The position numbers and the translations under genes are program-made. This document shows positions 1-64,000 of a stretch of 64,000 nt of DNA, piece after piece (within the stretch, counting starts at the first letter, position 1; every line of letters starts with the position of its first letter). Source of the DNA: Lysobacterales bacterium (GTDB lineage: Bacteria; Pseudomonadota; Gammaproteobacteria; Xanthomonadales; Rhodanobacteraceae); the NCBI GenBank assembly GCA_014338185.1, contig QUBV01000005.1:1-64000 (forward strand). The letters are read 5' to 3'. The notes beneath the pieces are model-generated. The model saw nothing but the letters and a program-made list of their open reading frames with translations, ran no database searches and had not been told where the DNA came from.

Positions 1-232
1 GTTCGGCCGCGTGCCCGTGCGCCGCGTGCGCGCTGTCGGCAGGCGCGGCCGGCGTCGAGTGTGCATGGACGTGCTGCGCGGCCGCCACCGCGCCCGCCGC
101 GTGCTGCGCCTTGAGGCGCGCCGCGGCCAGCGTCTGCGACACCACCGGCGCGAACACCGTGAGCGCGATCGCGACGAGGCTGAGCCAGACCAGGCTGCGG
201 TGCTGGAAGCGCTGGCGGAGCGGCGAACGCAC
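1..232 (-). CDS. DUF2946-like small exported protein (3' part missing at window edge)
   Basis: About 77 codons are visible; the stop lies beyond the left edge. From a GTG at 232 the product opens with an Arg-rich n-region, then a hydrophobic stretch (LVWLSLVAIALTVFAPVVSQ), then an Ala/His-rich region with repeated HA and HG pairs. This layout, with the APVVSQ-type segment, resembles DUF2946 proteins, short exported or membrane proteins of unknown role often found near TonB-dependent receptor or metal genes (family knowledge). It starts just downstream of the prephenate dehydrogenase stop, so it is probably the last visible member of that operon. The start is uncertain, with only a weak purine-rich stretch upstream. 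The characteristic C-terminal part of the family cannot be checked because it is cut off. Confidence 0.5.
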   Translation of the reverse strand, partial: MRSPLRQRFQHRSLVWLSLVAIALTVFAPVVSQTLAAARLKAQHAAGAVAAAQHVHAHSTPAAPADSAHAAHGHAAE

Positions 233-246
233 GGGCGGCTGCTCGC

Positions 247-1032
247 TCAGGCCTCGGCCTGGCCGGGCGCGGGAATCGCGAGCGCGCCCGCGTCGGATTC
301 GCGCTGCAGGCGCTCGTGGATGGTGCCGAGCGTGGCGATGAAGCGTTCGCGCGCGGCCGCGGCGTACGGGTTCTCCTGCTGGATCGCCGCGAACAGGTGG
401 CCGGCGTCGCCGCGCACCGCCGCGAGCATGTTGCTGAGGCCGAGGAACGACGGCGGCGCCATCGACAGGTCGTCGCCGATGCCCATCTCGACCAGCGCCT
501 TGGCGATGTAGAACGCGAGCGCGTGGGTCTGCGCCATCGCCTCGTCGTGCGCGGTCGCGTCGCGATCGATGACTTGGCAGCCGATCTGCTCGAACAGCGC
601 GCGCGCTGCTGCGGGCAGCTGCGGGTGCTGCGCGCTCGCGCACAGCACCACGCGCAGCGGGCGCTCGCCGCGCGCGAGGCTGAGCGGGCCGAACAGCGGA
701 TGGCTGCCGATGTGGGCGATGGCCGGACCGAGCAGTTCGTCCATCCACGCCTGCGGCTGCAGCTTGACGCTGCCCACGTCGATCACGCGATGCTGTGCGC
801 GAAGCAGCGGGCGCAGTTCGAGCAGCGCCGCGCGCATGCGGCGCAGCGGCATCGCCAGCACCACCCAGTGCGCCGCTGCGAGGGCCTGTTCGGGCGATGC
901 CGCGGCGAGCTCGGCCGGCACCGGCGCCACGGGATCGACCACGCGCACGGTGTGGCCGGCCTGCCGCAGCAGCGTGGCGAAGGCCTGGCCGAAGCGGCCG
1001 TAGCCGAACAGGGCGACCGTCGCGTCTGTCAT
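247..1032 (-). CDS. Prephenate dehydrogenase (TyrA-type)
   Basis: 261 residues. The N-terminus carries a Rossmann dinucleotide site, GYGRFG at residues 10-15, followed by VVDP at 31-34, and the prephenate-dehydrogenase signature HPLFGP is at 111-116. The family oxidatively decarboxylates prephenate to 4-hydroxyphenylpyruvate, the step before tyrosine. No chorismate mutase or ACT domain is present and the protein is shorter than many TyrA enzymes. Its ATG overlaps the stop of the upstream cysteine-synthase-like gene by four bases, so translation is probably coupled. The setting beside a tyrosine-decarboxylase-like gene suggests a dedicated pathway copy rather than the housekeeping tyrA (inference). 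Arogenate or another related substrate cannot be excluded. Confidence 0.85.
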   Translation of the reverse strand: MTDATVALFGYGRFGQAFATLLRQAGHTVRVVDPVAPVPAELAAASPEQALAAAHWVVLAMPLRRMRAALLELRPLLRAQHRVIDVGSVKLQPQAWMDELLGPAIAHIGSHPLFGPLSLARGERPLRVVLCASAQHPQLPAAARALFEQIGCQVIDRDATAHDEAMAQTHALAFYIAKALVEMGIGDDLSMAPPSFLGLSNMLAAVRGDAGHLFAAIQQENPYAAAARERFIATLGTIHERLQRESDAGALAIPAPGQAEA

Positions 1033-2120
1033 GCGGTTGGCGCCAACGGCGCGCTGCCGTCGGCAAGGCAGCGCGTGAGCCGCGCATGCCACGGCTGCGG
1101 GTCGATGCCGTGCAGGTCGAGCCATTCGCTGCTGAACAGCGTCTCGGCGTAGCGCTCGCCGCGGTCGCACAGCAGGCTCACGATGCTGCCGCGCTCGCCA
1201 CGCGCGCGCATCGCCGCGGCCAGTTCGAGGCAGGCCACGAGGTTGGTGCCCGAGGAGCCGCCGTAACGGCGCGCGAAGATCTCTTCGAGCAGCCAGGTCG
1301 CCGCGACCGAGGCGGCGTCGGGCACTTCCAGCACCGCGTCGACCACGTCGAACAGGAAGCACGGCTCCACCCGCGCCCGGCCGATGCCCTCGATGAGCGT
1401 GGGCTGGCTGGCGCAGGCGTCGGCGCGGCGCGAGCGCCAGCCGTGGGCGAAGCTGCGGCCGCTGGGTTCGGCCACGCACAGGCGCGTGGGCAGGCGTCGG
1501 TAGCGCAGGTAGCGGCCGATCGTGGCCGAGGTGCCGCCGGTGCCGGCGCCGCACACGATCCACGCGGGCTTGGCATGCGGCTCGCGCGTGAGCTGGCCGA
1601 GGATCGATTCGGCGATGTTGTTGTTGCCGCGCCAGTCGGTGGCGCGCTCGGCCAGGCCGAACTGGTCGAGGTGGCAGGCGCCGTTGCGCGCATGCGTGGC
1701 CGCGCGCTCGTACACCTCGGCTGGGTCGTCGACGAGGTCGCAGCTGCCGCCGAGCGCCTCCACCGCGCGGATCTTCGCGGGCGCGGTGCAGGCCGGCATC
1801 ACTGCGGTGAAGTGCAGCCCGAGCAGGCGCGCGAACCACGCCTCGGCGATCGCGGTGCTGCCCGAGGACGCATCCACCACGGGCTGGCCCTGGCGCAGGC
1901 GGCCGTTGCACAGCGCGTACAGGTACAGCGAGCGCGCGAGACGGTGCTTGAGGCTGCCGGTCGGGTGCGCGGCCTCGTCCTTGAAGTAGAAGTCGATGCC
2001 GGCGTAGCCGGGCAGTTCGATCTTGAGCAGGTGAGTGTCGGCCGAACGCGCGGCTTCGCGCTCGAGCGCGTCGATCGCGGCGTGCAGCCAGGCGCGGTCG
2101 CAGGCGGGGAACTGGGTCAT
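1029..2120 (-). CDS. PLP-dependent cysteine synthase family protein (fold type II)
   Basis: 363 residues. The PLP lysine is expected at K58 in GSLKHR; a phosphate-binding SSGSTA loop, an NNNIAES segment and a GAGTGGT glycine loop follow, as in cysteine synthase / cystathionine beta-synthase relatives. These enzymes catalyse beta-replacement or beta-elimination on serine- or cysteine-derived substrates in the cytosol. The surrounding sequence differs from housekeeping CysK/CysM, so the substrate is open; related enzymes such as SbnA make diaminopropionate for siderophores (family knowledge). The ATG overlaps the upstream decarboxylase stop by four bases, and its own stop overlaps the next start by four bases. 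The three genes therefore look like one translationally coupled pathway. Confidence 0.85.
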   Translation of the reverse strand: MTQFPACDRAWLHAAIDALEREAARSADTHLLKIELPGYAGIDFYFKDEAAHPTGSLKHRLARSLYLYALCNGRLRQGQPVVDASSGSTAIAEAWFARLLGLHFTAVMPACTAPAKIRAVEALGGSCDLVDDPAEVYERAATHARNGACHLDQFGLAERATDWRGNNNIAESILGQLTREPHAKPAWIVCGAGTGGTSATIGRYLRYRRLPTRLCVAEPSGRSFAHGWRSRRADACASQPTLIEGIGRARVEPCFLFDVVDAVLEVPDAASVAATWLLEEIFARRYGGSSGTNLVACLELAAAMRARGERGSIVSLLCDRGERYAETLFSSEWLDLHGIDPQPWHARLTRCLADGSAPLAPTA

Positions 2121-4054
2121 GGCGTGGGGGTCCGGTCGAGCAGCGTCGCGGTGCAACGCGCGAGGTAGGCGAAATAGCACTCGATGTAGCTGATGCCGTT
2201 GTCGCGGTCGATCAGGTACGGATTCATGAGCGTGTGGCGCAGGATCGTCAGCGGTTCGCCGTCGAGCTCGGCGTCGAGGCCGAGCGTGGCAAGGATCTGG
2301 CGCGTCTGCTCGGCGCCGACCAGCTCCGGGCGCAGCGTGGTGGTGGAACCGAAGAACTCCTTGACCTGCAGCGGCTGGTGCACGTCGGGGCGCAGCAGCT
2401 CGTACAGGCGCTGCATGAAGCGGTTGGCCGCCGCGAGCGAGCGGTTGCCGCGCGGATTGAACGCCAGGCACACGAGGTTGCTGTCGGGCTCGAACGGCAC
2501 GCGCGCATGCAGGTAGGGGGCGACCTCGTCGGTGAAGCGCTGCGCGCGCTCGTAGAAGATCTCGGTGTAGCGCACGGTCGAATGCGGCAGCCGGCCGAAG
2601 TGGCGGTGGTCGAGCGGCAGCACCTTGTGCGCGACGTACACGCCGGCCGCGGCCGCGCCCGACTTGGAGCCTTCGGGAATGAATTGGCCGAGGCTGCGGA
2701 AGCGTTCGAGGTAGGTGCGCGGCGCGTGGCCATGGAAGATGTAGTCGGCGCGCTCGGCCAGCAGATCCATCGCGCGGTGGTCGCGGCACACGAACGCGCC
2801 GCTGCCGAACGGCAGGTAGCCGAGCTTGTGCGGATCGACCGTGACCGAGTCGGTGTCGCCAAGCGCGGCGAACGCACGGTACAGTGGCGGCGAGGGGAAG
2901 TATCTGTATTCGGCGGCGACCTCCTCGCGGCTGCGCAGCGTGCCGTCCTCGTTGCGGAACACCGTGGCGAGGTAGCCGCCCCACGCGGCATCGACATGCA
3001 CGGCGAAATCCAGCCCGAGCGGGCGCACCGCGGCACGCGCGGCGAGCACGCCGTCGACCGGGTCGATCGTGCCGTATTCGGTGCTGCCGAGCACCGCGAC
3101 CGCGAGCAGCACCGGTATGCGCTCGCGCGCGCAGCGCTGCACATGCGCGGCCAGTGCATCGGCATCCAGGCGCATGCCGCGCGTGGGCAACAGGTCGAGC
3201 TGGTCGCGGCCGAGGCCGAGCATCTTGACGCCCTTGCTCCACGAGTAGTGCGCGGTGATCGGCGCGAGCACGCGCGGTGGGCGCAGCTGCGGATGGGCGG
3301 CAAAGAACCCGGCGATGCCCAGTTGCTCGATGCGGGCCGCTTCCACCCGCGCATGCCAGCGCGCGCGCTCGGCCGCGGGCTGCGCGGCCAGCCAGGCCTG
3401 CCAGCGCTGCAGCAGCGCGATGCTGTCGGCGCCGCCGAGGTTGAACGCGCTCCAGTCATCGACGGGCAGGTCCAGGCCGGGTGCGCCGGCCGCGCGCAGC
3501 GCGACCGGAAAGGCCTTGAGCGCGAGCGCCAGGCGCAGGCCCTGGTAGTTGGCCAGCGTGCCGCCCGAGGTGAGGTGGCCGAACGCGCAGTCGGCGCGCG
3601 CGGGATCGTCGACATAGCCGAGCATGCGCGCGAGCTGCAGGCCGACCTTGACCTCGAGATCGACCGTGACCGGCGCCGCCTCCTCGGTCACGTTGTTGGG
3701 GTTGTAGGGCAGCGCGAGCATCTGCGCCGCGAGCCCGGGCAGCAGCAGGTCCGAGGCCATGTGGCCGATGTAGCGCGGGCTGTGGAACGGCATCGAGCGC
3801 TTGAGCGCGGCCGACAGCTGGTGCAGCTCGCGGCGCATGCGCGCCTCGAACGCCTGATAGTCGGGATGGAGCGAGGCCGCAGTGCCGATCGCGGGCGGAT
3901 CCTCGGGATGGAAATTGCGCCGCCAGTACACGTGGTCGCGCAGGAACTCGACCAGGATGCGCTCGAGCAGCGCGTCGTTCTCGCCGTAGGGGCCGAGGAA
4001 ACAGGCGTCGAGCACGTGGTCGTGCGCGGGTGGGGCGGACGTGGAGGTGGGCAC
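2117..4054 (-). CDS. Group II PLP-dependent decarboxylase, tyrosine-decarboxylase-like
   Basis: 645 residues. The segment YNPNNVTEE with TVDLEVKVG, then HLTSGGTLANYQG, matches the cofactor-domain layout of bacterial tyrosine decarboxylases (about 620 residues). The PLP lysine is K410 in VDPHKLGYLPFGSG, and VDAAWGG supplies the usual aspartate. The family decarboxylates aromatic or acidic amino acids to amines in the cytosol. The large size and the NPNN motif favour a TyrDC-like over a glutamate- or diaminobutyrate-type enzyme, but the substrate is inferred. The start is a GTG at 4054; no upstream in-frame ATG is available and no good ribosome site is visible. It is the first gene of a three- or four-gene operon with four-base overlaps. 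Confidence 0.85.
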   Translation of the reverse strand: MPTSTSAPPAHDHVLDACFLGPYGENDALLERILVEFLRDHVYWRRNFHPEDPPAIGTAASLHPDYQAFEARMRRELHQLSAALKRSMPFHSPRYIGHMASDLLLPGLAAQMLALPYNPNNVTEEAAPVTVDLEVKVGLQLARMLGYVDDPARADCAFGHLTSGGTLANYQGLRLALALKAFPVALRAAGAPGLDLPVDDWSAFNLGGADSIALLQRWQAWLAAQPAAERARWHARVEAARIEQLGIAGFFAAHPQLRPPRVLAPITAHYSWSKGVKMLGLGRDQLDLLPTRGMRLDADALAAHVQRCARERIPVLLAVAVLGSTEYGTIDPVDGVLAARAAVRPLGLDFAVHVDAAWGGYLATVFRNEDGTLRSREEVAAEYRYFPSPPLYRAFAALGDTDSVTVDPHKLGYLPFGSGAFVCRDHRAMDLLAERADYIFHGHAPRTYLERFRSLGQFIPEGSKSGAAAAGVYVAHKVLPLDHRHFGRLPHSTVRYTEIFYERAQRFTDEVAPYLHARVPFEPDSNLVCLAFNPRGNRSLAAANRFMQRLYELLRPDVHQPLQVKEFFGSTTTLRPELVGAEQTRQILATLGLDAELDGEPLTILRHTLMNPYLIDRDNGISYIECYFAYLARCTATLLDRTPTP

Positions 4055-4233
4055 GGCGGTGGCGGCGATGGGCGTGGCGGCAAGCGTGTAGCCTAACCCA
4101 TGCCGCGGCGCTGATCCGGATCAAACCGCGCGGGGGCTGCGCGCATGTGCCGCAGGGGTGGGTGACGCGGGTCAAGGGCGGTTGGGGTGAGCTGCGCGAT
4201 ACTGCGCCGATCCCATTCCACGGAGACCTGCCG

Positions 4234-4722
4234 ATGCGTCCGTATCCCGTCCTTCTTGCCGTGGCCGCGGCACTGGCCGCCGCCGCGCTGCCGGCCACTG
4301 CGCAGGAGCATGCGCACCACGGTCATGCCGCGCCTGCGGCCGCGCCGGCCCCGGCACCGGCGCAGCGCTGGGCCACCGATGCGCCGCTGCGCGAGGGCAT
4401 GGCGCGCGTGCGCGCCGCGCTCAGCGACCTCAGCCATCACGAGATGGGCCACATGAGCGATGCGCAGGCCCGCGAGTTCGCGGTCAACGTGCAGGACGCG
4501 GTCAAGTACATGTTCGACCACTGCAAGCTCGCGGCCGAGCCCGATGCGGCGCTGCACGCGATCCTCGTGCCGCTGCTCGCGGCCGCGCAGCGGCTCGACA
4601 AGGACCCCGCCGACAAGGCCGCGGTGGCGGCGATGCGCGACGCGGTGGCGCCGTATCCGAACCAGTTCGACGATCCGGCCTGGCCCGCGGCCAAGCCCGC
4701 GGCGGGCCAGCACCAGCATTGA
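4234..4722 (+). CDS. Small His-rich periplasmic protein (DnrO-like label in Xanthomonadales)
   Basis: 162 residues. The product has a clear signal peptide (to about residue 23, ending ATAQ), then a His-rich linker (EHAHHGHAAP) and a helical domain containing HHEMGHMS and a DHCKL segment with a single Cys. The C-terminus ends in a second small His cluster. The ATG is chosen because GGAG lies at 4222-4225, eight bases upstream. I recall similar Xanthomonadales proteins labelled DnrO, but no function is established for them. The His/Met content suggests metal binding in the periplasm (inference). The next gene starts 49 bases downstream on the same strand. Confidence 0.75.
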   Translation: MRPYPVLLAVAAALAAAALPATAQEHAHHGHAAPAAAPAPAPAQRWATDAPLREGMARVRAALSDLSHHEMGHMSDAQAREFAVNVQDAVKYMFDHCKLAAEPDAALHAILVPLLAAAQRLDKDPADKAAVAAMRDAVAPYPNQFDDPAWPAAKPAAGQHQH

Positions 4723-4771
4723 GGCGCGACCGCGGCGCACCGGCGCCGCGTGCCCGTGCAGCGAGGGTGGC

Positions 4772-5077
4772 ATGACCGACTACATCCAGGCCTGGCAGTG
4801 CATCGGTTGCGGCAAGATCGAGGCGCCGCAGACCTGCATCGGCGTGTGCCGCGATCGCAAGGTGTACTTCATCGGCAAGGCCGAGCACGAGGCCGCGCTC
4901 GCGCAGGTGGCGCAACTGCGTGCGCGCCTCGAAGCCGCCTCGCGCATGCTGCTGCGCTTCGAGCGCGCCAGTCCGCGCGAGGGCCAGTGGCAGGCCGCGT
5001 GGCTTGCCCTGCAGGAGCAGGTGCGCGCGCTGCGCGCGCTGCTCGCGACCGACGACCCCGGCCCGGCGCAGCCCTGA
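4772..5077 (+). CDS. Hypothetical 101-residue protein with N-terminal Cys motif
   Basis: The product begins MTDYIQAWQCIGCGKIEAPQ and continues TCIGVCRDRK: the pairs C10-x2-C13 and C22-x3-C26 look like a small zinc-ribbon-type or metal-binding knuckle. The rest is an Ala/Leu/Arg-rich helix, possibly a coiled coil, from about residue 38 to 92. GAGGGTGG precedes the ATG and serves as ribosome site. There is no signal peptide, so it is probably cytosolic. The coding call rests on the ribosome site, the Cys spacing and its placement in a same-strand series. No family name is offered. Confidence 0.65.
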   Translation: MTDYIQAWQCIGCGKIEAPQTCIGVCRDRKVYFIGKAEHEAALAQVAQLRARLEAASRMLLRFERASPREGQWQAAWLALQEQVRALRALLATDDPGPAQP

Positions 5078-5252
5078 GCGCGGGCTGCGGCCTGCACGCG
5101 CGCGTGCCAGCCTGCCTGCGGTGCGCGCACTTGGCGCCAGGCGCGTCGCCGTGCCGATGCGCACGGGCGCCGGACCCGCCAGACCCGCTATGCTCGCGCC
5201 TCGCGGCGCGCGTCGCGTCCGCTTCCCGCTTTCCGGCCAAGGTGGTTTGCCC

Positions 5253-6932
5253 ATGAACATCCCCACTGCGCGCCTGTGCGCGCTCGCACTGGCCCTGTGC
5301 TGCGCATGGCCCGCGGGCGCGGCCGATCTGCTGGTGGACCACGTCAACGGCTACACGCTCGATGGCGCGGGCAAGCTGCAGCGGTTCGAGGCGATGCTGG
5401 TGGACCAGGGCAAGGTGGTGGCGATCGGCTCGCATGCCGAGCTGGCGCCGCGCGCAGGCCAGGCCACGGTGCTCGATGGCGGCGGCCGCACGCTGTTGCC
5501 CGGCCTCATCGACGCGCATGGACACGTGATGGGGCTGGGCATCGCGCTGCGCCGCATCGACCTGCGCGACACCACCTCGCTCGATGCGGCGCTGGCGCGA
5601 GTCAAGGACTACGCGGCCGCGCATCCGGGAATGCCATGGATCCAGGGTCGCGGCTGGAACCAGGAAGTGTGGCGACTGGGCCGCTTCCCGACCGCGGCCG
5701 AACTCGACCGCGCGGTGGCCGACCGGCCGGTGTGGCTCGGCCGCGTCGATGGCCACGCCGGCTGGGCCAACAGCGCCGCGCTCAGGCTCGCGGGCGTCGA
5801 TCGCGACACGCCCGATCCGCCCGGTGGGCGCATCGAGCGCGATGCCCAGGGCAATCCGAGTGGCGTGCTCGTCGATGCCGCGGTCCAGCTCGTGGCCAGC
5901 CGGATCCCGCCGCCCGATGCGGCCGAATCCGCCGCGGCGCTGGATGCGGCGCTGGCCGAGCTTGCGCGCGTGGGGCTGACCGGCGTGCATGACGCCGGCG
6001 TCGATGCGGCCACCGTCGCGCTGTACGAGCGCTACGCCGATGCCGGCAAGCTCAGCGCGCGCATCTACGCGCTGATCGGCGGCACCGGTGAGGACTTCGA
6101 CCGGATCGCGGCCCAGGGCCTGATCGAGGGCCGCGGCAACGACACGCTCGATGTGCGCGCGGTCAAGCTCTATGCCGACGGCGCGCTCGGCAGCCATGGC
6201 GCGGCGCTGCTCGCGCCCTACAGCGACCAGCCGCATGAAAAGGGCTTGCTGTTCAACACGCCGCAGCAGCTCACCGCGATGATCGACAAGGCGATCAGCC
6301 AGGGCTACCAGGTTGGTGTGCATGCGATCGGCGACGCCGCCAATCGCGAGGTGCTCGATGCCTATGCGCAGGTGTACCGCGCGCGTGGCGCCAAGGCCAA
6401 GGCGCTGCGCAACCGCATCGAGCATGCGCAGGTGCTGGCCTTGCCGGACATCGCGCGCTTGCGCAGCCTCGGCCTGGTGGCCTCGATGCAGCCGACCCAT
6501 GCCACTTCGGACATGAACATGGCCGAGGCACGCATCGGCAAGTTGCGCATGCAGGGTGCCTACGCGTGGCGCAGTTTCCTCAAGCAGGGCACGGTGATCG
6601 CGGGCGGATCGGACTTTCCGGTCGAATCGCCCAATCCGTTCTACGGCCTGTACGCGGCGGTCACGCGCGAGGACCACGCCGGCAAGCCGCCGGGCGGCTG
6701 GTATCCGCGCCAGCGCATGACGCTGGTCGAGGCGCTGCGCGCCTTCACCTGGGGCGCGGCCTGGGCGCGCCATGCCGAGGATCGCATGGGCACGCTGCAA
6801 CCCGGCCACTGGGCCGATTTCATCCTGGTGGACCACGACCTGTTCGCCGACCCACCGGCCCGCATCTGGTCGACCCGGGTGCTGCAGACCTGGGTCGGGG
6901 GCAAGCGCGTGTACGCGAGGCCGGGCGATTGA
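5253..6932 (+). CDS. Exported amidohydrolase, YtcJ-like (amidohydrolase family 3)
   Basis: 559 residues. A signal peptide ends near residue 24 (WPAGAAD). The metallo-hydrolase core follows: GLIDAHGH gives the H89-x-H91 metal pair, VDGHAGWAN and KLYADGALGS are typical YtcJ segments, VHAIGDAANREVL and RIEHAQVL supply further metal-site histidines, and AGGSDFPVE supplies the catalytic aspartate. The C-terminal strand DFILVDHD closes the urease-like beta sandwich. The family hydrolyses amide-type bonds; the substrate is unknown. Export suggests a periplasmic role. AAGGTGG precedes the ATG. It runs convergent to the secreted repeat protein downstream, with a GC hairpin between. Confidence 0.9.
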   Translation: MNIPTARLCALALALCCAWPAGAADLLVDHVNGYTLDGAGKLQRFEAMLVDQGKVVAIGSHAELAPRAGQATVLDGGGRTLLPGLIDAHGHVMGLGIALRRIDLRDTTSLDAALARVKDYAAAHPGMPWIQGRGWNQEVWRLGRFPTAAELDRAVADRPVWLGRVDGHAGWANSAALRLAGVDRDTPDPPGGRIERDAQGNPSGVLVDAAVQLVASRIPPPDAAESAAALDAALAELARVGLTGVHDAGVDAATVALYERYADAGKLSARIYALIGGTGEDFDRIAAQGLIEGRGNDTLDVRAVKLYADGALGSHGAALLAPYSDQPHEKGLLFNTPQQLTAMIDKAISQGYQVGVHAIGDAANREVLDAYAQVYRARGAKAKALRNRIEHAQVLALPDIARLRSLGLVASMQPTHATSDMNMAEARIGKLRMQGAYAWRSFLKQGTVIAGGSDFPVESPNPFYGLYAAVTREDHAGKPPGGWYPRQRMTLVEALRAFTWGAAWARHAEDRMGTLQPGHWADFILVDHDLFADPPARIWSTRVLQTWVGGKRVYARPGD

Positions 6933-6935
6933 GGC

Positions 6936-6974
6936 GCCGGCGCCGCGCCTACCGGCCGTGGCGGCGGCGCCGGC
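6936..6974. terminator. GC-rich hairpin between convergent genes
   Basis: Perfect 11-base arms (6936-6946 and 6964-6974, GCCGGCGCCGC and its complement) enclose a 17-base loop immediately after the amidohydrolase stop and just past the stop of the convergent gene. There is no T tract on either strand, so termination is inferred from position and stem strength only. Confidence 0.45.
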
Positions 6975-6985
6975 TTGCGCGGTGG

Positions 6986-8167
6986 TCAGTCGAAGCCGTT
7001 CGCGAACAGCGCATCGGACAGGCAGCGCGCCACCCACAGTGCGCGCGTGTCGCCGTTGATCCAGGTGATCACCGGGCGCTGCGAGGCGTCGAGCTTGAAG
7101 TCGCCGTCGCGCACCCAGTCGAGGCTGGTGGTGATCGCGACCTCGCTGCCCGACGTGCACTGCGCATCGTCGCAGGCCCAGGCCGACATCAGCGACGCGC
7201 GGTAGCGCGCGAACGCGGGCCGGTCGCCCGCCATCAGGGCCAGACCCAGCGGCTGGCCGGCCGCGGCGGGCAGGCTGCGCCGCGTCACGCTGGTGCACGC
7301 CGGCGTATCGCAGTCGAGCAGGGCCGGATCGTTCGTACGGTTGTCGAGCACCAGCGGGCGGGCGTCGCTGCGGATGGCCAGCGCGGTGTGCCACGGCATG
7401 AGCCGTCCTGTCGGAGCGGAGATCTGCGTGGTGGTGATGGTCGAGCAGGCCGGCTCGCCCGAGCACACGCTGATCATGTTGCCGTAGCTCGTGCTCGCGC
7501 CGTCGCTGACCAGGTACGAAGCCACCGGATTGCCCTGGGCGCCGAGCGCGAGCGCGTACGCCGCGAACTGCGACTGGGGCGGCGGCGTCGCCAGCAGCAC
7601 ATCGCGTCCGGGGCCCGTGCACGGCACGTCGTCGCAGAAGTGCGCGATCAGCGCACCGGGCGTGGCCGAATTGAACGGGCTGGTGTACAGCAGCAGCGGA
7701 TTGCCGCTGGCTTGCAGCAGCATCGGCAGGTCGCCCCGGATGGCACTGGACTGGGCCACGATGTCGGTCGGTGACGCGGTCAGGCAACTGACGTCGTTGC
7801 AGTCGTACAGGCGCAGTCCGCCGTAGTACGAGGTGGTGAGCAGTGGCCGGTTGTCGGCGCGGATCACCACGCCGGAATCACCGAAGCGGCTGCTGATGTA
7901 GCCGAACGGATAGGACGTGCCGCTGGTGCAGGCGAGGTTGGCGCAGTCGTGCACCAACAGTTGCGTGTCGTTGGCCATGTCGGTGTTGAACACGAGCAGC
8001 GGACGGCCATCGGCGCGCAGTGCCATGCGCACGAAGCCGATCGGGACGTTGCTGGTGTCGATGCTGGTGAGGCTGAGCGTGCAGGCGGGGAATGCCGCGA
8101 GCGCGGGCGCTGCCGCGAGCGTGGTTCCCAGGGCCAGCAGCAGGCCGTACGTGATCGGCGTGCGCAT
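6986..8167 (-). CDS. Secreted seven-repeat protein (probable beta-propeller) with C-terminal LFANGFD tag
   Basis: 393 residues. A signal peptide ends near residue 24 (APALA). Seven imperfect repeats of about 50 residues follow, each with a core like RADGRPLLVF and most with a close Cys pair: CANLAC, CNDVSC, CDDVPC, CSGEPAC, CDTPAC, CDDAQC. The last repeat (QRPVITWINGD) has a single Cys (ARCLSD), matched by a lone Cys near the mature N-terminus (FPACTLSL), as expected if strand exchange closes a seven-bladed propeller (inference). The last residues are DALFANGFD, like other secreted proteins in this window. It lies 115 bases downstream of the kinase gene on the same strand. No enzymatic motif is seen; a binding or adhesion role is plausible. 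Confidence 0.8.
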   Translation of the reverse strand: MRTPITYGLLLALGTTLAAAPALAAFPACTLSLTSIDTSNVPIGFVRMALRADGRPLLVFNTDMANDTQLLVHDCANLACTSGTSYPFGYISSRFGDSGVVIRADNRPLLTTSYYGGLRLYDCNDVSCLTASPTDIVAQSSAIRGDLPMLLQASGNPLLLYTSPFNSATPGALIAHFCDDVPCTGPGRDVLLATPPPQSQFAAYALALGAQGNPVASYLVSDGASTSYGNMISVCSGEPACSTITTTQISAPTGRLMPWHTALAIRSDARPLVLDNRTNDPALLDCDTPACTSVTRRSLPAAAGQPLGLALMAGDRPAFARYRASLMSAWACDDAQCTSGSEVAITTSLDWVRDGDFKLDASQRPVITWINGDTRALWVARCLSDALFANGFD

Positions 8168-8282
8168 GTCGTGATCCTTGGCTGGTCAGGCCCCCGTGGC
8201 CGCGAGCATGGGCGCGGCCGCGCATCGATGCTGCGAGGTGCGTCACGGCTTGGGCGGTGCGCACGGGCGCAGCGGGCCGGGT

Positions 8283-10838
8283 TCAGTGCGAGGTCGCGGG
8301 CGCAGGCAGCGCCTGCAGGCGCGCTTGCCACTGGCGCAGGTCGGCGACGGCCGAGGGCTGCGCGCGATACAGCTCGACCAGGGCGCTCGCCGCCGCGCGC
8401 TGTTCGTCGACGAGTTGGGCCTGTTGCGCGGCCTGCCAGGCCTGTTGCAGCGTGTGCGCGGCCTGTGCGCGCTCGCCGCGCGCGAGCTGGGTTTGCGCGA
8501 GCAGGCGCTGCAGCCGCGCCAGCGGGCGTTGTTCGGTGCGGCGCGACCAGCGTTGCAGCGCATCGACGAGCAGGTTCGTGGCTTCATCGAGCTGGCCGCG
8601 GTGCAGGCAGACTTCGGCGAGGTTGGCCTGCAGGCGCAGCGTCACCGGATGATCGGCGCCCACCGCCGCGCGCATGCCTTGCCAGGCCGCGCGCTGCATC
8701 GGCTCGGCGGTGGCGTAGTCACCGCGGCGTCGCGGCCAGGCGGCGAGATTGTTGAGCACATTGAGCGTGCGCGGATCGTGTTCGCCGAACACGCTGCGCA
8801 TCGCCTCGTACACCTGCCGGTACAGCGCGTGCGCCTCGTCGCTGCGGCCCAGTCGGGCCAGGGTCCAGGCCAGCGTGTTCATCTGCTCGAGCACGCGCGG
8901 ATCGTCCGCGCCCAGGCTCACGCGCGCCTGCTCGATCGTGCGCCGGTACAGCGGCTCGGCTTCGGCGAAGCGGTCCTGGCTGGCCAGCGCCGTCGCCAGC
9001 GCGCCACGCACCGCGAGCGCCTCGGCGGCATCGCCGCCACGCACCGCCTCGATGCGTGCGAGGGCCTCGCGCAGCAGGCCCTCGGCCTGCACCGGGTCGG
9101 TGTCGAGCAGCCACTCGCCCAGCAGCGCGCGCGCCTGGGCGGTTTCCACGGCCGCGGGACCGCGGACGCGCTCGTGCCGCGCCAGCACCTCGCGCACCAG
9201 GGCCTCGCCGCCCGTGGCGTGCGCGTCGACCGCGAGCCGCGCCCGCGCCCGCAGGCTGGCGAGGGTGCGCGGTGCCGCCGGTCCGTCGGTGGCCTCGAAC
9301 AGCGCGGTGGCGGCGTCCTGCAGGCGCACGGCATCGTCCAGGCGCAAGAGGCTGCCGTAGCTGTCGGCCAGGGTCTGCAGCAGGGCGGCGCGTATGCCCG
9401 GTTGTTGCGCGAAGCGCGTGTCGGCCGCGCGGGTGGCCGGCGCCAGCACCGCGCCGTCGAGAAGGTCGACGGCGATGCCGGTGAAGTCCATCTGCTCGAG
9501 CGCGGCAGTGGCGGATGCGGGCGCCTGTTCGACCGCCGCGGCCGTGGCCAGGCGCAGCTTGCTGCCCAGTGCCTGCGGATCGATGCCCTTGAGCATGTCG
9601 GTCTGGAAGGTCACCACGGCCTGCAGTTCGCGTGCCTGCGCGCGTGCCTGCCATTCGCCGCGAAGCACGGCGCCGCCGGCGACCAGGGTTGCGGCCAGGC
9701 ACAGCAGCGCCAGTGCGCTGGCAAGGCGGTTGCGCCGCACGAGCTTGCGCAAGCGCTGCCAGCGGCCTTGGCGGCGGGCGTGGATCGGGCGATGGTCGAG
9801 CCACGCCTGCAGGTCCGCGGCCAGCGCATCGACCGCGGGGTAACGCTGGCCAGGGTCGCTGGCCAGCGCGCAGCCGAGGATCGCGTCGAGGTCGCCCGCG
9901 AGCGCACGCGCATGCAGCGGATGGCCCGCGGCGCGGGCGACGCTGGAAGCGGGCAGGGGCTCGCCATGGGCGTCGGCCTGCGGTGGGCGTCCGGTCAGCA
10001 GCCGATGCAGCATCGCGCCCAGGCCATACACGTCGATCGCGGTGCTGGGGGGCAGGTTGCCGGCGCGCTGCTCGGGCGCGGCGTAGTCGGGCGTGAACGC
10101 ACGCGTGCAGTGCGCGCTGCTGCCGTCGCTGGCGTCGAGCAGGCGCGCGATGCCGAAATCGAGCAGGCAGGCGTGGCCGTCGGCGTCGACGAGGATGTTG
10201 GATGGCTTGAGGTCGCGGTGCACGACCAGTTGCCGATGCGCATAGGCCACGGCGGCGCATACCTGCAACAGCAGGCGCACGCGTGCGGGCAGCGGCAGCT
10301 GGCGCTGCTCGCACCAGGTGTCGATGCGCTCGCCATCGACCAGGCTCATGACCAGGTACGGGGTGCCTTGCGGATCGATGCCGCCGTCGAGCAGGCGCGC
10401 GATGTGCGGGTGCTGGAGGCGGGCGAGGATCATGCGTTCGCGACGGAAGCGCGCATGGTCGGCGGCCCCGCTCAGGACCAGGCTCAACAGCTTCACGGCG
10501 GCCACTTGCCGGTAGTCCCCGCCGATGCGCTCGGCGCGATACACCGCGGCCATGCCGCCACGGCCGAGCAGTTCGAGCAGGTGCCAGTCGCCGACCTGCC
10601 TGCCCAGCAGTGGATCGATCCGGTCCGGCACCGCGCCGTGCAGCGGCAAGGCCGGCGGCGCGTCGAGCAGCTCATGCCGGCGCACGCTGGCGCCGAGCAT
10701 CAGTTGCAGCTTGTCGTGCAGTGCGGGCGGCAGGGTCCAGCTGGCCAGCAGTTGCTGGCGGCCTGGCTCATCCAGTTCGATGAGCCGTGCAAACAGGCGG
10801 TCGGCCTCGCGCCATTGTTCGCGCTCGGCGGCATCCAT
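8283..10838 (-). CDS. Transmembrane Ser/Thr protein kinase with C-terminal TPR-like region
   Basis: 851 residues. The cytosolic kinase domain (about 85-350) has the glycine loop LLGRGGMAAVY, the ATP lysine K116, HRDLKPSN with catalytic D209, DFG at 227-229 and an APE at 254-256. One membrane helix spans about 372-392, and the rest (about 400-851) is Ala/Leu-rich with TPR-type repeats, presumably periplasmic. The ATG follows the sigma-factor stop by only four bases (TGAaccgATG), so the two are an operon. The pair resembles PknS-EcfK of Xanthomonas and PknT-EcfP of Vibrio, where the kinase activates an ECF43-type sigma factor by threonine phosphorylation (established for those systems). The assignment here is by architecture and linkage. 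Confidence 0.92.
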   Translation of the reverse strand: MDAAEREQWREADRLFARLIELDEPGRQQLLASWTLPPALHDKLQLMLGASVRRHELLDAPPALPLHGAVPDRIDPLLGRQVGDWHLLELLGRGGMAAVYRAERIGGDYRQVAAVKLLSLVLSGAADHARFRRERMILARLQHPHIARLLDGGIDPQGTPYLVMSLVDGERIDTWCEQRQLPLPARVRLLLQVCAAVAYAHRQLVVHRDLKPSNILVDADGHACLLDFGIARLLDASDGSSAHCTRAFTPDYAAPEQRAGNLPPSTAIDVYGLGAMLHRLLTGRPPQADAHGEPLPASSVARAAGHPLHARALAGDLDAILGCALASDPGQRYPAVDALAADLQAWLDHRPIHARRQGRWQRLRKLVRRNRLASALALLCLAATLVAGGAVLRGEWQARAQARELQAVVTFQTDMLKGIDPQALGSKLRLATAAAVEQAPASATAALEQMDFTGIAVDLLDGAVLAPATRAADTRFAQQPGIRAALLQTLADSYGSLLRLDDAVRLQDAATALFEATDGPAAPRTLASLRARARLAVDAHATGGEALVREVLARHERVRGPAAVETAQARALLGEWLLDTDPVQAEGLLREALARIEAVRGGDAAEALAVRGALATALASQDRFAEAEPLYRRTIEQARVSLGADDPRVLEQMNTLAWTLARLGRSDEAHALYRQVYEAMRSVFGEHDPRTLNVLNNLAAWPRRRGDYATAEPMQRAAWQGMRAAVGADHPVTLRLQANLAEVCLHRGQLDEATNLLVDALQRWSRRTEQRPLARLQRLLAQTQLARGERAQAAHTLQQAWQAAQQAQLVDEQRAAASALVELYRAQPSAVADLRQWQARLQALPAPATSH

Positions 10839-10842
10839 CGGT

Positions 10843-11400
10843 TCAGGCCAACTGGGCCAGCAGCAACGCGCGCGCGCGTTGCCACTCGCGATTGACCGTA
10901 CGCAGCGAGCGCTGCTGGGCCTGCGCGACCTGGTCGAGCGTGAGTCCGGCGAAGACGCGCAATTCGACCAGTTCGCGCAGTGCCGGATTGATTTCCTCGA
11001 GTCGGTCGAGCGCGGCATCGATGTCCAGCAGGGCCGATTGGGTGGCTTCGTGCCCGTCGGCATCGATCCATGTGAGCGCGCCCGCCGATTCGGCGCCACC
11101 GCGCTTGAGGCTGGCCCGGGCGCGGTAGGCATCGATGAGGATCTGGCGCATCGCGCGCGCCGCGCAGGCGAAGAAGTGGTGCTGGTCGGAAAAATCCAGG
11201 TCATGCGCCCCAACGAGCTTCACGTAGGCCTCGTTGACCAGCGCGGTGGGGCTGAGCGTGGGCAGGTCCCCGCCGCTGCGCAGACGTGCCGCAGCGAGGG
11301 TGCGCAGCGCCGGGTATACCGCGCTGAATACTGCATCGACCGCACGCACCTCACCCGAGCGTGCGGCCGCAAGAAGCTCGGTGATGTCGCCCACGCCCAT
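10843..11400 (-). CDS. ECF-type RNA polymerase sigma factor (ECF43 / Sig-70_X6-like)
   Basis: 185 residues. Region 2 includes SPTALVNEAYVKL and HHFFACAARAMRQILIDAYRAR; region 4 is ALRELVELRVFAGLTLDQVAQAQQRSLRTVNREW with the helix-turn-helix. The TALVNEAY segment and length are typical of the ECF43/Sig-70_X6 group, common in Xanthomonadales next to Ser/Thr kinases. No anti-sigma gene is present; the partner is the kinase four bases downstream. In the characterised systems a region-2 threonine is phosphorylated; T48 and T52 are candidates by position (inference). The ATG at 11400 faces a divergent secreted-protein gene across 184 bases, which may hold target promoters. Confidence 0.9.
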   Translation of the reverse strand: MGVGDITELLAAARSGEVRAVDAVFSAVYPALRTLAAARLRSGGDLPTLSPTALVNEAYVKLVGAHDLDFSDQHHFFACAARAMRQILIDAYRARASLKRGGAESAGALTWIDADGHEATQSALLDIDAALDRLEEINPALRELVELRVFAGLTLDQVAQAQQRSLRTVNREWQRARALLLAQLA

Positions 11401-11584
11401 GCCTGCCAGCCGATGACCCGGCCGATGATAGCGCGCTCGCGTGCAGGCGCCGCGGAGTTGGCACGATCCGGCACCGGTCTCCGATTGAGAGGACAGGCGT
11501 GCGGTGCGGCCGGCCGCGCCGGTGTGGATCGCGGCACCGGCGCGCCAGCGCCCCAGCGCCTCGTACCCGCAACGGAGGACCACG

Positions 11585-12226
11585 ATGAACCTGTGTCATG
11601 CAAGTCTGGCCGGCCTGCTGGCCTTGTCCGGCCTCGCCAGTGCCGATCCCGCGCTGCGACCGGCCACGGCAGCGGAGCGTGCGGCGATGGGTGTCGATGC
11701 CGCGGATATGCCGTTGCTGGTGCGCGAAGGCGCCATCGCCAGCCGTGGCGAGGTAGCCCTCGACCCTGCGGGAGGCTCGAGCGCCCCCACGCTGACCCGG
11801 TCCGGGATCGCCTTCAACGGCCGCACCAGCGCGTTCGCGTTTTCCACGGTCGGCAACAGCCTCGTGTGCACCGGTTCGAGCGAGCCCTTCGCGACCGCGA
11901 CACTGGACCTGCCCGACCAGGCGCAGATCATCTACGTCGATACGTTCGGCTTCGACACTTCGACCAGCAAAGATCTCACCACACACCTGCTGTCGGTGTG
12001 CCTGCCGTCGTTCGCCGCCGGCACCCCGGTCTTGACCAATCTCGGATCGGTGTCCAGCGGTGGCGGTGCCAACAATTTCTTCACCCGGCTCGACCTGTCC
12101 GCCGCGCCGGTGACCGTCGACAACTACACCTGTCGCTACCTTGCGCGAGTGCGCATGGCCGAAGGGGCCTGTGCCGGCTCCCGCATCATGCTCGACAAGG
12201 TCCGCGTCAGCTACACCCAGCCCTGA
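11585..12226 (+). CDS. Secreted protein, member 1 of a tandem paralogous triplet
   Basis: 213 residues with a signal peptide (LLALSGLASA) and a strong ribosome site (AACGGAGG) before the ATG. The mature part contains a GNSLVC start, a DLPDQAQIIYVDTFGFD strand, SKDLTTHL and a C-terminal LDKVRVSYTQ. The order of these blocks and of the Cys residues recurs in the next two genes, so the three are paralogues arisen by duplication. All Cys are in the mature domain, which suggests disulfides outside the cytosol. I recognise no named family; a jelly-roll-like beta sandwich is a guess. It is divergent from the ECF sigma factor and may be in its regulon (inference). Confidence 0.75.
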   Translation: MNLCHASLAGLLALSGLASADPALRPATAAERAAMGVDAADMPLLVREGAIASRGEVALDPAGGSSAPTLTRSGIAFNGRTSAFAFSTVGNSLVCTGSSEPFATATLDLPDQAQIIYVDTFGFDTSTSKDLTTHLLSVCLPSFAAGTPVLTNLGSVSSGGGANNFFTRLDLSAAPVTVDNYTCRYLARVRMAEGACAGSRIMLDKVRVSYTQP

Positions 12227-12241
12227 TCAGGAGCCACAGCC

Positions 12242-12823
12242 ATGACCCAATCCAATCTGACCCGGGCTGCCCTGTTCATCGGCATGCAGGCGTGCTGTGG
12301 CCTGGCCGCCAGCCATGCAACCGCCGGCGTGCTGAACGGCGTCGAGTACCGCAGCTACAACGGGCGTTCGGGCTTCGCCGCAAGCAGCACGATGGAAGTC
12401 GCGCGTGACGGCTATTTCGGCCTCAAGTGCCTGAACGGCGGCACCGGCACACGCAGGATCGCCTGGCCGTTGGACGTGCCCGCCGGGCATGAGCTCGTCT
12501 TCGTCGAGATATGGGGCAATGACCTTTCGGACAGCAACGACCTGGACTTCGAAGTCGTGGAACGGTGCCAGCCCTACGCGAGTGGCGACTTGACCACGCG
12601 CACCGTGCTGGCCAGCACGGGCGCCAGCGGCAGCGGCGGGTGGTTCCAAGCCACCCTGGGCATTCCCCCCCATCTGGTCCAGCCGTCGACCTGCACCTAC
12701 ACGCTGGAGGCGACCTTTGCCGCTGCGGGCGCCGCCTGTGACGGCTCCAACCTGTCGGTGACGCGCCTGACCCTGATCACCAATGACCCGGACGTGATCT
12801 TCCGGGACGCATTCGACCGCTGA
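12242..12823 (+). CDS. Secreted protein, member 2 of the triplet, with C-terminal VIFRDAFDR tag
   Basis: 193 residues starting 15 bases after the previous stop, with AGGAGCC as ribosome site. The signal peptide is slightly long and contains Cys (MQACCGLAASHATA). The mature part shares the paralogous pattern: LDVPAGHELVFVEIWGND, SNDLDFEV, a central Cys, LASTGASGSGG, then TCTYTLEA. It differs from its sisters at the C-terminus: after LITNDPD it ends in VIFRDAFDR, the short tag also present on the beta-helix protein ending at 23698. No enzymatic motif is seen. It is presumably co-transcribed with its two neighbours. Confidence 0.75.
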   Translation: MTQSNLTRAALFIGMQACCGLAASHATAGVLNGVEYRSYNGRSGFAASSTMEVARDGYFGLKCLNGGTGTRRIAWPLDVPAGHELVFVEIWGNDLSDSNDLDFEVVERCQPYASGDLTTRTVLASTGASGSGGWFQATLGIPPHLVQPSTCTYTLEATFAAAGAACDGSNLSVTRLTLITNDPDVIFRDAFDR

Positions 12824-12833
12824 GGACAACGCC

Positions 12834-13376
12834 ATGAGAACCGCATTCTTCCTCCTCGCTGCCGCAGCGCTCGCCGCCACCCACGCGGACGCCGCCGGAC
12901 AGCGCGCCGCGGGCGCCGCCACGACTTCGCCCGGCCCGCAGGGCACGTCGGGAGATCAGTACGCCAACTTGACCGGTGACGACTTCCACATGGCGGCGTC
13001 CACCGCCGCCTACACCACCTTCGGCAACAGTGCGCTGGCCTGCTCGACCAGCGGCGGCGTGCGGATCGCGTCGGCGACGTTGCATGTGCCCGATGGCGCA
13101 AGCCTGGATTGGCTGGACGTGTTCGGCAACGACGGCGCCGCCAGCGACGACATCAAGGTCTCGCTGTACAAGACCTGCGGCGTCATCCCAACGAATTCGA
13201 CCTTGGCCGAAGTCGTGTCGAGCGGCGCGACCGGCGACTTCTTCAAGTTCGCATCGATCGCCGGGCACCGCGTCGACAATGAGCTGTGCACCTATTCGGT
13301 CAACTTGTTGTTGGGCAATAGCACCTGCAACACCAGCCTCAAGCTGTACAAGATCCGGGTGCTGTACACGCAATGA
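12834..13376 (+). CDS. Secreted protein, member 3 of the triplet
   Basis: 180 residues beginning ten bases after the previous stop. The signal peptide is clear (FFLLAAAALAATHADAA). Paralogous blocks are FGNSALAC, LHVPDGASLDWLDVFGND, SDDIKVSLYKTC, VVSSGATGDFF, ELCTYSVNLL and the C-terminal LYKIRVLYTQ, which matches member 1 nearly residue for residue. The four Cys positions in the mature domain line up with the other two proteins. It lacks the F-x-D-x-F-D tag. Function is unknown; the arrangement suggests a set of cell-surface or released proteins made together. Confidence 0.75.
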   Translation: MRTAFFLLAAAALAATHADAAGQRAAGAATTSPGPQGTSGDQYANLTGDDFHMAASTAAYTTFGNSALACSTSGGVRIASATLHVPDGASLDWLDVFGNDGAASDDIKVSLYKTCGVIPTNSTLAEVVSSGATGDFFKFASIAGHRVDNELCTYSVNLLLGNSTCNTSLKLYKIRVLYTQ

Positions 13377-13445
13377 TCCCGGCGGTGCCCGGCCGGTGGG
13401 TGAGGGCCTTGCCGGCCGCGCCGTGCGCGTCGCTGGCGCAGGCGC

Positions 13446-14204
13446 TCAGCGTTGCAGGATCGCGCGCGCCACCTCGAACAGCGCGGCGGGATCGGTGATC
13501 GTGACCTGGCGGCCGTCGACCGCGATGAAGCCGCGGTCCTGGAAGCGGCGCAGCACCCGGCTGACCGTCTCGGCGGCCAGACGCAGGTAGTTGGCGATAT
13601 CGCCGCGCGACATCGCCAGCGTGAGCGTGTGCAGCGGGAAGCCGCGCTCGGCGTAGCGGCGTCCCAGGTTGATGAGGAAGGCGGCCAGCCGCTCGTCGGC
13701 CGAATAGTCACCGGCCACGAGCGCGGCGTTGCCGATGTCGCGGCTCAGACGCCGGAACAGTTCCTGCTGCACCGAAGGGATGCGCGAGGCGAGCGTGGCC
13801 AGCGCGGGAAACGCGAAGCGGCACACTTCCACCTTGCCCAGCGCGATCGCGTCGCATGGGTAGGTTTCCGGGTCGATCGCGTTGAGCCCGACCAGTTCGC
13901 CGGGCAGGTGGAAGCCGAGGATCAGCTCGCGCCCTTCCAGGTCGACCTGGCGGGTCTTGACCATGCCCTTGCGCACGGCATAGATCGCGTTGAAGCGGTC
14001 GCCGCTGCGGAAGATCGCATCGCCGTTGCGATAGTTGCCGACGTGCTCGACCAGGCAATGCAGGTCGTGCAGGCCCATCTTGCCGATGCCTCCGCCCAGG
14101 CACACCGCGCCGAATGCGCAGGTGGAGCAGAAGGTGTACTCGTCGCCATCGTCGGCGATCGGGCTCGGTGGGGCGATGCGCCCCGCGGGTTCGACCTTGC
14201 CCAT
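13446..14204 (-). CDS. fnr: FNR/ANR-type oxygen-responsive transcription regulator
   Basis: 252 residues. The N-terminal cluster C26-x2-C29-x5-C35 plus C117 (TYPCDAI) matches the four [4Fe-4S] ligands of FNR (C20, C23, C29, C122 in E. coli). A cyclic-nucleotide-binding-like beta roll follows and the C-terminal helix-turn-helix is SRGDIANYLRLAAETVSRVLRRF, whose E-x2-SR core reads TTGAT-type half-sites. The ATG at 14204 is preferred over the GTG at 14213 because GGAGAC lies ten bases before the ATG and too close to the GTG. It lies 15 bases downstream of hemN and is probably co-transcribed with it. The protein controls the switch to low-oxygen metabolism. Confidence 0.93.
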   Translation of the reverse strand: MGKVEPAGRIAPPSPIADDGDEYTFCSTCAFGAVCLGGGIGKMGLHDLHCLVEHVGNYRNGDAIFRSGDRFNAIYAVRKGMVKTRQVDLEGRELILGFHLPGELVGLNAIDPETYPCDAIALGKVEVCRFAFPALATLASRIPSVQQELFRRLSRDIGNAALVAGDYSADERLAAFLINLGRRYAERGFPLHTLTLAMSRGDIANYLRLAAETVSRVLRRFQDRGFIAVDGRQVTITDPAALFEVARAILQR

Positions 14205-14219
14205 GCGCCGCACTGTCTC

Positions 14220-15617
14220 CTAGACGGCGCGCGAATAGCGAGTCCCTGTTTCGGCGCCGAGGTAAGCATCAAAGCACATCGCGATGTTGCGCAGCAGGAA
14301 CTGGCCGCGCGGGGTCACCGTGATGCGTTCGGGAGTGCTCTCGACCAGCCCGTCCTCGGCCAGAGGCGCGAGTCGATCGAGCGAACCCCGGAAATACTCG
14401 GCGAAGTATACGAGATGGCGTGCCTCGAAGGCAGGGATGTCGAGGCTGCCCAGGCACATGAGCTGCTGGATCGCGTCGGCGCGCAGCAGGTCATCGTCAC
14501 TCAGGCGCAGGCCGCGCATCGTGGGCAGGCGGCCGCTGTCGAGCGCGGCGTAGTAGCCGAGCAGGTCGCGCGGGTTCTGGCTGAAGCTGTCGCCGACATG
14601 GCTGATCGCGCTCATGCCGAAGCCGATGAGATCGCAGGCGGCGTGGGTGGAGTAGCCCTGGAAATTGCGCTGCAGCGTGCCTGCTTCGGCCGCACGTGAG
14701 AGATCGTCCTCCGGCAGCGCGAAATGGTCCACGCCGATGTAGCGGTAGCCGGCCGCGGTGAGCGTCTCCACGGCCAGCTGCAGCAGTCCCAGGCGTGCGT
14801 TGGCATCGGGCAGGTCGAACTTGTCGATCTGCTTCTGCGCGGGAAAGCGCTCGGGCAGGTGCGCATAGCCGTAGGCTGCGATGCGATCGGGCCGCAGTGC
14901 GATGACCTGGTCGAGCGTGCGTCGGAACGAGTCGGCATTCTGCCGCGGCAGACCGTAGATGAGGTCGAGGTTGACCGAGCGGATGCCCGCATCGCGCCCG
15001 CCTTCCATCACCGCGCGGGTCTGTTCCACGCTCTGGATGCGGTTCACCGCCTGCTGCACTTCCGGGTCGAAGTCCTGCACGCCGATGGACAGGCGGTTGA
15101 TGCCGGCCGCGGCGATCTGGCGCACGTAGGCGCCATCGCAGAAGCGTGGGTCGAGTTCGACCGCGAACTCGCGGTCGGGGCGGCGGCTGAAGCTGAAGTA
15201 GCGGCCGAGCGTCTCGATGAGCTCGGCCAGCTGGTCACCGTCGAGGAAGTTGGGCGTGCCGCCGCCGAAGTGCAGCTGCGCGAGGCTGCGATCGCGCGCG
15301 AACAGCGCCGATACCGTCTCGATCTCGCGGTACAGCCGCGCGAGGTAGGTGCCGGCCTTGCTCTTGTCGTGGGTGATGATGCGCGCGCAGCCGCAGTAGA
15401 AGCACGGCGACAGGCAGAACGGCACGTGCACGTACACCGAGATGTCGCGCGGGATCGGGTCTTCGTTGGAGGCCAGGATCGCCTGGCGCAGCTCGGCTTC
15501 GCCAAAATCGTTGCGGAACTGCGGCGCGGTCGGGTACGAGGTGTAGCGCGGGCCGTTGACGTCGTAGCGGGCGACGAGCTCGCGGTCGAATACCGGAGGC
15601 AGGGGACGTGCGATCAT
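14220..15617 (-). CDS. hemN: Oxygen-independent coproporphyrinogen III oxidase (radical SAM)
   Basis: 465 residues, as expected for HemN. The radical SAM cluster motif is C68-x3-C72-x2-C75 within PFCLSPCFYCGC; the GGGTPNFLD and HLPERFPAQ segments and the C-terminal HemN domain are present. The enzyme converts coproporphyrinogen III to protoporphyrinogen IX without oxygen for haem synthesis in the cytosol. The ATG at 15617 (MIARPLPPVF) is preferred to an upstream in-frame start. It is the first gene of a hemN-fnr pair, and an FNR box is centred about 41 bases upstream of this ATG. The position suggests direct anaerobic control. Confidence 0.95.
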   Translation of the reverse strand: MIARPLPPVFDRELVARYDVNGPRYTSYPTAPQFRNDFGEAELRQAILASNEDPIPRDISVYVHVPFCLSPCFYCGCARIITHDKSKAGTYLARLYREIETVSALFARDRSLAQLHFGGGTPNFLDGDQLAELIETLGRYFSFSRRPDREFAVELDPRFCDGAYVRQIAAAGINRLSIGVQDFDPEVQQAVNRIQSVEQTRAVMEGGRDAGIRSVNLDLIYGLPRQNADSFRRTLDQVIALRPDRIAAYGYAHLPERFPAQKQIDKFDLPDANARLGLLQLAVETLTAAGYRYIGVDHFALPEDDLSRAAEAGTLQRNFQGYSTHAACDLIGFGMSAISHVGDSFSQNPRDLLGYYAALDSGRLPTMRGLRLSDDDLLRADAIQQLMCLGSLDIPAFEARHLVYFAEYFRGSLDRLAPLAEDGLVESTPERITVTPRGQFLLRNIAMCFDAYLGAETGTRYSRAV

Positions 15618-15651
15618 GTTCGCATCGTCCGTGCTTGATCGCGGCGGTGCC

Positions 15652-15665
15652 TTGACCCCAATCAA
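15652..15665. promoter_or_regulatory. FNR/ANR box in the hemN-lysR intergenic region
   Basis: TTGACCCCAATCAA matches the FNR consensus TTGAT-N4-ATCAA at nine of ten specified bases. It sits between divergent hemN and the lysR-type gene, two genes from fnr itself. Its centre (15658.5) is 41.5 bases from the hemN ATG, the classic class II distance only if the transcript starts at or next to the ATG. It is also about 75 bases from the lysR ATG. Occupancy is inferred. Confidence 0.7.
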
Positions 15666-15733
15666 GGGGCACGATGTCAAATTGCCGCACGAGCCCGCGC
15701 CGCTGCGCTGGCCTGTCGCCCTGGGACCGGTTC

Positions 15734-16714
15734 ATGAACAAGCACGAAGGCGTCTTGCATGATCTCAACGACCTGCGCCTGTTCGCGGCGGTGGTCGAGC
15801 ATGGCGGCTATTCGGCCGCCGGTCGCGCGCTGGCCACGCCCAAGTCGCGCCTGTCCAAGCGCATCGCGCAACTGGAGGAGCGGCTCGGGGTGCGCCTGTT
15901 GCAGCGGACCACGCGGCGCTTCGCGGTGACCGCGATCGGCGAGCGCTTCTACGCGCAGTGCCGGATCGCACTGGATGCGGCGCAGGCGGCCCAGGACGTG
16001 GTCGACGAACTGCGCGCCGAGCCGCGGGGCATCGTGCGCATGAGCTGTCCGGTGGCGCTTGCGCAGACCTTCATTGCACATGTGTTGCCGGATTTTTTGC
16101 AGGCGCATCCGCAGGTGCAGGTGCGCATCCACGCCAGCGACCGGCGCGTGGACCTGATCGGCGAGGGCTATGACCTGGCGCTGCGCGTGCGCGACCGGCT
16201 CGACGAGGAGCCCTCACTGGTGGCGCGCACGTTCGGCCAGTCGCGCCTGCTGCTGGTGGCCAGCCCGGCCTTCCTCGACCAGCAGGGGCGGCCGCGGCAG
16301 CCCGCCGACCTGGCCGGCCTGCCGCTGCTGTCGCGGATCGAGCAGGACGGTCCGCACACGCTCGAGCTGGCCGATGGCGGCGGCGCGCGCGCGAGTGTCG
16401 CGCTGCAGCCGCGCATCGCCTGCGGCGATTTCGCCGTGCTGCTGGAAGCGGCCATGCGCGGCTGCGGCGTTGCGACGCTGCCCGAGTTCATGTGCGCGGC
16501 GGCGATCGAGCGCGGCGACCTCGAACTGGTGTTGCCGGGCTGGAACATGCCGCAGGGCATCATGCACCTGGTCTACGCCAGTCGCCGTGGCCAGCTGCCG
16601 AGCGTGCGCGCGCTGGTCGAGTTCCTCGCCCAGCGCCTGCCGCAGGCGGTGCGCGAACTGCATGACCGGCGCGTGGCGCGACCGACGCGGGCCGCTGCCA
16701 CGCGCCGGCGCTGA
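15734..16714 (+). CDS. LysR-family transcription regulator
   Basis: 326 residues. The N-terminal winged helix-turn-helix is LNDLRLFAAVVEHGGYSAAGRALATPKSRLSKRIAQLEERLGVRLLQRTTR, followed by the linker and a periplasmic-binding-like effector domain (about 95-300). The C-terminus is Arg-rich. It is divergent from hemN and shares the FNR-box intergenic region. The effector and targets are unknown; no metabolic operon lies directly beside it other than hemN-fnr. The ATG at 15734 is the one that puts the HTH at the normal distance from the N-terminus. Confidence 0.9.
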   Translation: MNKHEGVLHDLNDLRLFAAVVEHGGYSAAGRALATPKSRLSKRIAQLEERLGVRLLQRTTRRFAVTAIGERFYAQCRIALDAAQAAQDVVDELRAEPRGIVRMSCPVALAQTFIAHVLPDFLQAHPQVQVRIHASDRRVDLIGEGYDLALRVRDRLDEEPSLVARTFGQSRLLLVASPAFLDQQGRPRQPADLAGLPLLSRIEQDGPHTLELADGGGARASVALQPRIACGDFAVLLEAAMRGCGVATLPEFMCAAAIERGDLELVLPGWNMPQGIMHLVYASRRGQLPSVRALVEFLAQRLPQAVRELHDRRVARPTRAAATRRR

Positions 16715-16752
16715 GTCGCCGTGCGTTGCGGGTCGACCCGGGCCTGCTCCCG

Positions 16753-16780
16753 CGGGGCAGGCACTGGTATGCCTGCCCCG
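16753..16780. terminator. Hairpin between convergent lysR and IPTL-CTERM genes
   Basis: Perfect 11-base arms (CGGGGCAGGCA at 16753-16763, complement at 16770-16780) with a six-base loop, CTGGTA. There is no T tract, but the site is midway between two convergent stops, so a bidirectional terminator is the likely role. Confidence 0.6.
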
Positions 16781-16827
16781 TGGCCGGCCGTCCCTGGCCG
16801 CGCCCGGGGCCTGGATCCCGCCAACGC

Positions 16828-17514
16828 TCAGTCGCGCGGGTCGGACGCGTCGCTGTGGGTGGTCTCGCGGCCGCGTTGCCACCACAGGGCCGTGCCGAGC
16901 AGGCCCGCGAGCAGCAGAAGGCCTGCCCAGGTCGAGAGGGTCGGGACCGTGTAGACGTTGCCACCCGTTGGCGCGAGCGGCGCGACCACGACGTTGTCGA
17001 GCGCGGGGCCACCCGCACCGGTCTCCAGGCTGCTGAAGCCGAGGGTGGTGGACGTGGAGGTGGCGGTGAACGTGTAGGTTTGCCCGGTCCAGCCCATGCT
17101 GGTGACCGAGTGGCCCGTGGTGTCGAAGCTGTAGGTGCTGGCGCTGCCGCCGCTGGCTTGAACCTGGATCGACTTGACCGGGCCGCCCGCATCGGGATTG
17201 CCGGCCAGCACAAAGGTCACCAGGTACGGCTGGCCGGGCACGGTGTCAAAGGTCTGCGCGATGCCGCCCTGGTCCACGCCGTTGAGATCGAGCGAAAACG
17301 TGCCGTCGGCGGCCACCCAGTACGAACCCAGGTAGTCGATGTTGCTGCCGGTCACGACCCAGCCTGTGATCGAGCCGTCACCGTTGGACAGCATGACGTC
17401 GCCGAAGCCTTTGCGTTCTCCGCCCGCGTGGTTCTCGAAACTGCCGTTCTGGAAGGGTGCGGCGGCGGCGCTTGCGGCCACGAATAGGGCCAACGCTATG
17501 ATGATCTTGTGCAT
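16828..17514 (-). CDS. Exported choice-of-anchor-type protein with IPTL-CTERM sorting tail
   Basis: 228 residues. A signal peptide ends near residue 19. The N-terminal domain (NGSFENH, then ITGW, GSNIDYLGSYW) looks like the choice-of-anchor C / DUF642-type beta sandwich. The C-terminus is VPTLSTWAGLLLLAGL, then a helix and a WWQRGR stop-transfer patch, which is the IPTL-CTERM / PEP-CTERM-like tripartite sorting signal. Unusually, 12 polar residues (ETTHSDASDPRD) follow the basic patch. Such proteins are anchored and then cleaved by sortase-like membrane enzymes in some Gram-negatives (family knowledge). No exosortase-like gene is seen in this window. Confidence 0.8.
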   Translation of the reverse strand: MHKIIIALALFVAASAAAAPFQNGSFENHAGGERKGFGDVMLSNGDGSITGWVVTGSNIDYLGSYWVAADGTFSLDLNGVDQGGIAQTFDTVPGQPYLVTFVLAGNPDAGGPVKSIQVQASGGSASTYSFDTTGHSVTSMGWTGQTYTFTATSTSTTLGFSSLETGAGGPALDNVVVAPLAPTGGNVYTVPTLSTWAGLLLLAGLLGTALWWQRGRETTHSDASDPRD

Positions 17515-17674
17515 GTGCTCTCCTGGGATTGCCGGCGATCGATCGATTCCGTGTCGCCACTGTCACCGTGCGACGCGGGGCGCACCGTGTGGGCGGGCCA
17601 GGGCAGATAACGTGGAATCGCGGCCAAACCCGCAACCCGCACGCGGCTGCGCGCCGCGCGTGGCCCGGCACGGG

Positions 17675-18031
17675 TCAGGCCGTTCGCGATGCCGCGCGCT
17701 TGAGCGCGCGCGTGCGTGCACCGATCGCACCGATGAGCACGAGGCTGAGCGCAACCTCGATGAGGGCGGGCATGCGCGCGGCGGCGACCGCCCACGCCGC
17801 GACGACGCCGTGGCAGAAGTAGAACAGGGCCACGATTCCCGCCCACAGCAGGGCGCGCCCGGTGCTGCGCCGCAGCGCGGTAAGCGGCAGCAGCAGCGGC
17901 GGCAGGGTGAGGGTGAGCGCAAACCAGGCCTGCCCCGTCGCCGGCGGGGCCAGCCACAGGTACCAGGCCGGTTGCAGCGCGATCAGTGCGAACCACGCGC
18001 CCAGCGCCACGCGCTGCGCGCTCATGCGCAT
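17675..18031 (-). CDS. DUF2069 membrane protein
   Basis: 118 residues with about four hydrophobic helices: WFALIALQPAWYLWLA, ALTLTLPPLLLPLTAL, ALLWAGIVALFYFCHGVVAAW and ALIEVALSLVLIGAIG. The FYFCHGV segment and size match DUF2069, a small inner-membrane family of Gammaproteobacteria with no known role, commonly found near yihY and wrbA. Here yihY is divergent on the other side of a 178-base gap and wrbA is absent. The ATG at 18031 or the one six bases downstream could be used. Confidence 0.8.
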   Translation of the reverse strand: MRMSAQRVALGAWFALIALQPAWYLWLAPPATGQAWFALTLTLPPLLLPLTALRRSTGRALLWAGIVALFYFCHGVVAAWAVAAARMPALIEVALSLVLIGAIGARTRALKRAASRTA

Positions 18032-18209
18032 GCCCCGATGCCAGCGCTGTGCGTGGCCATGTGCGAGCCGGGCCGCGGCGGGTCCGGCGGGTGCCGGCGT
18101 GGTGGATCGATGGCTGCACTCAAGTGTGGAACTCCCGTGGCGCGTGCGAATGCCCGGCGGTGCGTGGCGGCGCCACGGCCGGCCGGGCGCGATCTGCTAG
18201 GCTCGCGGC

Positions 18210-19508
18210 ATGCTTGAGCCGCTGCAGCAGTTTGCCAGAACCCTGCGCGACCGCGAGCGCGTGCTGGCGTTCCTGCGCTTCACCTGGAAGCGTTTCGTCG
18301 AGGACGGCTGCATGCAGACCGCGGGTGCGCTGGCCTACACCACGGTGTTCGCGCTGGTCCCGCTCACGGCGGCCGGGCTCGGCATCCTGGCCGCGTTTCC
18401 GGGCTTCGCCGATTGGCGCGGCCGGCTCACCGCGTGGGTGTTCGAGAACTTCGTGCCCGCAGCGGGCAGCACGGTGCAGGGCTACATCACCGAGTTCGCC
18501 GACAATGCGAGCAAGGCCACCGTGGTGGGCGTGCTGGTGCTGCTGGTGAGCGCGATCGCGCTCATGATGAGCATCGAGGATGCGTTCAACCGCATCTGGC
18601 GCGTGTCCGGCTCGCGCAGCGCGGCCGCGCGCTTCCTCGTGTACTGGGCCGCGCTGACCGCGGGGCCGCTGCTCATGGTGGCGGCGCTCGCGGTGAGTTC
18701 GTACCTGTTCGCGCTGCCGTTCATCGACGCGGCGCAGGCGCAGTACTCGATCAAGGCGCATGTGTTGTCGGCCCTGCCGTGGTTGATCGTGTTCACCGCG
18801 CTGGTCGCCGCCTACGTGGTGATCCCCAATCGCAGCGTGCGCCTGCGCTATGCATTGGTCGGCGCGCTGATCGCGGCGCTGCTGTTCGAGGGCGCCAAGC
18901 GCGGCTTCGCGCTGTACGCGACGCAGTACGCGAGCTACCAGCAGATCTACGGCGCGCTCGCGATCGTGCCGATCTTCATCCTGTGGATCTACCTGTCGTG
19001 GCTGATCGTGTTGCTGGGCGCGTCGATCACCGCCTCGCTCGGCGCGTTCGAGTATCGCCCGCGTTCGCAGCGCCTGCCGCCCGGACAGGAGTTCGCCGGG
19101 CTGCTGCGCGTACTTGCGCACCTGGCACAGGCGCAGCGCGCGGGCCGCGGCCTGCACCGCGATGCGCTGCTGCGCAGCGAGCCGTTCCTCACCGATGACC
19201 TGCTGCAGCGCTATCTGGGCGACCTGCAGCGCAGTGGCGTGGTCCGACGCAGCGAGGTGGGCGAGTGGGTGGTCGCGCGCGACCTGGGCACGGTGAGCCT
19301 GGCCGAGCTGTACGAGGAAGGCCGCTACCGCCTGCCGCTGCGGGCCGAGGATGCCAACGCCCTGGTGGCCGGTCCGGCCACGCCGCTGCTCGACGCGCTT
19401 GGCCTGCACGCGCATGACGCGCTGCAGGTGTCGCTCGCCGAGCTGTTTCCGCCGCCGGCCATCCCGCCGCCGGTGCATACTCAGGTTTCCCGCCCGGAGT
19501 CGTCATGA
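18210..19508 (+). CDS. YihY/UPF0761 family inner-membrane protein
   Basis: 432 residues. The core (about 20-290) has six membrane segments and the family hallmarks GALAYTTVFALVPL, IEDAFNRIWRV, GALAIVPIFILWIYLSW and LLGASITASL. The family was once misnamed ribonuclease BN; its true role is unknown, with transport proposed. The C-terminal 140 residues are a soluble cytosolic extension with a winged-helix-like segment (DALLRSEPFLTDDLLQRYLGDLQRSG), as in the longer family members. The stop overlaps the ATG of the next gene by four bases. Confidence 0.92.
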   Translation: MLEPLQQFARTLRDRERVLAFLRFTWKRFVEDGCMQTAGALAYTTVFALVPLTAAGLGILAAFPGFADWRGRLTAWVFENFVPAAGSTVQGYITEFADNASKATVVGVLVLLVSAIALMMSIEDAFNRIWRVSGSRSAAARFLVYWAALTAGPLLMVAALAVSSYLFALPFIDAAQAQYSIKAHVLSALPWLIVFTALVAAYVVIPNRSVRLRYALVGALIAALLFEGAKRGFALYATQYASYQQIYGALAIVPIFILWIYLSWLIVLLGASITASLGAFEYRPRSQRLPPGQEFAGLLRVLAHLAQAQRAGRGLHRDALLRSEPFLTDDLLQRYLGDLQRSGVVRRSEVGEWVVARDLGTVSLAELYEEGRYRLPLRAEDANALVAGPATPLLDALGLHAHDALQVSLAELFPPPAIPPPVHTQVSRPESS

Positions 19509-19993
19509 CATCGTTGTTGCGCATCTTGCTGGTCTGCACGCTGGCCGTGGCCGGCGCGGCCGTCGCGGCGCCGCCTGCCAAGCCGCCTGCCAAGCCGCAG
19601 CTCACGATCACCACGCTCGATGGCCAGCGTTTCGATCTGGCCGCCCAGCGCGGCAAATGGGTGATCGTCAACTACTGGGCCACCTGGTGCTCACCCTGTA
19701 TCAAGGAAATGCCCGACCTGTCGGCCTTCGTTGCCGCGCATGACAACGTGACCGCGATCGGCCTGGCCTGGGACGATGTCGAGCGCAGCGAACTGGATGC
19801 GTTCGTGCGCGAACACCCGGTGGTGTATCCGCTGGCGCAGGTCGACATGGACCATCCGCCGGCCGACTTCCCGCCGCCGCGCGGGCTGCCGCTGACCTAC
19901 CTGATCGCGCCCGACGGCAGCGTGGCCAAGACCTTCGTCGGCCCGGTCGACGGCACCGACCTGGGCAAGGCGATCGACGAGCACGCGCACTGA
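19505..19993 (+). CDS. TlpA-like periplasmic thioredoxin-fold protein
   Basis: 162 residues. A signal peptide runs to about residue 22 (AVAAPP). The thioredoxin fold has the active site W-C62-S-P-C65 in NYWATWCSPCIKEMPDL and the cis-proline region GLPLTYLIAPDG. TlpA/ResA-type proteins reduce disulfides in exported proteins, often for cytochrome maturation (family knowledge). The start codon overlaps the yihY stop (ATGA) and the stop overlaps the acylphosphatase start (TGATG), so all three genes are translationally coupled. The target protein is unknown. Confidence 0.9.
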   Translation: MTSLLRILLVCTLAVAGAAVAAPPAKPPAKPQLTITTLDGQRFDLAAQRGKWVIVNYWATWCSPCIKEMPDLSAFVAAHDNVTAIGLAWDDVERSELDAFVREHPVVYPLAQVDMDHPPADFPPPRGLPLTYLIAPDGSVAKTFVGPVDGTDLGKAIDEHAH

Positions 19994-20292
19994 TGCCGGC
20001 ACGTTGCTTCCTGGTCAGCGGTCGTGTGCAGGGCGTGCATTTTCGCGCCGCGACCAGCGCGCAGGCACGGCAGCTCGGCCTGACCGGGCACGCGCGCAAC
20101 CTTGCCGATGGGCGCGTCGAGGTGGTGGCCGAGGGCAGTGCGGCGGCGCTCGCGCAACTGGCCGCGTGGCTGAGCCACGGTCCGCCGGCCGCACGCGTCG
20201 ACCACGTGCTGGAGCAGGAGATCGAGGCGACGGGGCGGGTCGGCTTCGAGGAGTGCCAGGCGAACGCGATCGCGGGCGTCAGGCGCCGGTGA
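19993..20292 (+). CDS. acyP: Acylphosphatase
   Basis: 99 residues, the usual size. GRVQGVHFR (residues 10-18) provides the phosphate-binding loop and catalytic R18, and GHARNLADGRVEV provides the catalytic N36. The enzyme hydrolyses acyl phosphates such as acetyl phosphate or carbamoyl phosphate in the cytosol. It is the last gene of the yihY-tlpA-acyP operon. The C-terminus is slightly extended (AIAGVRRR) relative to the common YxxFxxx ending. Confidence 0.95.
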   Translation: MPARCFLVSGRVQGVHFRAATSAQARQLGLTGHARNLADGRVEVVAEGSAAALAQLAAWLSHGPPAARVDHVLEQEIEATGRVGFEECQANAIAGVRRR

Positions 20293-20371
20293 GTCCACAT
20301 CGCTGTCGCGCGGGGCAATGCGCCTGCGATCGCCTCGCGCACGGGCTGTCCCGGATCCGATGCGCACCGGC

Positions 20372-20389
20372 CGACCGCAGAAGCGGTCG
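20372..20389. terminator. Short hairpin between convergent acyP and a hypothetical gene
   Basis: Seven-base arms CGACCGC and GCGGTCG flank the tetraloop AGAA, 17 bases beyond the stop of the minus-strand gene. The stem is short and has no T tract, so the role is tentative. Confidence 0.35.
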
Positions 20390-20405
20390 TCGGCGACGCG
20401 GGCCG

Positions 20406-20882
20406 TCATCGATCCGACTTGAGCAGGCCGAAGCTGAAACCCGACTTCATGATCGCAGCTACGCGATCGGCCAGCGACCTGGGCGTGGACGGCGGCGGCT
20501 CGGGAGCCGGCTCAGGCGGTGGCGGCGGCACTTGCCAAGACACGTGCTGCGACTGCGCGCGCTGCAGGCAGTGCATCGACTCGATGCCCAGCCGATTCCA
20601 CGCGGCCCAGTGCGCGGCCGGCACCAGCACCCAGCCGGGCTTGCCCGGTGGCGGTTCGTCGGGCTTGAGTGGATCGAAGCCGGTGGAACCCGCCAGCGAC
20701 AGCGCCTGGGTGAGGCTGCGCCCCGACACGCGAAACGCGACGCTGTTGCGGTACAGGATCACGAACGGATGGTGCTCGTAGAGCAGGCCCTGATGCATCG
20801 CGATGCGCCCGAGCCGCACGCGCTCGTCGCGCCGCTGCAGATACGAGGCCAGGAAGTCGAACTGGGTGCGTGCGTTGGCCAT
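20406..20882 (-). CDS. Hypothetical 158-residue protein, possibly TfoX-N-like, with Pro-rich linker
   Basis: Residues 1-110 form a compact domain: RIAMHQGLLYEHHPFVILYRNSVAFRVSG, then GWVLVPAAHWAAWN. This order of strands resembles the N-terminal TfoX domain (GLY...F...LYLK...), but similarity is weak and only by eye. A Pro-rich linker (VPPPPPEPAPEPPPS) follows, then a short helix and the C-terminal SGFSFGLLKSDR. There is no signal peptide, so it is cytosolic. The ATG at 20882 is the natural start. It is not in an operon; kbl lies upstream on the same strand across 150 bases. Confidence 0.7.
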   Translation of the reverse strand: MANARTQFDFLASYLQRRDERVRLGRIAMHQGLLYEHHPFVILYRNSVAFRVSGRSLTQALSLAGSTGFDPLKPDEPPPGKPGWVLVPAAHWAAWNRLGIESMHCLQRAQSQHVSWQVPPPPPEPAPEPPPSTPRSLADRVAAIMKSGFSFGLLKSDR

Positions 20883-21032
20883 GACTCGCCCCCTGACGAG
20901 CGGTTGACGGCGCTACTGTAGCAAACGCGCCGCGCCACGGCGGGGCACGGCGCACATTTTCACCGGCCGTGGCCGGCGCCCGCGCGCCAGCCGCGTGTCA
21001 TCAGCCATCGGCGCCGCGGCACGCGCAGGCGC

Positions 21033-22226
21033 TCAGCCTGCGCGCAGCACGCCGAGCTTGCGTCCGATCTTGATGAACGCCGCCACCGCCTGGTCGATCT
21101 GCTCGATGCTGTGCGCGGCGCTCATCTGGGTGCGGATGCGCGCCTGGCCCTGCGGCACCACCGGATAGAAGAAGCCGATCACGTAGATGCCCTCGGCCAG
21201 CAGCTCGCTGGCGAATTGCTGCGCGAGCTTGGCGTCGCCGAGCATCACCGGCGCGATCGGATGCGTTCCCGGTGGGATCGTGAATCCGGCTTCGGCCATG
21301 CGCCGGCGGAAGTGCAGTGCGTTGGCATTGACGCGATCGCGCAGCGCGCTGCCCGATGACAGCATCTCGAACACCTTGATCGAGGCCGCCACCAGCGGTG
21401 GCGGCAGGGTGTTGGAGAACAGGTACGGCCGCGAGCGCTGGCGCAGCAGGTCGATGATCGGCTGGCGACCCGTGGTGAAGCCACCCGAGCCGCCGCCGAG
21501 CGCCTTGCCCAGCGTCGAGGTGAACACGTCGACCTCGTCCATCACCCCATGCAGTTCGGCCGAGCCGCGCCCGCTCGGGCCGACGAAGCCGGTCGCGTGC
21601 GAATCGTCGACCATGAGCAGCGCGTTGTACTTCTTCTTGAGCGCGACGATCTGGTCGAGCTTGGCGATGTAGCCATCCATCGAGAACACGCCGTCGGTGG
21701 CGATCAGGCGCGTGCGCTTGCCTTGCGTGTCCTTGAGGTGCTGTTCGAGCTCGGCCATGTCGCCGTTGGCGTAGCGGCGCCGTTCGGCCTTGCACAGGCG
21801 GATGCCGTCGATGATCGAGGCGTGATTGAGCGCGTCGGAGATGACGGCATCCTGTTCGCCCAGGATCGTCTCGAACAGGCCGCCGTTGGCATCGAAGCAG
21901 CTCGTGTACAGGATCGCGTCGTCGGTGCCGAAATAGCGTGCGATGGTCGCTTCGAGTTGCTTGTGCAGGTCCTGCGTGCCGCAGATGAAGCGCACGCTGG
22001 CCAGGCCGAAGCCGTGCGTGTCCAGCGCGGCCTTGGCCGCGGCGATGATGTCGGGATGGTCGGCCAGGCCGAGGTAGTTGTTGGCGCAGAAGTTGAGCAC
22101 CTGCTGGCCGTTGGTGCGGATGGCCGCGGCCTGTGGCGTGGTGATCACGCGCTCGGTCTTGTACAGGCCCTGCTCGCGGATCGATGCGAGTTCGTGCTGG
22201 AGCCTTTGGCTGTCGCTCTGGTTCAT
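21033..22226 (-). CDS. kbl: Glycine C-acetyltransferase (2-amino-3-ketobutyrate CoA ligase)
   Basis: 397 residues, against 398 in E. coli Kbl. The PLP lysine is K241 in [24 protein letters not shown] and [10 protein letters not shown] are family signatures of alpha-oxoamine synthases. The enzyme cleaves 2-amino-3-ketobutyrate with CoA to glycine and acetyl-CoA in threonine degradation. Its usual partner, threonine dehydrogenase, is not beside it. The start MNQSDSQRL is preferred to an upstream GTG-type start because it matches the family N-terminus. KBL is distinguished from serine palmitoyltransferase or 8-amino-7-oxononanoate synthase by overall identity (by eye). Confidence 0.93.
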
Positions 22227-22400
22227 GGCGGGGGCAACGGATCGGTGGGGACTGCCCATTGTCGGTGATCGCGGCGCGCGAGTCAGCCACGGGGTGCGTG
22301 GCGCCCGCGGCGGCGCAGGTCAGGGGCGCGGCCGACCGGATGCGCGCCGGTCACGGCCTCGTACCCGCGTCACGCATCACGCGGGGCGCATCGACATCGG

Positions 22401-22420
22401 CATCCACACATTTGTGGATG
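22401..22420. promoter_or_regulatory. 20-base inverted repeat upstream of a secreted beta-helix gene
   Basis: CATCCACA and its exact complement TGTGGATG flank CATT. The site lies 70 bases before the ATG at 22490 in the kbl divergent region. It could be an operator or an RNA hairpin; no partner protein can be named. Confidence 0.4.
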
Positions 22421-22489
22421 CGTGCGTGTGTCGGCCATCGCTATGGTCGCGTGGCAAGCGGCCAGCACTTGGTCGTCACGGAGAATGCG

Positions 22490-23698
22490 ATGAAGGTCCG
22501 ATCCCATGTGCGCGCATGTTGTGTGCTGGCGTGCGCCGTCGCTGCGGGCTGGTCGGCCGTTGCCGCGGCTGCGGCCGGACCGGTGATCCAGCTCGCCAGT
22601 TGCCATCTCAGCGAAGTGCGCGATGCGCTGCAATCGGTGGTCAACACCGGCGGCACGGTGCAACTGGGCGCGGGCGAGTGCGACTGGAGCACCGATCCCG
22701 GAGCGAGCCCCGACCGCATCACGGTCTCGATGGGAGACAAGGACATCCACCTGCGTGGCGCCGGCGCGACCCAGACCATACTCAAGCGCTCCGATGCCGA
22801 AAACCTCAGCTACGCGCTCATCATCATCTGCAGCGCCGGTGACGCGCGCATCGAGATTTCCGACATCGGCTTCGAGGGCAATGGTGGTCCGACCAATCGT
22901 CGCGAGCGCGGCATCAGCCTTACCGGCAGTTGTCGCGACTTCAAGATCCACGACATGCACTTCAGCAAGTTCCTCGGTTCGGGACTTGAGATCGAAGGCA
23001 ACGACTCGCGTGGCGTGATCTACCACAGCGAGTTCACCGACAACTACGATCCCGCCAGCCCGAGCAATGGCGAGGGCTATGGCGTGGTGGTGTACGGCGA
23101 TGCGGGGCCGAACCGCACCTCATGGCAACCCGGCAGCGGCGAGGCGGTGTTCATCGAGGACAGCTATTTCAGGGCCAATCGCCATTCGGTCGCATCCAAC
23201 CGCAACTCGCGCTACGTGGTGCGCTACAGCACCGTGCTCAACACCCATGCCACCCGCAACACCAGCGTGCTCGACGCACATGGCGCGGGCAGCACATCCA
23301 GCCAGGGCTCACGCAGCTGGGAGATCTACAAGAACCACATCGCCTACGACGACACGACTGCGGTCAGCAGCGTGGGCGGCATCGTCACCTGGGGTGGGGA
23401 TGGCATCGTGTGGGACAACATCTTCAGTGACGAGATTGCCTACACGTTCCGCATCGATGGCGACTGTTCGGGCGGGCGCTACGACTACGACGAGACCGAG
23501 CATTCCTGGATCTGGGGCAACCACCGCGAGGACGGCAGCCCCTACTCGGTGATCCGTGTCGGCAATGGCTGTGGCAGCTTCTACCGTGAGGGCATCGAGT
23601 ACATCCTGGCCGAACCCGAGGGCGGCTACGAGCCCTACCCTTATCCGCATCCGCTGCGCGGTGCCGATGACGTGATCTTCGCCGACGCCTTCGACTGA
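22490..23698 (+). CDS. Secreted right-handed beta-helix protein with C-terminal VIFADAFD tag
   Basis: 402 residues. The signal peptide ends near residue 28. The body has the parallel beta-helix pattern of repeated short strands and Asn/Asp turns, such as RISLTGSCRDFKIHDMHFSKF, SGLEIEGNDSRGVIYHSEF and SVGGIVTWGGDGIVWDNIF. Such folds occur in pectate-lyase-like enzymes and adhesins, but no catalytic triad can be identified by eye. The last residues, DDVIFADAFD, match the tag on two other secreted proteins in the window. CACGGAGA precedes the ATG. It is divergent from kbl and followed by a strong hairpin. Confidence 0.8.
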   Translation: MKVRSHVRACCVLACAVAAGWSAVAAAAAGPVIQLASCHLSEVRDALQSVVNTGGTVQLGAGECDWSTDPGASPDRITVSMGDKDIHLRGAGATQTILKRSDAENLSYALIIICSAGDARIEISDIGFEGNGGPTNRRERGISLTGSCRDFKIHDMHFSKFLGSGLEIEGNDSRGVIYHSEFTDNYDPASPSNGEGYGVVVYGDAGPNRTSWQPGSGEAVFIEDSYFRANRHSVASNRNSRYVVRYSTVLNTHATRNTSVLDAHGAGSTSSQGSRSWEIYKNHIAYDDTTAVSSVGGIVTWGGDGIVWDNIFSDEIAYTFRIDGDCSGGRYDYDETEHSWIWGNHREDGSPYSVIRVGNGCGSFYREGIEYILAEPEGGYEPYPYPHPLRGADDVIFADAFD

Positions 23699-23702
23699 TG
23701 CA

Positions 23703-23734
23703 GGCGCGGCAGGCGCATGCGGGCCTGCCGCGCC
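23703..23734 (+). terminator. Strong hairpin after the beta-helix gene
   Basis: Perfect 12-base arms (GGCGCGGCAGGC and complement) with an eight-base loop begin five bases after the stop. No T tract follows, so this is a terminator by position and stem strength. Confidence 0.55.
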
Positions 23735-23835
23735 GGCGGCGTGAGTGCAAGTGCCCAAGGTTTCCGCGCCGTGCGTGGGCGTGGGCGGTGCCTTCCTGTA
23801 CCCTAGTCGGCTCCTGACGATGGGGACCACGCATC

Positions 23836-26052
23836 ATGAAACATCCACTTGCACTGGCGCTGGCGACGGCATTGGCCACGCTGGCATTGGGCGCCTGCCA
23901 GGCGCCGGTCAAGCCCGACCAGCCCGCGACCACGGCGGTCACCGCGCCGAAGGCCGCGCCCAATCCGCTGTTCACGGCCAGCCCGCTGCCGCTGCAGTTT
24001 CCGCAGTTCGACCAGATCCAGGACGTGCACTTCGGCCCGGCCTTCGACCGCGGCATGGCCGAACAGCTGGGCGAGATCGATGCGATCGTCAACAACCCCG
24101 CCGCGCCGAGCTTTGACAACACGATCCTGGCGATGGAGCGCAGCGGGCAGGTCCTGCAGCGCACCGCGACCGTGTTCTTCAGCCTCGTCGGCGCCGACAC
24201 CAACGACGCGCGCAAGGCGATCCAGGCCGACTACTCGCCCAGGCTCGCCGCACATCGCGACGCGATCTACCTCAACCCCAAGCTGTTCGAGCGCGTGTCG
24301 AGCCTGTACCGGCAGCGCAACCAGCTCGGACTCGATGCCGAGGGCGTGCGCCTGATCGAGCGCTACCACGACGATTTCGTGCGTGCGGGCGCCGAGCTTG
24401 GCGCCGCGCAGCAGGAACGCCTCAAGGTGATCAACGGCGAACTGGCCAAGCTTGCGACGCGCTTCAGCCAGAACGTGCTGGCCGAGGTCAACGATTCGGC
24501 GATCGTGGTCGACAGCAAGGAAGAACTCGATGGCCTGCCGGCCAACGCCATCGCGGCGGCGGCCGAGGCGGCCAAGGCGCGCAAGCTCGAGGGCAAGTAC
24601 GTGCTGGCGCTGCAGAACACCACCGGCCAGCCGGCCGAGACCTACCTCAACAACCGCGCATTGCGCCAGCGCATCCACGAGGCGTCGGTCACGCGCAACA
24701 GCCGCGGCAACGCCAATGACAACACCGCGATCGTGGCGCAGATCATGAAGCTGCGCCTGGAGCGCGCGCAGATGCTCGGCTATCCCGACTACGCGAGCTA
24801 CAGCCTTGCCAACCAGACCGCCAAGACCACCGCCGCCGTCAACAAGATGCTCGGCGAACTGGCGCCCGCGGCGGTCGCCAACGCCAGGCGTGAGGCGGCC
24901 GACCTGCAGCGCATGATCGATCGCGAGCAGAAAGCCAAGGGCCAGAAGAGCTTCAAGCTCGAACCGTGGGACTGGGCCTACTACGCGGAGAAGGTGCGCA
25001 AGGCCAAGTACGCGTTCGACGAAGCCCAGCTCAAGCCCTATCTCGAAGCCAAGAACGTGCTCGAAAACGGTGTGTTTTATGCTGCCGGGCAGCTGTATGG
25101 CCTCAAGTTCAGGCAGCGCACCGACCTGCCGCTGTACCAGCCCGACCTGCTCGTGTACGACGTGTACAACGAGGATGGCACGCAGCTGGCGATCTTCATC
25201 GAGGACATGTACGCGCGTCCCTCCAAGCGCGGTGGCGCGTGGATGAACGCCTATGTGCAGCAAAACCGCTTGTTCGGCACCAAGCCGGTGGTCGCCAACC
25301 ACCTCAATGTGCCCAAGCCGCCTGCGGGCGAGCCGACGCTGCTGACCTGGGACGAGACGCGCACGATGTTCCACGAGTTCGGCCATGCCCTGCATGGCAT
25401 GTTCTCGGACGTGACCTATCCGTATTTTGCCGGCACCAGCGTGCCGCGCGACTTCGTCGAGTTCCCGTCGCAGGTCAACGAGATGTGGGCGGACTGGCCG
25501 AGCGTGCTGGCCAACTACGCCCGCCACTACCAGACCGGTGAGACGATGCCCACCGAGCTGCTCGACAAGGTGACCGCGGCGGCGCAGTTCAACGAGGGGT
25601 TCCGCACGACCGAATATCTGGGCGCGGCGATGCTTGACCAGAACTGGCACCAGATCCGGCAGGCCGACGCGGTGCCCGCGGCCGACGCGGTGATGAGCTT
25701 CGAAACCGACGCCCTCAAGCGCGACGGCATCTACTATCCGCCGGTCCCGCCTCGCTATCGCACGCCGTACTTCAGCCACATCATGGGTGGCTACGCCGCG
25801 GGCTACTACTCCTACATCTGGTCGGAAGTGCTCGACGCCGACACGGTGCAGTGGATCAAGCAGCATGGCGGTCTCACGCGCGCCAACGGCGACCGCTTCC
25901 GCGCCACACTGCTGTCACGTGGCGGCAGCAAGGATGCGCTGGACCTGTTCCGCGACTTCACCGGTGGCGAGCCTGACATCAAGCCGTTGCTCGAACGCCG
26001 CGGGCTGGCCGGCCACGCCACCAAGGCCGCGCCGGGCAAGCGCAAGCCCTGA
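23836..26052 (+). CDS. dcp: M3-family zinc peptidase (Dcp-like), lipoprotein
   Basis: 738 residues. A lipoprotein signal ends LALGAC (lipobox Cys near residue 21). The zinc motif H513-E514-F-G-H517 lies in TMFHEFGHALHGMFS, and FVEFPSQVNEMW supplies the third ligand downstream, as in oligopeptidase A / dipeptidyl carboxypeptidase. The family cleaves short peptides; the lipid anchor puts this one in the periplasm, unlike cytosolic OpdA. The ATG follows the 137-base gap after the beta-helix gene; it is a single-gene unit with its own terminator. Dcp versus OpdA activity is not separable here, so the symbol is tentative. Confidence 0.92.
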   Translation: MKHPLALALATALATLALGACQAPVKPDQPATTAVTAPKAAPNPLFTASPLPLQFPQFDQIQDVHFGPAFDRGMAEQLGEIDAIVNNPAAPSFDNTILAMERSGQVLQRTATVFFSLVGADTNDARKAIQADYSPRLAAHRDAIYLNPKLFERVSSLYRQRNQLGLDAEGVRLIERYHDDFVRAGAELGAAQQERLKVINGELAKLATRFSQNVLAEVNDSAIVVDSKEELDGLPANAIAAAAEAAKARKLEGKYVLALQNTTGQPAETYLNNRALRQRIHEASVTRNSRGNANDNTAIVAQIMKLRLERAQMLGYPDYASYSLANQTAKTTAAVNKMLGELAPAAVANARREAADLQRMIDREQKAKGQKSFKLEPWDWAYYAEKVRKAKYAFDEAQLKPYLEAKNVLENGVFYAAGQLYGLKFRQRTDLPLYQPDLLVYDVYNEDGTQLAIFIEDMYARPSKRGGAWMNAYVQQNRLFGTKPVVANHLNVPKPPAGEPTLLTWDETRTMFHEFGHALHGMFSDVTYPYFAGTSVPRDFVEFPSQVNEMWADWPSVLANYARHYQTGETMPTELLDKVTAAAQFNEGFRTTEYLGAAMLDQNWHQIRQADAVPAADAVMSFETDALKRDGIYYPPVPPRYRTPYFSHIMGGYAAGYYSYIWSEVLDADTVQWIKQHGGLTRANGDRFRATLLSRGGSKDALDLFRDFTGGEPDIKPLLERRGLAGHATKAAPGKRKP

Positions 26053-26070
26053 ACACAACGCCAGCCCCCA

Positions 26071-26106
26071 CGAAATCGCCCGGCCCGCGCCGGGCGATTT
26101 CGTTTT
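26071..26106 (+). terminator. Rho-independent terminator of the M3 peptidase gene
   Basis: A 14-base perfect stem (CGAAATCGCCCGGC and its complement) with the loop CCGC is followed by TTTT. It starts 18 bases after the peptidase stop. This is the clearest intrinsic terminator in the window. Confidence 0.9.
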
Positions 26107-26159
26107 GGGTAAAGGCGGCGGATGGCATCAGGTCGGGTCGACGACGCTAGATGTGTGAT

Positions 26160-26299
26160 CGTGTCCCCACCCGTGGTGTAACTGAGGTCATCGGTGGTTC
26201 TCGGGTTAGGGTTGGGTTGTGCATCCACAACCCGAGCCGAGGAACCACCCATGACCAACGACATGATGCAACTCCAGGGGCTGCTGGAGAAGTGCGGCG
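26160..26299 (+). mobile_element. Truncated IS256-type insertion sequence, 5' end
   Basis: The stretch from GTGTCCCCACCC (26161) through the hairpin-forming leader GGGTTGTG-CATC-CACAACCC (26214-26233) to the transposase start resembles the left end of an IS256-family element. The element stops being recognisable after codon 18 of the transposase, where RHS-like sequence begins. The right end, the rest of the transposase and target duplications are absent. The exact outer boundary near 26160 is a guess from where the leader begins. Confidence 0.6.
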
Positions 26300-26343
26300 A
26301 TGCCGGACACCCGCGCGCGTCATCCCGATCAGCTCACCGTTGA
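26251..26343 (+). pseudogene. IS256-family transposase, N-terminal fragment
   Basis: The reading frame begins MTNDMMQLQGLLEKCGDAG, matching the start of many IS256-type (Mutator-like) transposases, which continue with a helical domain and a DDE catalytic core. Here the match ends at about residue 18, and the frame runs into unrelated sequence and stops at residue 30. AGGAACC before the ATG is the ribosome site. None of the catalytic residues is present, so the fragment cannot transpose. Confidence 0.7.
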
Positions 26344-26512
26344 ACCACAGGTAGTTCGTCCACCGCCCGGTTGCATCGTTGCGTTCGGCGAGGAGGGCGT
26401 GGTCATCAGCACACACGAAGCGGGTCCGCTGCCCGCCGGCCAGCTGGCTGGTCCGCTGGCCGAAAGCGTTGTAGCCGTAGCTGCCGAGCAGGGTGGCGCC
26501 GGTGGAAATTCG
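26300..26512 (-). pseudogene. RHS-repeat protein fragment
   Basis: The minus-strand frame reads TGATLLGSYGYNAFGQRTSQ, then RTRFVCADDHALLAERND, then TNYLWFNGELIGMTR. This is the YD-repeat pattern at the core end of RHS proteins (YGYNAFGQR..., FVYGED..LLAE, YLWFDGEPIG). About 70 codons remain, with no start, no signal and no stop within family sequence. It is fused end-to-end to the IS256 remnant at about 26299. RHS proteins deliver toxins or act in intercellular competition (family knowledge); this is only debris from such a gene. Confidence 0.7.
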
Positions 26513-26517
26513 ACACT

Positions 26518-26549
26518 GACCCGGGTTTTTTTAGACCCGGGTTTTTTTA
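26518..26549 (+). repeat. Tandem 16-base duplication forming a terminator-like hairpin
   Basis: GACCCGGGTTTTTTTA occurs twice in direct tandem (26518-26533 and 26534-26549). ACCCGGGT is self-complementary, so the two copies can pair with each other across an eight-base loop, leaving TTTTTT downstream: a rho-independent-type structure reading on the plus strand. No intact plus-strand gene upstream needs it. It may be the end of the lost element. Confidence 0.65.
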
Positions 26550-26571
26550 TGCCGCGCGCGATCGCCTGCGT

Positions 26572-27657
26572 CTAGGTCGGCCGGTGCGCCGAGCCGGTGG
26601 TGGGCGGCGAGCGCAGCGGTGGCGCCAGCTGCGGTCGCTGGCCGGCGGTGGCCTGCTGCACGAGGGTCAGCGACTGTTCGATCGCCGCACACCAGGCGTC
26701 GACCGTGGCCGGATCGCTCGCGGCCTGGGCATACCAGTTGATGACGAAGGCGAAATACACCCAGCGGCCGTGGCTGTACATGCCGCCGGCGAAGCAGCGT
26801 GCGTGGAAGCCTTCGATGTCGGCATTGCCACTCTTGCCGTAGACGCTCGCACCGAGCGGCAGCGGGATGAGGTAGATGTAGTCGCACAGTGTGAGGATGC
26901 GGCGGAACTCCTGCAGCGTCTGTGCGTGCGCGAAGAATTCACCCTGCAATGCGCGCGCGTAGTAGCTGACGAAGTCGCCTGCCGACGAGGCCAGGCTCTG
27001 CACGTCGTTGAGGAAGGGATGGATCATCGGTCGCTGCGCCACCGCGAGCAGTTGTTCCCAGTCGAGCGAGGCGTAGTTGGGCGCACCACATAGGTAGCCG
27101 GTCAATGCGCGCGTGCTGTCGGGCACCGACGTCCTGGCCAGGCCCGCGGCGGCGATGAAGTTGCGGATGTGGGTGACGCCGGCGGCCTTGAACACCATGT
27201 CGGTGGCGGTGTTGTCGCTGCGCAGGATCATCGCTTCGAGCGCGCTGCGCAGTGACACCATGCCGTAGAGGTCGGGTGGGTTGTAGATCGGGCTGCCGAA
27301 CGACCAGATGCTCGAATCGAGAATGAGCGTGCGCTGTTCGAGTTGCGCGACCACATCGGGTGCGTCGTGCTGGCGCAGGGCCTCGCACAGGGCAAAGGTC
27401 TTGAGCGAGCTGGCGCAGAACAGGCGCCGATCGGCTTGCCATTGCACGACGAAATCGTCGCCACCCGCCACCGCGGGAACGCGGATTTCGAACCCGACAT
27501 CGCCGGGCAGGGCGGCGAAACGCGCCACGATCGCTGCCGGGTCGAGCGCGGCCAGCGCGGCGCCGGCCGGTTCGGCTGTGAGCGCGGCCAGCGGCGCGGC
27601 GCCCAGGGCGGTGGCGCCGGCCTTGATGAAATCGCGGCGGGAGCGCTTCCCAGTCAC
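26572..27657 (-). CDS. Tat-exported class A beta-lactamase-fold serine hydrolase
   Basis: 361 residues. A Tat signal, KRSRRDFIKAG, starts the protein, with Ala-rich cleavage near residue 33. The penicilloyl-serine-transferase motifs are present: S83-x-x-K86 (SSLK), S147-D-N149 (SDNTA) and K275-S-G277 (KSGNA). Such proteins are beta-lactamases, D-Ala-D-Ala peptidases or esterases; the weak resemblance to known beta-lactamases and the operon position suggest another hydrolase. The start is a GTG at 27657, 21 bases after the G8-protein stop, so it is the last gene of the BBP7-G8-hydrolase operon. The C-terminal tail is Pro-rich. The substrate is unknown. Confidence 0.85.
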   Translation of the reverse strand: MTGKRSRRDFIKAGATALGAAPLAALTAEPAGAALAALDPAAIVARFAALPGDVGFEIRVPAVAGGDDFVVQWQADRRLFCASSLKTFALCEALRQHDAPDVVAQLEQRTLILDSSIWSFGSPIYNPPDLYGMVSLRSALEAMILRSDNTATDMVFKAAGVTHIRNFIAAAGLARTSVPDSTRALTGYLCGAPNYASLDWEQLLAVAQRPMIHPFLNDVQSLASSAGDFVSYYARALQGEFFAHAQTLQEFRRILTLCDYIYLIPLPLGASVYGKSGNADIEGFHARCFAGGMYSHGRWVYFAFVINWYAQAASDPATVDAWCAAIEQSLTLVQQATAGQRPQLAPPLRSPPTTGSAHRPT

Positions 27658-27678
27658 GGCTGCGTGTCCGCCGCGATC

Positions 27679-30600
27679 TCAGCGCGCACAGAAGTCGTGC
27701 GGCAGGTCATCGGCGCGTTGCGGGCAGACATCACCGGGATAGGGCTGGCCCAGCTGCTGCAACGGGTAATCCCATGGCGCTGCGTTCTGCACGCACTGCG
27801 CCGGCGGCCGTGGATCGGTGGCGCCGGCCTCGAGGGTCTGGAACCCGGCTGGCAGCGTGAACTTGATGCCGAAACAGCCGCCGGCAGGGCAGTCCTGGTC
27901 GGCGCCGGCCCAGGCGCACACGGCGTCGTTGGCGCGATCCACGCCCACGCATTGCGACCGTGCATCGAGCGTGCAGAAGGTTCGTGGCTGGCACTTGTCC
28001 TTGCGTCCCTGGTCGAACAGGCCCACCGCGCCAGGCAGGTCGTCCATGCGCAGGCTGACCTCGACCACGCCCCGCGCGGTGGCCTTGTCGCCGTTGAGCC
28101 AGCGCGCGCGACCCGATGGCAGCGCGCCCAGGCTCTCGTCGAAGACGATCGGATTGACGCCAATGCGTGCCTTCACCATCTGGATGCTGGCCGGATCGAA
28201 ATCGGTGTTCTCGCCGACATAGAAGCGGTAGGTCTGCTCGGTGTCGGGCTTGGCGAACACGAGGAACAGGTAGTAGCTCTCACCGGGCTTGAACACGTTC
28301 ACCACGCAAGGTGTCGGGTCGTTGCGGCGCAGGCAGCCATCCTCGGACAACTGCCGCTTCTTCGACACCGCGGTGTCGATGTAGTAGGTGCCGTGGTTGG
28401 CCGTGAGTGAACTGCGCTGGCCGGTCTCCTGGCCCATCATGCGGATGCTGCGGGCCAGGCCATGGTCGGCGATCGGCATCTCGTTCTGCCGCCACAGCGG
28501 CACGCCGTAGCAGTCCTCGTTGGTGCAGGCGCGGTTCCAGTCGCCGGAGTTCCAGTTCATGTTGCTGCCCTGCGGTGCCAGCGCGCAGGTGCCGTTGATC
28601 GCACAGGCCGGATAGAGGACCGTGGTGACGTACTGGTACGGACTGGTGCGCGAGCTGTTGGCCGACAGGCACTGGGTGGCATCGATCGGCGCGGCGAAGA
28701 AGTCGTCCTTGTTGATCACCGTGGTGTCAACGTAACCGGTCAGCGTGCCGTCATCGTCGTTGAGCACGGTCTGGCGATCGTTGCCGGCGAAACCCGCGAA
28801 CAACGTTGAGTTGTAGCTGCAGTACTGCTGTTCAACCGCATCGAAGTCGGTTATCAGGCTGCCTTCCTTGACCAGCGGCGTCACCACGAAATGACGGATG
28901 TCGACCTTGTCGAAGTACAGGTTCCTGGAATGGAACGCGGGCGGATAGTAGAAGCCATTGGGCTGCTTCCAGCCAATCGCCGCGTTGGGCATGTAGCAGC
29001 GCGCCGACGCGCCGCTGCCGACCTTGGGCAGGCCGAGCAGCGAACCGGCCAGCCATTCGCTCTGGCGCGCCCTGCGGTTGCTCATGTCGGGATCGCAGCG
29101 GCCCACCTTGTTGGCGCGGTCGACGAACGGCTTGCAATCGTCGATGTCGATCGTCTTGATGTTGAGGTAGGCGTTGGAGTCCTGGTAGGCAGGGCCGTCA
29201 TACACGCTGAACAGGCGCTGGTACATACCGAAATTGCTGGTCTGTACCGAGATGCCCTCGTCGATCGACAGGCAGAAATTGGGTGGCCGGTTGCCGTTGG
29301 CATCGATCGCGCAATGCAGGCCGTTCGGATTGAACGCGCTGCCGCTCGATGCATACGGATTGCCGTCCTGGGTGTGGCCGATGAACACGCTCTTGTGCAC
29401 CAGCGCCCAGTGACCGGGGATGACATCCGATTCGCTGTAGCCGCCGCCGGTGACCATCGTCAGGCCCGCCTGCTGCACGTCGGTGATGACGCTGTTGGAG
29501 ACCAGATACCACTGTGGTCGCAACCAGATCGCGGCGAAGTTGAAAGCGGCCCAGTTGAACGAGGTGGTGTAGCGGTCGAGCACCGTGACCATGCAATCGG
29601 CTGGCGAGCCGGCGCTGCAACGCGCGGGCTGCGTGCTGCAGTCCTGTGAGGTGCATTGGGTGGGAAAGTGGCCGCCGCCGGGGTCGAGCGTGGGGTAGTA
29701 GCCGGTATCACCCTGGTTGCCGGCCAGTGGGTTCTTGACCGGTTCCAGATTGAGCGGGTGCGGCTCGGCCGCATCGCCGGGGCCGATGCCCTGGCAGGCT
29801 TCGGTGCCGGTCACGGTCTGGAACGAGGTCATCGCCGCGGCACAGGTGTTGCCGGTGAACGACTTGAGCGGAACCATGCCGGCACGATTGAGATCATGCG
29901 GATCGCCGTTGCGCGGCGCCTGCATCGATGCGTACGACGACCACTTCATGTTGCGCGACATGCCGCTGTTCATGCTGGTCAGCCACCAGTAGCACACGCC
30001 GCAGGTGCCGGCGCCCACCGCCATGTTGTCCTCGAAGTCATTCCAGCCGTTCATGATCCAGAACACCGTCGGGTGGTCGTAGTCGGAACGGAACGGCACG
30101 TTCTCGCCGATGCTCAGGTGCAGGTTGGGCGCGGCAAGGATGCCGGGAATGCGCCGCGGGTTCTGCACGTTGTCGACCGCCGCGCGCGCAAACACGCCGA
30201 GGTTGGCGATGAACTTGTTGTCGGTTTCGGTGCCGTCTTCGAGATAGAAGCCATGGCCGATCGACTTCCAGCCGACGTTGCGCTCCAGGCGCAGGTTCTG
30301 CGCGCCATGCAGCACGATCCAGCGCGTCATCGACTCATTGACCGAGGAGTCGCGCAGGAAGGTGTCGGACGGCGCCCAACGGGTCAGGTGGAAGTGCAGC
30401 GGATAGTGGCCCATGCGGCCGCCCTGGCCTAGCTGGCGCAGCTCCACGCCCTGCATCTGGAAGCGCTTGAAGCCCTGCCGCACCACCACGTGGCCGCCGA
30501 ACGAGTACCCCGGGCCGCTCGAGCCCAGCGTCGGTTCGGGCGGAAAGTCGGCATCGAGCGTGTCGCCACCCGACACGATGCGGATGCTGCGTGTGAGCAC

Positions 30601-31644
30601 GCCGACCGCCGCGCGTACCTCGGCGCCGTTGGCATGCAGCGTGGCATCGAGTCCGACACCCTGCGGCACCGTCGACAGCGCGAAGCGGATGCCATTGTGG
30701 GCGTGCTTGAGCGGCGCCCGCAACGCAACCTGCGTGCTGCACTCGACGTCGCTGGCGACGACGGCTTCTTCGGAATGACCCGGCACATAGTCGGTGCTGG
30801 TGACGACGATGTGATCACCTGCCTGCAGGCGCAGCGGTCGATCCAGCTTGATCTGGGTGGCGCCGATCGCGGTCGAGCCATCCAGTCGCGCCCAGCTCGA
30901 GCCGCTGCTGCTCGGCGCCGCGCCGCATTCGGGGCTGGTGTAGCTGGCGCCCTTGCGGCCGAACAACTGCAGCGTGCCGCCGTAGGACACGCCGAGCACC
31001 TTGTAGCCGAAATAGCCCTTGCCATGCGTCGGGTTGTCGGCGCCATCGAGTGGCAGCGGGGTGTAGGCGTAGAAGTAGTCGTTGCCGATGGCCGCTTCGT
31101 CGCCGTAGCGCGGGTAGCTCGCCGCCGAGGCCAGAGCCGAGATCGGTCGTGCCTGGCTCACTGGCACCGGCATGCCCATCGCATCGCGATTGGCGTTCCA
31201 GATGTCGTCGGGCACGCCGCATTGACCCTTGTCATCGCTCAGGCAAGGTACGCCACGTCCCTGCCGGTTGCGGTCATTGCCGGTCTGGTCGGCACCCCAC
31301 AGGTGGATCGCGAGCTGGCCGCCATGAGTGCCGATCGGCTCGCTCGGTGAGCCGGCGATGAGACTGCCGTCCTTCTCGACAAGGATGTTGGCGGCCCAGA
31401 ACTCGATGCGCGCATCCTCGAAGCTCAGCGTGCCGCCGGCGAGTACATGCACATCACGGAACTGATAGTTGCCCGCCTTGACCGCGCAGGGCGCGGTGAT
31501 GACGAGATCGCCGCCGCTGCCGGCCTGCAACACGCCGCCGGCGCAGGTATCGGCGTCATCGGCGAAGGCCGGACGCGAGCCTGCAGGCAACAGCATGACC
31601 ATGGTCAGGGCGAGGCTCAGCTTGAGTGTCGTTGCGGTGTCCAT
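27679..31644 (-). CDS. Giant secreted G8-domain / CEMIP-like parallel beta-helix protein
   Basis: 1321 residues. A signal peptide ends near residue 28 (RPAFAD). A G8-like beta-rich region (about 40-330) comes first. Next is the segment MGHYPLHFHL at 411-420, then SVNESMTRWIVLHGAQNLRLERN and GHGFYLEDGTETDNKFIANLG at 463-483; these match, in order, the conserved core of animal CEMIP/KIAA1199 and TMEM2 (hyaluronan depolymerisation). The remaining 800 residues hold many Cys and beta-helix-type stretches with no family I recognise. GAGGGGA before the ATG is the ribosome site. It lies ten bases after the BBP7 gene, in the same operon. A polysaccharide-binding or -degrading surface role is inferred; the substrate is unknown. 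Confidence 0.85.
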   Translation of the reverse strand: MDTATTLKLSLALTMVMLLPAGSRPAFADDADTCAGGVLQAGSGGDLVITAPCAVKAGNYQFRDVHVLAGGTLSFEDARIEFWAANILVEKDGSLIAGSPSEPIGTHGGQLAIHLWGADQTGNDRNRQGRGVPCLSDDKGQCGVPDDIWNANRDAMGMPVPVSQARPISALASAASYPRYGDEAAIGNDYFYAYTPLPLDGADNPTHGKGYFGYKVLGVSYGGTLQLFGRKGASYTSPECGAAPSSSGSSWARLDGSTAIGATQIKLDRPLRLQAGDHIVVTSTDYVPGHSEEAVVASDVECSTQVALRAPLKHAHNGIRFALSTVPQGVGLDATLHANGAEVRAAVGVLTRSIRIVSGGDTLDADFPPEPTLGSSGPGYSFGGHVVVRQGFKRFQMQGVELRQLGQGGRMGHYPLHFHLTRWAPSDTFLRDSSVNESMTRWIVLHGAQNLRLERNVGWKSIGHGFYLEDGTETDNKFIANLGVFARAAVDNVQNPRRIPGILAAPNLHLSIGENVPFRSDYDHPTVFWIMNGWNDFEDNMAVGAGTCGVCYWWLTSMNSGMSRNMKWSSYASMQAPRNGDPHDLNRAGMVPLKSFTGNTCAAAMTSFQTVTGTEACQGIGPGDAAEPHPLNLEPVKNPLAGNQGDTGYYPTLDPGGGHFPTQCTSQDCSTQPARCSAGSPADCMVTVLDRYTTSFNWAAFNFAAIWLRPQWYLVSNSVITDVQQAGLTMVTGGGYSESDVIPGHWALVHKSVFIGHTQDGNPYASSGSAFNPNGLHCAIDANGNRPPNFCLSIDEGISVQTSNFGMYQRLFSVYDGPAYQDSNAYLNIKTIDIDDCKPFVDRANKVGRCDPDMSNRRARQSEWLAGSLLGLPKVGSGASARCYMPNAAIGWKQPNGFYYPPAFHSRNLYFDKVDIRHFVVTPLVKEGSLITDFDAVEQQYCSYNSTLFAGFAGNDRQTVLNDDDGTLTGYVDTTVINKDDFFAAPIDATQCLSANSSRTSPYQYVTTVLYPACAINGTCALAPQGSNMNWNSGDWNRACTNEDCYGVPLWRQNEMPIADHGLARSIRMMGQETGQRSSLTANHGTYYIDTAVSKKRQLSEDGCLRRNDPTPCVVNVFKPGESYYLFLVFAKPDTEQTYRFYVGENTDFDPASIQMVKARIGVNPIVFDESLGALPSGRARWLNGDKATARGVVEVSLRMDDLPGAVGLFDQGRKDKCQPRTFCTLDARSQCVGVDRANDAVCAWAGADQDCPAGGCFGIKFTLPAGFQTLEAGATDPRPPAQCVQNAAPWDYPLQQLGQPYPGDVCPQRADDLPHDFCAR

Positions 31645-31654
31645 GGATATCCCC

Positions 31655-32791
31655 TCAGAAGCTCAAGGCGAAGTGCAGGTTGATGCCCTGCGCGCGCAGC
31701 CTGGAATTGTGGGCGGTGAACTGCGGTGCCAGCGGACCCGACGGCGTCGGTGCCGGGTCCTCGGTGAACGAGGTGCTCTGCGTGGGGTTGATCCGGCGGT
31801 CGACCTGGTTGCCCGGGCGCAGCACCTTGTCGGCCTGCAGCAGGCTGTAGCCCAGACCCAGCGTGGCGCGATCGCCCAGGCGCAGGCCCAGCTCGAGCGC
31901 GGCTTCGCCCACCAGCGCGAATTGGCTGCGCGTGTGTCGGCCGATGTTGCTCGGCTGCGCGAAGTAGCCGCCGACGAAGGTCTCGGTGGCGCCGAACGCA
32001 GTGAAATCGTTGGTCCGCAGGCTGCCCTGCACGTCGGTGGACTGCCGCATCGTGCCGGCGGCGGCCTTGAGGCTGGCCACGCCGAACCAGCGTCCTGCAG
32101 CGACCTGCGCGCGCAGGCCGGCCTGCACGCCGTAATAGCGGTTGCGGCTGTCGAAACGGTCGAGGGTCTGCCACACGTCGGGCTCGAACGCGGGCAGGTA
32201 TGGGCTGTCGGTGGCCAAGGTCCAGCTTTCGCGGAAGTCGAGGTGGCGCAGGCCGCCCAGCAGGTCGAGTTGCCAGGCCTCGTCGGCGGCAACGGTCCAG
32301 CGCAGGTCGAACTCGGCGCCGCGCAGGTGGTCGCGCACCTCGTGGTAGGCGCTGCCGCGGTAGATCTGTGCCTGCGACAGCTCGCTGCCGGACTCCGCGC
32401 CGGTGATGGCGTCGATGTAGGGCAGGATGAGGTCGATCGAGCCGACCTGTCCCGACGATGCCACACCGCCGCCGACGCGGCGCGACTGCAGGCCGAACGC
32501 GCTGGCCTCGATGCCAAACTGCGCGTCAAGCGCGTAGCCGATGCCGAGCCGCGCACCACGATGCGAGCCGGTCGACAGCGCCTTGTTGCCAAGCAGCACC
32601 TGTGTGCCGGGTGCGCCGATGATGCCGTCGCTGATGATCGGGAACGGGATCGGGCTGTCATTGAGGCGCCACGACAGCGCCTCGAGCGACACGCTCCAGG
32701 TATCCGCAGGCGCTGCCAGCGCGACTTGCGCGGCGCATGCCGCTCCGGTCAGCGACAACAACAGGCCCGCAATCGCGTTGAATCGGCGCAT
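31655..32791 (-). CDS. BBP7-type outer-membrane beta-barrel protein
   Basis: 378 residues. A signal peptide ends near residue 28 (VALAAP). The mature part carries the order of the planctomycete BBP7 (PF07585) family: IGAPGTQVLLGN, GARLGIGYALD, FGIEASAFGL, LLGGLRHLDF, SRNRYYGVQAGLRAQ and, at the end, VLRPGNQVDRRINPTQ. The last residue is Phe, as in outer-membrane barrels that use BAM. The ATG at 32791 is preferred over an upstream GTG because it gives a normal signal peptide. It is the first gene of a three-gene operon. BBP7 is best known from Planctomycetes; a Gammaproteobacterial copy is unusual, which hints at transfer (inference). Confidence 0.82.
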   Translation of the reverse strand: MRRFNAIAGLLLSLTGAACAAQVALAAPADTWSVSLEALSWRLNDSPIPFPIISDGIIGAPGTQVLLGNKALSTGSHRGARLGIGYALDAQFGIEASAFGLQSRRVGGGVASSGQVGSIDLILPYIDAITGAESGSELSQAQIYRGSAYHEVRDHLRGAEFDLRWTVAADEAWQLDLLGGLRHLDFRESWTLATDSPYLPAFEPDVWQTLDRFDSRNRYYGVQAGLRAQVAAGRWFGVASLKAAAGTMRQSTDVQGSLRTNDFTAFGATETFVGGYFAQPSNIGRHTRSQFALVGEAALELGLRLGDRATLGLGYSLLQADKVLRPGNQVDRRINPTQSTSFTEDPAPTPSGPLAPQFTAHNSRLRAQGINLHFALSF

Positions 32792-33300
32792 CGTGACAAG
32801 CCCCGTGTGTGGAACGGATGACCCCACCGGAGCAGCGCCGGGCGCTATGCGATCGATGCGGGTGGCCCCTGTCCGCTACTGGAGGTCGCAATGCGCCCGC
32901 CCACCATCGAACGTGAGCTGGATCATAAAACCGTTGCCATGGGCGGCGCAAAGGCCGAAAGTCCACGCGGGCAACGCCGCTTCGTGTGGATGCCGTGCGC
33001 CAGCGCGCTCGGCACCGTGGCAGGTTCGCGGGTGTCGGCGGGTGCGCGCCGCGTGGTGACTTTGCCGGCAATTGCGCTTGCGTGACCTAGCGGTCCGCCG
33101 TGGCGGCAGCGCGCGTCGTGCTCGAACCTCGCGGTGCCCGCAGCTCGACGCGCCAGCCCAGTTCGGCGAGCCGCTCGGCGGCGAGTACGGTGGCGTCGCC
33201 CGCGATCAGCACGCGCCGGCGAGCCACGCGCTCAGGAGCGCGGTGGCGACGCAGTGCAGGTGGCGCTGCGGGGACGATGATGAACGCAACACGGTGACCT
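32792..33300. other. Gene-poor stretch upstream of the BBP7 operon
   Basis: No recognisable gene. A possible minus-strand minus-10 element, TATGAT, lies at 32922-32927, but no convincing minus-35 is seen. A minus-strand frame from GTG 33227 to the stop at 33087 would encode 46 residues (MARRRVLIAGDATVLAAERL, then AELGWRVELRAPRG); the composition looks protein-like, but there is no ribosome site, so it may be a remnant just downstream of the acyltransferase. The rest holds nothing I can name. Confidence 0.4.
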
Positions 33301-34500
33301 TCAGCGGGAGCGCGCGGCGTCCTCGACTGGCGCAGCGGCGGGCGCGGCGATCATTTCGGTGCGCAGTTGCGGATGGGCCGCGCGTGGCCGACCCAGGCGC
33401 AGGATCGGCAGTTCGATCCAGCGGTAGGACAGTGCGGCGATGAGGCTGGCCAGCAGCAGCACGACCGGCAGCATCCACGGCAGGCGGTAGCCGTCGATCC
33501 AGTCGAACACATGCGTCGCGGTGAGCCACTGCAGCAGCGGGAAATGCCACAGGTAGAGGCCGAAGCTCACGAGGCCGAGCCAGCGCAGCGCGGCATTGTC
33601 GAACAGTGCGCGCGCGATGCGGCTGCCACGCGCGCCTGCATACAGCATGAGCGCGGTGGCGATACCGGCCAGGCCGTGCCAGGTGAACAGCAGCCAATGA
33701 CCTTCCCAATAGGTCGCGACCGTGTAGTGCGCCGACCACAGCAGCGCAGCGAACAGTGTCATGCCGGCCAGCAGCAGTGCATCGTTGAGGTTCGTGTTGG
33801 CGCGACGTCCGCTCGCCACCGCGCGCGTGTAGGCGTAGGCGGCGAGCATGCCGGCCGCGAACTGGTCCAGGCGTCCCGGCATCTGCTCGAGTGCGACCAC
33901 GCGCAGCGGCACAGCGGCTTCGGCCACCAGCGGGAAGATCAGTTGTCGCCAGGCCTGGGTGACCGCGATCGCGAGCAGTGCGAGCCACCACCAGCGCCCG
34001 GGTCGTAGCCAATACGCGAGCAGGGGCAGGATCACGTAGAACGAGAACTCGATCGCGAGCGTGTAGCTCACCGGATTGATCGGCACCACCCCAAGCGGGC
34101 CGAAGTTGTTGAGCAGCAGCAGGTTGCCGAGCAACTGGGTGAACGTGGGCAAGGTACCGATGCCCAAGGCGGCCAGCGCGGTCAGGATCGCGAGCTGCGC
34201 GTACCATGCCGGCAGGATGCGCTGCACGCGGCGCAACCAGTAGCCGCGCAGCGAAGGGCGCGGTGCGCCTTCGAGCTGGCGGCTCGCGTAGGGCAGACTG
34301 AGCAGGAAGGCCGACAGTGTGAAGAAGATGTCGACGCCCGCCCAGCCGGCCGAGAACAGCGGCGTGAGGTCGAGCGGCCCGAGCGTGATGAGGCGGGGCG
34401 TGGCCTCGACCCACACGTGGTAGACGAGCACCCACAGCGCCGCGAAACCGCGCAGGCCGGTCAGGCTGGTGAGTTCGGCATCGCGTGACTGGAGCGACAT
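33301..34500 (-). CDS. Acyltransferase 3 family membrane protein (OafA/YrhL-like)
   Basis: 399 residues with about ten membrane segments. The family signature LTGLRGFAALWVLVYHVW (residues 13-30) contains the catalytic H28, and FFTLSAFLLS follows. RRVQRILPAWY is the conserved Arg-rich loop. These integral membrane enzymes transfer acetyl or other acyl groups to O-antigen, peptidoglycan, exopolysaccharide or small molecules. No sugar-biosynthesis cluster is adjacent, so the acceptor is unknown. It begins 22 bases after the accA stop and may be co-transcribed with dnaE-accA. Confidence 0.92.
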   Translation of the reverse strand: MSLQSRDAELTSLTGLRGFAALWVLVYHVWVEATPRLITLGPLDLTPLFSAGWAGVDIFFTLSAFLLSLPYASRQLEGAPRPSLRGYWLRRVQRILPAWYAQLAILTALAALGIGTLPTFTQLLGNLLLLNNFGPLGVVPINPVSYTLAIEFSFYVILPLLAYWLRPGRWWWLALLAIAVTQAWRQLIFPLVAEAAVPLRVVALEQMPGRLDQFAAGMLAAYAYTRAVASGRRANTNLNDALLLAGMTLFAALLWSAHYTVATYWEGHWLLFTWHGLAGIATALMLYAGARGSRIARALFDNAALRWLGLVSFGLYLWHFPLLQWLTATHVFDWIDGYRLPWMLPVVLLLASLIAALSYRWIELPILRLGRPRAAHPQLRTEMIAAPAAAPVEDAARSR

Positions 34501-34522
34501 GCGATCACCGCGCGGGCCGGCC

Positions 34523-35482
34523 TCAGCCGCCGGTGAAGGCGCCGTAGCCGCGCAGGCGCTGGTAGCGGCGTTCGAGCAGGGCCGCTTCGCCGATGTGGCC
34601 CAGGTCGTCGAGCTGGTTGAGCAGGATCGCCTTGAGCCGGATCGCCATGCCGCGCGGATTGCGGTGGGCGCCGCCGAGCGGCTCGCGGATCACCTTGTCG
34701 ACGAGGCCGAACTCCTTGAGTCGCGGCGCGGTCATCGCCAGCATGCCGGCGGCGTCGCGCGCGCGCTCGGGGGTCTTGAACAGGATCGAGGAACAGGCTT
34801 CTGGCGTGATCACCGAGTAGGTGCTGTATTCGAGCATGTTGGTGATGTCGCCCACGCCGATCGCCAGCGCTCCGCCCGAGCCGCCCTCGCCGATCACGTT
34901 GCACACGATCGGCACGCGCAGGCGGGCCATTTCGAGCAGGTTGCGCGCGATCGCCTCGCTCTGGCCGCGTTCCTCCGCGCCCACGCCCGGGTATGCGCCC
35001 GGCGTGTCGATGAAGGTGAGGATCGGCAGCTTGAAGCGTTCGGCCAGCTGCATCAGGCGCAGCGCCTTGCGGTAGCCCTCGGGATAGGGCATGCCGAAGT
35101 TGCGGCGGATCTTGCTCTTGGTGTCGCGCCCCTTCTGGTGGCCGAGCACGACCACGCCGCGGCCACCGATGCGGGCGAGGCCGCCGACGATCGCGGCGTC
35201 GTTGGCATAGGCGCGGTCGCCGGCCAACTCGTGGAACTCGTCGCACATCACGCGCAGGTAGTCGAGCGTGTAGGGCCGCGCCGGGTGGCGCGACATCTGT
35301 GCCACCTGCCACGGCGTGAGGTTGCGGAAGATCTCGGCGGTCTTGGCGCGCAGTTTGCCCTGCAGCGTCGCCACTTCGGCATCGATGTCGAGGGCGTGGC
35401 CGCGACTGGCGCTGCGCAGCTCCTGGAGTTTGGCTTCCAGGTCGGCGATGGGTTGTTCGAAATCGAGGAAGTTCGGGTTCAT
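34523..35482 (-). CDS. accA: Acetyl-CoA carboxylase carboxyltransferase subunit alpha
   Basis: 319 residues, identical in length to E. coli AccA. The start [16 protein letters not shown] is the family N-terminus. [37 protein letters not shown] and [12 protein letters not shown] are the CoA-binding and oxyanion segments. With AccD it transfers CO2 from biotin to acetyl-CoA, the first step of fatty-acid synthesis. It lies downstream of dnaE (169-base gap), the normal order in Gammaproteobacteria. Confidence 0.97.
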
Positions 35483-35651
35483 TCGCCGCTGTTCGCCCAG
35501 CGCTGCGCCGGCGGGTGCCGCGCTGGCAGCGCAAAGTGGCAAGTATAGCGGCTTGCCCCGTGCGCGATGGGGTGTGGCGATGGCGCTGGCAGGCCGGCGC
35601 CGGGGCGCGGCAGCGGGGATGCGCCGCTGGCGGGCCGGTGCGGGCGGAGTT

Positions 35652-39152
<3,501 letters not shown>

Positions 39153-39233
39153 GGCGGGACGGCAGCAAGGCTGCCAGCGTAGTTACCCCCGCCGCCGCGG
39201 ACAAGGCTTGACGTGGCGGACGCGCCCGCGGGC

Positions 39234-40964
39234 CTACTGCAGCAGGTGCAGTTGATCGAGGATGTAGCCGAAATAGGGCTCGAGCACCGCCGGTGGGCAG
39301 CCTTCGAACAGGCCATCGCAACGCTCGCGCAGGCGCGTATTGGCCTGGAAATAGCGATCGGGCGGCAATTGCGCCAACTGCAGCGCCACGCTGGCGAGGA
39401 AGGCGAGGTCGAGCACCCGCGGCGCGTGCCAGGCCGGCGTGGCGAAATTGGCGTCGATGCGATAGTAGGTGTTGTACAGCGCATCCGCGCCATCGGCCTG
39501 GCGCCGGCGCAGCGACAGTTCCAGTCCGTCGAACGAAGGGTGGTGGTCGCCGAAGTGCATCAGCAGCGCGTGCCGGTCGCCCGCGAACAGGAACCGGCGC
39601 AGCTGGGCGAGCGCCAGCGCGGACTGGTGCAGGCGGTACAGGTAGGTGGCGAGGTTGCGGTTGCTGCGCTCGTCCAGCCGCGGTGCGGGCGGCTCGTTCC
39701 ACGGCGGCGGCAGCGCCGAGAGCGGATAATCGTGCGGGCCATGCTGGCGCATGGTCAGGATCATCATGAACAACGGCCCCTCGTTGGCAGCACGGCGTGC
39801 CGCATACAGCGCCTGCGCGCGCTCGAACAGTTCGTCGTCGGTGCTGCCCCAGCGCAGGCCCAGCTCGGTGGAGTCGTGGAACTCGTCGAAGCCATAGTCG
39901 CGGTAGGCGCCCGCGGCGCCGACGAAATCGCCGGCCATCGGGTAGATCGCGATGGTGTGGTAGCCCAGCCGTTTGAGCTGGCGCGGCAGGCTGTCGGCCA
40001 GGCGCGGCACGAGGTTGAACGGGGCGTAGATGCCAGCCGCGCCGAATACGTTGTGGGGCAGGCCGGTCAACAGCGCGAACTCGCTGGTCCAGGTGCCGCC
40101 GCCCCAGGTATGTGTGCGCAATGCGCCCAGCGCGCGCGTGGTGGCGTCGGGTTGGAGCAGTTCGGAGCGGCAGTGCGCGCTGGTGCAGTCGGCCCACTGC
40201 TGCGGGTCGAGCGTGCTTTCCTCCAGCACCACGACGATGTCGGGCGCGGCGGCGGTCGCGAGGGCAGGTGTGGCGAGCCGCCACTGCGAGGGGTCGACAG
40301 GATTGCTGCGCGCAGGCAGTTCGATGCCCATGCGCGTGAACGAGCGGATGAAGGTCGAGATCGGATTGCGCGCACCGTTGGAGATGTATTCCCACGTGGG
40401 CGCGGCATACAGCGGCGCGAACGGGCCGTGTGGTGACAGGCTCGCGGCGAGCGGCAGGGTCGCGAGCAGGCTCATGCCCAGCCGTCGGCGCCAGCGCCGG
40501 GCCTGCCACAGGCCCGGGGACTCCAGGCGCCACAGCAGCACCGCGAGCGTGCCGCCACCGAGCATCGCGATGAGGCTCTTGCGCAGCATGCCCGGATAGT
40601 GGCCGATCACCTCCAGCGTGAAGGTGCCGCCGAAATAGCGCAGGTCCGGCGCCAGCAGGGGCTCGTGCAGGTAGGACACCTTGAGCGCGCTCGCGAGCCA
40701 GATCACGCCCAGCAGCAGCGAGCCCGCGTACAGCCCGAACGCGGCACGGCCGCTGGCAACGCCCAGCAGCGCTGCGGCACAGGCCATGCAGGCCAGGCAG
40801 TACGCCTGCTCGGCCAGGTCGGTCTCCAGGCCCAGCACCCGCAGCGCCACCCAGCCGCACACCGCGGCTGCGATCAGGCCGGCAAGCAGGCGCCGCGATG
40901 CGGCAGCAGTGGGGCGATCCTTGCGCAAGTGCGTTCCATTGCGGGAGCGGTGGCGAGCGTGCAC
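39234..40964 (-). CDS. LTA-synthase/sulfatase-type membrane enzyme, paralogue A
   Basis: 576 residues. About five N-terminal membrane segments (to about 185) precede a periplasmic alkaline-phosphatase-fold domain. VVLEESTLDPQQW supplies a metal-site Glu; [15 protein letters not shown] supplies the probable nucleophilic Thr; HFGDHHPSF supplies late metal histidines. This is the layout of LtaS, OpgB and EptA, which move phosphoglycerol or phosphoethanolamine onto glycans or lipid A. Which group it transfers is unknown. The start is a GTG at 40964 and is uncertain; a later start is possible. It is paralogous over its whole length to the gene at 41689-43419; rnhB lies between. Confidence 0.87.
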   Translation of the reverse strand: MHARHRSRNGTHLRKDRPTAAASRRLLAGLIAAAVCGWVALRVLGLETDLAEQAYCLACMACAAALLGVASGRAAFGLYAGSLLLGVIWLASALKVSYLHEPLLAPDLRYFGGTFTLEVIGHYPGMLRKSLIAMLGGGTLAVLLWRLESPGLWQARRWRRRLGMSLLATLPLAASLSPHGPFAPLYAAPTWEYISNGARNPISTFIRSFTRMGIELPARSNPVDPSQWRLATPALATAAAPDIVVVLEESTLDPQQWADCTSAHCRSELLQPDATTRALGALRTHTWGGGTWTSEFALLTGLPHNVFGAAGIYAPFNLVPRLADSLPRQLKRLGYHTIAIYPMAGDFVGAAGAYRDYGFDEFHDSTELGLRWGSTDDELFERAQALYAARRAANEGPLFMMILTMRQHGPHDYPLSALPPPWNEPPAPRLDERSNRNLATYLYRLHQSALALAQLRRFLFAGDRHALLMHFGDHHPSFDGLELSLRRRQADGADALYNTYYRIDANFATPAWHAPRVLDLAFLASVALQLAQLPPDRYFQANTRLRERCDGLFEGCPPAVLEPYFGYILDQLHLLQ

Positions 40965-41081
40965 GGCGTCATGGCGCAGCCATGCGCGTCGCGCATCATA
41001 GCGGCTGCGATGGCCGGTTCAACGAAGGCTTTCGTGATTGCGGTCACGGCTTGGCAGGTGCGCCGGCGCGCGGCAGCCGGC

Positions 41082-41702
41082 TCACAGCAGGCCCGGCGCC
41101 AGCAGGCGCCGCACGGGCGCAAAGCCACGGCGATGGATCGGGCACGGGCCGAGGCGTTCCAGCGCGGCCAGGTGTTCGGGCGTGGGATAGCCCTTGTGCC
41201 GCGCGAACCCGTAGCCGGGATGCAGCGCATCCAGTTGCTCCATGAGCGCATCGCGCGTGGTCTTGGCCAGGATCGAGGCCGCGCCGATCGCGGGTTCGCT
41301 GGCGTCGCCGCCGACCAGCGCGCGCGCGGCGCACGGCAACGCGCGCGGCAGGCGGTTGCCGTCGATCAGGGCCAGCGTGGGTGCGGGCGCGAGTGCGGCC
41401 AGCGCGCGCGTCATGCCGGCGAGCGTGGCGCCGAGGATGTTGAGCTGCTCGATCTCGCCGGTATCCACCACCACCACCGACCAGGCCAGTGCCCGGCTGC
41501 GGATCAGCGGCGCGAGGGCCGCGCGCGTGGTCGCATCCAGCGCCTTGGAATCGGCCACGCCGGCGATCGGCCGCGCCGGATCGAGGATCACCGCGGCCAC
41601 CACCACCGGTCCGGCCAGCGGTCCGCGGCCGGCCTCGTCGACGCCCGCCACGCGCGCGGCCGCGGGGTCCGGCGCGCGCGGGCGCGGCTCAGTGGTCTTC
41701 AC
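41082..41702 (-). CDS. rnhB: Ribonuclease HII
   Basis: 206 residues. The signature [17 protein letters not shown] has the first catalytic Asp-Glu pair; [10 protein letters not shown] and [14 protein letters not shown] are further family motifs. The enzyme removes ribonucleotides from DNA-RNA hybrids. The GTG at 41702 is chosen because GGGAG lies six bases upstream; it overlaps the end of the preceding LTA-synthase-like gene by 14 bases. The genomic position between lpxB and dnaE is the usual one. Confidence 0.95.
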
Positions 41703-43419
41703 GCAGGTCTCCCAGCGTGCTGAACACCCAGGCGTGGTAGGACGCCACAACCTTCTTGTCCTTGCAGTCGAGGTAACGGCCCTTGCAGCGTTCACGCAGC
41801 AAGGTGTTGGCCTGATAGAACGCATCCTTGGGCACGCCCGCGACATCGAGCACGAGCGAGCCGAGGAAGGCGATGTCGAGCACCGGGTAGTCGTAGCGCG
41901 CGCGCACCGGGTAGTTGGACTTGATCATGTAGTAGGTGACCCAGTGCGCAATCGGCCCGGCCGCCTTGGGCACCTGCTTGGGGATCTCGTTGATCGCGCC
42001 GTCGAAGGAAGGCTGGTGGTCGCCGAAATGCGCGAGCACGGCCGGGCGCTTGGCGTCGAGCAGGAGCTTTTGCAACCGCGTGAGCATCGCATCGGATTCG
42101 TGCAGGCGCTGCAGGTAGTTGCCGAGATTGAGGTTGAGCCACTCATCCAGTGCCTTGGGCTTGAAGCTGCCCGCGAACAGCGGCCGGTTGAACGGCGGTG
42201 GCAGCTGCGCGAGCGGCGTCATGTGCGGACCATGCTGGTGCAGCGTGAGCATGAAGATGAACAGCGGGGTGTCGGGGTGTGCGGCCCTTTCCTCGGCAAG
42301 GATGCGCTCGAACACCTGGAGCAGGTCGGCGTCGCGGCTGTCCCAGCCCAGCCCGTACTCGGTGCCGTCGTAGAACGCGTCGAACCCGTAGTAGTCGTAG
42401 GCGTTGCGCGCGTTGAGGAAGTCGCCGCTCATCGGGTACAGCGCGATCGCGCGGTAGCCCGCGTGCTGGAACGCCTTGGGCAAGGTGTAGGCCACGCGCG
42501 GCGCGAGGTTGTAGGGCGCGTACAGACCGGCGTTGCCGAACAGGGTGTGGGCGAGGCCGGTCAGCGCCGAGAACTCGCTGGTCCAGGTGCCACCGCCGAA
42601 GGTGTGCACGGTCATGAGGCCATGGGCACGCGTGCGCTTGTCGGCGTCGAACATCGCCGCGCGGCACGCCGCGATCGTGCACAACTTGAGGATGCGCGGG
42701 TCGAAGGTGCTCTCCTCGAGCACGAGCACCACGTCGGGTGGCTGCGCGGGCGCCTGCATCGGCCGGTCGAGCTTCCAGGACAGGCTGCGGTCGACGCCGG
42801 GCGGGATCGCCGGCTCGTTGATGACGGTGTCGTTGAACGAGGTCAGGAAGTCGGTGATGAAGCTCTTGTCGTTGATCGTGATCCACATTGGCTTGTTGAA
42901 CACGCTGCCGAACGGGCCATCCGCCGACAGCAGCAGCGCCAGTGCCCAGCCCGCCAGCGCACTGCCGCCGACGCGCACGGCAACGCGCACCGCGCGCGGG
43001 CGCTGCGCCAGCAAGGTGGCGCGCTCGCCCATGAAGCTGGCCACCAGCACGAGCGGCACGACCACGAGCGTGCCCAGCCCCACCGCGAGCAACAGCGGGT
43101 AATGCGTGAACATCTCCAGCGTGCCGCTGGTGACGAAATACTCGAGATCGGGCGCGAGCAGGGGCGTGGTGAGGTACTTGAACTTGAGCACGCCGGCCAA
43201 CTCGATCGCGCCGAACAGCGCGCTCACCGCCACCAGCGCGAACGCGACGCGGGCCGAGGCGAACAGCAGCAGCAGCAGCGTGGCGAGGATCACCGCCGCG
43301 GCGAACAGCTTCTCGGTGGTGGTGTTCTCGGTGAGCGGGCCGAAGGCGATGAGTGCGCCGAACGCGAGTGCGGCGCCGATGCGCAACAGCCGGGTGTGGC
43401 GTGGGAGCGGCGGGCTCAT
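41689..43419 (-). CDS. LTA-synthase/sulfatase-type membrane enzyme, paralogue B
   Basis: 576 residues, the same length as paralogue A. Shared blocks in order are [62 protein letters not shown] and [11 protein letters not shown]. About five membrane segments lie before residue 185; the catalytic domain is periplasmic. The nucleophile is expected in GGGTWTSE. The start is [10 protein letters not shown] at 43419. It lies 79 bases downstream of lpxB and its end overlaps rnhB, so it is probably in the lpx operon; modification of LPS or of a periplasmic glucan is a reasonable inference. Phosphoethanolamine versus phosphoglycerol transfer cannot be told apart. Confidence 0.87.
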
Positions 43420-43498
43420 GGGTGGTGGCGCGGCATGCGCGGCATCCTGCGCAGGCGCGTGCGCGGCGTCAACCCGGGTCGCGCGCCCTGCGCTGCGC

Positions 43499-44680
43499 TC
43501 AAGGCGGCGTGCCCACCAGCTCGGCGATCGCGGCGGCCGCACTCGCGTTCGCATCGGCGCGCAGCGCCAGGTGCAGGCGGCGGTATTCGGCCTGCAACGC
43601 GGCGTCGCTGGCGCCGCGGTCGAGCAGGGGCGCGAGCGCATGCGCGAGTGCCGCGGGCGTGCAGGCGTCCTGCATGAGCTCGGGCGCGAGGTCGCGGCCG
43701 GCGAGGATGTTGGGCAAGGCGTAGCGCTCGACCTTGAGCAGCCCGAGCAGGCGCACGATGCGGTAGGTGAGCGGCGCGATGCGATAGGCCACCACCATGG
43801 GCCGCTTGGCCAGCATCGCCTCGAGCGTGGCGGTGCCCGATGCGAGCAGCACCGCGTCGGCCGCGGTCATGGCGGCGCGCGCCTGGCCATCGCTGAGCAT
43901 GAGCGTGGCGCCCGCGTCGGGCCAGGCCTGCGCCAGCACCTGCTCGAATGCGGCGCGACAGGCCGCGTTGGCCATCGGCGCCACTACGCGCAGGTCGGGC
44001 CGGCTGGCACATAGTTGCTGCGCGGCGCGCAGGAAATCCGGTGCAAGCCGCGCGATCTCGCCGAGGCGGCTGCCCGGCAGCAGCGCGAGCACACGCACCT
44101 GCATGGGCAGGCCCAGGCGCGTGCGTGCGGCGGCGCGGTCGGGCTCCAGCGGCATCGCGTCGGCGAAGGGATGACCCACGAAGCGGGCGTCGACGCCGTG
44201 CCGCGCATAGATCGGTGGTTCCATCGGGAACAGGCACAGCACCCGATCGGCACTGCGGCCGATGCGCGCCGCGCGCCGCTCGCGCCAGGCCCACACCGAC
44301 GGGCTCACGTAGTGCACGGTGCGGATGCCGCCTCGCTTGAGGCGCCGTTCCACGCCCAGATTGAAGTCGGGTGCGTCGATGCCGATGTAGGCGGCCGGCC
44401 GCAGCGCCAGCGTGCGCCGGACCACGTCGCGGCGGATCGCGAGCAGTGCGGGCAAATGGCGCAGCACCTCGACCAGGCCCATCACCGACAGCCGCTCGAG
44501 GCGATGCCAGCTGGCGAGGCCGGCCTCGATCATGCGCTCGCCGCCGATGCCGGCGAAGCCTGCCGCCGGAAAGCGCGCGCGCAGCGCCTGGATCAGGCCG
44601 GCGCCGAGCAGGTCGCCCGACGGCTCGCCGGCGACCAGCACGAACTCAGGGGCCGGGGTGGCCGGGGCGGCATCTGGCAT
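43499..44680 (-). CDS. lpxB: Lipid-A-disaccharide synthase
   Basis: 393 residues. AGEPSGDLLGAGLIQ, GIGGERM, YIGIDAPDFN and YVSPSVWAWRERR are LpxB signatures. The enzyme joins UDP-2,3-diacylglucosamine and lipid X to form the beta-1,6 disaccharide of lipid A at the inner membrane. In most Gammaproteobacteria lpxA directly precedes it; here a 1.6 kb plus-strand gene and an 1860-base interval separate them, so it needs its own promoter. The start at 44680 is an ATG. Confidence 0.97.
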   Translation of the reverse strand: MPDAAPATPAPEFVLVAGEPSGDLLGAGLIQALRARFPAAGFAGIGGERMIEAGLASWHRLERLSVMGLVEVLRHLPALLAIRRDVVRRTLALRPAAYIGIDAPDFNLGVERRLKRGGIRTVHYVSPSVWAWRERRAARIGRSADRVLCLFPMEPPIYARHGVDARFVGHPFADAMPLEPDRAAARTRLGLPMQVRVLALLPGSRLGEIARLAPDFLRAAQQLCASRPDLRVVAPMANAACRAAFEQVLAQAWPDAGATLMLSDGQARAAMTAADAVLLASGTATLEAMLAKRPMVVAYRIAPLTYRIVRLLGLLKVERYALPNILAGRDLAPELMQDACTPAALAHALAPLLDRGASDAALQAEYRRLHLALRADANASAAAAIAELVGTPP

Positions 44681-44734
44681 TCGGCGATGATAGCCGCAAG
44701 GCGGCCATGCCTGCCGCAGCGGCGCGGCGCGATC

Positions 44735-44750
44735 TCATCAATATTGATGA
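44735..44750. promoter_or_regulatory. Perfect 16-base palindrome in the lpxB / beta-helix divergent promoter region
   Basis: TCATCAATATTGATGA is its own complement. It is AT-rich in a GC-rich genome and sits 55 bases from the lpxB ATG and 105 bases from the beta-helix ATG. The form suits a dimeric repressor or activator operator; no regulator can be assigned. Confidence 0.5.
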
Positions 44751-44854
44751 TGTGCCTTCCATGGAGCGGCGCGAGAATCGCTCGCGCGCGAGGCTTCGCC
44801 GGCGCCACCGCAGCGGCGCGTCGCCACGTTCGACCACGAACCGGAGCCATCGCC

Positions 44855-46432
44855 ATGACCCTTGCGCAGCGACCCAGGGCGTGCGCCGCACCGTTGGTGC
44901 GTGCATCGTCGGCCACCTTGGCCGTGCTGTTCATGCTGGTCGCCGCGCCTGCGGCTGCGGTATACGACCCGGTGTTCCGCGACGGCTTCGATCCGGTGCC
45001 CACCTACTACGTGTCGGTGGCCAACGGCAGCGACGCCAATCCCGGTACCTTGGCCTTGCCGTGGAAGACGATCAACAAGGCCGTGTCGGCCGCCACCGCG
45101 GTGCCGCCGGGATCGGTCATCTACGTCAAGGCGGGCACCTATCCCGAGCAGGTCGTGGTCCAGCGCGACGACATTTCGCTGGTGGGCTACCGTTCGACGC
45201 CGGGTGACCAGCCGCCGATCCTCGCCAACCTTGCACCCACCGGTCCGGGCGCGGCGGTTCCCGAACTGCCCGCATTCGATCCTGCCGACATGCCGCTGCT
45301 CGACGGCGGTGCCCGGGCGCGCGAGGTGGCGATCGACATGCGCGGCAGGCGGCGCATCACCCTGCGCAATCTCAACATTCGCAACTACAACGGCTACGGC
45401 ATCGTGGCCGGCATGTCGAACGCCCTCGGTGAATACGGCAACAATGGTTTCATCGAGAGCCACCTGTTCGACAACGTGAACCTGCGCTCGATCGGTGACC
45501 CCGAGGATGATTACAGGGGCGTGGCTATCGCCCTGGGCATGGTCAGCACGCGCTTCTCCAATGGCGATATCGTGCGCAATTCATTGATCATCGACGCCTT
45601 CGCCGAGGCGCTCAAGGTCAACGGCGATGACACCGAAGTCGACAACGTGCGCGTGTACGGCGTGAGCACCGACTATCCGATGGGAACCGACTACTACGTG
45701 TTCGTGAGCGGGGTGGGCAATCGCGTGCACCACTCCTATGCCTGGCGCCATCCGGACTCGTATCACAGTGGACATGGCTTCGTGGTCAAGGACAATGGCG
45801 ACCAACGCGTCGGTGGTCCGCGCATCGAATCGACGGGCAACGTGTTCGATCACAACGTCGTGGTCAACATGAACAACGAAGGCTATGGGGTGCGCCATCG
45901 CGGCGTGCACCACAACCTGTTCATCGACAACGTCGCCTACGGCACCCATGACGGACAGAGCGAATGTGGTGATGGCAGTGGCATCACGATCCGCGACGGC
46001 GCACACGACAACGCGTTCGTCAACACGCACATCATCAATGCGTGCTGGGCCATCAAGATCCTCGACACCACCGAGGATGGTGGGTCATTGGAAACGCCGG
46101 CCAACGACAACCTGATCACCGGCGCGTTGGTGGAGAATGCCTATATCGGCGTCTCGTTCTACTGGTGGAACGCCGCCGTGCCGCTGCCGCTCACCGATGC
46201 CGGCCGCAACACGATCGCCGATTCCTCGTTCCTGAACACGCGCAACATGTTCGAGGCACTGCGCCCGGCGGCGCAGATGCACTACGCAAACACGCGCTTC
46301 CAGGGCGTGGGCGACCTGGATCTGGGCGAGTTTCGCATCGGCGTGCCGGCCTACATTGCAACGATCACGAGGGCGCAGTTCGATGACGGGTGCACGTTCG
46401 AGGACATTCCCGACCTTCCGCCGGGCTGGTAA
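44855..46432 (+). CDS. Secreted right-handed beta-helix protein with tag at mature N-terminus
   Basis: 525 residues. A long signal peptide ends APAAA; the mature protein then starts VYDPVFRDGFDPVPTYY, which places the F-x-D-G-F-D motif, C-terminal in other proteins here, at its N-terminus. A DUF1565/pectate-lyase-like helix follows (YYVSVANGSDANPGT, INKAVSAA, IYVKAGTYPEQVVV) with many Asn/His turns such as HHSYAWRHPDSYHSGHGFVVKDNGD. That opening is shared with exported polysaccharide lyases, but no catalytic residues can be fixed. The gene is inserted antisense between lpxB and lpxA. GGAGCC precedes the ATG. Confidence 0.82.
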   Translation: MTLAQRPRACAAPLVRASSATLAVLFMLVAAPAAAVYDPVFRDGFDPVPTYYVSVANGSDANPGTLALPWKTINKAVSAATAVPPGSVIYVKAGTYPEQVVVQRDDISLVGYRSTPGDQPPILANLAPTGPGAAVPELPAFDPADMPLLDGGARAREVAIDMRGRRRITLRNLNIRNYNGYGIVAGMSNALGEYGNNGFIESHLFDNVNLRSIGDPEDDYRGVAIALGMVSTRFSNGDIVRNSLIIDAFAEALKVNGDDTEVDNVRVYGVSTDYPMGTDYYVFVSGVGNRVHHSYAWRHPDSYHSGHGFVVKDNGDQRVGGPRIESTGNVFDHNVVVNMNNEGYGVRHRGVHHNLFIDNVAYGTHDGQSECGDGSGITIRDGAHDNAFVNTHIINACWAIKILDTTEDGGSLETPANDNLITGALVENAYIGVSFYWWNAAVPLPLTDAGRNTIADSSFLNTRNMFEALRPAAQMHYANTRFQGVGDLDLGEFRIGVPAYIATITRAQFDDGCTFEDIPDLPPGW

Positions 46433-46540
46433 CCAAGGCGCGCGGGCGCGGCCGGGACCCGCACGCACCACGAGCGCATCGATGGGCAGAGGCCCGCGCG
46501 CCGCCGTCGCGTCCGGGCCGGCGGGCGCCGCGGCCCGCGT

Positions 46541-47323
46541 TCAGCGCAGCAGCGGGCGTTGGCTGGCGTCGATGAAGGCGAGCATCTGGGCGACATCGGT
46601 GCTGTCATGTGCCTGGGCGGCCAGCTGCTCGCGCGCCTGGGCGAGCGTGGTCTCGCCCAGGTACAGGGCGCGGTAGGCGCGCTTGATCGCACTGATGCGC
46701 GCGGCATCGAAGCCGCGACGCTTGAGTCCTTCGCTGTTGATGCCGCGCGGTCGGCCCTGGGTGTCGGCGTCGGTCGCCACCATGAGGAACGGCGGCACAT
46801 CGCCGCTGATGAGCACGCCCATGCCGATGAAGGCGTGGGCGCCGATGCGGCAGAACTGGTGCACGCCAGCGAAGCCGCTGATGATCACGTGGTCGCCGAC
46901 CTCGACATGGCCGGCGAGCGTGGCGTTGTTGGAGAACACGCAGTGGTCGCCGACCTGGCAGTCGTGCGCGACGTGGCTGTAGGCGAGCAGCCAGTTGTCG
47001 CTGCCGATGCGGGTGACGCCGCCACCGCCGCCGGTGCCGCGATTGCAGGTCACGAACTCGCGGATGGTGTTGCGGTCGCCGATCACCAGTTCGGTGCGCT
47101 CGCCGGCGAACTTCTTGTCCTGGGCCTGGGCCCCGAGCGCGGCGAACGCGAACACCTGGTTGTCGCGCCCGAGTCGGGTCGGGCCCTCGATCACCACGTG
47201 CGCGCCGATGCGGGTGCCGGCGCCGATGCTCACCTCGGCGCCGATCACGCTGTAGGCGCCGATCTCGACGCCTTCGCCCAGTTGCGCGGCCGGATCGACC
47301 TGGGCGGTCGGATGGATCTTCAC
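46541..47323 (-). CDS. lpxA: UDP-N-acetylglucosamine acyltransferase
   Basis: 260 residues (E. coli 262). Left-handed beta-helix hexapeptides ([20 protein letters not shown]) and the [24 protein letters not shown] block with the catalytic His are clear, and the C-terminal helical domain is present. It transfers the first 3-hydroxyacyl chain in lipid A synthesis. The GTG start overlaps the fabZ stop (GTGA), so translation is coupled. The gene ends the lpxD-fabZ-lpxA run instead of leading into lpxB. Confidence 0.97.
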
Positions 47324-47784
47324 GCAGGCACCTCGGCGCAGAGGATTTCCGCCTCGGCCACCAGCGTGTCGCCGACCAGCGCGCGGCCCTGGAACTGGCT
47401 CATGTTGCGCACCGAGCGCTTGTGCTCGACTTCCAGGCGCAACTGGTCGCCTGGCACCACCGGCTGGTTGAAGCGGGCCTTGTCGACCTTGACGAGGTAG
47501 AACACCACCGGGCCCTTCGACTCGTGCCCCGACAGCGTGATGAGCAGGCCCGAGGCCTGCGCCATCGCTTCGATGATGAGCACACCCGGCATCACCGGAT
47601 GGCCGGGGAAATGGCCCTGGAAGAACGGCTCGTTGAAGGTCACGTTCTTGAGCGCGCTGATGCGCTGGTTCGGCTCCAGCGCGGTCACGCGGTCGACCAG
47701 CAGGAACGGGTAGCGGTGCGGCAGCAGGGCGGCGATCTGCTCGACGTTGATCGGCAGTTCGAAGCGGGCAATCGGGTTGTTCAT
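47320..47784 (-). CDS. fabZ: 3-hydroxyacyl-ACP dehydratase FabZ
   Basis: 154 residues. [14 protein letters not shown] carries the catalytic His, and [26 protein letters not shown] the catalytic Glu. The enzyme dehydrates 3-hydroxyacyl-ACP in fatty-acid elongation and competes with LpxA/LpxD for that pool, which explains its place in the lpx operon. Its ATG overlaps the lpxD stop by four bases and its stop overlaps the lpxA start. Confidence 0.97.
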
Positions 47785-48806
47785 TCGGTACTGTCCTTTG
47801 CGCCGGCGCCCAAGCGCCGCGCGATCTCATCCAGGTGCTTGAAGCGCGCCGCATTGCGACGCCATTGCCGGTTGGGCTGGATCGGTGTGCCCGACGAATA
47901 CTCGCCGGGCTCGCGAATCGAGTGGGTGACCAGGCTCATGGCCGTCACGGTGACGCGATCGGCGATGCTCAAGTGGCCGAGTATGCCAGCGCCGCCGCCG
48001 ATGAGGCAGTGGCGGCCGATGCTTGCGCTGCCGGCCACGGCCGCGCAGCCGGCCAGGGCGCTGTGCGCGCCGATGCGCACGTTGTGCGCGATCTGGATCT
48101 GGTTGTCGAGCCGCACGTCGGCCTCGAGCACGGTGTCGCCGAGCGCGCCGCGGTCGATGGTGGTGTTGGCGCCGATCTCGCAGTCGTCGCCGACGACCAC
48201 GCCGCCGAGCTGGGGCACCTTGAGCCAGTGGTCGCGCTCGAAGGCGAGGCCGAAGCCGTCGGCGCCGAGCACCGCGCCCGGGTGGATGAGCACGCGCCGG
48301 CCCAGGCGCACGTCCTGCACCAGGGTGACGCGCGCGACCAGGCGCGCATGCGCGCCGACCACGCAGCGCGGTCCGATGCTGCAGTGCGGGCCGAGGACCG
48401 CACCGGCCTCGACCACCGCGCCGGCCTCGATCACGCACAAGGGCCCGATGCTCGCGCCGGCGTCGATGCGTGCCTCGGCCGCGACGATCGCGCTGGGATG
48501 GATGCCGGGCTGGGCCGCGGGCCGGCGCTCGAACAGCGCCGCGACCTTGGCGAAGGCCACATAGGGATCGGCGGCGATGAGGCAGGGCCGTGGACAGACC
48601 TCCGCATCGGCGGCGCGCAGGATCACCGCGGCGGCCTGGGTGGTGGCGAGTTGGGCGCGGTAGCGCGGATTGGCGAGGAATCCGACCTGGTTGGCACTGG
48701 CATCGGCAAGCGTGGCCACGCCGGTGACGGCCTGGTCGGCACGGCCGCCACGCAATTGCAGTTCGAAGCGCGCGGCGAGGTCGGCCAGCGACAGGCCTGC
48801 GGTCAC
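47781..48806 (-). CDS. lpxD: UDP-3-O-acylglucosamine N-acyltransferase
   Basis: 341 residues. An N-terminal uridine-binding domain precedes left-handed helix hexapeptides ([20 protein letters not shown]) and the catalytic His region [20 protein letters not shown]. It adds the second 3-hydroxyacyl chain in lipid A synthesis. The GTG start overlaps the skp stop (GTGA). Confidence 0.96.
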
Positions 48807-49333
48807 GGCTCGCCCCCCTTTGCGGGCTTGCGGCGCAGGCGGTCGAGGATCCGGTCGGTCACGTCCACGCGCGGGCTCGCATACACGACCGGGCTGGCGA
48901 CGATCAGGTCATAGCCCTGCTCGCGCGCGAAGGCGACCACCGCGTCGTTGATCTCGCGCCAGCTGTGGTCCAGTTCCTGGTCGCTGCGGGTCTTGAGCTC
49001 ATTGCGCAGCGTGTCGCGCTGGCGCCTGATCGAGCGATCCAGCGCGTCGATCTGGCGCTGCTGCTCGGTGGTGGGGGTGGCCCCGGCCTTCTCGCGCAGC
49101 TGTGCCAGTTGCTGCTCGTCGGCCTTGAGCGCGGCATCGCGCCCCGCGAATTCGCTCTCGAGCTTGCTGCGGCCGGCCACGATCTGCGGTGCGTTGTCGA
49201 GCAGGCGCTTCATGTCGACATAGCCGATGCGCGCACCCGCCGGCGCCTGCGCCCATGCGCTGCACAGGCCGGTCAGCAGCAGCCACAGGCAGGCTGCGCG
49301 GATCCGGCGGGCGGTAAGGGCGGACTGCACCAC
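48803..49333 (-). CDS. skp: OmpH/Skp family periplasmic chaperone
   Basis: 176 residues. The signal peptide ends near AWAQ. The mature protein starts RIGYVDMKRLLDNAPQ, the OmpH/Skp opening, followed by a long charged coiled coil (KLESEFAGRDAALKADEQQL). Skp trimers hold unfolded outer-membrane proteins on their way to BAM; the gene lies directly downstream of bamA, as usual. The GTG at 49333 is used because GAGGA lies seven bases upstream. Confidence 0.93.
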   Translation of the reverse strand: MVQSALTARRIRAACLWLLLTGLCSAWAQAPAGARIGYVDMKRLLDNAPQIVAGRSKLESEFAGRDAALKADEQQLAQLREKAGATPTTEQQRQIDALDRSIRRQRDTLRNELKTRSDQELDHSWREINDAVVAFAREQGYDLIVASPVVYASPRVDVTDRILDRLRRKPAKGGEP

Positions 49334-49376
49334 CGGTCTGTCCTCGAGGCCAACGCTGCCGGCAATGGTACGACGA

Positions 49377-51791
49377 TCAGAACGTATTGCCGAACATGAA
49401 CTGGATCGTCTCGGTGTCGTCGCCGGGCTTCTTGCGGATCGGCCGCGCGAGGTTGATCACGATCGGGCCCACTGGCGCGCGCCATTGGAACGAGATGCCC
49501 ACCGAGGCGCGCAACTGGTCGGCGTTCCAGCGGCGGTACTCGCTGCAGTAGGTGGCCGTGCACAGGTTGTTCTTGAACACGTTACCGACATCGATGAAGG
49601 CCGACAGACGCGTGCTGTCGTTGTTCTCCTTCACGAACGGCGTCGGGAAGATGATCTCCGCCGAAGCCGTGGTCTTGAACGAACCACCCAGCGACCAGCG
49701 GCAGTTCTTGTCGCTGGGCGGGCACAGCTCGGGCGACCAGGCGTAGAACGGGCCGAGCGTGTTGTCGCGGAAGCCGCGCACGTCGGACACGCCGCCGGCG
49801 TAGAAGTTCTCGAAGAACGGCAATCCGCCGAGGTTGGCCATGTAGCGCTCGTGACCGACCGTGGCCGGATCGGCGAGCACGCTCTCGGGGTCCTTGTAGG
49901 TGTCGCCGTAACCGATCGCGAGGCGACCGTAGAACGTCAGCGAGTCGGTCATGCGCAGGTACTGCGCAAACTGGTAGGTGGCCTTGTAGTACTGCACGGT
50001 CGAACCGGGCAGGGTCACGTTGAACGATACCGACTGCAGCGAGCCGCGCGTGGGGTTCCAGAAGCGGTTGCGGGTGTCGTGCGCCCACGACAGCTGCACG
50101 TTCCAGGTGTGGAAGGTGCGGTGGCCGAGGTTGTCGAGGTAGTCGATGATCGGCTGCGGCGTGCCGAGCAGGGCCGAGCCCGTGATGTAGGTCTTGTTGA
50201 CGCCGATCTGGGTGTTGATGGTGTCCGATTCGGTGATCGGGAAGCCCAGGTAGATGTCGAACGAGTCGGTGCTGCTCAGGTAGGCCGCAAGGTTGCTCTG
50301 GCCCGCATCGAACTTGCTGTGCTGGATGTCGTAGCCGACGCCGATGCCGTCATCGGTGAGATAGGGCTCGTAGTAGGACAGCGAGTAGCGCTGCAGGTAG
50401 CCACTGCGCTGGGCGTTGACCGAGATCCGGTCGCCGGTGCCGAAGAAGTTGTTCTGGGTGACGCCGGCACTGATGATGAGGCCTTGCAGCTGCGAGTAAC
50501 CCAGGCCGAAGGTGAACTGGCCCGAGTTCTGCTCTTCCACGTTCACGGTGACGTCGACCTGATCGTCGCTGCCGGGCACCTTGGGCGTGTCGATCTCGAC
50601 CTTGCTGAAGAAGCCGAGCCGCTGCAGGCGGATGCGCGAGCGATCGATCGCGGCCTGCGAATACCACGAGCCTTCGAGTTGGCGCATCTCGCGTCGCAGC
50701 ACCTCGTCCTCGGTGCGCAGGTTGCCCTTGAACACGATGCGGCGCACGTACACGCGCTTGCCCGGGTTGATGAAGAAGTTGAGCCCGACCTCGCGCGTTT
50801 CCTTGTCGATCGCGGGTAGCGGGTTCACCTCGGCGAACGCGTAGCCGATGTTGGACAGCGCCGCGGTGATCGCATCGACCGATTGCTCGATCTTCTTGCG
50901 CGAGAACACCTCGCCGGTCTTGATCTGGATGAGCTTTTGCAGGTCTTCCTCGCGCAGCACCAGTGTGCCGGTGAGCTTGATGTCGTTGATCTTGTAGACC
51001 TCGCCTTCCTTGATGCTCGCGACCACGTACATCTTGCGCTTGTCGGGGCTGATGCTGACCTGGGTCGAGGCCACGTCGAAGTCGGCATAGCCGCGGTCCA
51101 TGTAGTACGACTGGAGCTTTTCCAGGTCGCCCGACAGCTTCTCGCGCGAATACTGGTCGTCCTTGCTGTACCACGAGGTCCAGTTGCTGGTGGAGGACTC
51201 GAACTCGCCCTGGATCTGCCTGTCGTCGAAGGCGGTGTTGCCGACGATGTTGAGGTGCTTGATCTTGGCGGCCTTGCCTTCGGCGATGTTGATCGCGACC
51301 TCGACGCGGTTGCGGTCCAGCGGCACGGTGCTGGTCTTGACCGACACGTTGTACTTGCCGCGGTTGTAGTACTGGTGGGTGAGTTCGTTGCGCACCTCGC
51401 TGAGCTTGAGCGGGTCGAACGACTCGCCCTCGGCCAGGCCGATGCCCTTGAGGCCCTTGAGCAGGTCCTCTTCCTTGATGTCCTTGTTGCCGCGGATCGC
51501 GATCTTGCTGATCTGCGGCCGTTCCTTGACCGTGATCACGAGGATGTCGCCTTGCCGCGACAGCGAGATGTCGTTGAAGAAGCCGGTCTTGTACAGCGCG
51601 CGGGTGGCCTGTTCGGCGCGCTCGGAGGTGAGCAGGTCGCCCTTCTCCACCGGCAGGTAGGTGAACACGGTGCCGGCCGCGATGCGCGACAGGCCGTCGA
51701 TGCGGATGTCGGAAATGGTGAAGGAATCGAACGCGCTGGCGCTCTTTGCGGCGAAAAAGGCCAGGAGAAACAGGGCGGCAACACGCTTCAT
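49377..51791 (-). CDS. bamA: Outer-membrane assembly factor BamA
   Basis: 804 residues. The signal peptide ends SASAF. Five POTRA domains span about 23-420 (FTISDIRIDGLSRI opens the first), and a 16-strand Omp85 barrel follows, with the lid-loop motif VRGF in GGVSDVRGFRDNTLGP and a terminal FMFGNTF ending in Phe. BamA is the central insertase for outer-membrane proteins. The ATG at 51791 (MKRVAALFLL) is preferred over a GTG six bases upstream. It lies 99 bases downstream of rseP. Confidence 0.97.
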   Translation of the reverse strand: MKRVAALFLLAFFAAKSASAFDSFTISDIRIDGLSRIAAGTVFTYLPVEKGDLLTSERAEQATRALYKTGFFNDISLSRQGDILVITVKERPQISKIAIRGNKDIKEEDLLKGLKGIGLAEGESFDPLKLSEVRNELTHQYYNRGKYNVSVKTSTVPLDRNRVEVAINIAEGKAAKIKHLNIVGNTAFDDRQIQGEFESSTSNWTSWYSKDDQYSREKLSGDLEKLQSYYMDRGYADFDVASTQVSISPDKRKMYVVASIKEGEVYKINDIKLTGTLVLREEDLQKLIQIKTGEVFSRKKIEQSVDAITAALSNIGYAFAEVNPLPAIDKETREVGLNFFINPGKRVYVRRIVFKGNLRTEDEVLRREMRQLEGSWYSQAAIDRSRIRLQRLGFFSKVEIDTPKVPGSDDQVDVTVNVEEQNSGQFTFGLGYSQLQGLIISAGVTQNNFFGTGDRISVNAQRSGYLQRYSLSYYEPYLTDDGIGVGYDIQHSKFDAGQSNLAAYLSSTDSFDIYLGFPITESDTINTQIGVNKTYITGSALLGTPQPIIDYLDNLGHRTFHTWNVQLSWAHDTRNRFWNPTRGSLQSVSFNVTLPGSTVQYYKATYQFAQYLRMTDSLTFYGRLAIGYGDTYKDPESVLADPATVGHERYMANLGGLPFFENFYAGGVSDVRGFRDNTLGPFYAWSPELCPPSDKNCRWSLGGSFKTTASAEIIFPTPFVKENNDSTRLSAFIDVGNVFKNNLCTATYCSEYRRWNADQLRASVGISFQWRAPVGPIVINLARPIRKKPGDDTETIQFMFGNTF

Positions 51792-51890
51792 CGTCACATT
51801 CCGTCAGGGCATTGAAAGGCTCGCGGCGGCTACGGCCGTGGCCACGGTGCATCGTTGTTGTTGTGCGGGACTGCCTGGCGTGGCGGCAGG

Positions 51891-53258
51891 TCAGGATACG
51901 TGCCGCAGGATGTCGTTGTAGAGCGCCAGGCCCATGAGGGCCACCAGCAGCACCAGTCCGACATACTGCCCGGCAATCTGCACGCGTTCGCTGACCGGAC
52001 TGCCTTTTGCCAATTCGATAAGGTAATACAGCAGCGCGCCGCCGTCCAAGATCGGGATCGGCAGCAGGTTGAGGATGGCCAGGCTCAGCGAGATCATCGC
52101 GAGGAAGTTGAGGAACCAGGCCGGGCCGAGCTGGGCCGAGGCGTTGGCGACCTCGGCAATCGTGATGATGCCCGACAGGTTCTTGAGCGAGGCCTGTCCG
52201 GTGAGCATGTGGCCGAGCATGGCCAGCGTCTGCCGCGTCTGCTCCCAGGTGGTGGCCAGCGCCCGCGGGACCGCCGCCAGCGGGTTGTAGCGCAGGGTGG
52301 CGTCGTAGCGCGGCTCGATCGGCTGCGGGCCGATGCCGAGCAGGTACGGCGGTGCGCCGGCGACGCCGGCCTGCGGGTTGGGCTTGGGCGTGGCCGCAAG
52401 CGTGAGCCGGCTTTCGCCGCGCTGCACCACCAGCGCCAGCGGCTGGCCTTGTGGCGCGTGCGTGGCGATGCTGCGCGACACCTCGCGCCAATCGCCGATG
52501 GCCTGCCCGCCGATGCTCACGATGCGGTCACCCGCCTGCAGGCCGGCCTGCGCGGCCGCGCTGTCGGGCGTCACCTCGCCGACCACGGGCGGGATCGCCA
52601 TCTGCTGCGGCACCAGCCCGATGCGCTCGTAGATCGCCTGCTGGTCGAGGTCGGGCGGCAGCTGCGACAGCGCGAGCGTGACGCTGCGCTCGGGCCGGCC
52701 GCTGCGACCGAGCGTGAGCCCGACGTCCTGGCGCGCCATGCCCGCGGCCACCAGCCGGTCGCCGGCCTGGGTCCAGTTGTCGATGTGGACGCCATCGACC
52801 GCGAGGATGCGCTCGCCGGCCTCCAGCCCGGCGCTGGCCGCGACGCCGCCGACGTGGCCGATCACCGGCTGGTAATCGGGCTTGCCGATCACGAACATGA
52901 GCCACAGCGCCGCGATCGTGAACACGAGGTTGAACGCCGGCCCTGCCGCGGTGATGGCCATGCGCGCGCCCAGCGACTTGCGGTTGAACGCGCTGCCGAC
53001 GTCCTGCGGCGCCACCTGCGCGTCGGGGTCGCGCTCGTCGAGCATCTTGACGTAGCCGCCCAGCGGGATCGCTGCGATCGCGAACTCGGTGCCATGGCGG
53101 TCGCGGCGCGACCACAGCGCGGGCCCGAAGCCGACCGAGAACTTGAGCACCTTGACCCCGCAGCGACGCGCGATCACGAAGTGTCCGTATTCGTGGAACG
53201 TGATGAGCAGTCCGAGTGTGACGATGAGCCACCAGACCGAACCGAAGAATTCACTCAT
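51891..53258 (-). CDS. rseP: Site-2 metalloprotease RseP
   Basis: 455 residues. The zinc motif HEYGH (about 22-26) lies in the first membrane segment, the third ligand in LLPIPILDGG near the C-terminus. Two PDZ domains lie between (GLEAGERILAVDGV and GLQAGDRIVSIGGQ). It cleaves anti-sigma-E factor inside the membrane during envelope stress. It is flanked by dxr and bamA in the normal order. Confidence 0.97.
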   Translation of the reverse strand: MSEFFGSVWWLIVTLGLLITFHEYGHFVIARRCGVKVLKFSVGFGPALWSRRDRHGTEFAIAAIPLGGYVKMLDERDPDAQVAPQDVGSAFNRKSLGARMAITAAGPAFNLVFTIAALWLMFVIGKPDYQPVIGHVGGVAASAGLEAGERILAVDGVHIDNWTQAGDRLVAAGMARQDVGLTLGRSGRPERSVTLALSQLPPDLDQQAIYERIGLVPQQMAIPPVVGEVTPDSAAAQAGLQAGDRIVSIGGQAIGDWREVSRSIATHAPQGQPLALVVQRGESRLTLAATPKPNPQAGVAGAPPYLLGIGPQPIEPRYDATLRYNPLAAVPRALATTWEQTRQTLAMLGHMLTGQASLKNLSGIITIAEVANASAQLGPAWFLNFLAMISLSLAILNLLPIPILDGGALLYYLIELAKGSPVSERVQIAGQYVGLVLLVALMGLALYNDILRHVS

Positions 53259-53270
53259 GCGCGCACAGGC

Positions 53271-54449
53271 TCAGGCCGACAGGGCCGCAATGATACGGGT
53301 CGCGTGCCGACGCGCAGTTAAATCGGCGTCAAGCACGCCGGCGAGGTCGGACGTGGGTTGGGGCGGCAGTTCATCCAGGCAGCGCTCGATCACGTCCGTG
53401 ATGGCCAGGAACGGCAGGCGGCCGTCGAGAAACGCCGCCACCGCCTCCTCGTTGGCGGCGTTGAGCACGATCGCCGCGCTGCCACCCGCGCGCAGCGCCG
53501 CGTAGGCGAGCGCGAGGCCGCGGAACGTGGCAAGGTCGGGCGGCTCGAAATCCAGCCGCCGCGCCAGCGCGAGGTCGAGCGTGCCCACCCCCGCGTCGAT
53601 GCGCTGCGGCCAGCCCAGCGCGTAGGCGATCGCGGTGCGCATGTCGGGCAGGCCGAGCTGGGCCAGCAGCGAGCCGTCGATGTACTCCACCAGCGAGTGC
53701 ACGAGGCTCTGCGGATGCACCACCACCTCGATGCGCTCTGCCGGCGCGTCGAACAGGTGGTGCGCCTCGATCACTTCCAGGCCCTTGTTGAGCAGGGTGG
53801 CCGAATCGACCGAGATCTTGCGGCCCATGCGCCAGTTCGGATGCGCGCAGGCCTGATCCGGCGTGATCGCCGCGAGCTCGGCGCGGCTGCGGCCACGGAA
53901 TGGCCCGCCCGAGGCGGTGAGCACGATGCGCCGCACACCGGCGCCGGCCAGTGAGCCGCGCTCGCGTGGCAGGCACTGGAACACCGCGTTGTGTTCCGAA
54001 TCCAGCGGCAGCAGTTCGCCGCCGCCCGCGTGCAGCGCGGCCTTGAGCAGGCTGCCGGCCATCACCACCGCTTCCTTGTTGGCCAGCAGCAGGCGCTTGC
54101 CCGCGCGCGCGGCGGCCAGCGTCGAGGGCAGGCCGGCGGCGCCGACGATCGCGGCCACCACGGTGTCGCAGTGGGCGCCGCTGGCGGCTTCGACGAGTGC
54201 GTCGGCGCCGGCCTCGACCCGGCAGGCCGTGCCGCTGGCGCGCAGGTGTTGGCGCAGTTCATCGACGCAGGCCGGGTCGGCGATCACCGCCAGTTCGGGC
54301 CGGAAGCGCGCGCACAGCGCGGCCAGCCCCTGTGCATTGCGATGCGCGGCCAGCGCGCCGACGCGATAGCGCCCGGGGTGGCGCGCAACCACGTCGAGCG
54401 TGCTCGCACCGATCGAGCCGGTGGCGCCCAGTACCGCGAGTGACCTCAT
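53271..54449 (-). CDS. dxr: 1-deoxy-D-xylulose 5-phosphate reductoisomerase
   Basis: 392 residues. NADPH site [15 protein letters not shown] at residues 6-20; [13 protein letters not shown], the metal-binding [12 protein letters not shown] and TASGGPFRG are family motifs. It makes 2-C-methylerythritol 4-phosphate in the isoprenoid (MEP) pathway. The ATG overlaps the cdsA stop by four bases; rseP follows 12 bases downstream. Confidence 0.97.
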
Positions 54450-55282
54450 GACTGGCGCAGCAGGTCGAGCAGGGCCTTGCCGGCCACGAACACGGGCAGG
54501 GCGGCGAGCAGGCTGTCGGCGCGGTCGAGCAGGCCGCCATGGCCCGGGAACAGGCTGCCCGAGTCCTTCACGTTGGCATGGCGCTTGAGCAGGCTTTCGA
54601 CCAGGTCGCCGACGATCGAGGCCACCACGCTCAGCAGCGCGACGCCGAGCAGTCCCGCCAGCCAGCCGTCGCGCCAGTCGAGCAGCCAGCCACCCACGAG
54701 CGCGACCACGCCCGCCAGCGCAAACGCGCCCCACACCCCGGCCCAGGTCTTGTTGGGGCTGATGCGCGGCGCAAACCGGCTGCGACCGAAGCGCGTGCCC
54801 GCGAAATAGGCGCCGGTGTCAGCGGCCCACACCAGCATCACCGCGAGCAGGGTCCAGTAGGGGCCATGCGGCGCCTGCGCGTGCAAGTGCATGAGCGCGA
54901 GCCAGGCCGGCACCACCGCGGCGGCACAGGCCGCGAGCTTGATCGCGGTGTTGTCGCGCGTGGGCGCGGCGGCCCAGGCGAAGTGGCGCAGCCACAGCAG
55001 CGCGAGCAGCCACCACAGCAGGCCCGCCGCGATCGGCCACGCGGCCGCCACGCTGCCGTGCAGCGGCCAGGCCAGCGCCAGCAGCAGCGCGCCCACCCCG
55101 ACCACGCCCAGGCGTCCCGCGCGGCTGGCCACACCCGCGAGCTGTGCCCATTCCCAGCCGACGCCCAGGAACAGCGCGGCCACGATCAGGGCAAACAGCC
55201 AGGTCGGGGTGAGCAGCACCGTGGCCACCGCGAGCGGGGCGAGGATGAGTGCGGTGATCGTGCGTTGCTTGAGCACGTCCAT
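54446..55282 (-). CDS. cdsA: Phosphatidate cytidylyltransferase
   Basis: 278 residues with about seven to eight membrane segments. The CDP-diacylglycerol synthase signature is complete near the C-terminus: [13 protein letters not shown], then [19 protein letters not shown] and [14 protein letters not shown]. It makes CDP-diacylglycerol for all phospholipids. The ATG overlaps the uppS stop (TGATG) and the stop overlaps the dxr ATG. Confidence 0.96.
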
Positions 55283-56019
55283 CAGCCGGTGGCGCGCAGC
55301 TGCGCGGAGGTCTGGCCGTAGCGACGTTCGCGCCGGGCGAAGGCATCGATGGCGGCATCGAGCGCAGCGGCGTCGAAATCCGGCCACAGCACGTCGCTGA
55401 AATACAGTTCGGCGTAGGCGAGCTGCCACAGCAGAAAGTTGCTCACGCGCACCTCGCCGCCGGTGCGGATGAACAGGTCGACCGGCGCCTGGTCGGCCAG
55501 GCACAGGTGCGGCGCCAGCGCGAGCTCGTCGATGGCATCGAGCGCGATCTCGCCGCGCAGCGCCGCGCCGGCCACGCCGCGCGCGGCCTGGGCGATGTCC
55601 CAGCGGCCACCGTAGTTGACCGCGACGTTGAGGCGCAGCGCGTCGTTGCCGGCCGTGCGTGCCATCGCCGCGCGCATGCGCGTGGACAGCTCGGCATCGA
55701 ACCGCTCCAGGTCGCCGATGAAGGACAGGCGCACGCCATTGCGGTCGAGTTCGTCCACTTCGCTGTCGAGCGCCTTCACGAACAACTGCATCAGCGCGTG
55801 GACCTCGTCGCCCGGGCGCTGCCAGTTCTCGCTCGAGAACGCAAACAGCGTAAGCGCGCCAACGCCGCGCGCGCGGCAGTGCTCGACCGTGGCGCGCACG
55901 GCCTTCTGGCCTTCGCGATGACCGAGCTTGCGCGGCAGATGGCGGCGCTGGGCCCAGCGGCCGTTGCCGTCCATGACGATCGCGATGTGGCGGGGAATGG
56001 ACATGCGGCCGGCGGTCAT
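55282..56019 (-). CDS. uppS: Undecaprenyl diphosphate synthase
   Basis: 245 residues. [16 protein letters not shown] gives the catalytic Asp and phosphate site; [23 protein letters not shown] and [23 protein letters not shown] are the cis-prenyltransferase blocks. It makes the C55 carrier for peptidoglycan and O-antigen. Two starts are possible (56019 and 56004); neither has a good ribosome site, and the longer form is reported. Its stop overlaps the cdsA ATG. Confidence 0.95.
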
Positions 56020-56170
56020 TGGCGATGGGGATGCATCATGGCGGCAAGGCGGCCGGACAGGAAGCGGGTCGGTGCGGCCGCCGGTCCGGCGGCCGCGTGC
56101 GTGCCGGTGCGATCGCAGGCGGCGCGACGGCCGCGTCGGGATGCGTGCATCCGCCGTCCCGGGCCGCGCC

Positions 56171-56728
56171 TCACATCGCCATCAGCTCGTCTTCCTTGGC
56201 CTTGACCACGCCATCGACATCCTTGATGAACTTGTCGGTGGCCTTCTGGATGTCCTCGCCCGCACGGCGCTCGTCGTCTTCCGAGATCTGCTTGTCCTTG
56301 AGCAGTTCCTTGATCTGGTGCAGCGCGTCGCGGCGCACGTTGCGCACGGCCACCTTGGCGTTCTCGCCCTCGTGCGCCACATGCTTGGACAGTTCCTTGC
56401 GGCGTTCCTCGGTCAGCGCGGGCAGGTTGATGCGGATGACCTGGCCGACCGTGGTCGGGGTCAGGCCGAGATCGGAGGCCAGGATCGCCTTTTCGACCGC
56501 ACCCACCATGTTCTTCTCGAACGGGGTGATCGTGATCGAGCGCGCGTCGGCAATCGCCACGCTCGCCACCTGGGTGATCGGCGTATCGGTGCCGTAGTAG
56601 GGCACCTTGAGCGGCTCGATCAGCGCGGTGCTGGCGCGCCCGGTGCGCAGGCGCTGGAGTTCGTGGCGGAGCGATTCGACGCTCTTCTGCATGCGCGTCT
56701 GCGCATCCTTCTTGATCGTGTCGAGCAT
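56171..56728 (-). CDS. frr: Ribosome recycling factor
   Basis: 185 residues, the standard length. [38 protein letters not shown] and [14 protein letters not shown] are the RRF landmarks. It splits post-termination ribosomes with EF-G. It lies 172 bases downstream of pyrH and upstream of uppS in the conserved series. Confidence 0.97.
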
Positions 56729-56900
56729 GGCGCAAGGGTCGCAAAGGGGGCGGAAACGGCCCCGAGTATAGCAGCGCGTGCGCTCGCGCCAGCGGGCGCA
56801 CGGGGCCACACAGCGGCGGCTGCGGCATCGTTTCGCGCCCGCGGCCGCGCCACGCGTGGCGGCTGCGGACCGCGCGCCCGCGAGTGCCGCAGGCGGGTCC

Positions 56901-57626
56901 TCAGCGGTGCGTGTCGACCAGCGTGCCGATCGGCTCGCCGCGCATGATGCGCATGAGGTCGCCCTCGTGCGACATGTCGTAGATGCGCAGCGGCACCTTG
57001 TTGTCGCGGCACAGCGCGATCGCGCTGGTGTCCATCACCTGCAGGTTGCGCTCGATGACCTCGTGGTAGCCCAGGTGCTCGTAGCGCGTGGCCGACGGAT
57101 CCTTGGCCGGGTCGGCGCTGTACACGCCGTCGACCTTGGTGGCCTTGAGCAGCAGGTCGGCGCCGATCTCGATCGCGCGCAGCGCCGCGGCCGAGTCGGT
57201 GGTAAAGAACGGGTTGCCGGTGCCGGCCGCGAACAGCGCGATGCGGCCCTTCTCGATGTGGCGGATCGCGCGACGGCGGATGAAGTCCTCGCACACCTCG
57301 TTGATCTTGATCGCGCTCATGGTGCGGGCGTAGCCGCCGGCCTTCTCGATCGCGTCCTGCATCGCCAGCGCATTCATCACGGTCGCGAGCATGCCCATGT
57401 GGTCGGCGGTCACGCGATCCATGCCGGCCGCGGCCAGCCCCGCGCCGCGGAAGATGTTGCCGCCGCCGATCACCACGCCCACCTGCACGCCGGCGCGCTG
57501 CACCTCGATGATCTCGCGCGCGAGGCGCTGCAGCACCTTGGGGTCGATGCCGTAGTCGGCCTCGCCCATGAGTGCCTCGCCGGAGAGCTTGAGCAGGATG
57601 CGCTTGTACTTGAGATCGGTGCTCAT
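56901..57626 (-). CDS. pyrH: UMP kinase
   Basis: 241 residues. [43 protein letters not shown] and [16 protein letters not shown] are the amino-acid-kinase-fold UMP kinase motifs. It phosphorylates UMP to UDP. It is normally next to tsf; here a plus-strand gene lies between, so pyrH needs its own promoter or long read-through from tsf. Confidence 0.97.
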
Positions 57627-57722
57627 GGGGCGTTCCGTCGGGCAAACTGCCGTATTGTACCGGCACGGCTCGCGCTTGCGCAGCGCCGCATGCCGTCCGC
57701 GATGCCTTGAGCCGGAGCCGAA

Positions 57723-58376
57723 ATGCCTGGGATGACCGCGCTGATCGACGTGCTGGACCTGTGCGGCACGTTCGTGTTCGCGCTCAGCGGCGCGACCGCC
57801 GCGGTGCGCCGCCGCCTCGACCTGTTCGGCGTGCTCGTGGTGGCGTTCGCGGCCGCGAGCGCGGGCGGCATCACGCGCGACCTGCTGATCGGCGCGGTGC
57901 CACCGCTCGCGATCGCCGACTGGCGCTACCTGGCGGTGTCGGCCGCGGCCGGGGTGGTCACCTTCCTGTGGTGCCCGTGGATCGAGCGCCTGCGCAACCC
58001 CGTGCGCATGTTCGATGCGGCCGGGCTCGCGCTGTTCGCGGTGGTCGGTACCGAGAAGGCACTCGCGTTCGAACTGCACCCGCTCATGGCCGCACTGCTG
58101 GGCATGCTCACGGGCATTGGCGGCGGCATGGCGCGGGACGTGCTGCTGACCCAGGTGCCGATGGTGCTGCGCGCCGAGCTGTATGCGGTGGCCGCGCTCG
58201 CGGGTGCGGCACTGGTGGTGATCGGCGAGCTCGCGCGCTGGCCGACCCCGCTCACGATGCTGGCCGCGGCAGCCGTGTGCTTCAGCCTGCGCATGATGGC
58301 GGTGCGGCGCGGCTGGCACCTGCCGGTGGCGGCCGGTGGCAGCGGCCGGCGTGAGGACGATGGCAAGGGCGGCTGA
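57723..58376 (+). CDS. TRIC / UPF0126 family membrane protein
   Basis: 217 residues with seven predicted membrane segments in two similar halves: [16 protein letters not shown] with [14 protein letters not shown], then [16 protein letters not shown] with [16 protein letters not shown]. The paired GG-x-RD motifs are typical of bacterial TRIC channels, which conduct monovalent cations; the physiological role is unclear. The C-terminus is a short charged tail. It is on the opposite strand to pyrH and tsf and interrupts that pair. Confidence 0.93.
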
Positions 58377-58393
58377 GGCCGGCCCACAACGAA

Positions 58394-58418
58394 CAAGGCC
58401 GCGACGGGCGCGGCCTTG
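58394..58418. terminator. Hairpin between convergent TRIC gene and tsf
   Basis: Perfect ten-base arms (CAAGGCCGCG and complement) with the loop ACGGG lie 18 bases after the TRIC stop and 24 bases beyond the tsf stop, with a short T-rich stretch (GCTGTTGT) on the plus side. Probably bidirectional. Confidence 0.65.
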
Positions 58419-58441
58419 CTGTTGTCGAGGTTCGACTCCGG

Positions 58442-59320
<879 letters not shown>

Positions 59321-59467
59321 GGTGTCCTCGTGGCGGTTGCTGCGCGTGGGCACACGCGCATGTCATGGGGGACCGGGCAGGGCGCGCGCGGCGCCATGGC
59401 CATCGGTCGAGGCATCGGCCGCAACGGCCGGCCGGTGGGCCGGGCCGTGGCGTGGGTGCCGCGCGCC

Positions 59468-60367
59468 TTACTCGGCGCTGTCGGGGCTGGCGTCGTCCTT
59501 GGCCGGACGCGCGGTGCGTGGCGCGGCGCGACCCTTGCCGGCGGGACGCTTGTCGGCGCCGGGCTTGCGCGGGCCGGACGGGCGGCGGCGATCGTCGCGC
59601 TCGCGCGCTTCCTTCTTGACCACCGGGTTGCCGTCGGCGTCGAGTTCGACGAACTCGTCCTTGTCGCTGACCGCGGCGGCAGGCGCGGCGGCCTTTCCTT
59701 CGAGCACCGCGTCGGCGGCGGCGGCCGCGTACAGCTGCACCGCGCGGATCGCGTCGTCGTTGCCCGGGATCGCGTAGTCGACCAGCGCCGGGTCGTAGTT
59801 GGTGTCGACCACCGCCACCACCGGGATGCCGAGCTTCTTGGCTTCCTTGATCGCGATGTCCTCGTGGCCGATGTCGATCACGAACAGCGCGTCGGGCAGG
59901 CGGCCCATGTCCTTGATGCCGCCGAGCGAGTTCTCGAGCTTTTCCTTCTCGCGTACGAGGCGCAGCACTTCGTGCTTGACCAGGCGGTCATAGCTGCCGT
60001 CGGTGGCCATCGCCTCCAGTTCCTTGAGGCGGCCGACCGACTGCTTGACGGTGCGGAAGTTGGTCAGCATGCCGCCGAGCCAGCGCTGGCTGATGTAGGG
60101 CATGCCGCAGCGGGCCGCCTCTTCCTTGATCGCCTCGCGCGCCGAGCGCTTGGTGCCGACGAACAGGATGGTGCCGCGCTTCTGCGCGATCGCCGACAGG
60201 AAGTTCATCGCGTCGCTGAACAGCGGCAGGGTCTTTTCGAGGTTGATGATGTGGATCTTGCCGCGCGCACCGAAGATGTACGGCGCCATGCGCGGGTTCC
60301 AGTAACGGGTCTGGTGGCCAAAATGCACGCCGGCTTCAAGCATCTGGCGCATGGTGACTTGTGGCAT
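59468..60367 (-). CDS. rpsB: Small ribosomal subunit protein S2, with C-terminal extension
   Basis: 299 residues (E. coli 241). [32 protein letters not shown] and [16 protein letters not shown] are S2 signatures. After about residue 240 there is a 55-60 residue low-complexity basic tail rich in Arg, Lys, Pro and Ala ([18 protein letters not shown]), common in Xanthomonadales and presumably disordered. AAGGAAT is the ribosome site before the ATG. The gene heads the rpsB-tsf unit. Confidence 0.97.
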
Positions 60368-60687
60368 TGCTGGTATTCCTTCATGCAGGGGAATCGCGGC
60401 GGGCGGTCCACTGCCATGCCTGCCCGCGGGCAGGCGCGGCAGGCGGCGATGCCTGCAGCAATTCCGGGGTTGGACCTCCACGCACCCGCCGCGAACGACC
60501 CCTTGCGGGGCACCCCGGACGCGGTGACGATGCGTGTGCGGATTCGGCACGATTGCCGTTGCGGCCTTGCGGATTGCCCGCGCGACCGCATCTGGTGTGC
60601 CACGCCTTGGCATCAAGCCAAGGGCGCGGAACCGTGAGAGTATAGCGCGCTTCGCGACCGCGCGTCACCCTTGCCCACAGAGAGATC
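60368..60687. other. Divergent promoter region of rpsB and map
   Basis: 320 bases without a gene between divergent rpsB and map. It must hold both promoters and the rpsB leader, in which S2 autoregulation is known for other bacteria. A small inverted repeat, CCTTGGC-ATCAA-GCCAAGG (60605-60623), and a possible minus-10, TATAGC (60641-60646), 42 bases before map, are the only motifs I can point to. No clear minus-35 is seen. Confidence 0.5.
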
Positions 60688-61455
60688 ATGCCCGTCACCG
60701 TCAAGACCCCTGCCCAGATCGAGCAGATGCGCGTTGCCGGCCGCCTCGCGGCCGAGGTGCTGGAGATGCTGGTGCCCCACGTCAGGCCCGGCGTCAGCAC
60801 CGAGGACCTGGACCGCCTCGCCTACGACCACATCGTCAACGTGCAGAAGGCGATCCCGGCCAACGTCGGTTACAAGGGCTTTCCCAAGACGCTGTGCACC
60901 TCGGTCAACCACGTGATCTGCCATGGCATCCCGAGCCCGGGCAAGGTCCTGCGCGACGGCGACATCATCAACATCGACATCACCGTGATCAAGGACGGCT
61001 GGCATGGCGACACCAGCCGCATGTATTGCGTGGGCACGCCCTCGGTGCTGGCCAAGCGCCTGGTCGACACCACGCTGGAGGCGATGCTGCTGGGCATCGA
61101 GCAGGTGCGCCCCGGTGCCACGCTGGGCGACATCGGCCATGCGATCCAGCAGCACGCCGAGTCACGCGGCTACTCGGTGGTGCGCGAATACTGCGGCCAC
61201 GGTATCGGAAAGGTGTACCACGAGGACCCGCAGGTGCTGCATTACGGCAACCGCGGCGCCGGCATGCGCCTGCAGAAGGGCATGACCTTCACGGTCGAGC
61301 CGATGATCAACGCCGGCAAGCCGCACACGCGCCTGCTGCCCGACGGCTGGACCGTGGTCACCAAGGACCATTCGCTGTCGGCGCAGTGGGAGCACACCAT
61401 CGCGGTCACCGACGACGGCTACGAGATCCTCACGCCCTGGCCCGAGCCGGCCTGA
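60688..61455 (+). CDS. map: Methionine aminopeptidase, type I
   Basis: 255 residues. The metal ligands are in DIINIDITVIKDGWHGDTSR (two Asp), GHGIGKVYHEDP (His), FTVEPM (Glu) and SAQWEHTIAV (Glu). It removes the initiator methionine. It is divergent from rpsB, as usual in Gammaproteobacteria, and glnD follows after three bases. AGAGAG precedes the ATG. Confidence 0.97.
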   Translation: MPVTVKTPAQIEQMRVAGRLAAEVLEMLVPHVRPGVSTEDLDRLAYDHIVNVQKAIPANVGYKGFPKTLCTSVNHVICHGIPSPGKVLRDGDIINIDITVIKDGWHGDTSRMYCVGTPSVLAKRLVDTTLEAMLLGIEQVRPGATLGDIGHAIQQHAESRGYSVVREYCGHGIGKVYHEDPQVLHYGNRGAGMRLQKGMTFTVEPMINAGKPHTRLLPDGWTVVTKDHSLSAQWEHTIAVTDDGYEILTPWPEPA

Positions 61456-61458
61456 GGC

Positions 61459-64000
61459 ATGCCCGCGTCGCTGCCCGCGCTGCCGCGCCTGCCAGCGGCG
61501 CCCCCGCGCAGCGGTGTTTCCAGCGATGCCCGCCTCGCGCTGCGCCAGTGGCTGGGCGACGGCGAGCGCGCGCTCGCGGCCGCGTTTCGCGCCGGCGTCG
61601 CCACCGATGCGCTGCTGCGCCGGCGCGCCGAGTGGGTCGACGCGGTGGTCGGCCACGTCTGGCGTGCGTGCCTGGGCGAGGCAGCCGGGTGCACGTTGCT
61701 GGCCAGCGGTGGCTACGGCCGCGGCCTGTTGTTCCCGCACTCGGACGTGGACCTGCTGGTGCTGGGCGAGGATGCCGTGCTCGCGCGCCAGCGGCGCGCG
61801 CTGGAGGCGTTCTTCGCCTGCCTGTGGGACATCGGCCTCAAGCCCGGCCACGCGGTGCGCACGCCCGCGCAGTGCCACGACCTGGCCGCGCAGGACGTGA
61901 GCGTGTACACGAGCCTGCTCGATGCGCGCGCGCTGGCGGGACCGGCAACTGCGCTGCAGGTCATCCTCGACGACCCCGCGTTGTGGCCACCGGCCGCCTT
62001 CCTCGCCGCCAAGGTGGCCGAGCAGGCCGCACGCTTCGCGCGCTGCCATGACACCGCCTACAACCTCGAACCCGACCTCAAGGACGGCCCCGGCGGCCTG
62101 CGCACGCTCGACCTCATGCGCTGGCTCGGACGGCGCGTGGCGCAGGCCGGGGATTTCGCCGCGATGGTCGCCTGCGACCTGCTCGATGCGACCGAGCACG
62201 CCGCGCTGCTGCGCGCGCAGGCGACCCTGCGCCGCTACCGCATGGCCTTGCACCTGGCCGCCGCGCGCGCCCAGGAGCGGCTGCTGTTCGACTTCCAGCG
62301 CACGCTCGCCACGCTGCTCGGGTTCGAGGATGAGCACGCGGGCAACCTCGGCGTCGAACGCTTCATGCAGGCCTACTACCGCGCGGCCACCATCGTCGAG
62401 CGGCTCGGCGCACAACTGGTCGAGCGCTGCACCGAACTGCTCGAGGCCGACGCGCCGCTGCGCGTGCTCGGTGCGGACTTCCTCGCCCGCGGCCAGCGCA
62501 TCGAGCCGCGCGAGCGCGACCTGCTGCTGCGGCGCCCGGCCGCGATCATCGAGCTGTTTGCGTTGCCGCTGGAGCAGGACGGGCTGCGCGGGCTGACGGC
62601 GCAGGCGATGCGCCTGTTGCAGCAGGCGTTGGCCCGGCATGGCGATGCGCTGGCACAGGATGCGGGCGTGCTCGCGGCGCTGCTGGCGCTGCTGCGGCGC
62701 GGCGCGGCTGCGGTCGAGGCGCTCGCGCAGATGAACCGCCATGGCGTGCTGGCGGCGGTGCTGCCCGCGTTCCGGCGCGTGGTCGGGCGCATGCAGTACG
62801 ACCTGTTCCACGTCTACACGGTCGACGAGCACACGCTGCGTGTGCTGCGCAACGTGGCCAGCTTCGCCCAGCCCGACGCCCGCGAGCGCTTCCCCGAGGC
62901 CGACAGTGTGTACGCGGCCTTGCCGCAACCGGAACTGCTGCTGCTGGCGGCCCTGCTGCACGACATCGCCAAGGGCCGCGGCGGCGACCACAGCGAGCTG
63001 GGCGAGGTCGAGGCGCGGGCGTTCTGCGCGCGTCTGGGGCTGCCCGCGCACGACGTCGAGCTGGTGGCCTGGCTGGTGCGCCACCACCTGCTCATGAGCG
63101 TGACCGCGCAGCGCCAGGACATCACCGATCCGCAGGTCGTGCATCGCTTCGCCAGCGAGGTGGGCGAGCGCGCGCGGCTGGATTACCTGTACCTGCTCAC
63201 GATGGCCGACATCGCGGGCACCAACCCGAGGTTGTGGAACGGCTGGAAGGCGCGCCTGCTGGCCGACCTGCATGTGGCCGCGCGCTACGTGCTGCGTGCG
63301 GGCCTGCAGCAGCCGCAGCACGCCGGCGAGCGCATCGCCGCCAAGCGCGAGCGTACGTTGGCGCTGGCGCGCGACCAGGGCGTGTCCGCGGCGGCGATCG
63401 CCGCGCTGGATGAACTGCCCGACGATGCGTTCCTGCGCCTGCGCGCCGAGCAGATCCTGTGGCAGGCGCAGGCGATCGCCGGCCGTGCCGACGACGAGGT
63501 GATCGTCGCGATCGACACCGCGCCCGGCCGCGGCAGCAGCGAATTGCTGGTATGCGCGCCCGATCGCGACGGCTTGTTCGCGACCATCGTGACCACGCTC
63601 GACCGCTTCGACGCGGGCGTGGTGCGCGCGCGCCTGCTGGTGTCCGCGCGGCGGCGCGTGTTCGACACCTTCGAACTCATCGACGCGCGCAGCGCGGCAC
63701 CGCTCGAACGCGAGCGCGCGGCCGAACTGCGCGCGGCACTGTTGCGGGCGCTGGCGCCGCGCGAGCTGCAGCCGCGCGCCGCACGGCGGCAGGTGCCGCG
63801 GCGCCTGCGCCATTTCCAGAGCGCGCCGCAGGTCGTGTACAGCGACAGCGACCACGCCACCCAGCTGGCGATCGTGTGCAGTGACCGCCCCGGTGTGCTC
63901 GCGCAGATCGCGCTGGCATTGCGCGAAGCGCGGGTGCGCGTGCACGATGCGCGCATCGCCACCTTCGGCGAGCGGGTCGAGGATTTCTTCACGCTCACCG
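61459..64000 (+). CDS. glnD: Bifunctional uridylyltransferase/uridylyl-removing enzyme GlnD (3' end cut)
   Basis: 847 codons are visible; family members are about 870-890 residues, so only the tail is missing. The nucleotidyltransferase motif is GGYGRGLLFPHSDVDLLVL (about 94-112), the HD hydrolase motif is LLAALLHDIAKGRGGDHSE, and two C-terminal ACT domains begin LLVCAPDRDGLFATIV and LAIVCSDRPGVLAQIA. It adds UMP to PII proteins when glutamine is low and removes it when glutamine is high. The ATG lies three bases after the map stop, so the two genes are co-transcribed. Confidence 0.95.
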   Translation, partial: MPASLPALPRLPAAPPRSGVSSDARLALRQWLGDGERALAAAFRAGVATDALLRRRAEWVDAVVGHVWRACLGEAAGCTLLASGGYGRGLLFPHSDVDLLVLGEDAVLARQRRALEAFFACLWDIGLKPGHAVRTPAQCHDLAAQDVSVYTSLLDARALAGPATALQVILDDPALWPPAAFLAAKVAEQAARFARCHDTAYNLEPDLKDGPGGLRTLDLMRWLGRRVAQAGDFAAMVACDLLDATEHAALLRAQATLRRYRMALHLAAARAQERLLFDFQRTLATLLGFEDEHAGNLGVERFMQAYYRAATIVERLGAQLVERCTELLEADAPLRVLGADFLARGQRIEPRERDLLLRRPAAIIELFALPLEQDGLRGLTAQAMRLLQQALARHGDALAQDAGVLAALLALLRRGAAAVEALAQMNRHGVLAAVLPAFRRVVGRMQYDLFHVYTVDEHTLRVLRNVASFAQPDARERFPEADSVYAALPQPELLLLAALLHDIAKGRGGDHSELGEVEARAFCARLGLPAHDVELVAWLVRHHLLMSVTAQRQDITDPQVVHRFASEVGERARLDYLYLLTMADIAGTNPRLWNGWKARLLADLHVAARYVLRAGLQQPQHAGERIAAKRERTLALARDQGVSAAAIAALDELPDDAFLRLRAEQILWQAQAIAGRADDEVIVAIDTAPGRGSSELLVCAPDRDGLFATIVTTLDRFDAGVVRARLLVSARRRVFDTFELIDARSAAPLERERAAELRAALLRALAPRELQPRAARRQVPRRLRHFQSAPQVVYSDSDHATQLAIVCSDRPGVLAQIALALREARVRVHDARIATFGERVEDFFTLT

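Follow-up and report, generated by a model that had tools for sequence, protein, structure and literature searches.

The locus at the left end of this contig raises the question of what three tightly coupled genes, namely those of a decarboxylase (DEC), a PALP-fold enzyme (CDS) and a TyrA-family dehydrogenase (TYRA), do for the bacterium that carries them. In the original prediction, made for the same 64,000 nucleotides that were analysed here (the window), they were read as a single aromatic-amine pathway, in which tyrosine is formed and decarboxylated to tyramine or a tyramine-derived product. The present analysis places the three coupled genes in an oxygen-sensor-controlled island instead of a tyramine pathway; the explanation held to be probable is that of an FNR-controlled, oxygen-independent island in which TYRA acts as the anaerobic tyrosine enzyme. 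The features concerned are as follows.

1..232, minus strand: DUF2946-like gene, truncated at the contig end; start uncertain (GTG at about 232 or earlier)
247..1032, minus strand: TYRA, TyrA-family dehydrogenase, 261 aa
1029..2120, minus strand: CDS, PALP-fold enzyme closest to the L-cysteine desulfhydrase Cds1, 363 aa
2117..4054, minus strand: DEC, TyrDC-like group II PLP decarboxylase and first gene of the operon, 645 aa, GTG start, K410
4111..4124: box of the FNR/DNR type, situated 57-70 bp ahead of the DEC start; in the direction of DEC it reads TTGATCCGGATCAG
4162..4722, plus strand: F5, a small, divergently oriented gene that is conserved and found repeatedly in the island
4772..5077, plus strand: F4, a small conserved gene whose product contains cysteine, likewise found repeatedly in the island
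13446..14204, minus strand: the island's regulator, of the Fnr type (179 bits with PRK11161, versus a cut-off of 228)
14220..15617, minus strand: HemN, oxygen-independent coproporphyrinogen III oxidase (TIGR00538, 533 bits versus a cut-off of 325)
15652..15665: FNR-type box directly upstream of hemN

All three coupled genes lie on the minus strand, and the predicted coupling is borne out by two four-base ATGA overlaps, at the DEC/CDS and the CDS/TYRA junctions. This adjacency is not due to chance, because the same pairs recur in other genomes: DEC and CDS lie no more than 3 kb apart in 24 of the 32 genomes holding both, CDS and TYRA in 18 of 18, and DEC and TYRA in 11 of 16. The trio forms one cluster more rarely than the pairs, in 7 of 147 family genomes and in 9 of the 80 named loci. 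DEC, CDS and TYRA are often found apart, and therefore one linear three-step pathway is unlikely. The separability of the members (NorZ-CDS alone, CDS-TYRA alone, DEC-UbiD alone) also favours a reading, considered quite unlikely, in which these are simply genes of anaerobic life that lie side by side without a common function, their overlaps being due to nothing more than common FNR control and dense packing; against it, the gene order with its four-base overlaps recurs across genera. The sole difference between this reading and the preferred one is that it denies TYRA a replacement role.

FNR-type boxes with at most one mismatch occur only three times in the 64 kb (shuffle mean 0.17), one of them before DEC and one before hemN. 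Among the named loci, a box of at least 9/10 stands upstream of DEC in 22 of the 45 loci in which DEC is the leading gene (shuffle mean 0.22, maximum 2), and in 1 of the 33 in which DEC follows SirB, HemN or FNR, the remaining 2 of 80 having too little upstream DNA to be counted. An FNR box upstream of the operon is combined with an Fnr-type gene nearby; as read from the sequence, the operon would thereby belong to an FNR-controlled island that is presumably induced when oxygen falls.

In relatives, the island comprises genes for HemN, an Fnr-type regulator, NO reductase, SirB, DEC, CDS, TYRA, UbiD, UbiU, UbiV, FabAB, NadAB and UbiT, most of which replace oxygen-dependent steps; the window itself carries HemN-Fnr. 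At least one of UbiD/U/V/T, NorZ, HemN, FNR, NadB and FabB is present in 68 of the 80 named loci, and the conserved neighbour families that were annotated are oxygen-independent biosynthesis and NO-reductase genes. Co-occurrence was evaluated in 147 family genomes by within-genus permutation (15 associations, p values uncorrected). DEC and UbiD are shared by 33 genomes (permutation mean 22.3, p 5e-5), TYRA and UbiU by 14 (mean 9.0, p 3.8e-3), and CDS and NorZ by 29 (mean 23.5, p 2.9e-3), where the CDS count excludes 17 of 63 genomes whose sole match was a distant homologue of at most 416 bits and the NorZ count excludes 29 of 66 genomes under 954 bits. In the proposed mechanism, the operon would form part of an oxygen-independent biosynthesis island of Rhodanobacteraceae and Xanthomonadaceae, switched on by FNR at low oxygen, in which the partners of TYRA would serve haem (HemN), ubiquinone (UbiD/UbiU/UbiV/UbiT), unsaturated fatty acid (FabA/FabB) and NAD (NadB/NadA) synthesis. 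By means of such an island, these soil bacteria would produce essential compounds, tyrosine probably among them, without oxygen. Gene order, FNR boxes, co-occurrence and domain assignments are seen in the sequences, while the enzymatic activities, the induction and the roles of CDS and DEC are inferred. Against this picture, UbiU, UbiD and NorZ gave no match at the search thresholds in the window's own genome (G000, about 100% complete), and therefore its anaerobic life is uncertain.

The predicted TyrA-type assignment of TYRA stands, since its PDH_N domain scores 46.2 bits against a Pfam gathering score of 26.5 and its HPLFGP motif starts at H111. It shares with the TyrA family the Rossmann fold, the catalytic-type His in HPLFGP and a Lys in SVK (K90), H111 and K90 being invariant; the E. 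coli counterparts are taken to be H197 of HPxxGP and K178 of SxK. The top Foldseek matches of its predicted structure are the prephenate/arogenate dehydrogenases of soybean, Aquifex and Haemophilus. Unlike other TyrA proteins, however, TYRA is short, carries neither a CM nor an ACT domain, lies in an FNR-controlled anaerobic operon and falls under every NCBIfam prephenate dehydrogenase equivalog cut-off (at best 90.7 versus 310 bits). Nor are the substrate-helix arginines of the T-proteins kept in place: L and A occupy the positions of the two arginines, with A205 aligned at the site of the Arg that binds the ring carboxylate, presumably R294 in E. coli, and an invariant R207 two residues further on. 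A search of 369 genomes of the class (E <= 1e-20), a draw that held few members of this family and order, returned a single TYRA match, from the window's own genome.

The case for a role of TYRA in tyrosine synthesis comes from what the family otherwise possesses. Phenylalanine hydroxylase (PF00351), which is oxygen-dependent, is present in 141 of 147 family genomes; a PDH_N match is found in 47, one in each, and 27 of these are TYRA. The count was made at E <= 1e-8, where T-proteins score only 38-41 bits, and divergent TyrAs may therefore be missed. Wherever TYRA is present it is the sole TyrA match, as in the window genome, in which nothing else matches PDH_N at that threshold. A PDH_N match of any kind accompanies UbiU in 28 genomes (permutation mean 20.4, p 2.5e-4), but is missing in 11 of 39 UbiU genomes and occurs in 19 of 108 genomes without UbiU. 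In two genomes a non-orthologous CM-TyrA (T-protein) adjoins DEC in place of TYRA (385 and 380 versus 273 bits). Speaking against the role, some Rhodanobacter that keep UbiUV have TYRA reduced to end fragments, which are all that matches in L077 and L099. Dyella japonica, of the same family, is described in the available part of PMC7311316 (GapMind) as lacking TyrA and as making tyrosine via phenylalanine hydroxylase, a route impossible anaerobically; TYRA would be the oxygen-free counterpart of that route, that is, a monofunctional prephenate (or arogenate) dehydrogenase yielding tyrosine from prephenate when phenylalanine hydroxylase cannot work. The family as a whole seems to obtain its tyrosine chiefly through an enzyme that requires oxygen, yet many of its members have anaerobic respiration genes; TYRA, if so employed, would explain how such members synthesize tyrosine without oxygen. 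Among the matches listed for literature on Rhodanobacter denitrification together with tyrosine or ubiquinone, nothing relevant was found.

A different employment of TYRA is suggested by the ubiquinone genes. As in the anaerobic UbiU/UbiV/UbiT plus UbiD pathway of E. coli, Pseudomonas and Rhodobacter, the UbiU, UbiV and UbiT of the island pass their equivalog models, and its UbiD comes near the E. coli UbiD model (705 bits versus a cut-off of 788). In R. capsulatus, according to the accessible part of PMC10626278, ubiD-ubiX is required only anaerobically. The island is set apart from the known pathway by the nearly exclusive occurrence of UbiD with UbiU (37/39), by the coupling of UbiD to DEC/CDS/TYRA and by a chorismate mutase domain on UbiT (CM_2, over the gathering score in the four proteins tested, with the active-site residues kept). 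No literature naming a UbiT-chorismate mutase fusion was found, the available text of PMC11707229 included, which is not proof of absence. In the accessible text of PMC11574389, the hydroxyl of anaerobic ubiquinone is said to derive from prephenate, the fate of which is given as unknown; the domain on UbiT suggests a prephenate supply to UbiUV. These points, together with the closeness of UbiD and TYRA (no more than 3 kb apart in 13 of the 14 genomes that carry the two), favour an explanation in which TYRA serves ubiquinone synthesis, not tyrosine: UbiUV would take oxygen from prephenate made on the spot by UbiT, and TYRA would aromatise or recycle the spent prephenate or set its level. This explanation is nonetheless unlikely, as UbiU is missing in 13 of 27 TYRA genomes, the window's own included, TYRA is missing in 25 of 39 UbiU genomes, and ordinary non-orthologous T-proteins replace TYRA in some genomes, which points to tyrosine. 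Rather doubtful, too, is a prephenate-centred module in which the fused mutase makes prephenate at the held quinone precursor, UbiUV draw the hydroxyl from it, and whatever prephenate is left over or spent is converted by TYRA to an aromatic compound, either tyrosine or a by-product; if true, quinone hydroxylation would be coupled to tyrosine supply when oxygen is absent. From the genomic side, the domain on UbiT argues independently that UbiUV, enzymes whose chemistry has yet to be solved, take their oxygen from prephenate, and it singles out a protein for testing that role.

With respect to CDS, the original prediction had the CysK-like enzyme add an aminoacrylate or diaminopropionate unit, and the profile comparisons do not support this. 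The best of all models for CDS, whose K58 is located in the PALP domain, is that of the L-cysteine desulfhydrase Cds1 (Rv3684, M. tuberculosis; NF052478), matched over its full length at 462.5 bits, although under the cut-off of 600, whereas the SbnA-type diaminopropionate synthase model TIGR03945 gives 119.6 bits against 349.95. The most likely role of CDS would be an oxygen-independent breakdown of cysteine that yields H2S, pyruvate and ammonia, in association mainly with NO reductase; this putative desulfhydrase also differs from Cds1 in lying beside NO reductase and UbiD genes. A siderophore or diaminopropionate-unit pathway was rejected, given that SbnA-type, synthetase and exporter genes are absent among the annotated conserved neighbour families.

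DEC resembles the tyrosine decarboxylases of L. brevis and E. faecalis in fold and over its full length, and its closest solved structures are tyrosine decarboxylases. The AlphaFold model of DEC has a mean pLDDT of 70.7 and is poor over the first 130 residues. K410 aligns with the PLP lysine K392 of the L. brevis enzyme (LbTDC) and H269 with the stacking His H241. DEC nevertheless scores 315.8 bits against the TyrDC equivalog cut-off of 905.3 (TIGR03811), and the substrate-pocket residues of LbTDC, taken from the accessible part of PMC4904194 (Y331, Y398, S586, A585, A295), are changed in the alignment to W358 for Y331, H607 for A585, T608 for S586 and L322 for A295; F416 stands at Y398, where many DEC relatives have Y. 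An amino-acid antiporter, as in tyrosine decarboxylase loci, is absent among the annotated conserved neighbour families.

The best guess for DEC, a predicted PLP amino-acid decarboxylase, is conversion of aspartate to beta-alanine, not of tyrosine to tyramine. It would be an aspartate 1-decarboxylase with a PanP-like role on a TyrDC scaffold, its neighbours sharing only the regulator; the proposal is possible, albeit tentative, concerns DEC alone and is compatible with anaerobic tyrosine synthesis by the island. Of the 147 family genomes, 17 have no PanD, and DEC is carried by 12 of these, as compared with 39 DEC carriers among the 130 that hold PanD. The association is weak (within-genus p 0.022, one of the 15 tested and uncorrected), and no such within-genus link to PanD was found for UbiU, CDS, NorZ or TYRA. 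Against the proposal, DEC and PanD coexist in those 39 genomes, five genomes have neither PanD nor DEC, two of which are 99% complete, no oxygen-related reason for replacing PanD is known, and DEC reaches 97.1 bits against the PanP cut-off of 606.1 (TIGR03799). A look for PanP in the PanD-less genomes without DEC was uninformative, since the model has no match over cut-off in any of the 147 genomes and does not separate the groups.

There remains the predicted tyramine or tyramine/diaminopropionate product of one pathway, exported and taken up again via a TonB receptor. It can draw on the nearest structures of DEC, on the TyrA that adjoins it and on a receptor downstream in a relative, but is highly improbable in view of the missed TyrDC cut-off and altered pocket, the likeness of CDS to Cds1 instead of SbnA, the separate occurrence of the three genes and the type of that receptor. 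The window starts at base 1 of its contig (C20), and this assembly holds no sequence further left; the truncated frame there matches DUF2946 at 24.2 bits versus a cut-off of 23.7. In the closest relative, Dokdonella sp. ACE_PRO71 (L080), the order is DEC-CDS-TYRA-DUF2946-TonB receptor, so that the guess of a TonB receptor past the left edge proved right for this relative, whose receptor scores above the cut-off of the model for TonB-dependent copper receptors (730 versus 472 bits).

DEC, CDS and TYRA, encoding a TyrDC-like decarboxylase, a CysK-fold enzyme and a TyrA-type dehydrogenase, are members of an FNR-controlled anaerobic gene island. Their coupling in the window, as originally noticed, is confirmed by ATGA overlaps at both the DEC/CDS and CDS/TYRA junctions, and TYRA is followed by a DUF2946-like frame that breaks off at the contig end, the window beginning at base 1 of contig C20.

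4054-2117, minus strand: DEC, group II PLP decarboxylase with a TyrDC C-terminal domain
2120-1029, minus strand: CDS, PALP enzyme
1032-247, minus strand: TYRA, protein with the TyrA-family domain PDH_N

The aromatic-amine pathway (tyramine or diaminopropionate) proposed for these genes is unsupported by the family models: the TyrDC equivalog covers the length of DEC but scores 316 bits where 905 are required, and the best model for CDS is the L-cysteine desulfhydrase Cds1 (462 bits, cut-off 600), with much lower scores for cysteine synthase (130 bits) and SbnA (just 120 bits). DEC is grouped with tyrosine decarboxylases by AlphaFold and Foldseek and shares its PLP lysine and its stacking histidine with L. 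brevis TyrDC, whereas residues important in the mutagenesis, as described in the cited part of PMC4904194, are altered. The top match of TYRA is a prephenate dehydrogenase model (91 bits, cut-off 310), and Foldseek groups its AlphaFold model (mean pLDDT 87.5) with solved prephenate dehydrogenases.

Relatives were collected by a scan of genome contigs, in which 331 stretches matched and 296 were confirmed; the best 80 of these, the named loci, come from Dokdonella, Rhodanobacter, Dyella, Frateuria, Tahibacter, Thermomonas, Lysobacter, Luteimonas, Pseudoxanthomonas and others. The closest is the Dokdonella locus L080, with DEC 87% identical, and the window itself most likely comes from this genus. 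The TonB receptor suggested beyond the left edge is indeed found in L080, where TYRA is followed by DUF2946 and then by a TonB-dependent copper receptor that scores 730 bits against a cut-off of 472; copper would suit denitrification enzymes better than a siderophore. Across the 80 named loci and 40 loci from family genomes, the genomes being partly shared, the genes recur in the order HemN, Fnr, NorZ (NO reductase), SirB, DEC, CDS, TYRA, UbiD, UbiU, UbiV, FabB, FabA, NadB, NadA, UbiT, with different genomes missing different parts. Among the best 80, the next gene within 350 bp after DEC is CDS in 43, TYRA in 16, UbiD in 4 and HemN in 1, and 12, several of them short, have no anaerobic partner within the DNA that the locus covers. 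Island UbiU, UbiV, UbiT, HemN and NadA pass NCBIfam equivalog models; island UbiD is close to that of E. coli, scoring 705 bits where the cut-off is 788. Two small genes without family assignment also recur in the island, one (window 4162-4722) in 32 of the 80 named loci and the other (4772-5077), with a cysteine-containing stretch at its start, in 24. Dyella jiangningensis (CP007444.1) carries the island at two chromosomal places, L124 and L126, in identical gene order. Elsewhere in the window, a gene that resembles serine/threonine kinases and contains a repeat region (8283-10838) has a short same-strand gene beside it (10843-11400).

The 64-kb window, which itself holds an Fnr-type gene and a HemN gene, contains only three FNR-type boxes when up to one mismatch is allowed (shuffle mean 0.17).

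57-70 bp upstream of DEC: FNR-type box
directly upstream of hemN: FNR-type box
42872, within a called gene: FNR-type box
13446-15617: Fnr-type gene and HemN gene

Among the best 80 named loci, excluding 2 with upstream DNA too short, a box of at least 9/10 lies within 300 bp in 22 of the 45 where DEC leads its unit (shuffle mean 0.22) and in 1 of the 33 where DEC closely follows another island gene.

In the 147 family genomes, DEC is carried by 51, UbiU by 39, UbiD by 39 and TYRA by 27, with UbiU and UbiD together in 37; the close clades of CDS and NorZ comprise 46 of 63 and 37 of 66 matched genomes, respectively. Within-genera permutation (20,000 permutations, floor p 5e-5; nominal p values over 15 pairs) gives excess sharing at the floor for UbiU-UbiD, DEC-UbiD, DEC-UbiU and DEC-CDS. 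Similarly, PDH_N is shared in excess with UbiU (p 2.5e-4), UbiD (p 7e-4) and DEC (p 3.1e-3), as are CDS with NorZ (p 2.9e-3) and TYRA with UbiU (p 3.8e-3) and CDS (p 0.039).

The island enzymes include oxygen-independent counterparts of oxygen-dependent ones: HemN of HemF, UbiUV of flavin hydroxylases, FabAB of desaturases and NadBA of the kynurenine route. In Rhodobacter capsulatus, UbiD is described in the cited portion of PMC10626278 as required only anaerobically. Phenylalanine hydroxylase (PF00351) is present in 141 of the 147 genomes, and PDH_N in 47, at most once per genome, absence being defined at E <= 1e-8, where the bifunctional CM-TyrA enzymes (T-proteins) of genomes G043 and G084 score just 38 and 41 bits. 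TYRA is the sole PDH_N match in all 27 TYRA genomes, that of the window included. For Dyella japonica, of the same family, the cited sections of PMC7311316 report no good TyrA candidate by GapMind, fitness data pointing to phenylalanine hydroxylase as the tyrosine route, and the authors' remark that this route cannot run without oxygen. Instead of TYRA, G043 and G084 have a divergent CM-TyrA of the E. coli type beside DEC, which scores 380 bits in the former and 385 in the latter against a cut-off of 273.

L058:14199-15332: bifunctional CM-TyrA (T-protein), divergent to DEC, in place of TYRA
L062:2593-3726: bifunctional CM-TyrA (T-protein), divergent to DEC, in place of TYRA

On the simplest account, TYRA is probably an oxygen-free tyrosine enzyme, which would supply tyrosine in the absence of oxygen as part of the FNR-controlled island. 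Counting against this account, UbiU, UbiD and NorZ have no match in the window's genome at the thresholds used. Also against it, a PDH_N match is absent in 11 UbiU genomes and present in 19 genomes without UbiU, and TYRA is decayed in some Rhodanobacter that carry UbiUV; in L077 (9900-11100) and L099 (11900-12500) the CDS-UbiD gap holds only fragments matching both TYRA ends, which look like remnants after internal deletion.

The island UbiT bears an N-terminal chorismate mutase domain, above the Pfam gathering score in four proteins and below it (22.7 bits) in one shorter prediction.

L046:13400-14251: UbiT with N-terminal chorismate mutase domain, active-site residues kept
L055:13465-14316: the same
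L058:7615-8475: the same
L063:12839-13747: the same

UbiT matches in 15 of the best 80 named loci, with 2 of these proteins truncated where the locus ends; among the 13 uncut, 11 match the T-protein mutase domain by phmmer and 2 solely by an active-site pattern. Residues aligned with the AroQ active-site positions are invariant in five UbiT proteins and one T-protein. No paper naming such a fusion was found in a literature search. In the cited parts of these reports, the related U32 enzyme TrhP needs prephenate (PMC6599085), prephenate is reported as the source of the anaerobic ubiquinone hydroxyl, its transformation being unknown (PMC11574389), and O2 is shown not to be the donor in the E. 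coli UbiUV study (PMC10470549). Because prephenate is both needed by TrhP and a reported hydroxyl source, a mutase fused to UbiT is telling; TYRA may or may not take part in this chemistry.

The strongest tie of CDS is with NorZ, the two occurring together in 29 of the 147 genomes and at most 3 kb apart in 22. Cds1 converts cysteine to H2S, pyruvate and ammonia and eases cysteine toxicity, according to the cited part of PMC8389258, and CDS may act in cysteine handling under NO. DEC is commoner in genomes lacking PanD (12 of 17) than in those with it (39 of 130; within-genera p 0.022, nominal over 15 pairs), whereas PanD absence shows no within-genus excess with UbiU (p 0.76), CDS (p 0.16), NorZ (p 0.65) or TYRA (p 0.30); the weak DEC signal, with no oxygen logic behind it, hints at a role of DEC in beta-alanine. 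E. coli-type UbiD is nearly confined to UbiU genomes (37 of 39), so about 108 of the 147 genomes must decarboxylate the ubiquinone precursor some other way, a UbiN-like enzyme being one guess.

Follow-up and report, generated by a model that had tools for sequence, protein, structure and literature searches.

The closest described relatives of the large secreted protein analysed here are human TMEM2 (CEMIP2; structure 8c6i) and CEMIP, in which a G8 domain starts a right-handed beta-helix. TMEM2 also contains a small beta-sandwich and a lectin-like domain 1, the stretch that carries R265, D273 and D286, and changing these residues abolished the reported degradation of hyaluronan (PMC10206443). 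The status of TMEM2 as an enzyme is disputed, with reports against (PMC10206443, PMC10276149) and for it (PMC10474455), and no active site could be assigned (PMC10206443). In bacteria, 'G8 domain-containing proteins' encoded on plasmids of Croceibacterium atlanticum and Planctomyces sp. SH-PL62 have the CEMIP beta-helix core in common with the protein described below (25-31% identity), but they are shorter (~700-900 aa), and neither a BBP7 barrel nor a serine enzyme is encoded next to them in the two cases that we inspected. The BBP7 family (PF07585) is best known from Planctomycetota, where it is said to be common. Our literature searches returned neither a functional paper on this family nor a description of a CEMIP/BBP7 pair in bacteria. 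For the third component of the locus, the closest described system is Tll2115, the PBP-A of Thermosynechococcus; this DD-peptidase is set apart from class A beta-lactamases by a missing Omega-loop Glu (PMC11189452).

In a window of 64,000 nucleotides (the whole stretch of DNA that was analysed) from the Dokdonella-type genome (3.17 Mb in 118 contigs) of a soil-type bacterium, we identified three minus-strand genes in the order BBP7, G8 protein, serine enzyme, with intergenic gaps of 10 and 21 bases. The features of the locus are as follows.

31655..32791, minus strand: BBP7 outer-membrane beta-barrel protein, 378 aa, ATG start at 32791, signal peptide, C-terminal Phe (PF07585, 2.4e-48)
27679..31644, minus strand: CEMIP/TMEM2-family protein with a right-handed beta-helix, secreted (Sec signal), 1321 aa, mature part with 36 Cys
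31273..31476, minus strand: G8 domain match, residues 57-124 (PF10162, 5e-11)
29950..30504, minus strand: CEMIP beta-helix core, residues 381-565 (PF24606, 7e-44), with conserved H417, H419, R441, H446, H464, E469 and E473
26572..27657, minus strand: Tat-exported beta-lactamase-fold serine enzyme, 361 aa, GTG start at 27657 (PF13354, 3.9e-14), SxxK/SDN/KSG present, Glu166 absent
26518..26543, plus strand: terminator-like hairpin and T-run, 11-bp stem, oriented for plus-strand transcripts from the M3 peptidase side
26551..33231, no strand: block common to the window and one other Dokdonella genome (G011), 96.3% identity

The first-pass annotation, made from the window alone, had proposed this layout together with the family assignments, motifs and export signals of the three products. 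Coordinates, strand and lengths were confirmed; the BBP7, G8 and beta-lactamase2 matches all exceed the curated Pfam cut-offs; PLHFHL (residues 415-420) and FYLEDGTETDN (466-476) in the G8 protein and S83-K86, SDN (147-149) and KSG (275-277) in the enzyme were all found; and the export signals are borne out, including an RRDF Tat-type leader on the serine enzyme. Terminator-like hairpins are about as frequent as expected by chance (3 vs. 3.4), and the one at 26518..26543, given its plus-strand orientation, is no clear terminator for the trio. A profile search showed one copy each of CEMIP_beta-hel and BBP7 in the window genome; NCBIfam gave no match for the BBP7 or G8 protein of the trio, and a PADLOC scan gave no defence-family match for any of the three. 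The reading that we prefer, with a probability of about 40%, is that the operon makes a cell-surface complex in which BBP7 is the anchor or partner of the large secreted protein and the PBP-A-like enzyme is a helper.

Comparison of the large protein with Pfam gave 150.6 bits for CEMIP_beta-hel (cut-off 27.3) and 43.0 bits for G8 (cut-off 22.9). By sequence it matches only one solved structure, human TMEM2 (phmmer, E = 5.8e-26; E = 3e-32 for a profile of the proteins from six genomes). A structure model built from a shallow alignment of ten homologues (mean pLDDT 43.5, reliable only over approximately the first 460 residues of the modelled fragment) also has 8c6i as its best match with both aligners (Foldseek rank 1, E = 7e-19; VIA Z 25.1 over 459 residues, rmsd 3.9), as the first-pass proposal of a CEMIP/TMEM2-like protein would predict, followed by the alginate epimerase AlgG (Z 21.9), NosD (20.2) and tailspikes; the model also matches PL6 lyases and the pneumococcal adhesin PfbA. 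Both proteins start the beta-helix with a G8 domain and have the CEMIP core with its YPxHFH and GHxFxLEDGxExxN blocks, as well as a DxDGxxTGY block (near residue 963). Ten aligned bacterial proteins all have H417, H419, R441, H446, H464, E469 and E473, which TMEM2 also retains, and this conserved His/Arg/Glu cluster may form a site.

The two proteins differ in what lies between the aligned blocks (profile 198-239 and 264-556 vs. 8c6i chain 118-159 and 333-609). The intervening stretch comprises ~24 residues in the window protein vs. ~172 in TMEM2, so that lectin-like domain 1, as placed in this gap by the alignment and by conversion of chain positions to residue numbers, is absent here. More distant homologues likewise lack the lectin-like insertion (ten bacterial rows). 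At the position of the second lectin-like domain, the C-terminal region of the window protein has no Pfam match, and the model is unreliable there. Conversely, the window protein, which is bacterial and soluble, has features of its own compared to TMEM2, namely an ~80-residue insertion within the G8 part, a Cys-rich C-terminus and an acidic composition (net charge ~-28, and -25 to -35 among the six Dokdonella orthologues, all of which have 36 Cys in the mature part). A bacterial relative that has the core and the His/Arg/Glu cluster without the lectin-like domain lets the role of the core itself be probed, which is useful given the dispute over whether TMEM2 alone cuts hyaluronan and the lack of an assigned active site in it.

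The BBP7 protein matches PF07585 over nearly its full length (165.5 bits vs. a cut-off of 26) and in this respect resembles the known barrels of the family, from which it differs in having a CEMIP-type protein as its partner; a C-terminal Phe is present in 6/6 aligned BBP7 proteins. In a model built on a shallow alignment of seven sequences (mean pLDDT 70), the predicted fold scored Z 18.6-21.5 against Legionella porin I, OmpT, Pla and OpcA, with the next barrels down at 11.6, and 9.3-10.8 against the oligosaccharide porins NanC and KdgM. The model thus predicts a narrow 10-strand OmpT/OpcA-like barrel with long loops, a shape in common with OmpT/Pla, OpcA and the Legionella Dot/Icm porin I at an identity of only ~10%. 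This resemblance to narrow 10-strand barrels does not favour a sugar porin, although a common fold proves no function.

The serine enzyme scored 52.9 bits for Beta-lactamase2 (cut-off 22), and its S83-K86, S147-N149 and K275-G277 motifs are invariant in 13 aligned proteins except for S/T in KxG. When aligned with class A enzymes of its bacterial family, the window enzyme has Thr182 in place of the deacylating Glu166 (RxEPxLN), and its Omega loop is extended; the Omega-loop Glu is absent from seven members of the serine-enzyme family. A profile of seven members reaches the Tll2115/PBP-A structures 2j9o/2j7v (E = 6e-4). The window enzyme resembles PBP-A in that it combines a class A-like fold and motifs with a missing Omega-loop Glu, and differs from it in its expanded Omega loop and Tat export, the sequence match between the two being weak.

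We searched 197 relatives and 369 genomes spread over the class; two loci that correspond to genomes already in the set (L003 = G011 and L004 = G008) were each counted once. PF24606 matches were found in 17 of the 197 relatives, and the long G8 protein in 6 of 16 Dokdonella genomes (the window genome G000, G003, G004, G008, G011 and G014; 58-98% identity). Close relatives of the enzyme (at least 55% identity) occur in the same six genomes and in G023 and G106, whereas none was found in the 369 class-wide genomes outside the window genome. The enzyme gene of G014 (L057, G014:C27:1503-2539) is split over two frames and is either decaying or a sequencing error. BBP7 is present in five of the six G8-bearing Dokdonella and in G023; the class-wide genomes contained only two other BBP7 matches, one of them weak, and plasmid records contained none. 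The BBP7 and G8 genes are adjacent in 5 Dokdonella genomes and the G8 and enzyme genes in 3, with the whole trio in 2 (G000 and G011), and the arrangement is thus conserved in other genomes, as the first-pass annotation required. In an M3 peptidase tree, the G8-bearing genomes lie on one side of a weakly supported branch (72/97). Because these genomes appear to be one clade, the counts of presence and adjacency are not independent, and we did not use a P value for co-occurrence. BBP7 is not indispensable, since G008 keeps the G8 protein and the enzyme without any BBP7, and the functional link of the enzyme is indirect, since its gene is unlinked and lies elsewhere in the genome in G003, G004 and G014.

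The block that contains the trio is 96.3% identical between G000 and G011, with edges at ~26,650 and ~33,000. Outside the block, identity drops to 80-90% (~83-86% in aligned flanks). Similarly, dS between the two genomes is 0.07-0.12 in the trio vs. ~0.5 in neighbouring genes. The low dS inside the block compared to its flanks indicates recent common ancestry and not selection alone, and the trio was exchanged between two Dokdonella species as one block. Beside the trio end, the minus strand has an open stretch (26264-26515, STGATLLGSYGYNAFGQRTSQLAGGQRTRFVCADDHALLAERNDATGRWTNYLWFNGELIGMTRAG) that resembles the remnant of an RHS-repeat gene; this remnant could mark a recombination site.

Outside Dokdonella, BBP7 has other partners. 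In G023, which belongs to another genus of the same family, one strand encodes a 1137-aa diheme cytochrome, BBP7 (after a 20-bp gap), a 1029-aa six-haem cytochrome and the serine enzyme, in this order. In G261, which represents another family of the class, BBP7 is preceded at ~17 bases by a secreted protein of 798 aa that is Cys-rich and belongs to no known family. NCBIfam matched neither of the two large haem proteins of G023 and, in G261, neither the Cys-rich protein nor BBP7. In G023, it is the upstream diheme protein that is tightly paired with BBP7. Dependence of the six-haem cytochrome on BBP7 was considered and rejected, this protein being encoded alone, without BBP7, in G029, G101 and G063; it has near full-length relatives (52-84% identity) in approximately ten genomes of the order. 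These two c-type cytochromes (L053:13874-17287 and 9303-12392, both minus strand) are very large, and their families are poorly known. In three lineages, represented by one Dokdonella clade and two single genomes, BBP7 thus recurs tightly paired with one large secreted protein of changing identity. A broader generalisation, which we regard as rather doubtful, is that BBP7 barrels are dedicated outer-membrane partners of exchangeable large secreted proteins (CEMIP-type, diheme cytochrome or Cys-rich), with a PBP-A-like helper in Rhodanobacteraceae. If true, it would amount to an undescribed surface-display arrangement and provide a membrane context for bacterial CEMIP-type proteins; the operon also gives the uncharacterised BBP7 family a recurring, testable partner in the form of one large secreted protein.

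The BBP7 pairing in three lineages, the predicted OmpT/OpcA-like barrel and the block exchange support a cell-surface complex, as do the presence of the enzyme in exactly the G8-bearing Dokdonella (even where it is unlinked), its missing Glu166, its PBP-A match and the three secretins encoded in the window genome. In such a complex, BBP7 would anchor one large secreted protein to the outer membrane or be its partner there. Export of the G8 protein would use Sec and, after it, probably a secretin-based system, and its disulphide-rich CEMIP-type beta-helix would bind, and might act on, an extracellular polymer, probably not hyaluronan. The periplasmic PBP-A-like enzyme without Glu166 would either form a long-lived acyl-enzyme or act as a DD-peptidase or esterase, and it would probably trim or mature peptidoglycan locally and so help the large protein to reach the surface and stay on it.

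The first-pass annotation had instead proposed a surface system for binding, cutting and importing a glycan. On this reading, the beta-helix protein would act outside the cell as a lyase or hydrolase, the fragments would enter through BBP7 as a porin, and the enzyme would be an esterase that strips acyl groups in the periplasm. Family knowledge of CEMIP points this way, as do the conservation of the His/Glu cluster between the bacterial proteins and TMEM2 and the beta-helix fold, which is common to many polysaccharide-active enzymes (AlgG at Z 21.9, tailspikes and PL6 lyases). However, the lectin-like domain with R265, D273 and D286 is absent, the G8 protein is acidic, and TMEM2 itself is a disputed enzyme. 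The surroundings add to these differences: the trio neighbours tested encode AccA, an acyltransferase, an M3 peptidase, an unassigned beta-helix protein and an aminotransferase-family enzyme, and no other CAZyme, TonB receptor or sugar transporter was found among them. GH88 (unsaturated glucuronyl hydrolase) was not found in the window genome, and the tested neighbours include neither the further CAZymes nor the dedicated transporter that, with GH88, characterise a polysaccharide utilisation locus for uronic glycans. The lack of GH88 and of glycan genes among the tested neighbours counts against hyaluronan catabolism, although a hydrolase acting without GH88 is possible. Further, BBP7 resembles narrow barrels, the enzyme resembles PBP-A, and in G023 both accompany cytochromes rather than a glycan enzyme. 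The families, export, operon, TMEM2 fold and conservation on which the original proposal was based are thus upheld, whereas its glycan binding, cutting and import are not; we consider a glycan-importing system somewhat unlikely, and favour BBP7 as the outer-membrane partner of a large surface protein, which fits better than a sugar importer.

Adhesion or a module for the cell's own surface, which we judge unlikely, would make the beta-helix a non-catalytic adhesin or matrix component that is held by an OpcA-like barrel and recognises neighbours or the capsule of the cell itself, with the enzyme as unrelated cargo. The surface adhesin OpcA and the adhesin PfbA are among the structural matches of the two models, no active site was assignable in TMEM2 (PMC10206443), and the speed at which BBP7 diverges between species (43% identity vs. 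85% for a neighbouring housekeeping gene) fits a surface antigen. The unlinked enzyme genes of three genomes would agree with cargo, but within the genus the enzyme is present wherever the G8 protein is, and it is part of the block that was exchanged. A resistance-type locus, with the enzyme as a beta-lactamase or drug-sensing protein, is very improbable despite the class A-like fold with SxxK, SDN and KSG, as Glu166 is replaced, the Omega loop is longer, the NCBIfam class A equivalog score is 33.8 bits vs. a cut-off of 200, and the same bacterial family has separate class A enzymes with RxEPxLN.

Several minor observations concern other secreted and G8-domain proteins. The short G8-domain proteins of the Croceibacterium atlanticum (L113) and Planctomyces (L112) plasmids are encoded near genes for DUF6152, a TonB receptor, a P-type ATPase or CusA/CzcA efflux; these neighbours and the conserved His cluster hint at a metal link for some bacterial G8-domain proteins. 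Predicted secreted proteins at 22487-23698 (plus strand) and 6986-8167 (minus strand) of the window and in L028, L030 and L035 end in (I/V/L)Fxx(G/A)F(D/E), which may be a C-terminal sorting tag. Two distant G8 relatives carry this tail (PVFSDGFE in L028 and AIFNDGFE in L030), and the G8 protein of the trio ends without it.
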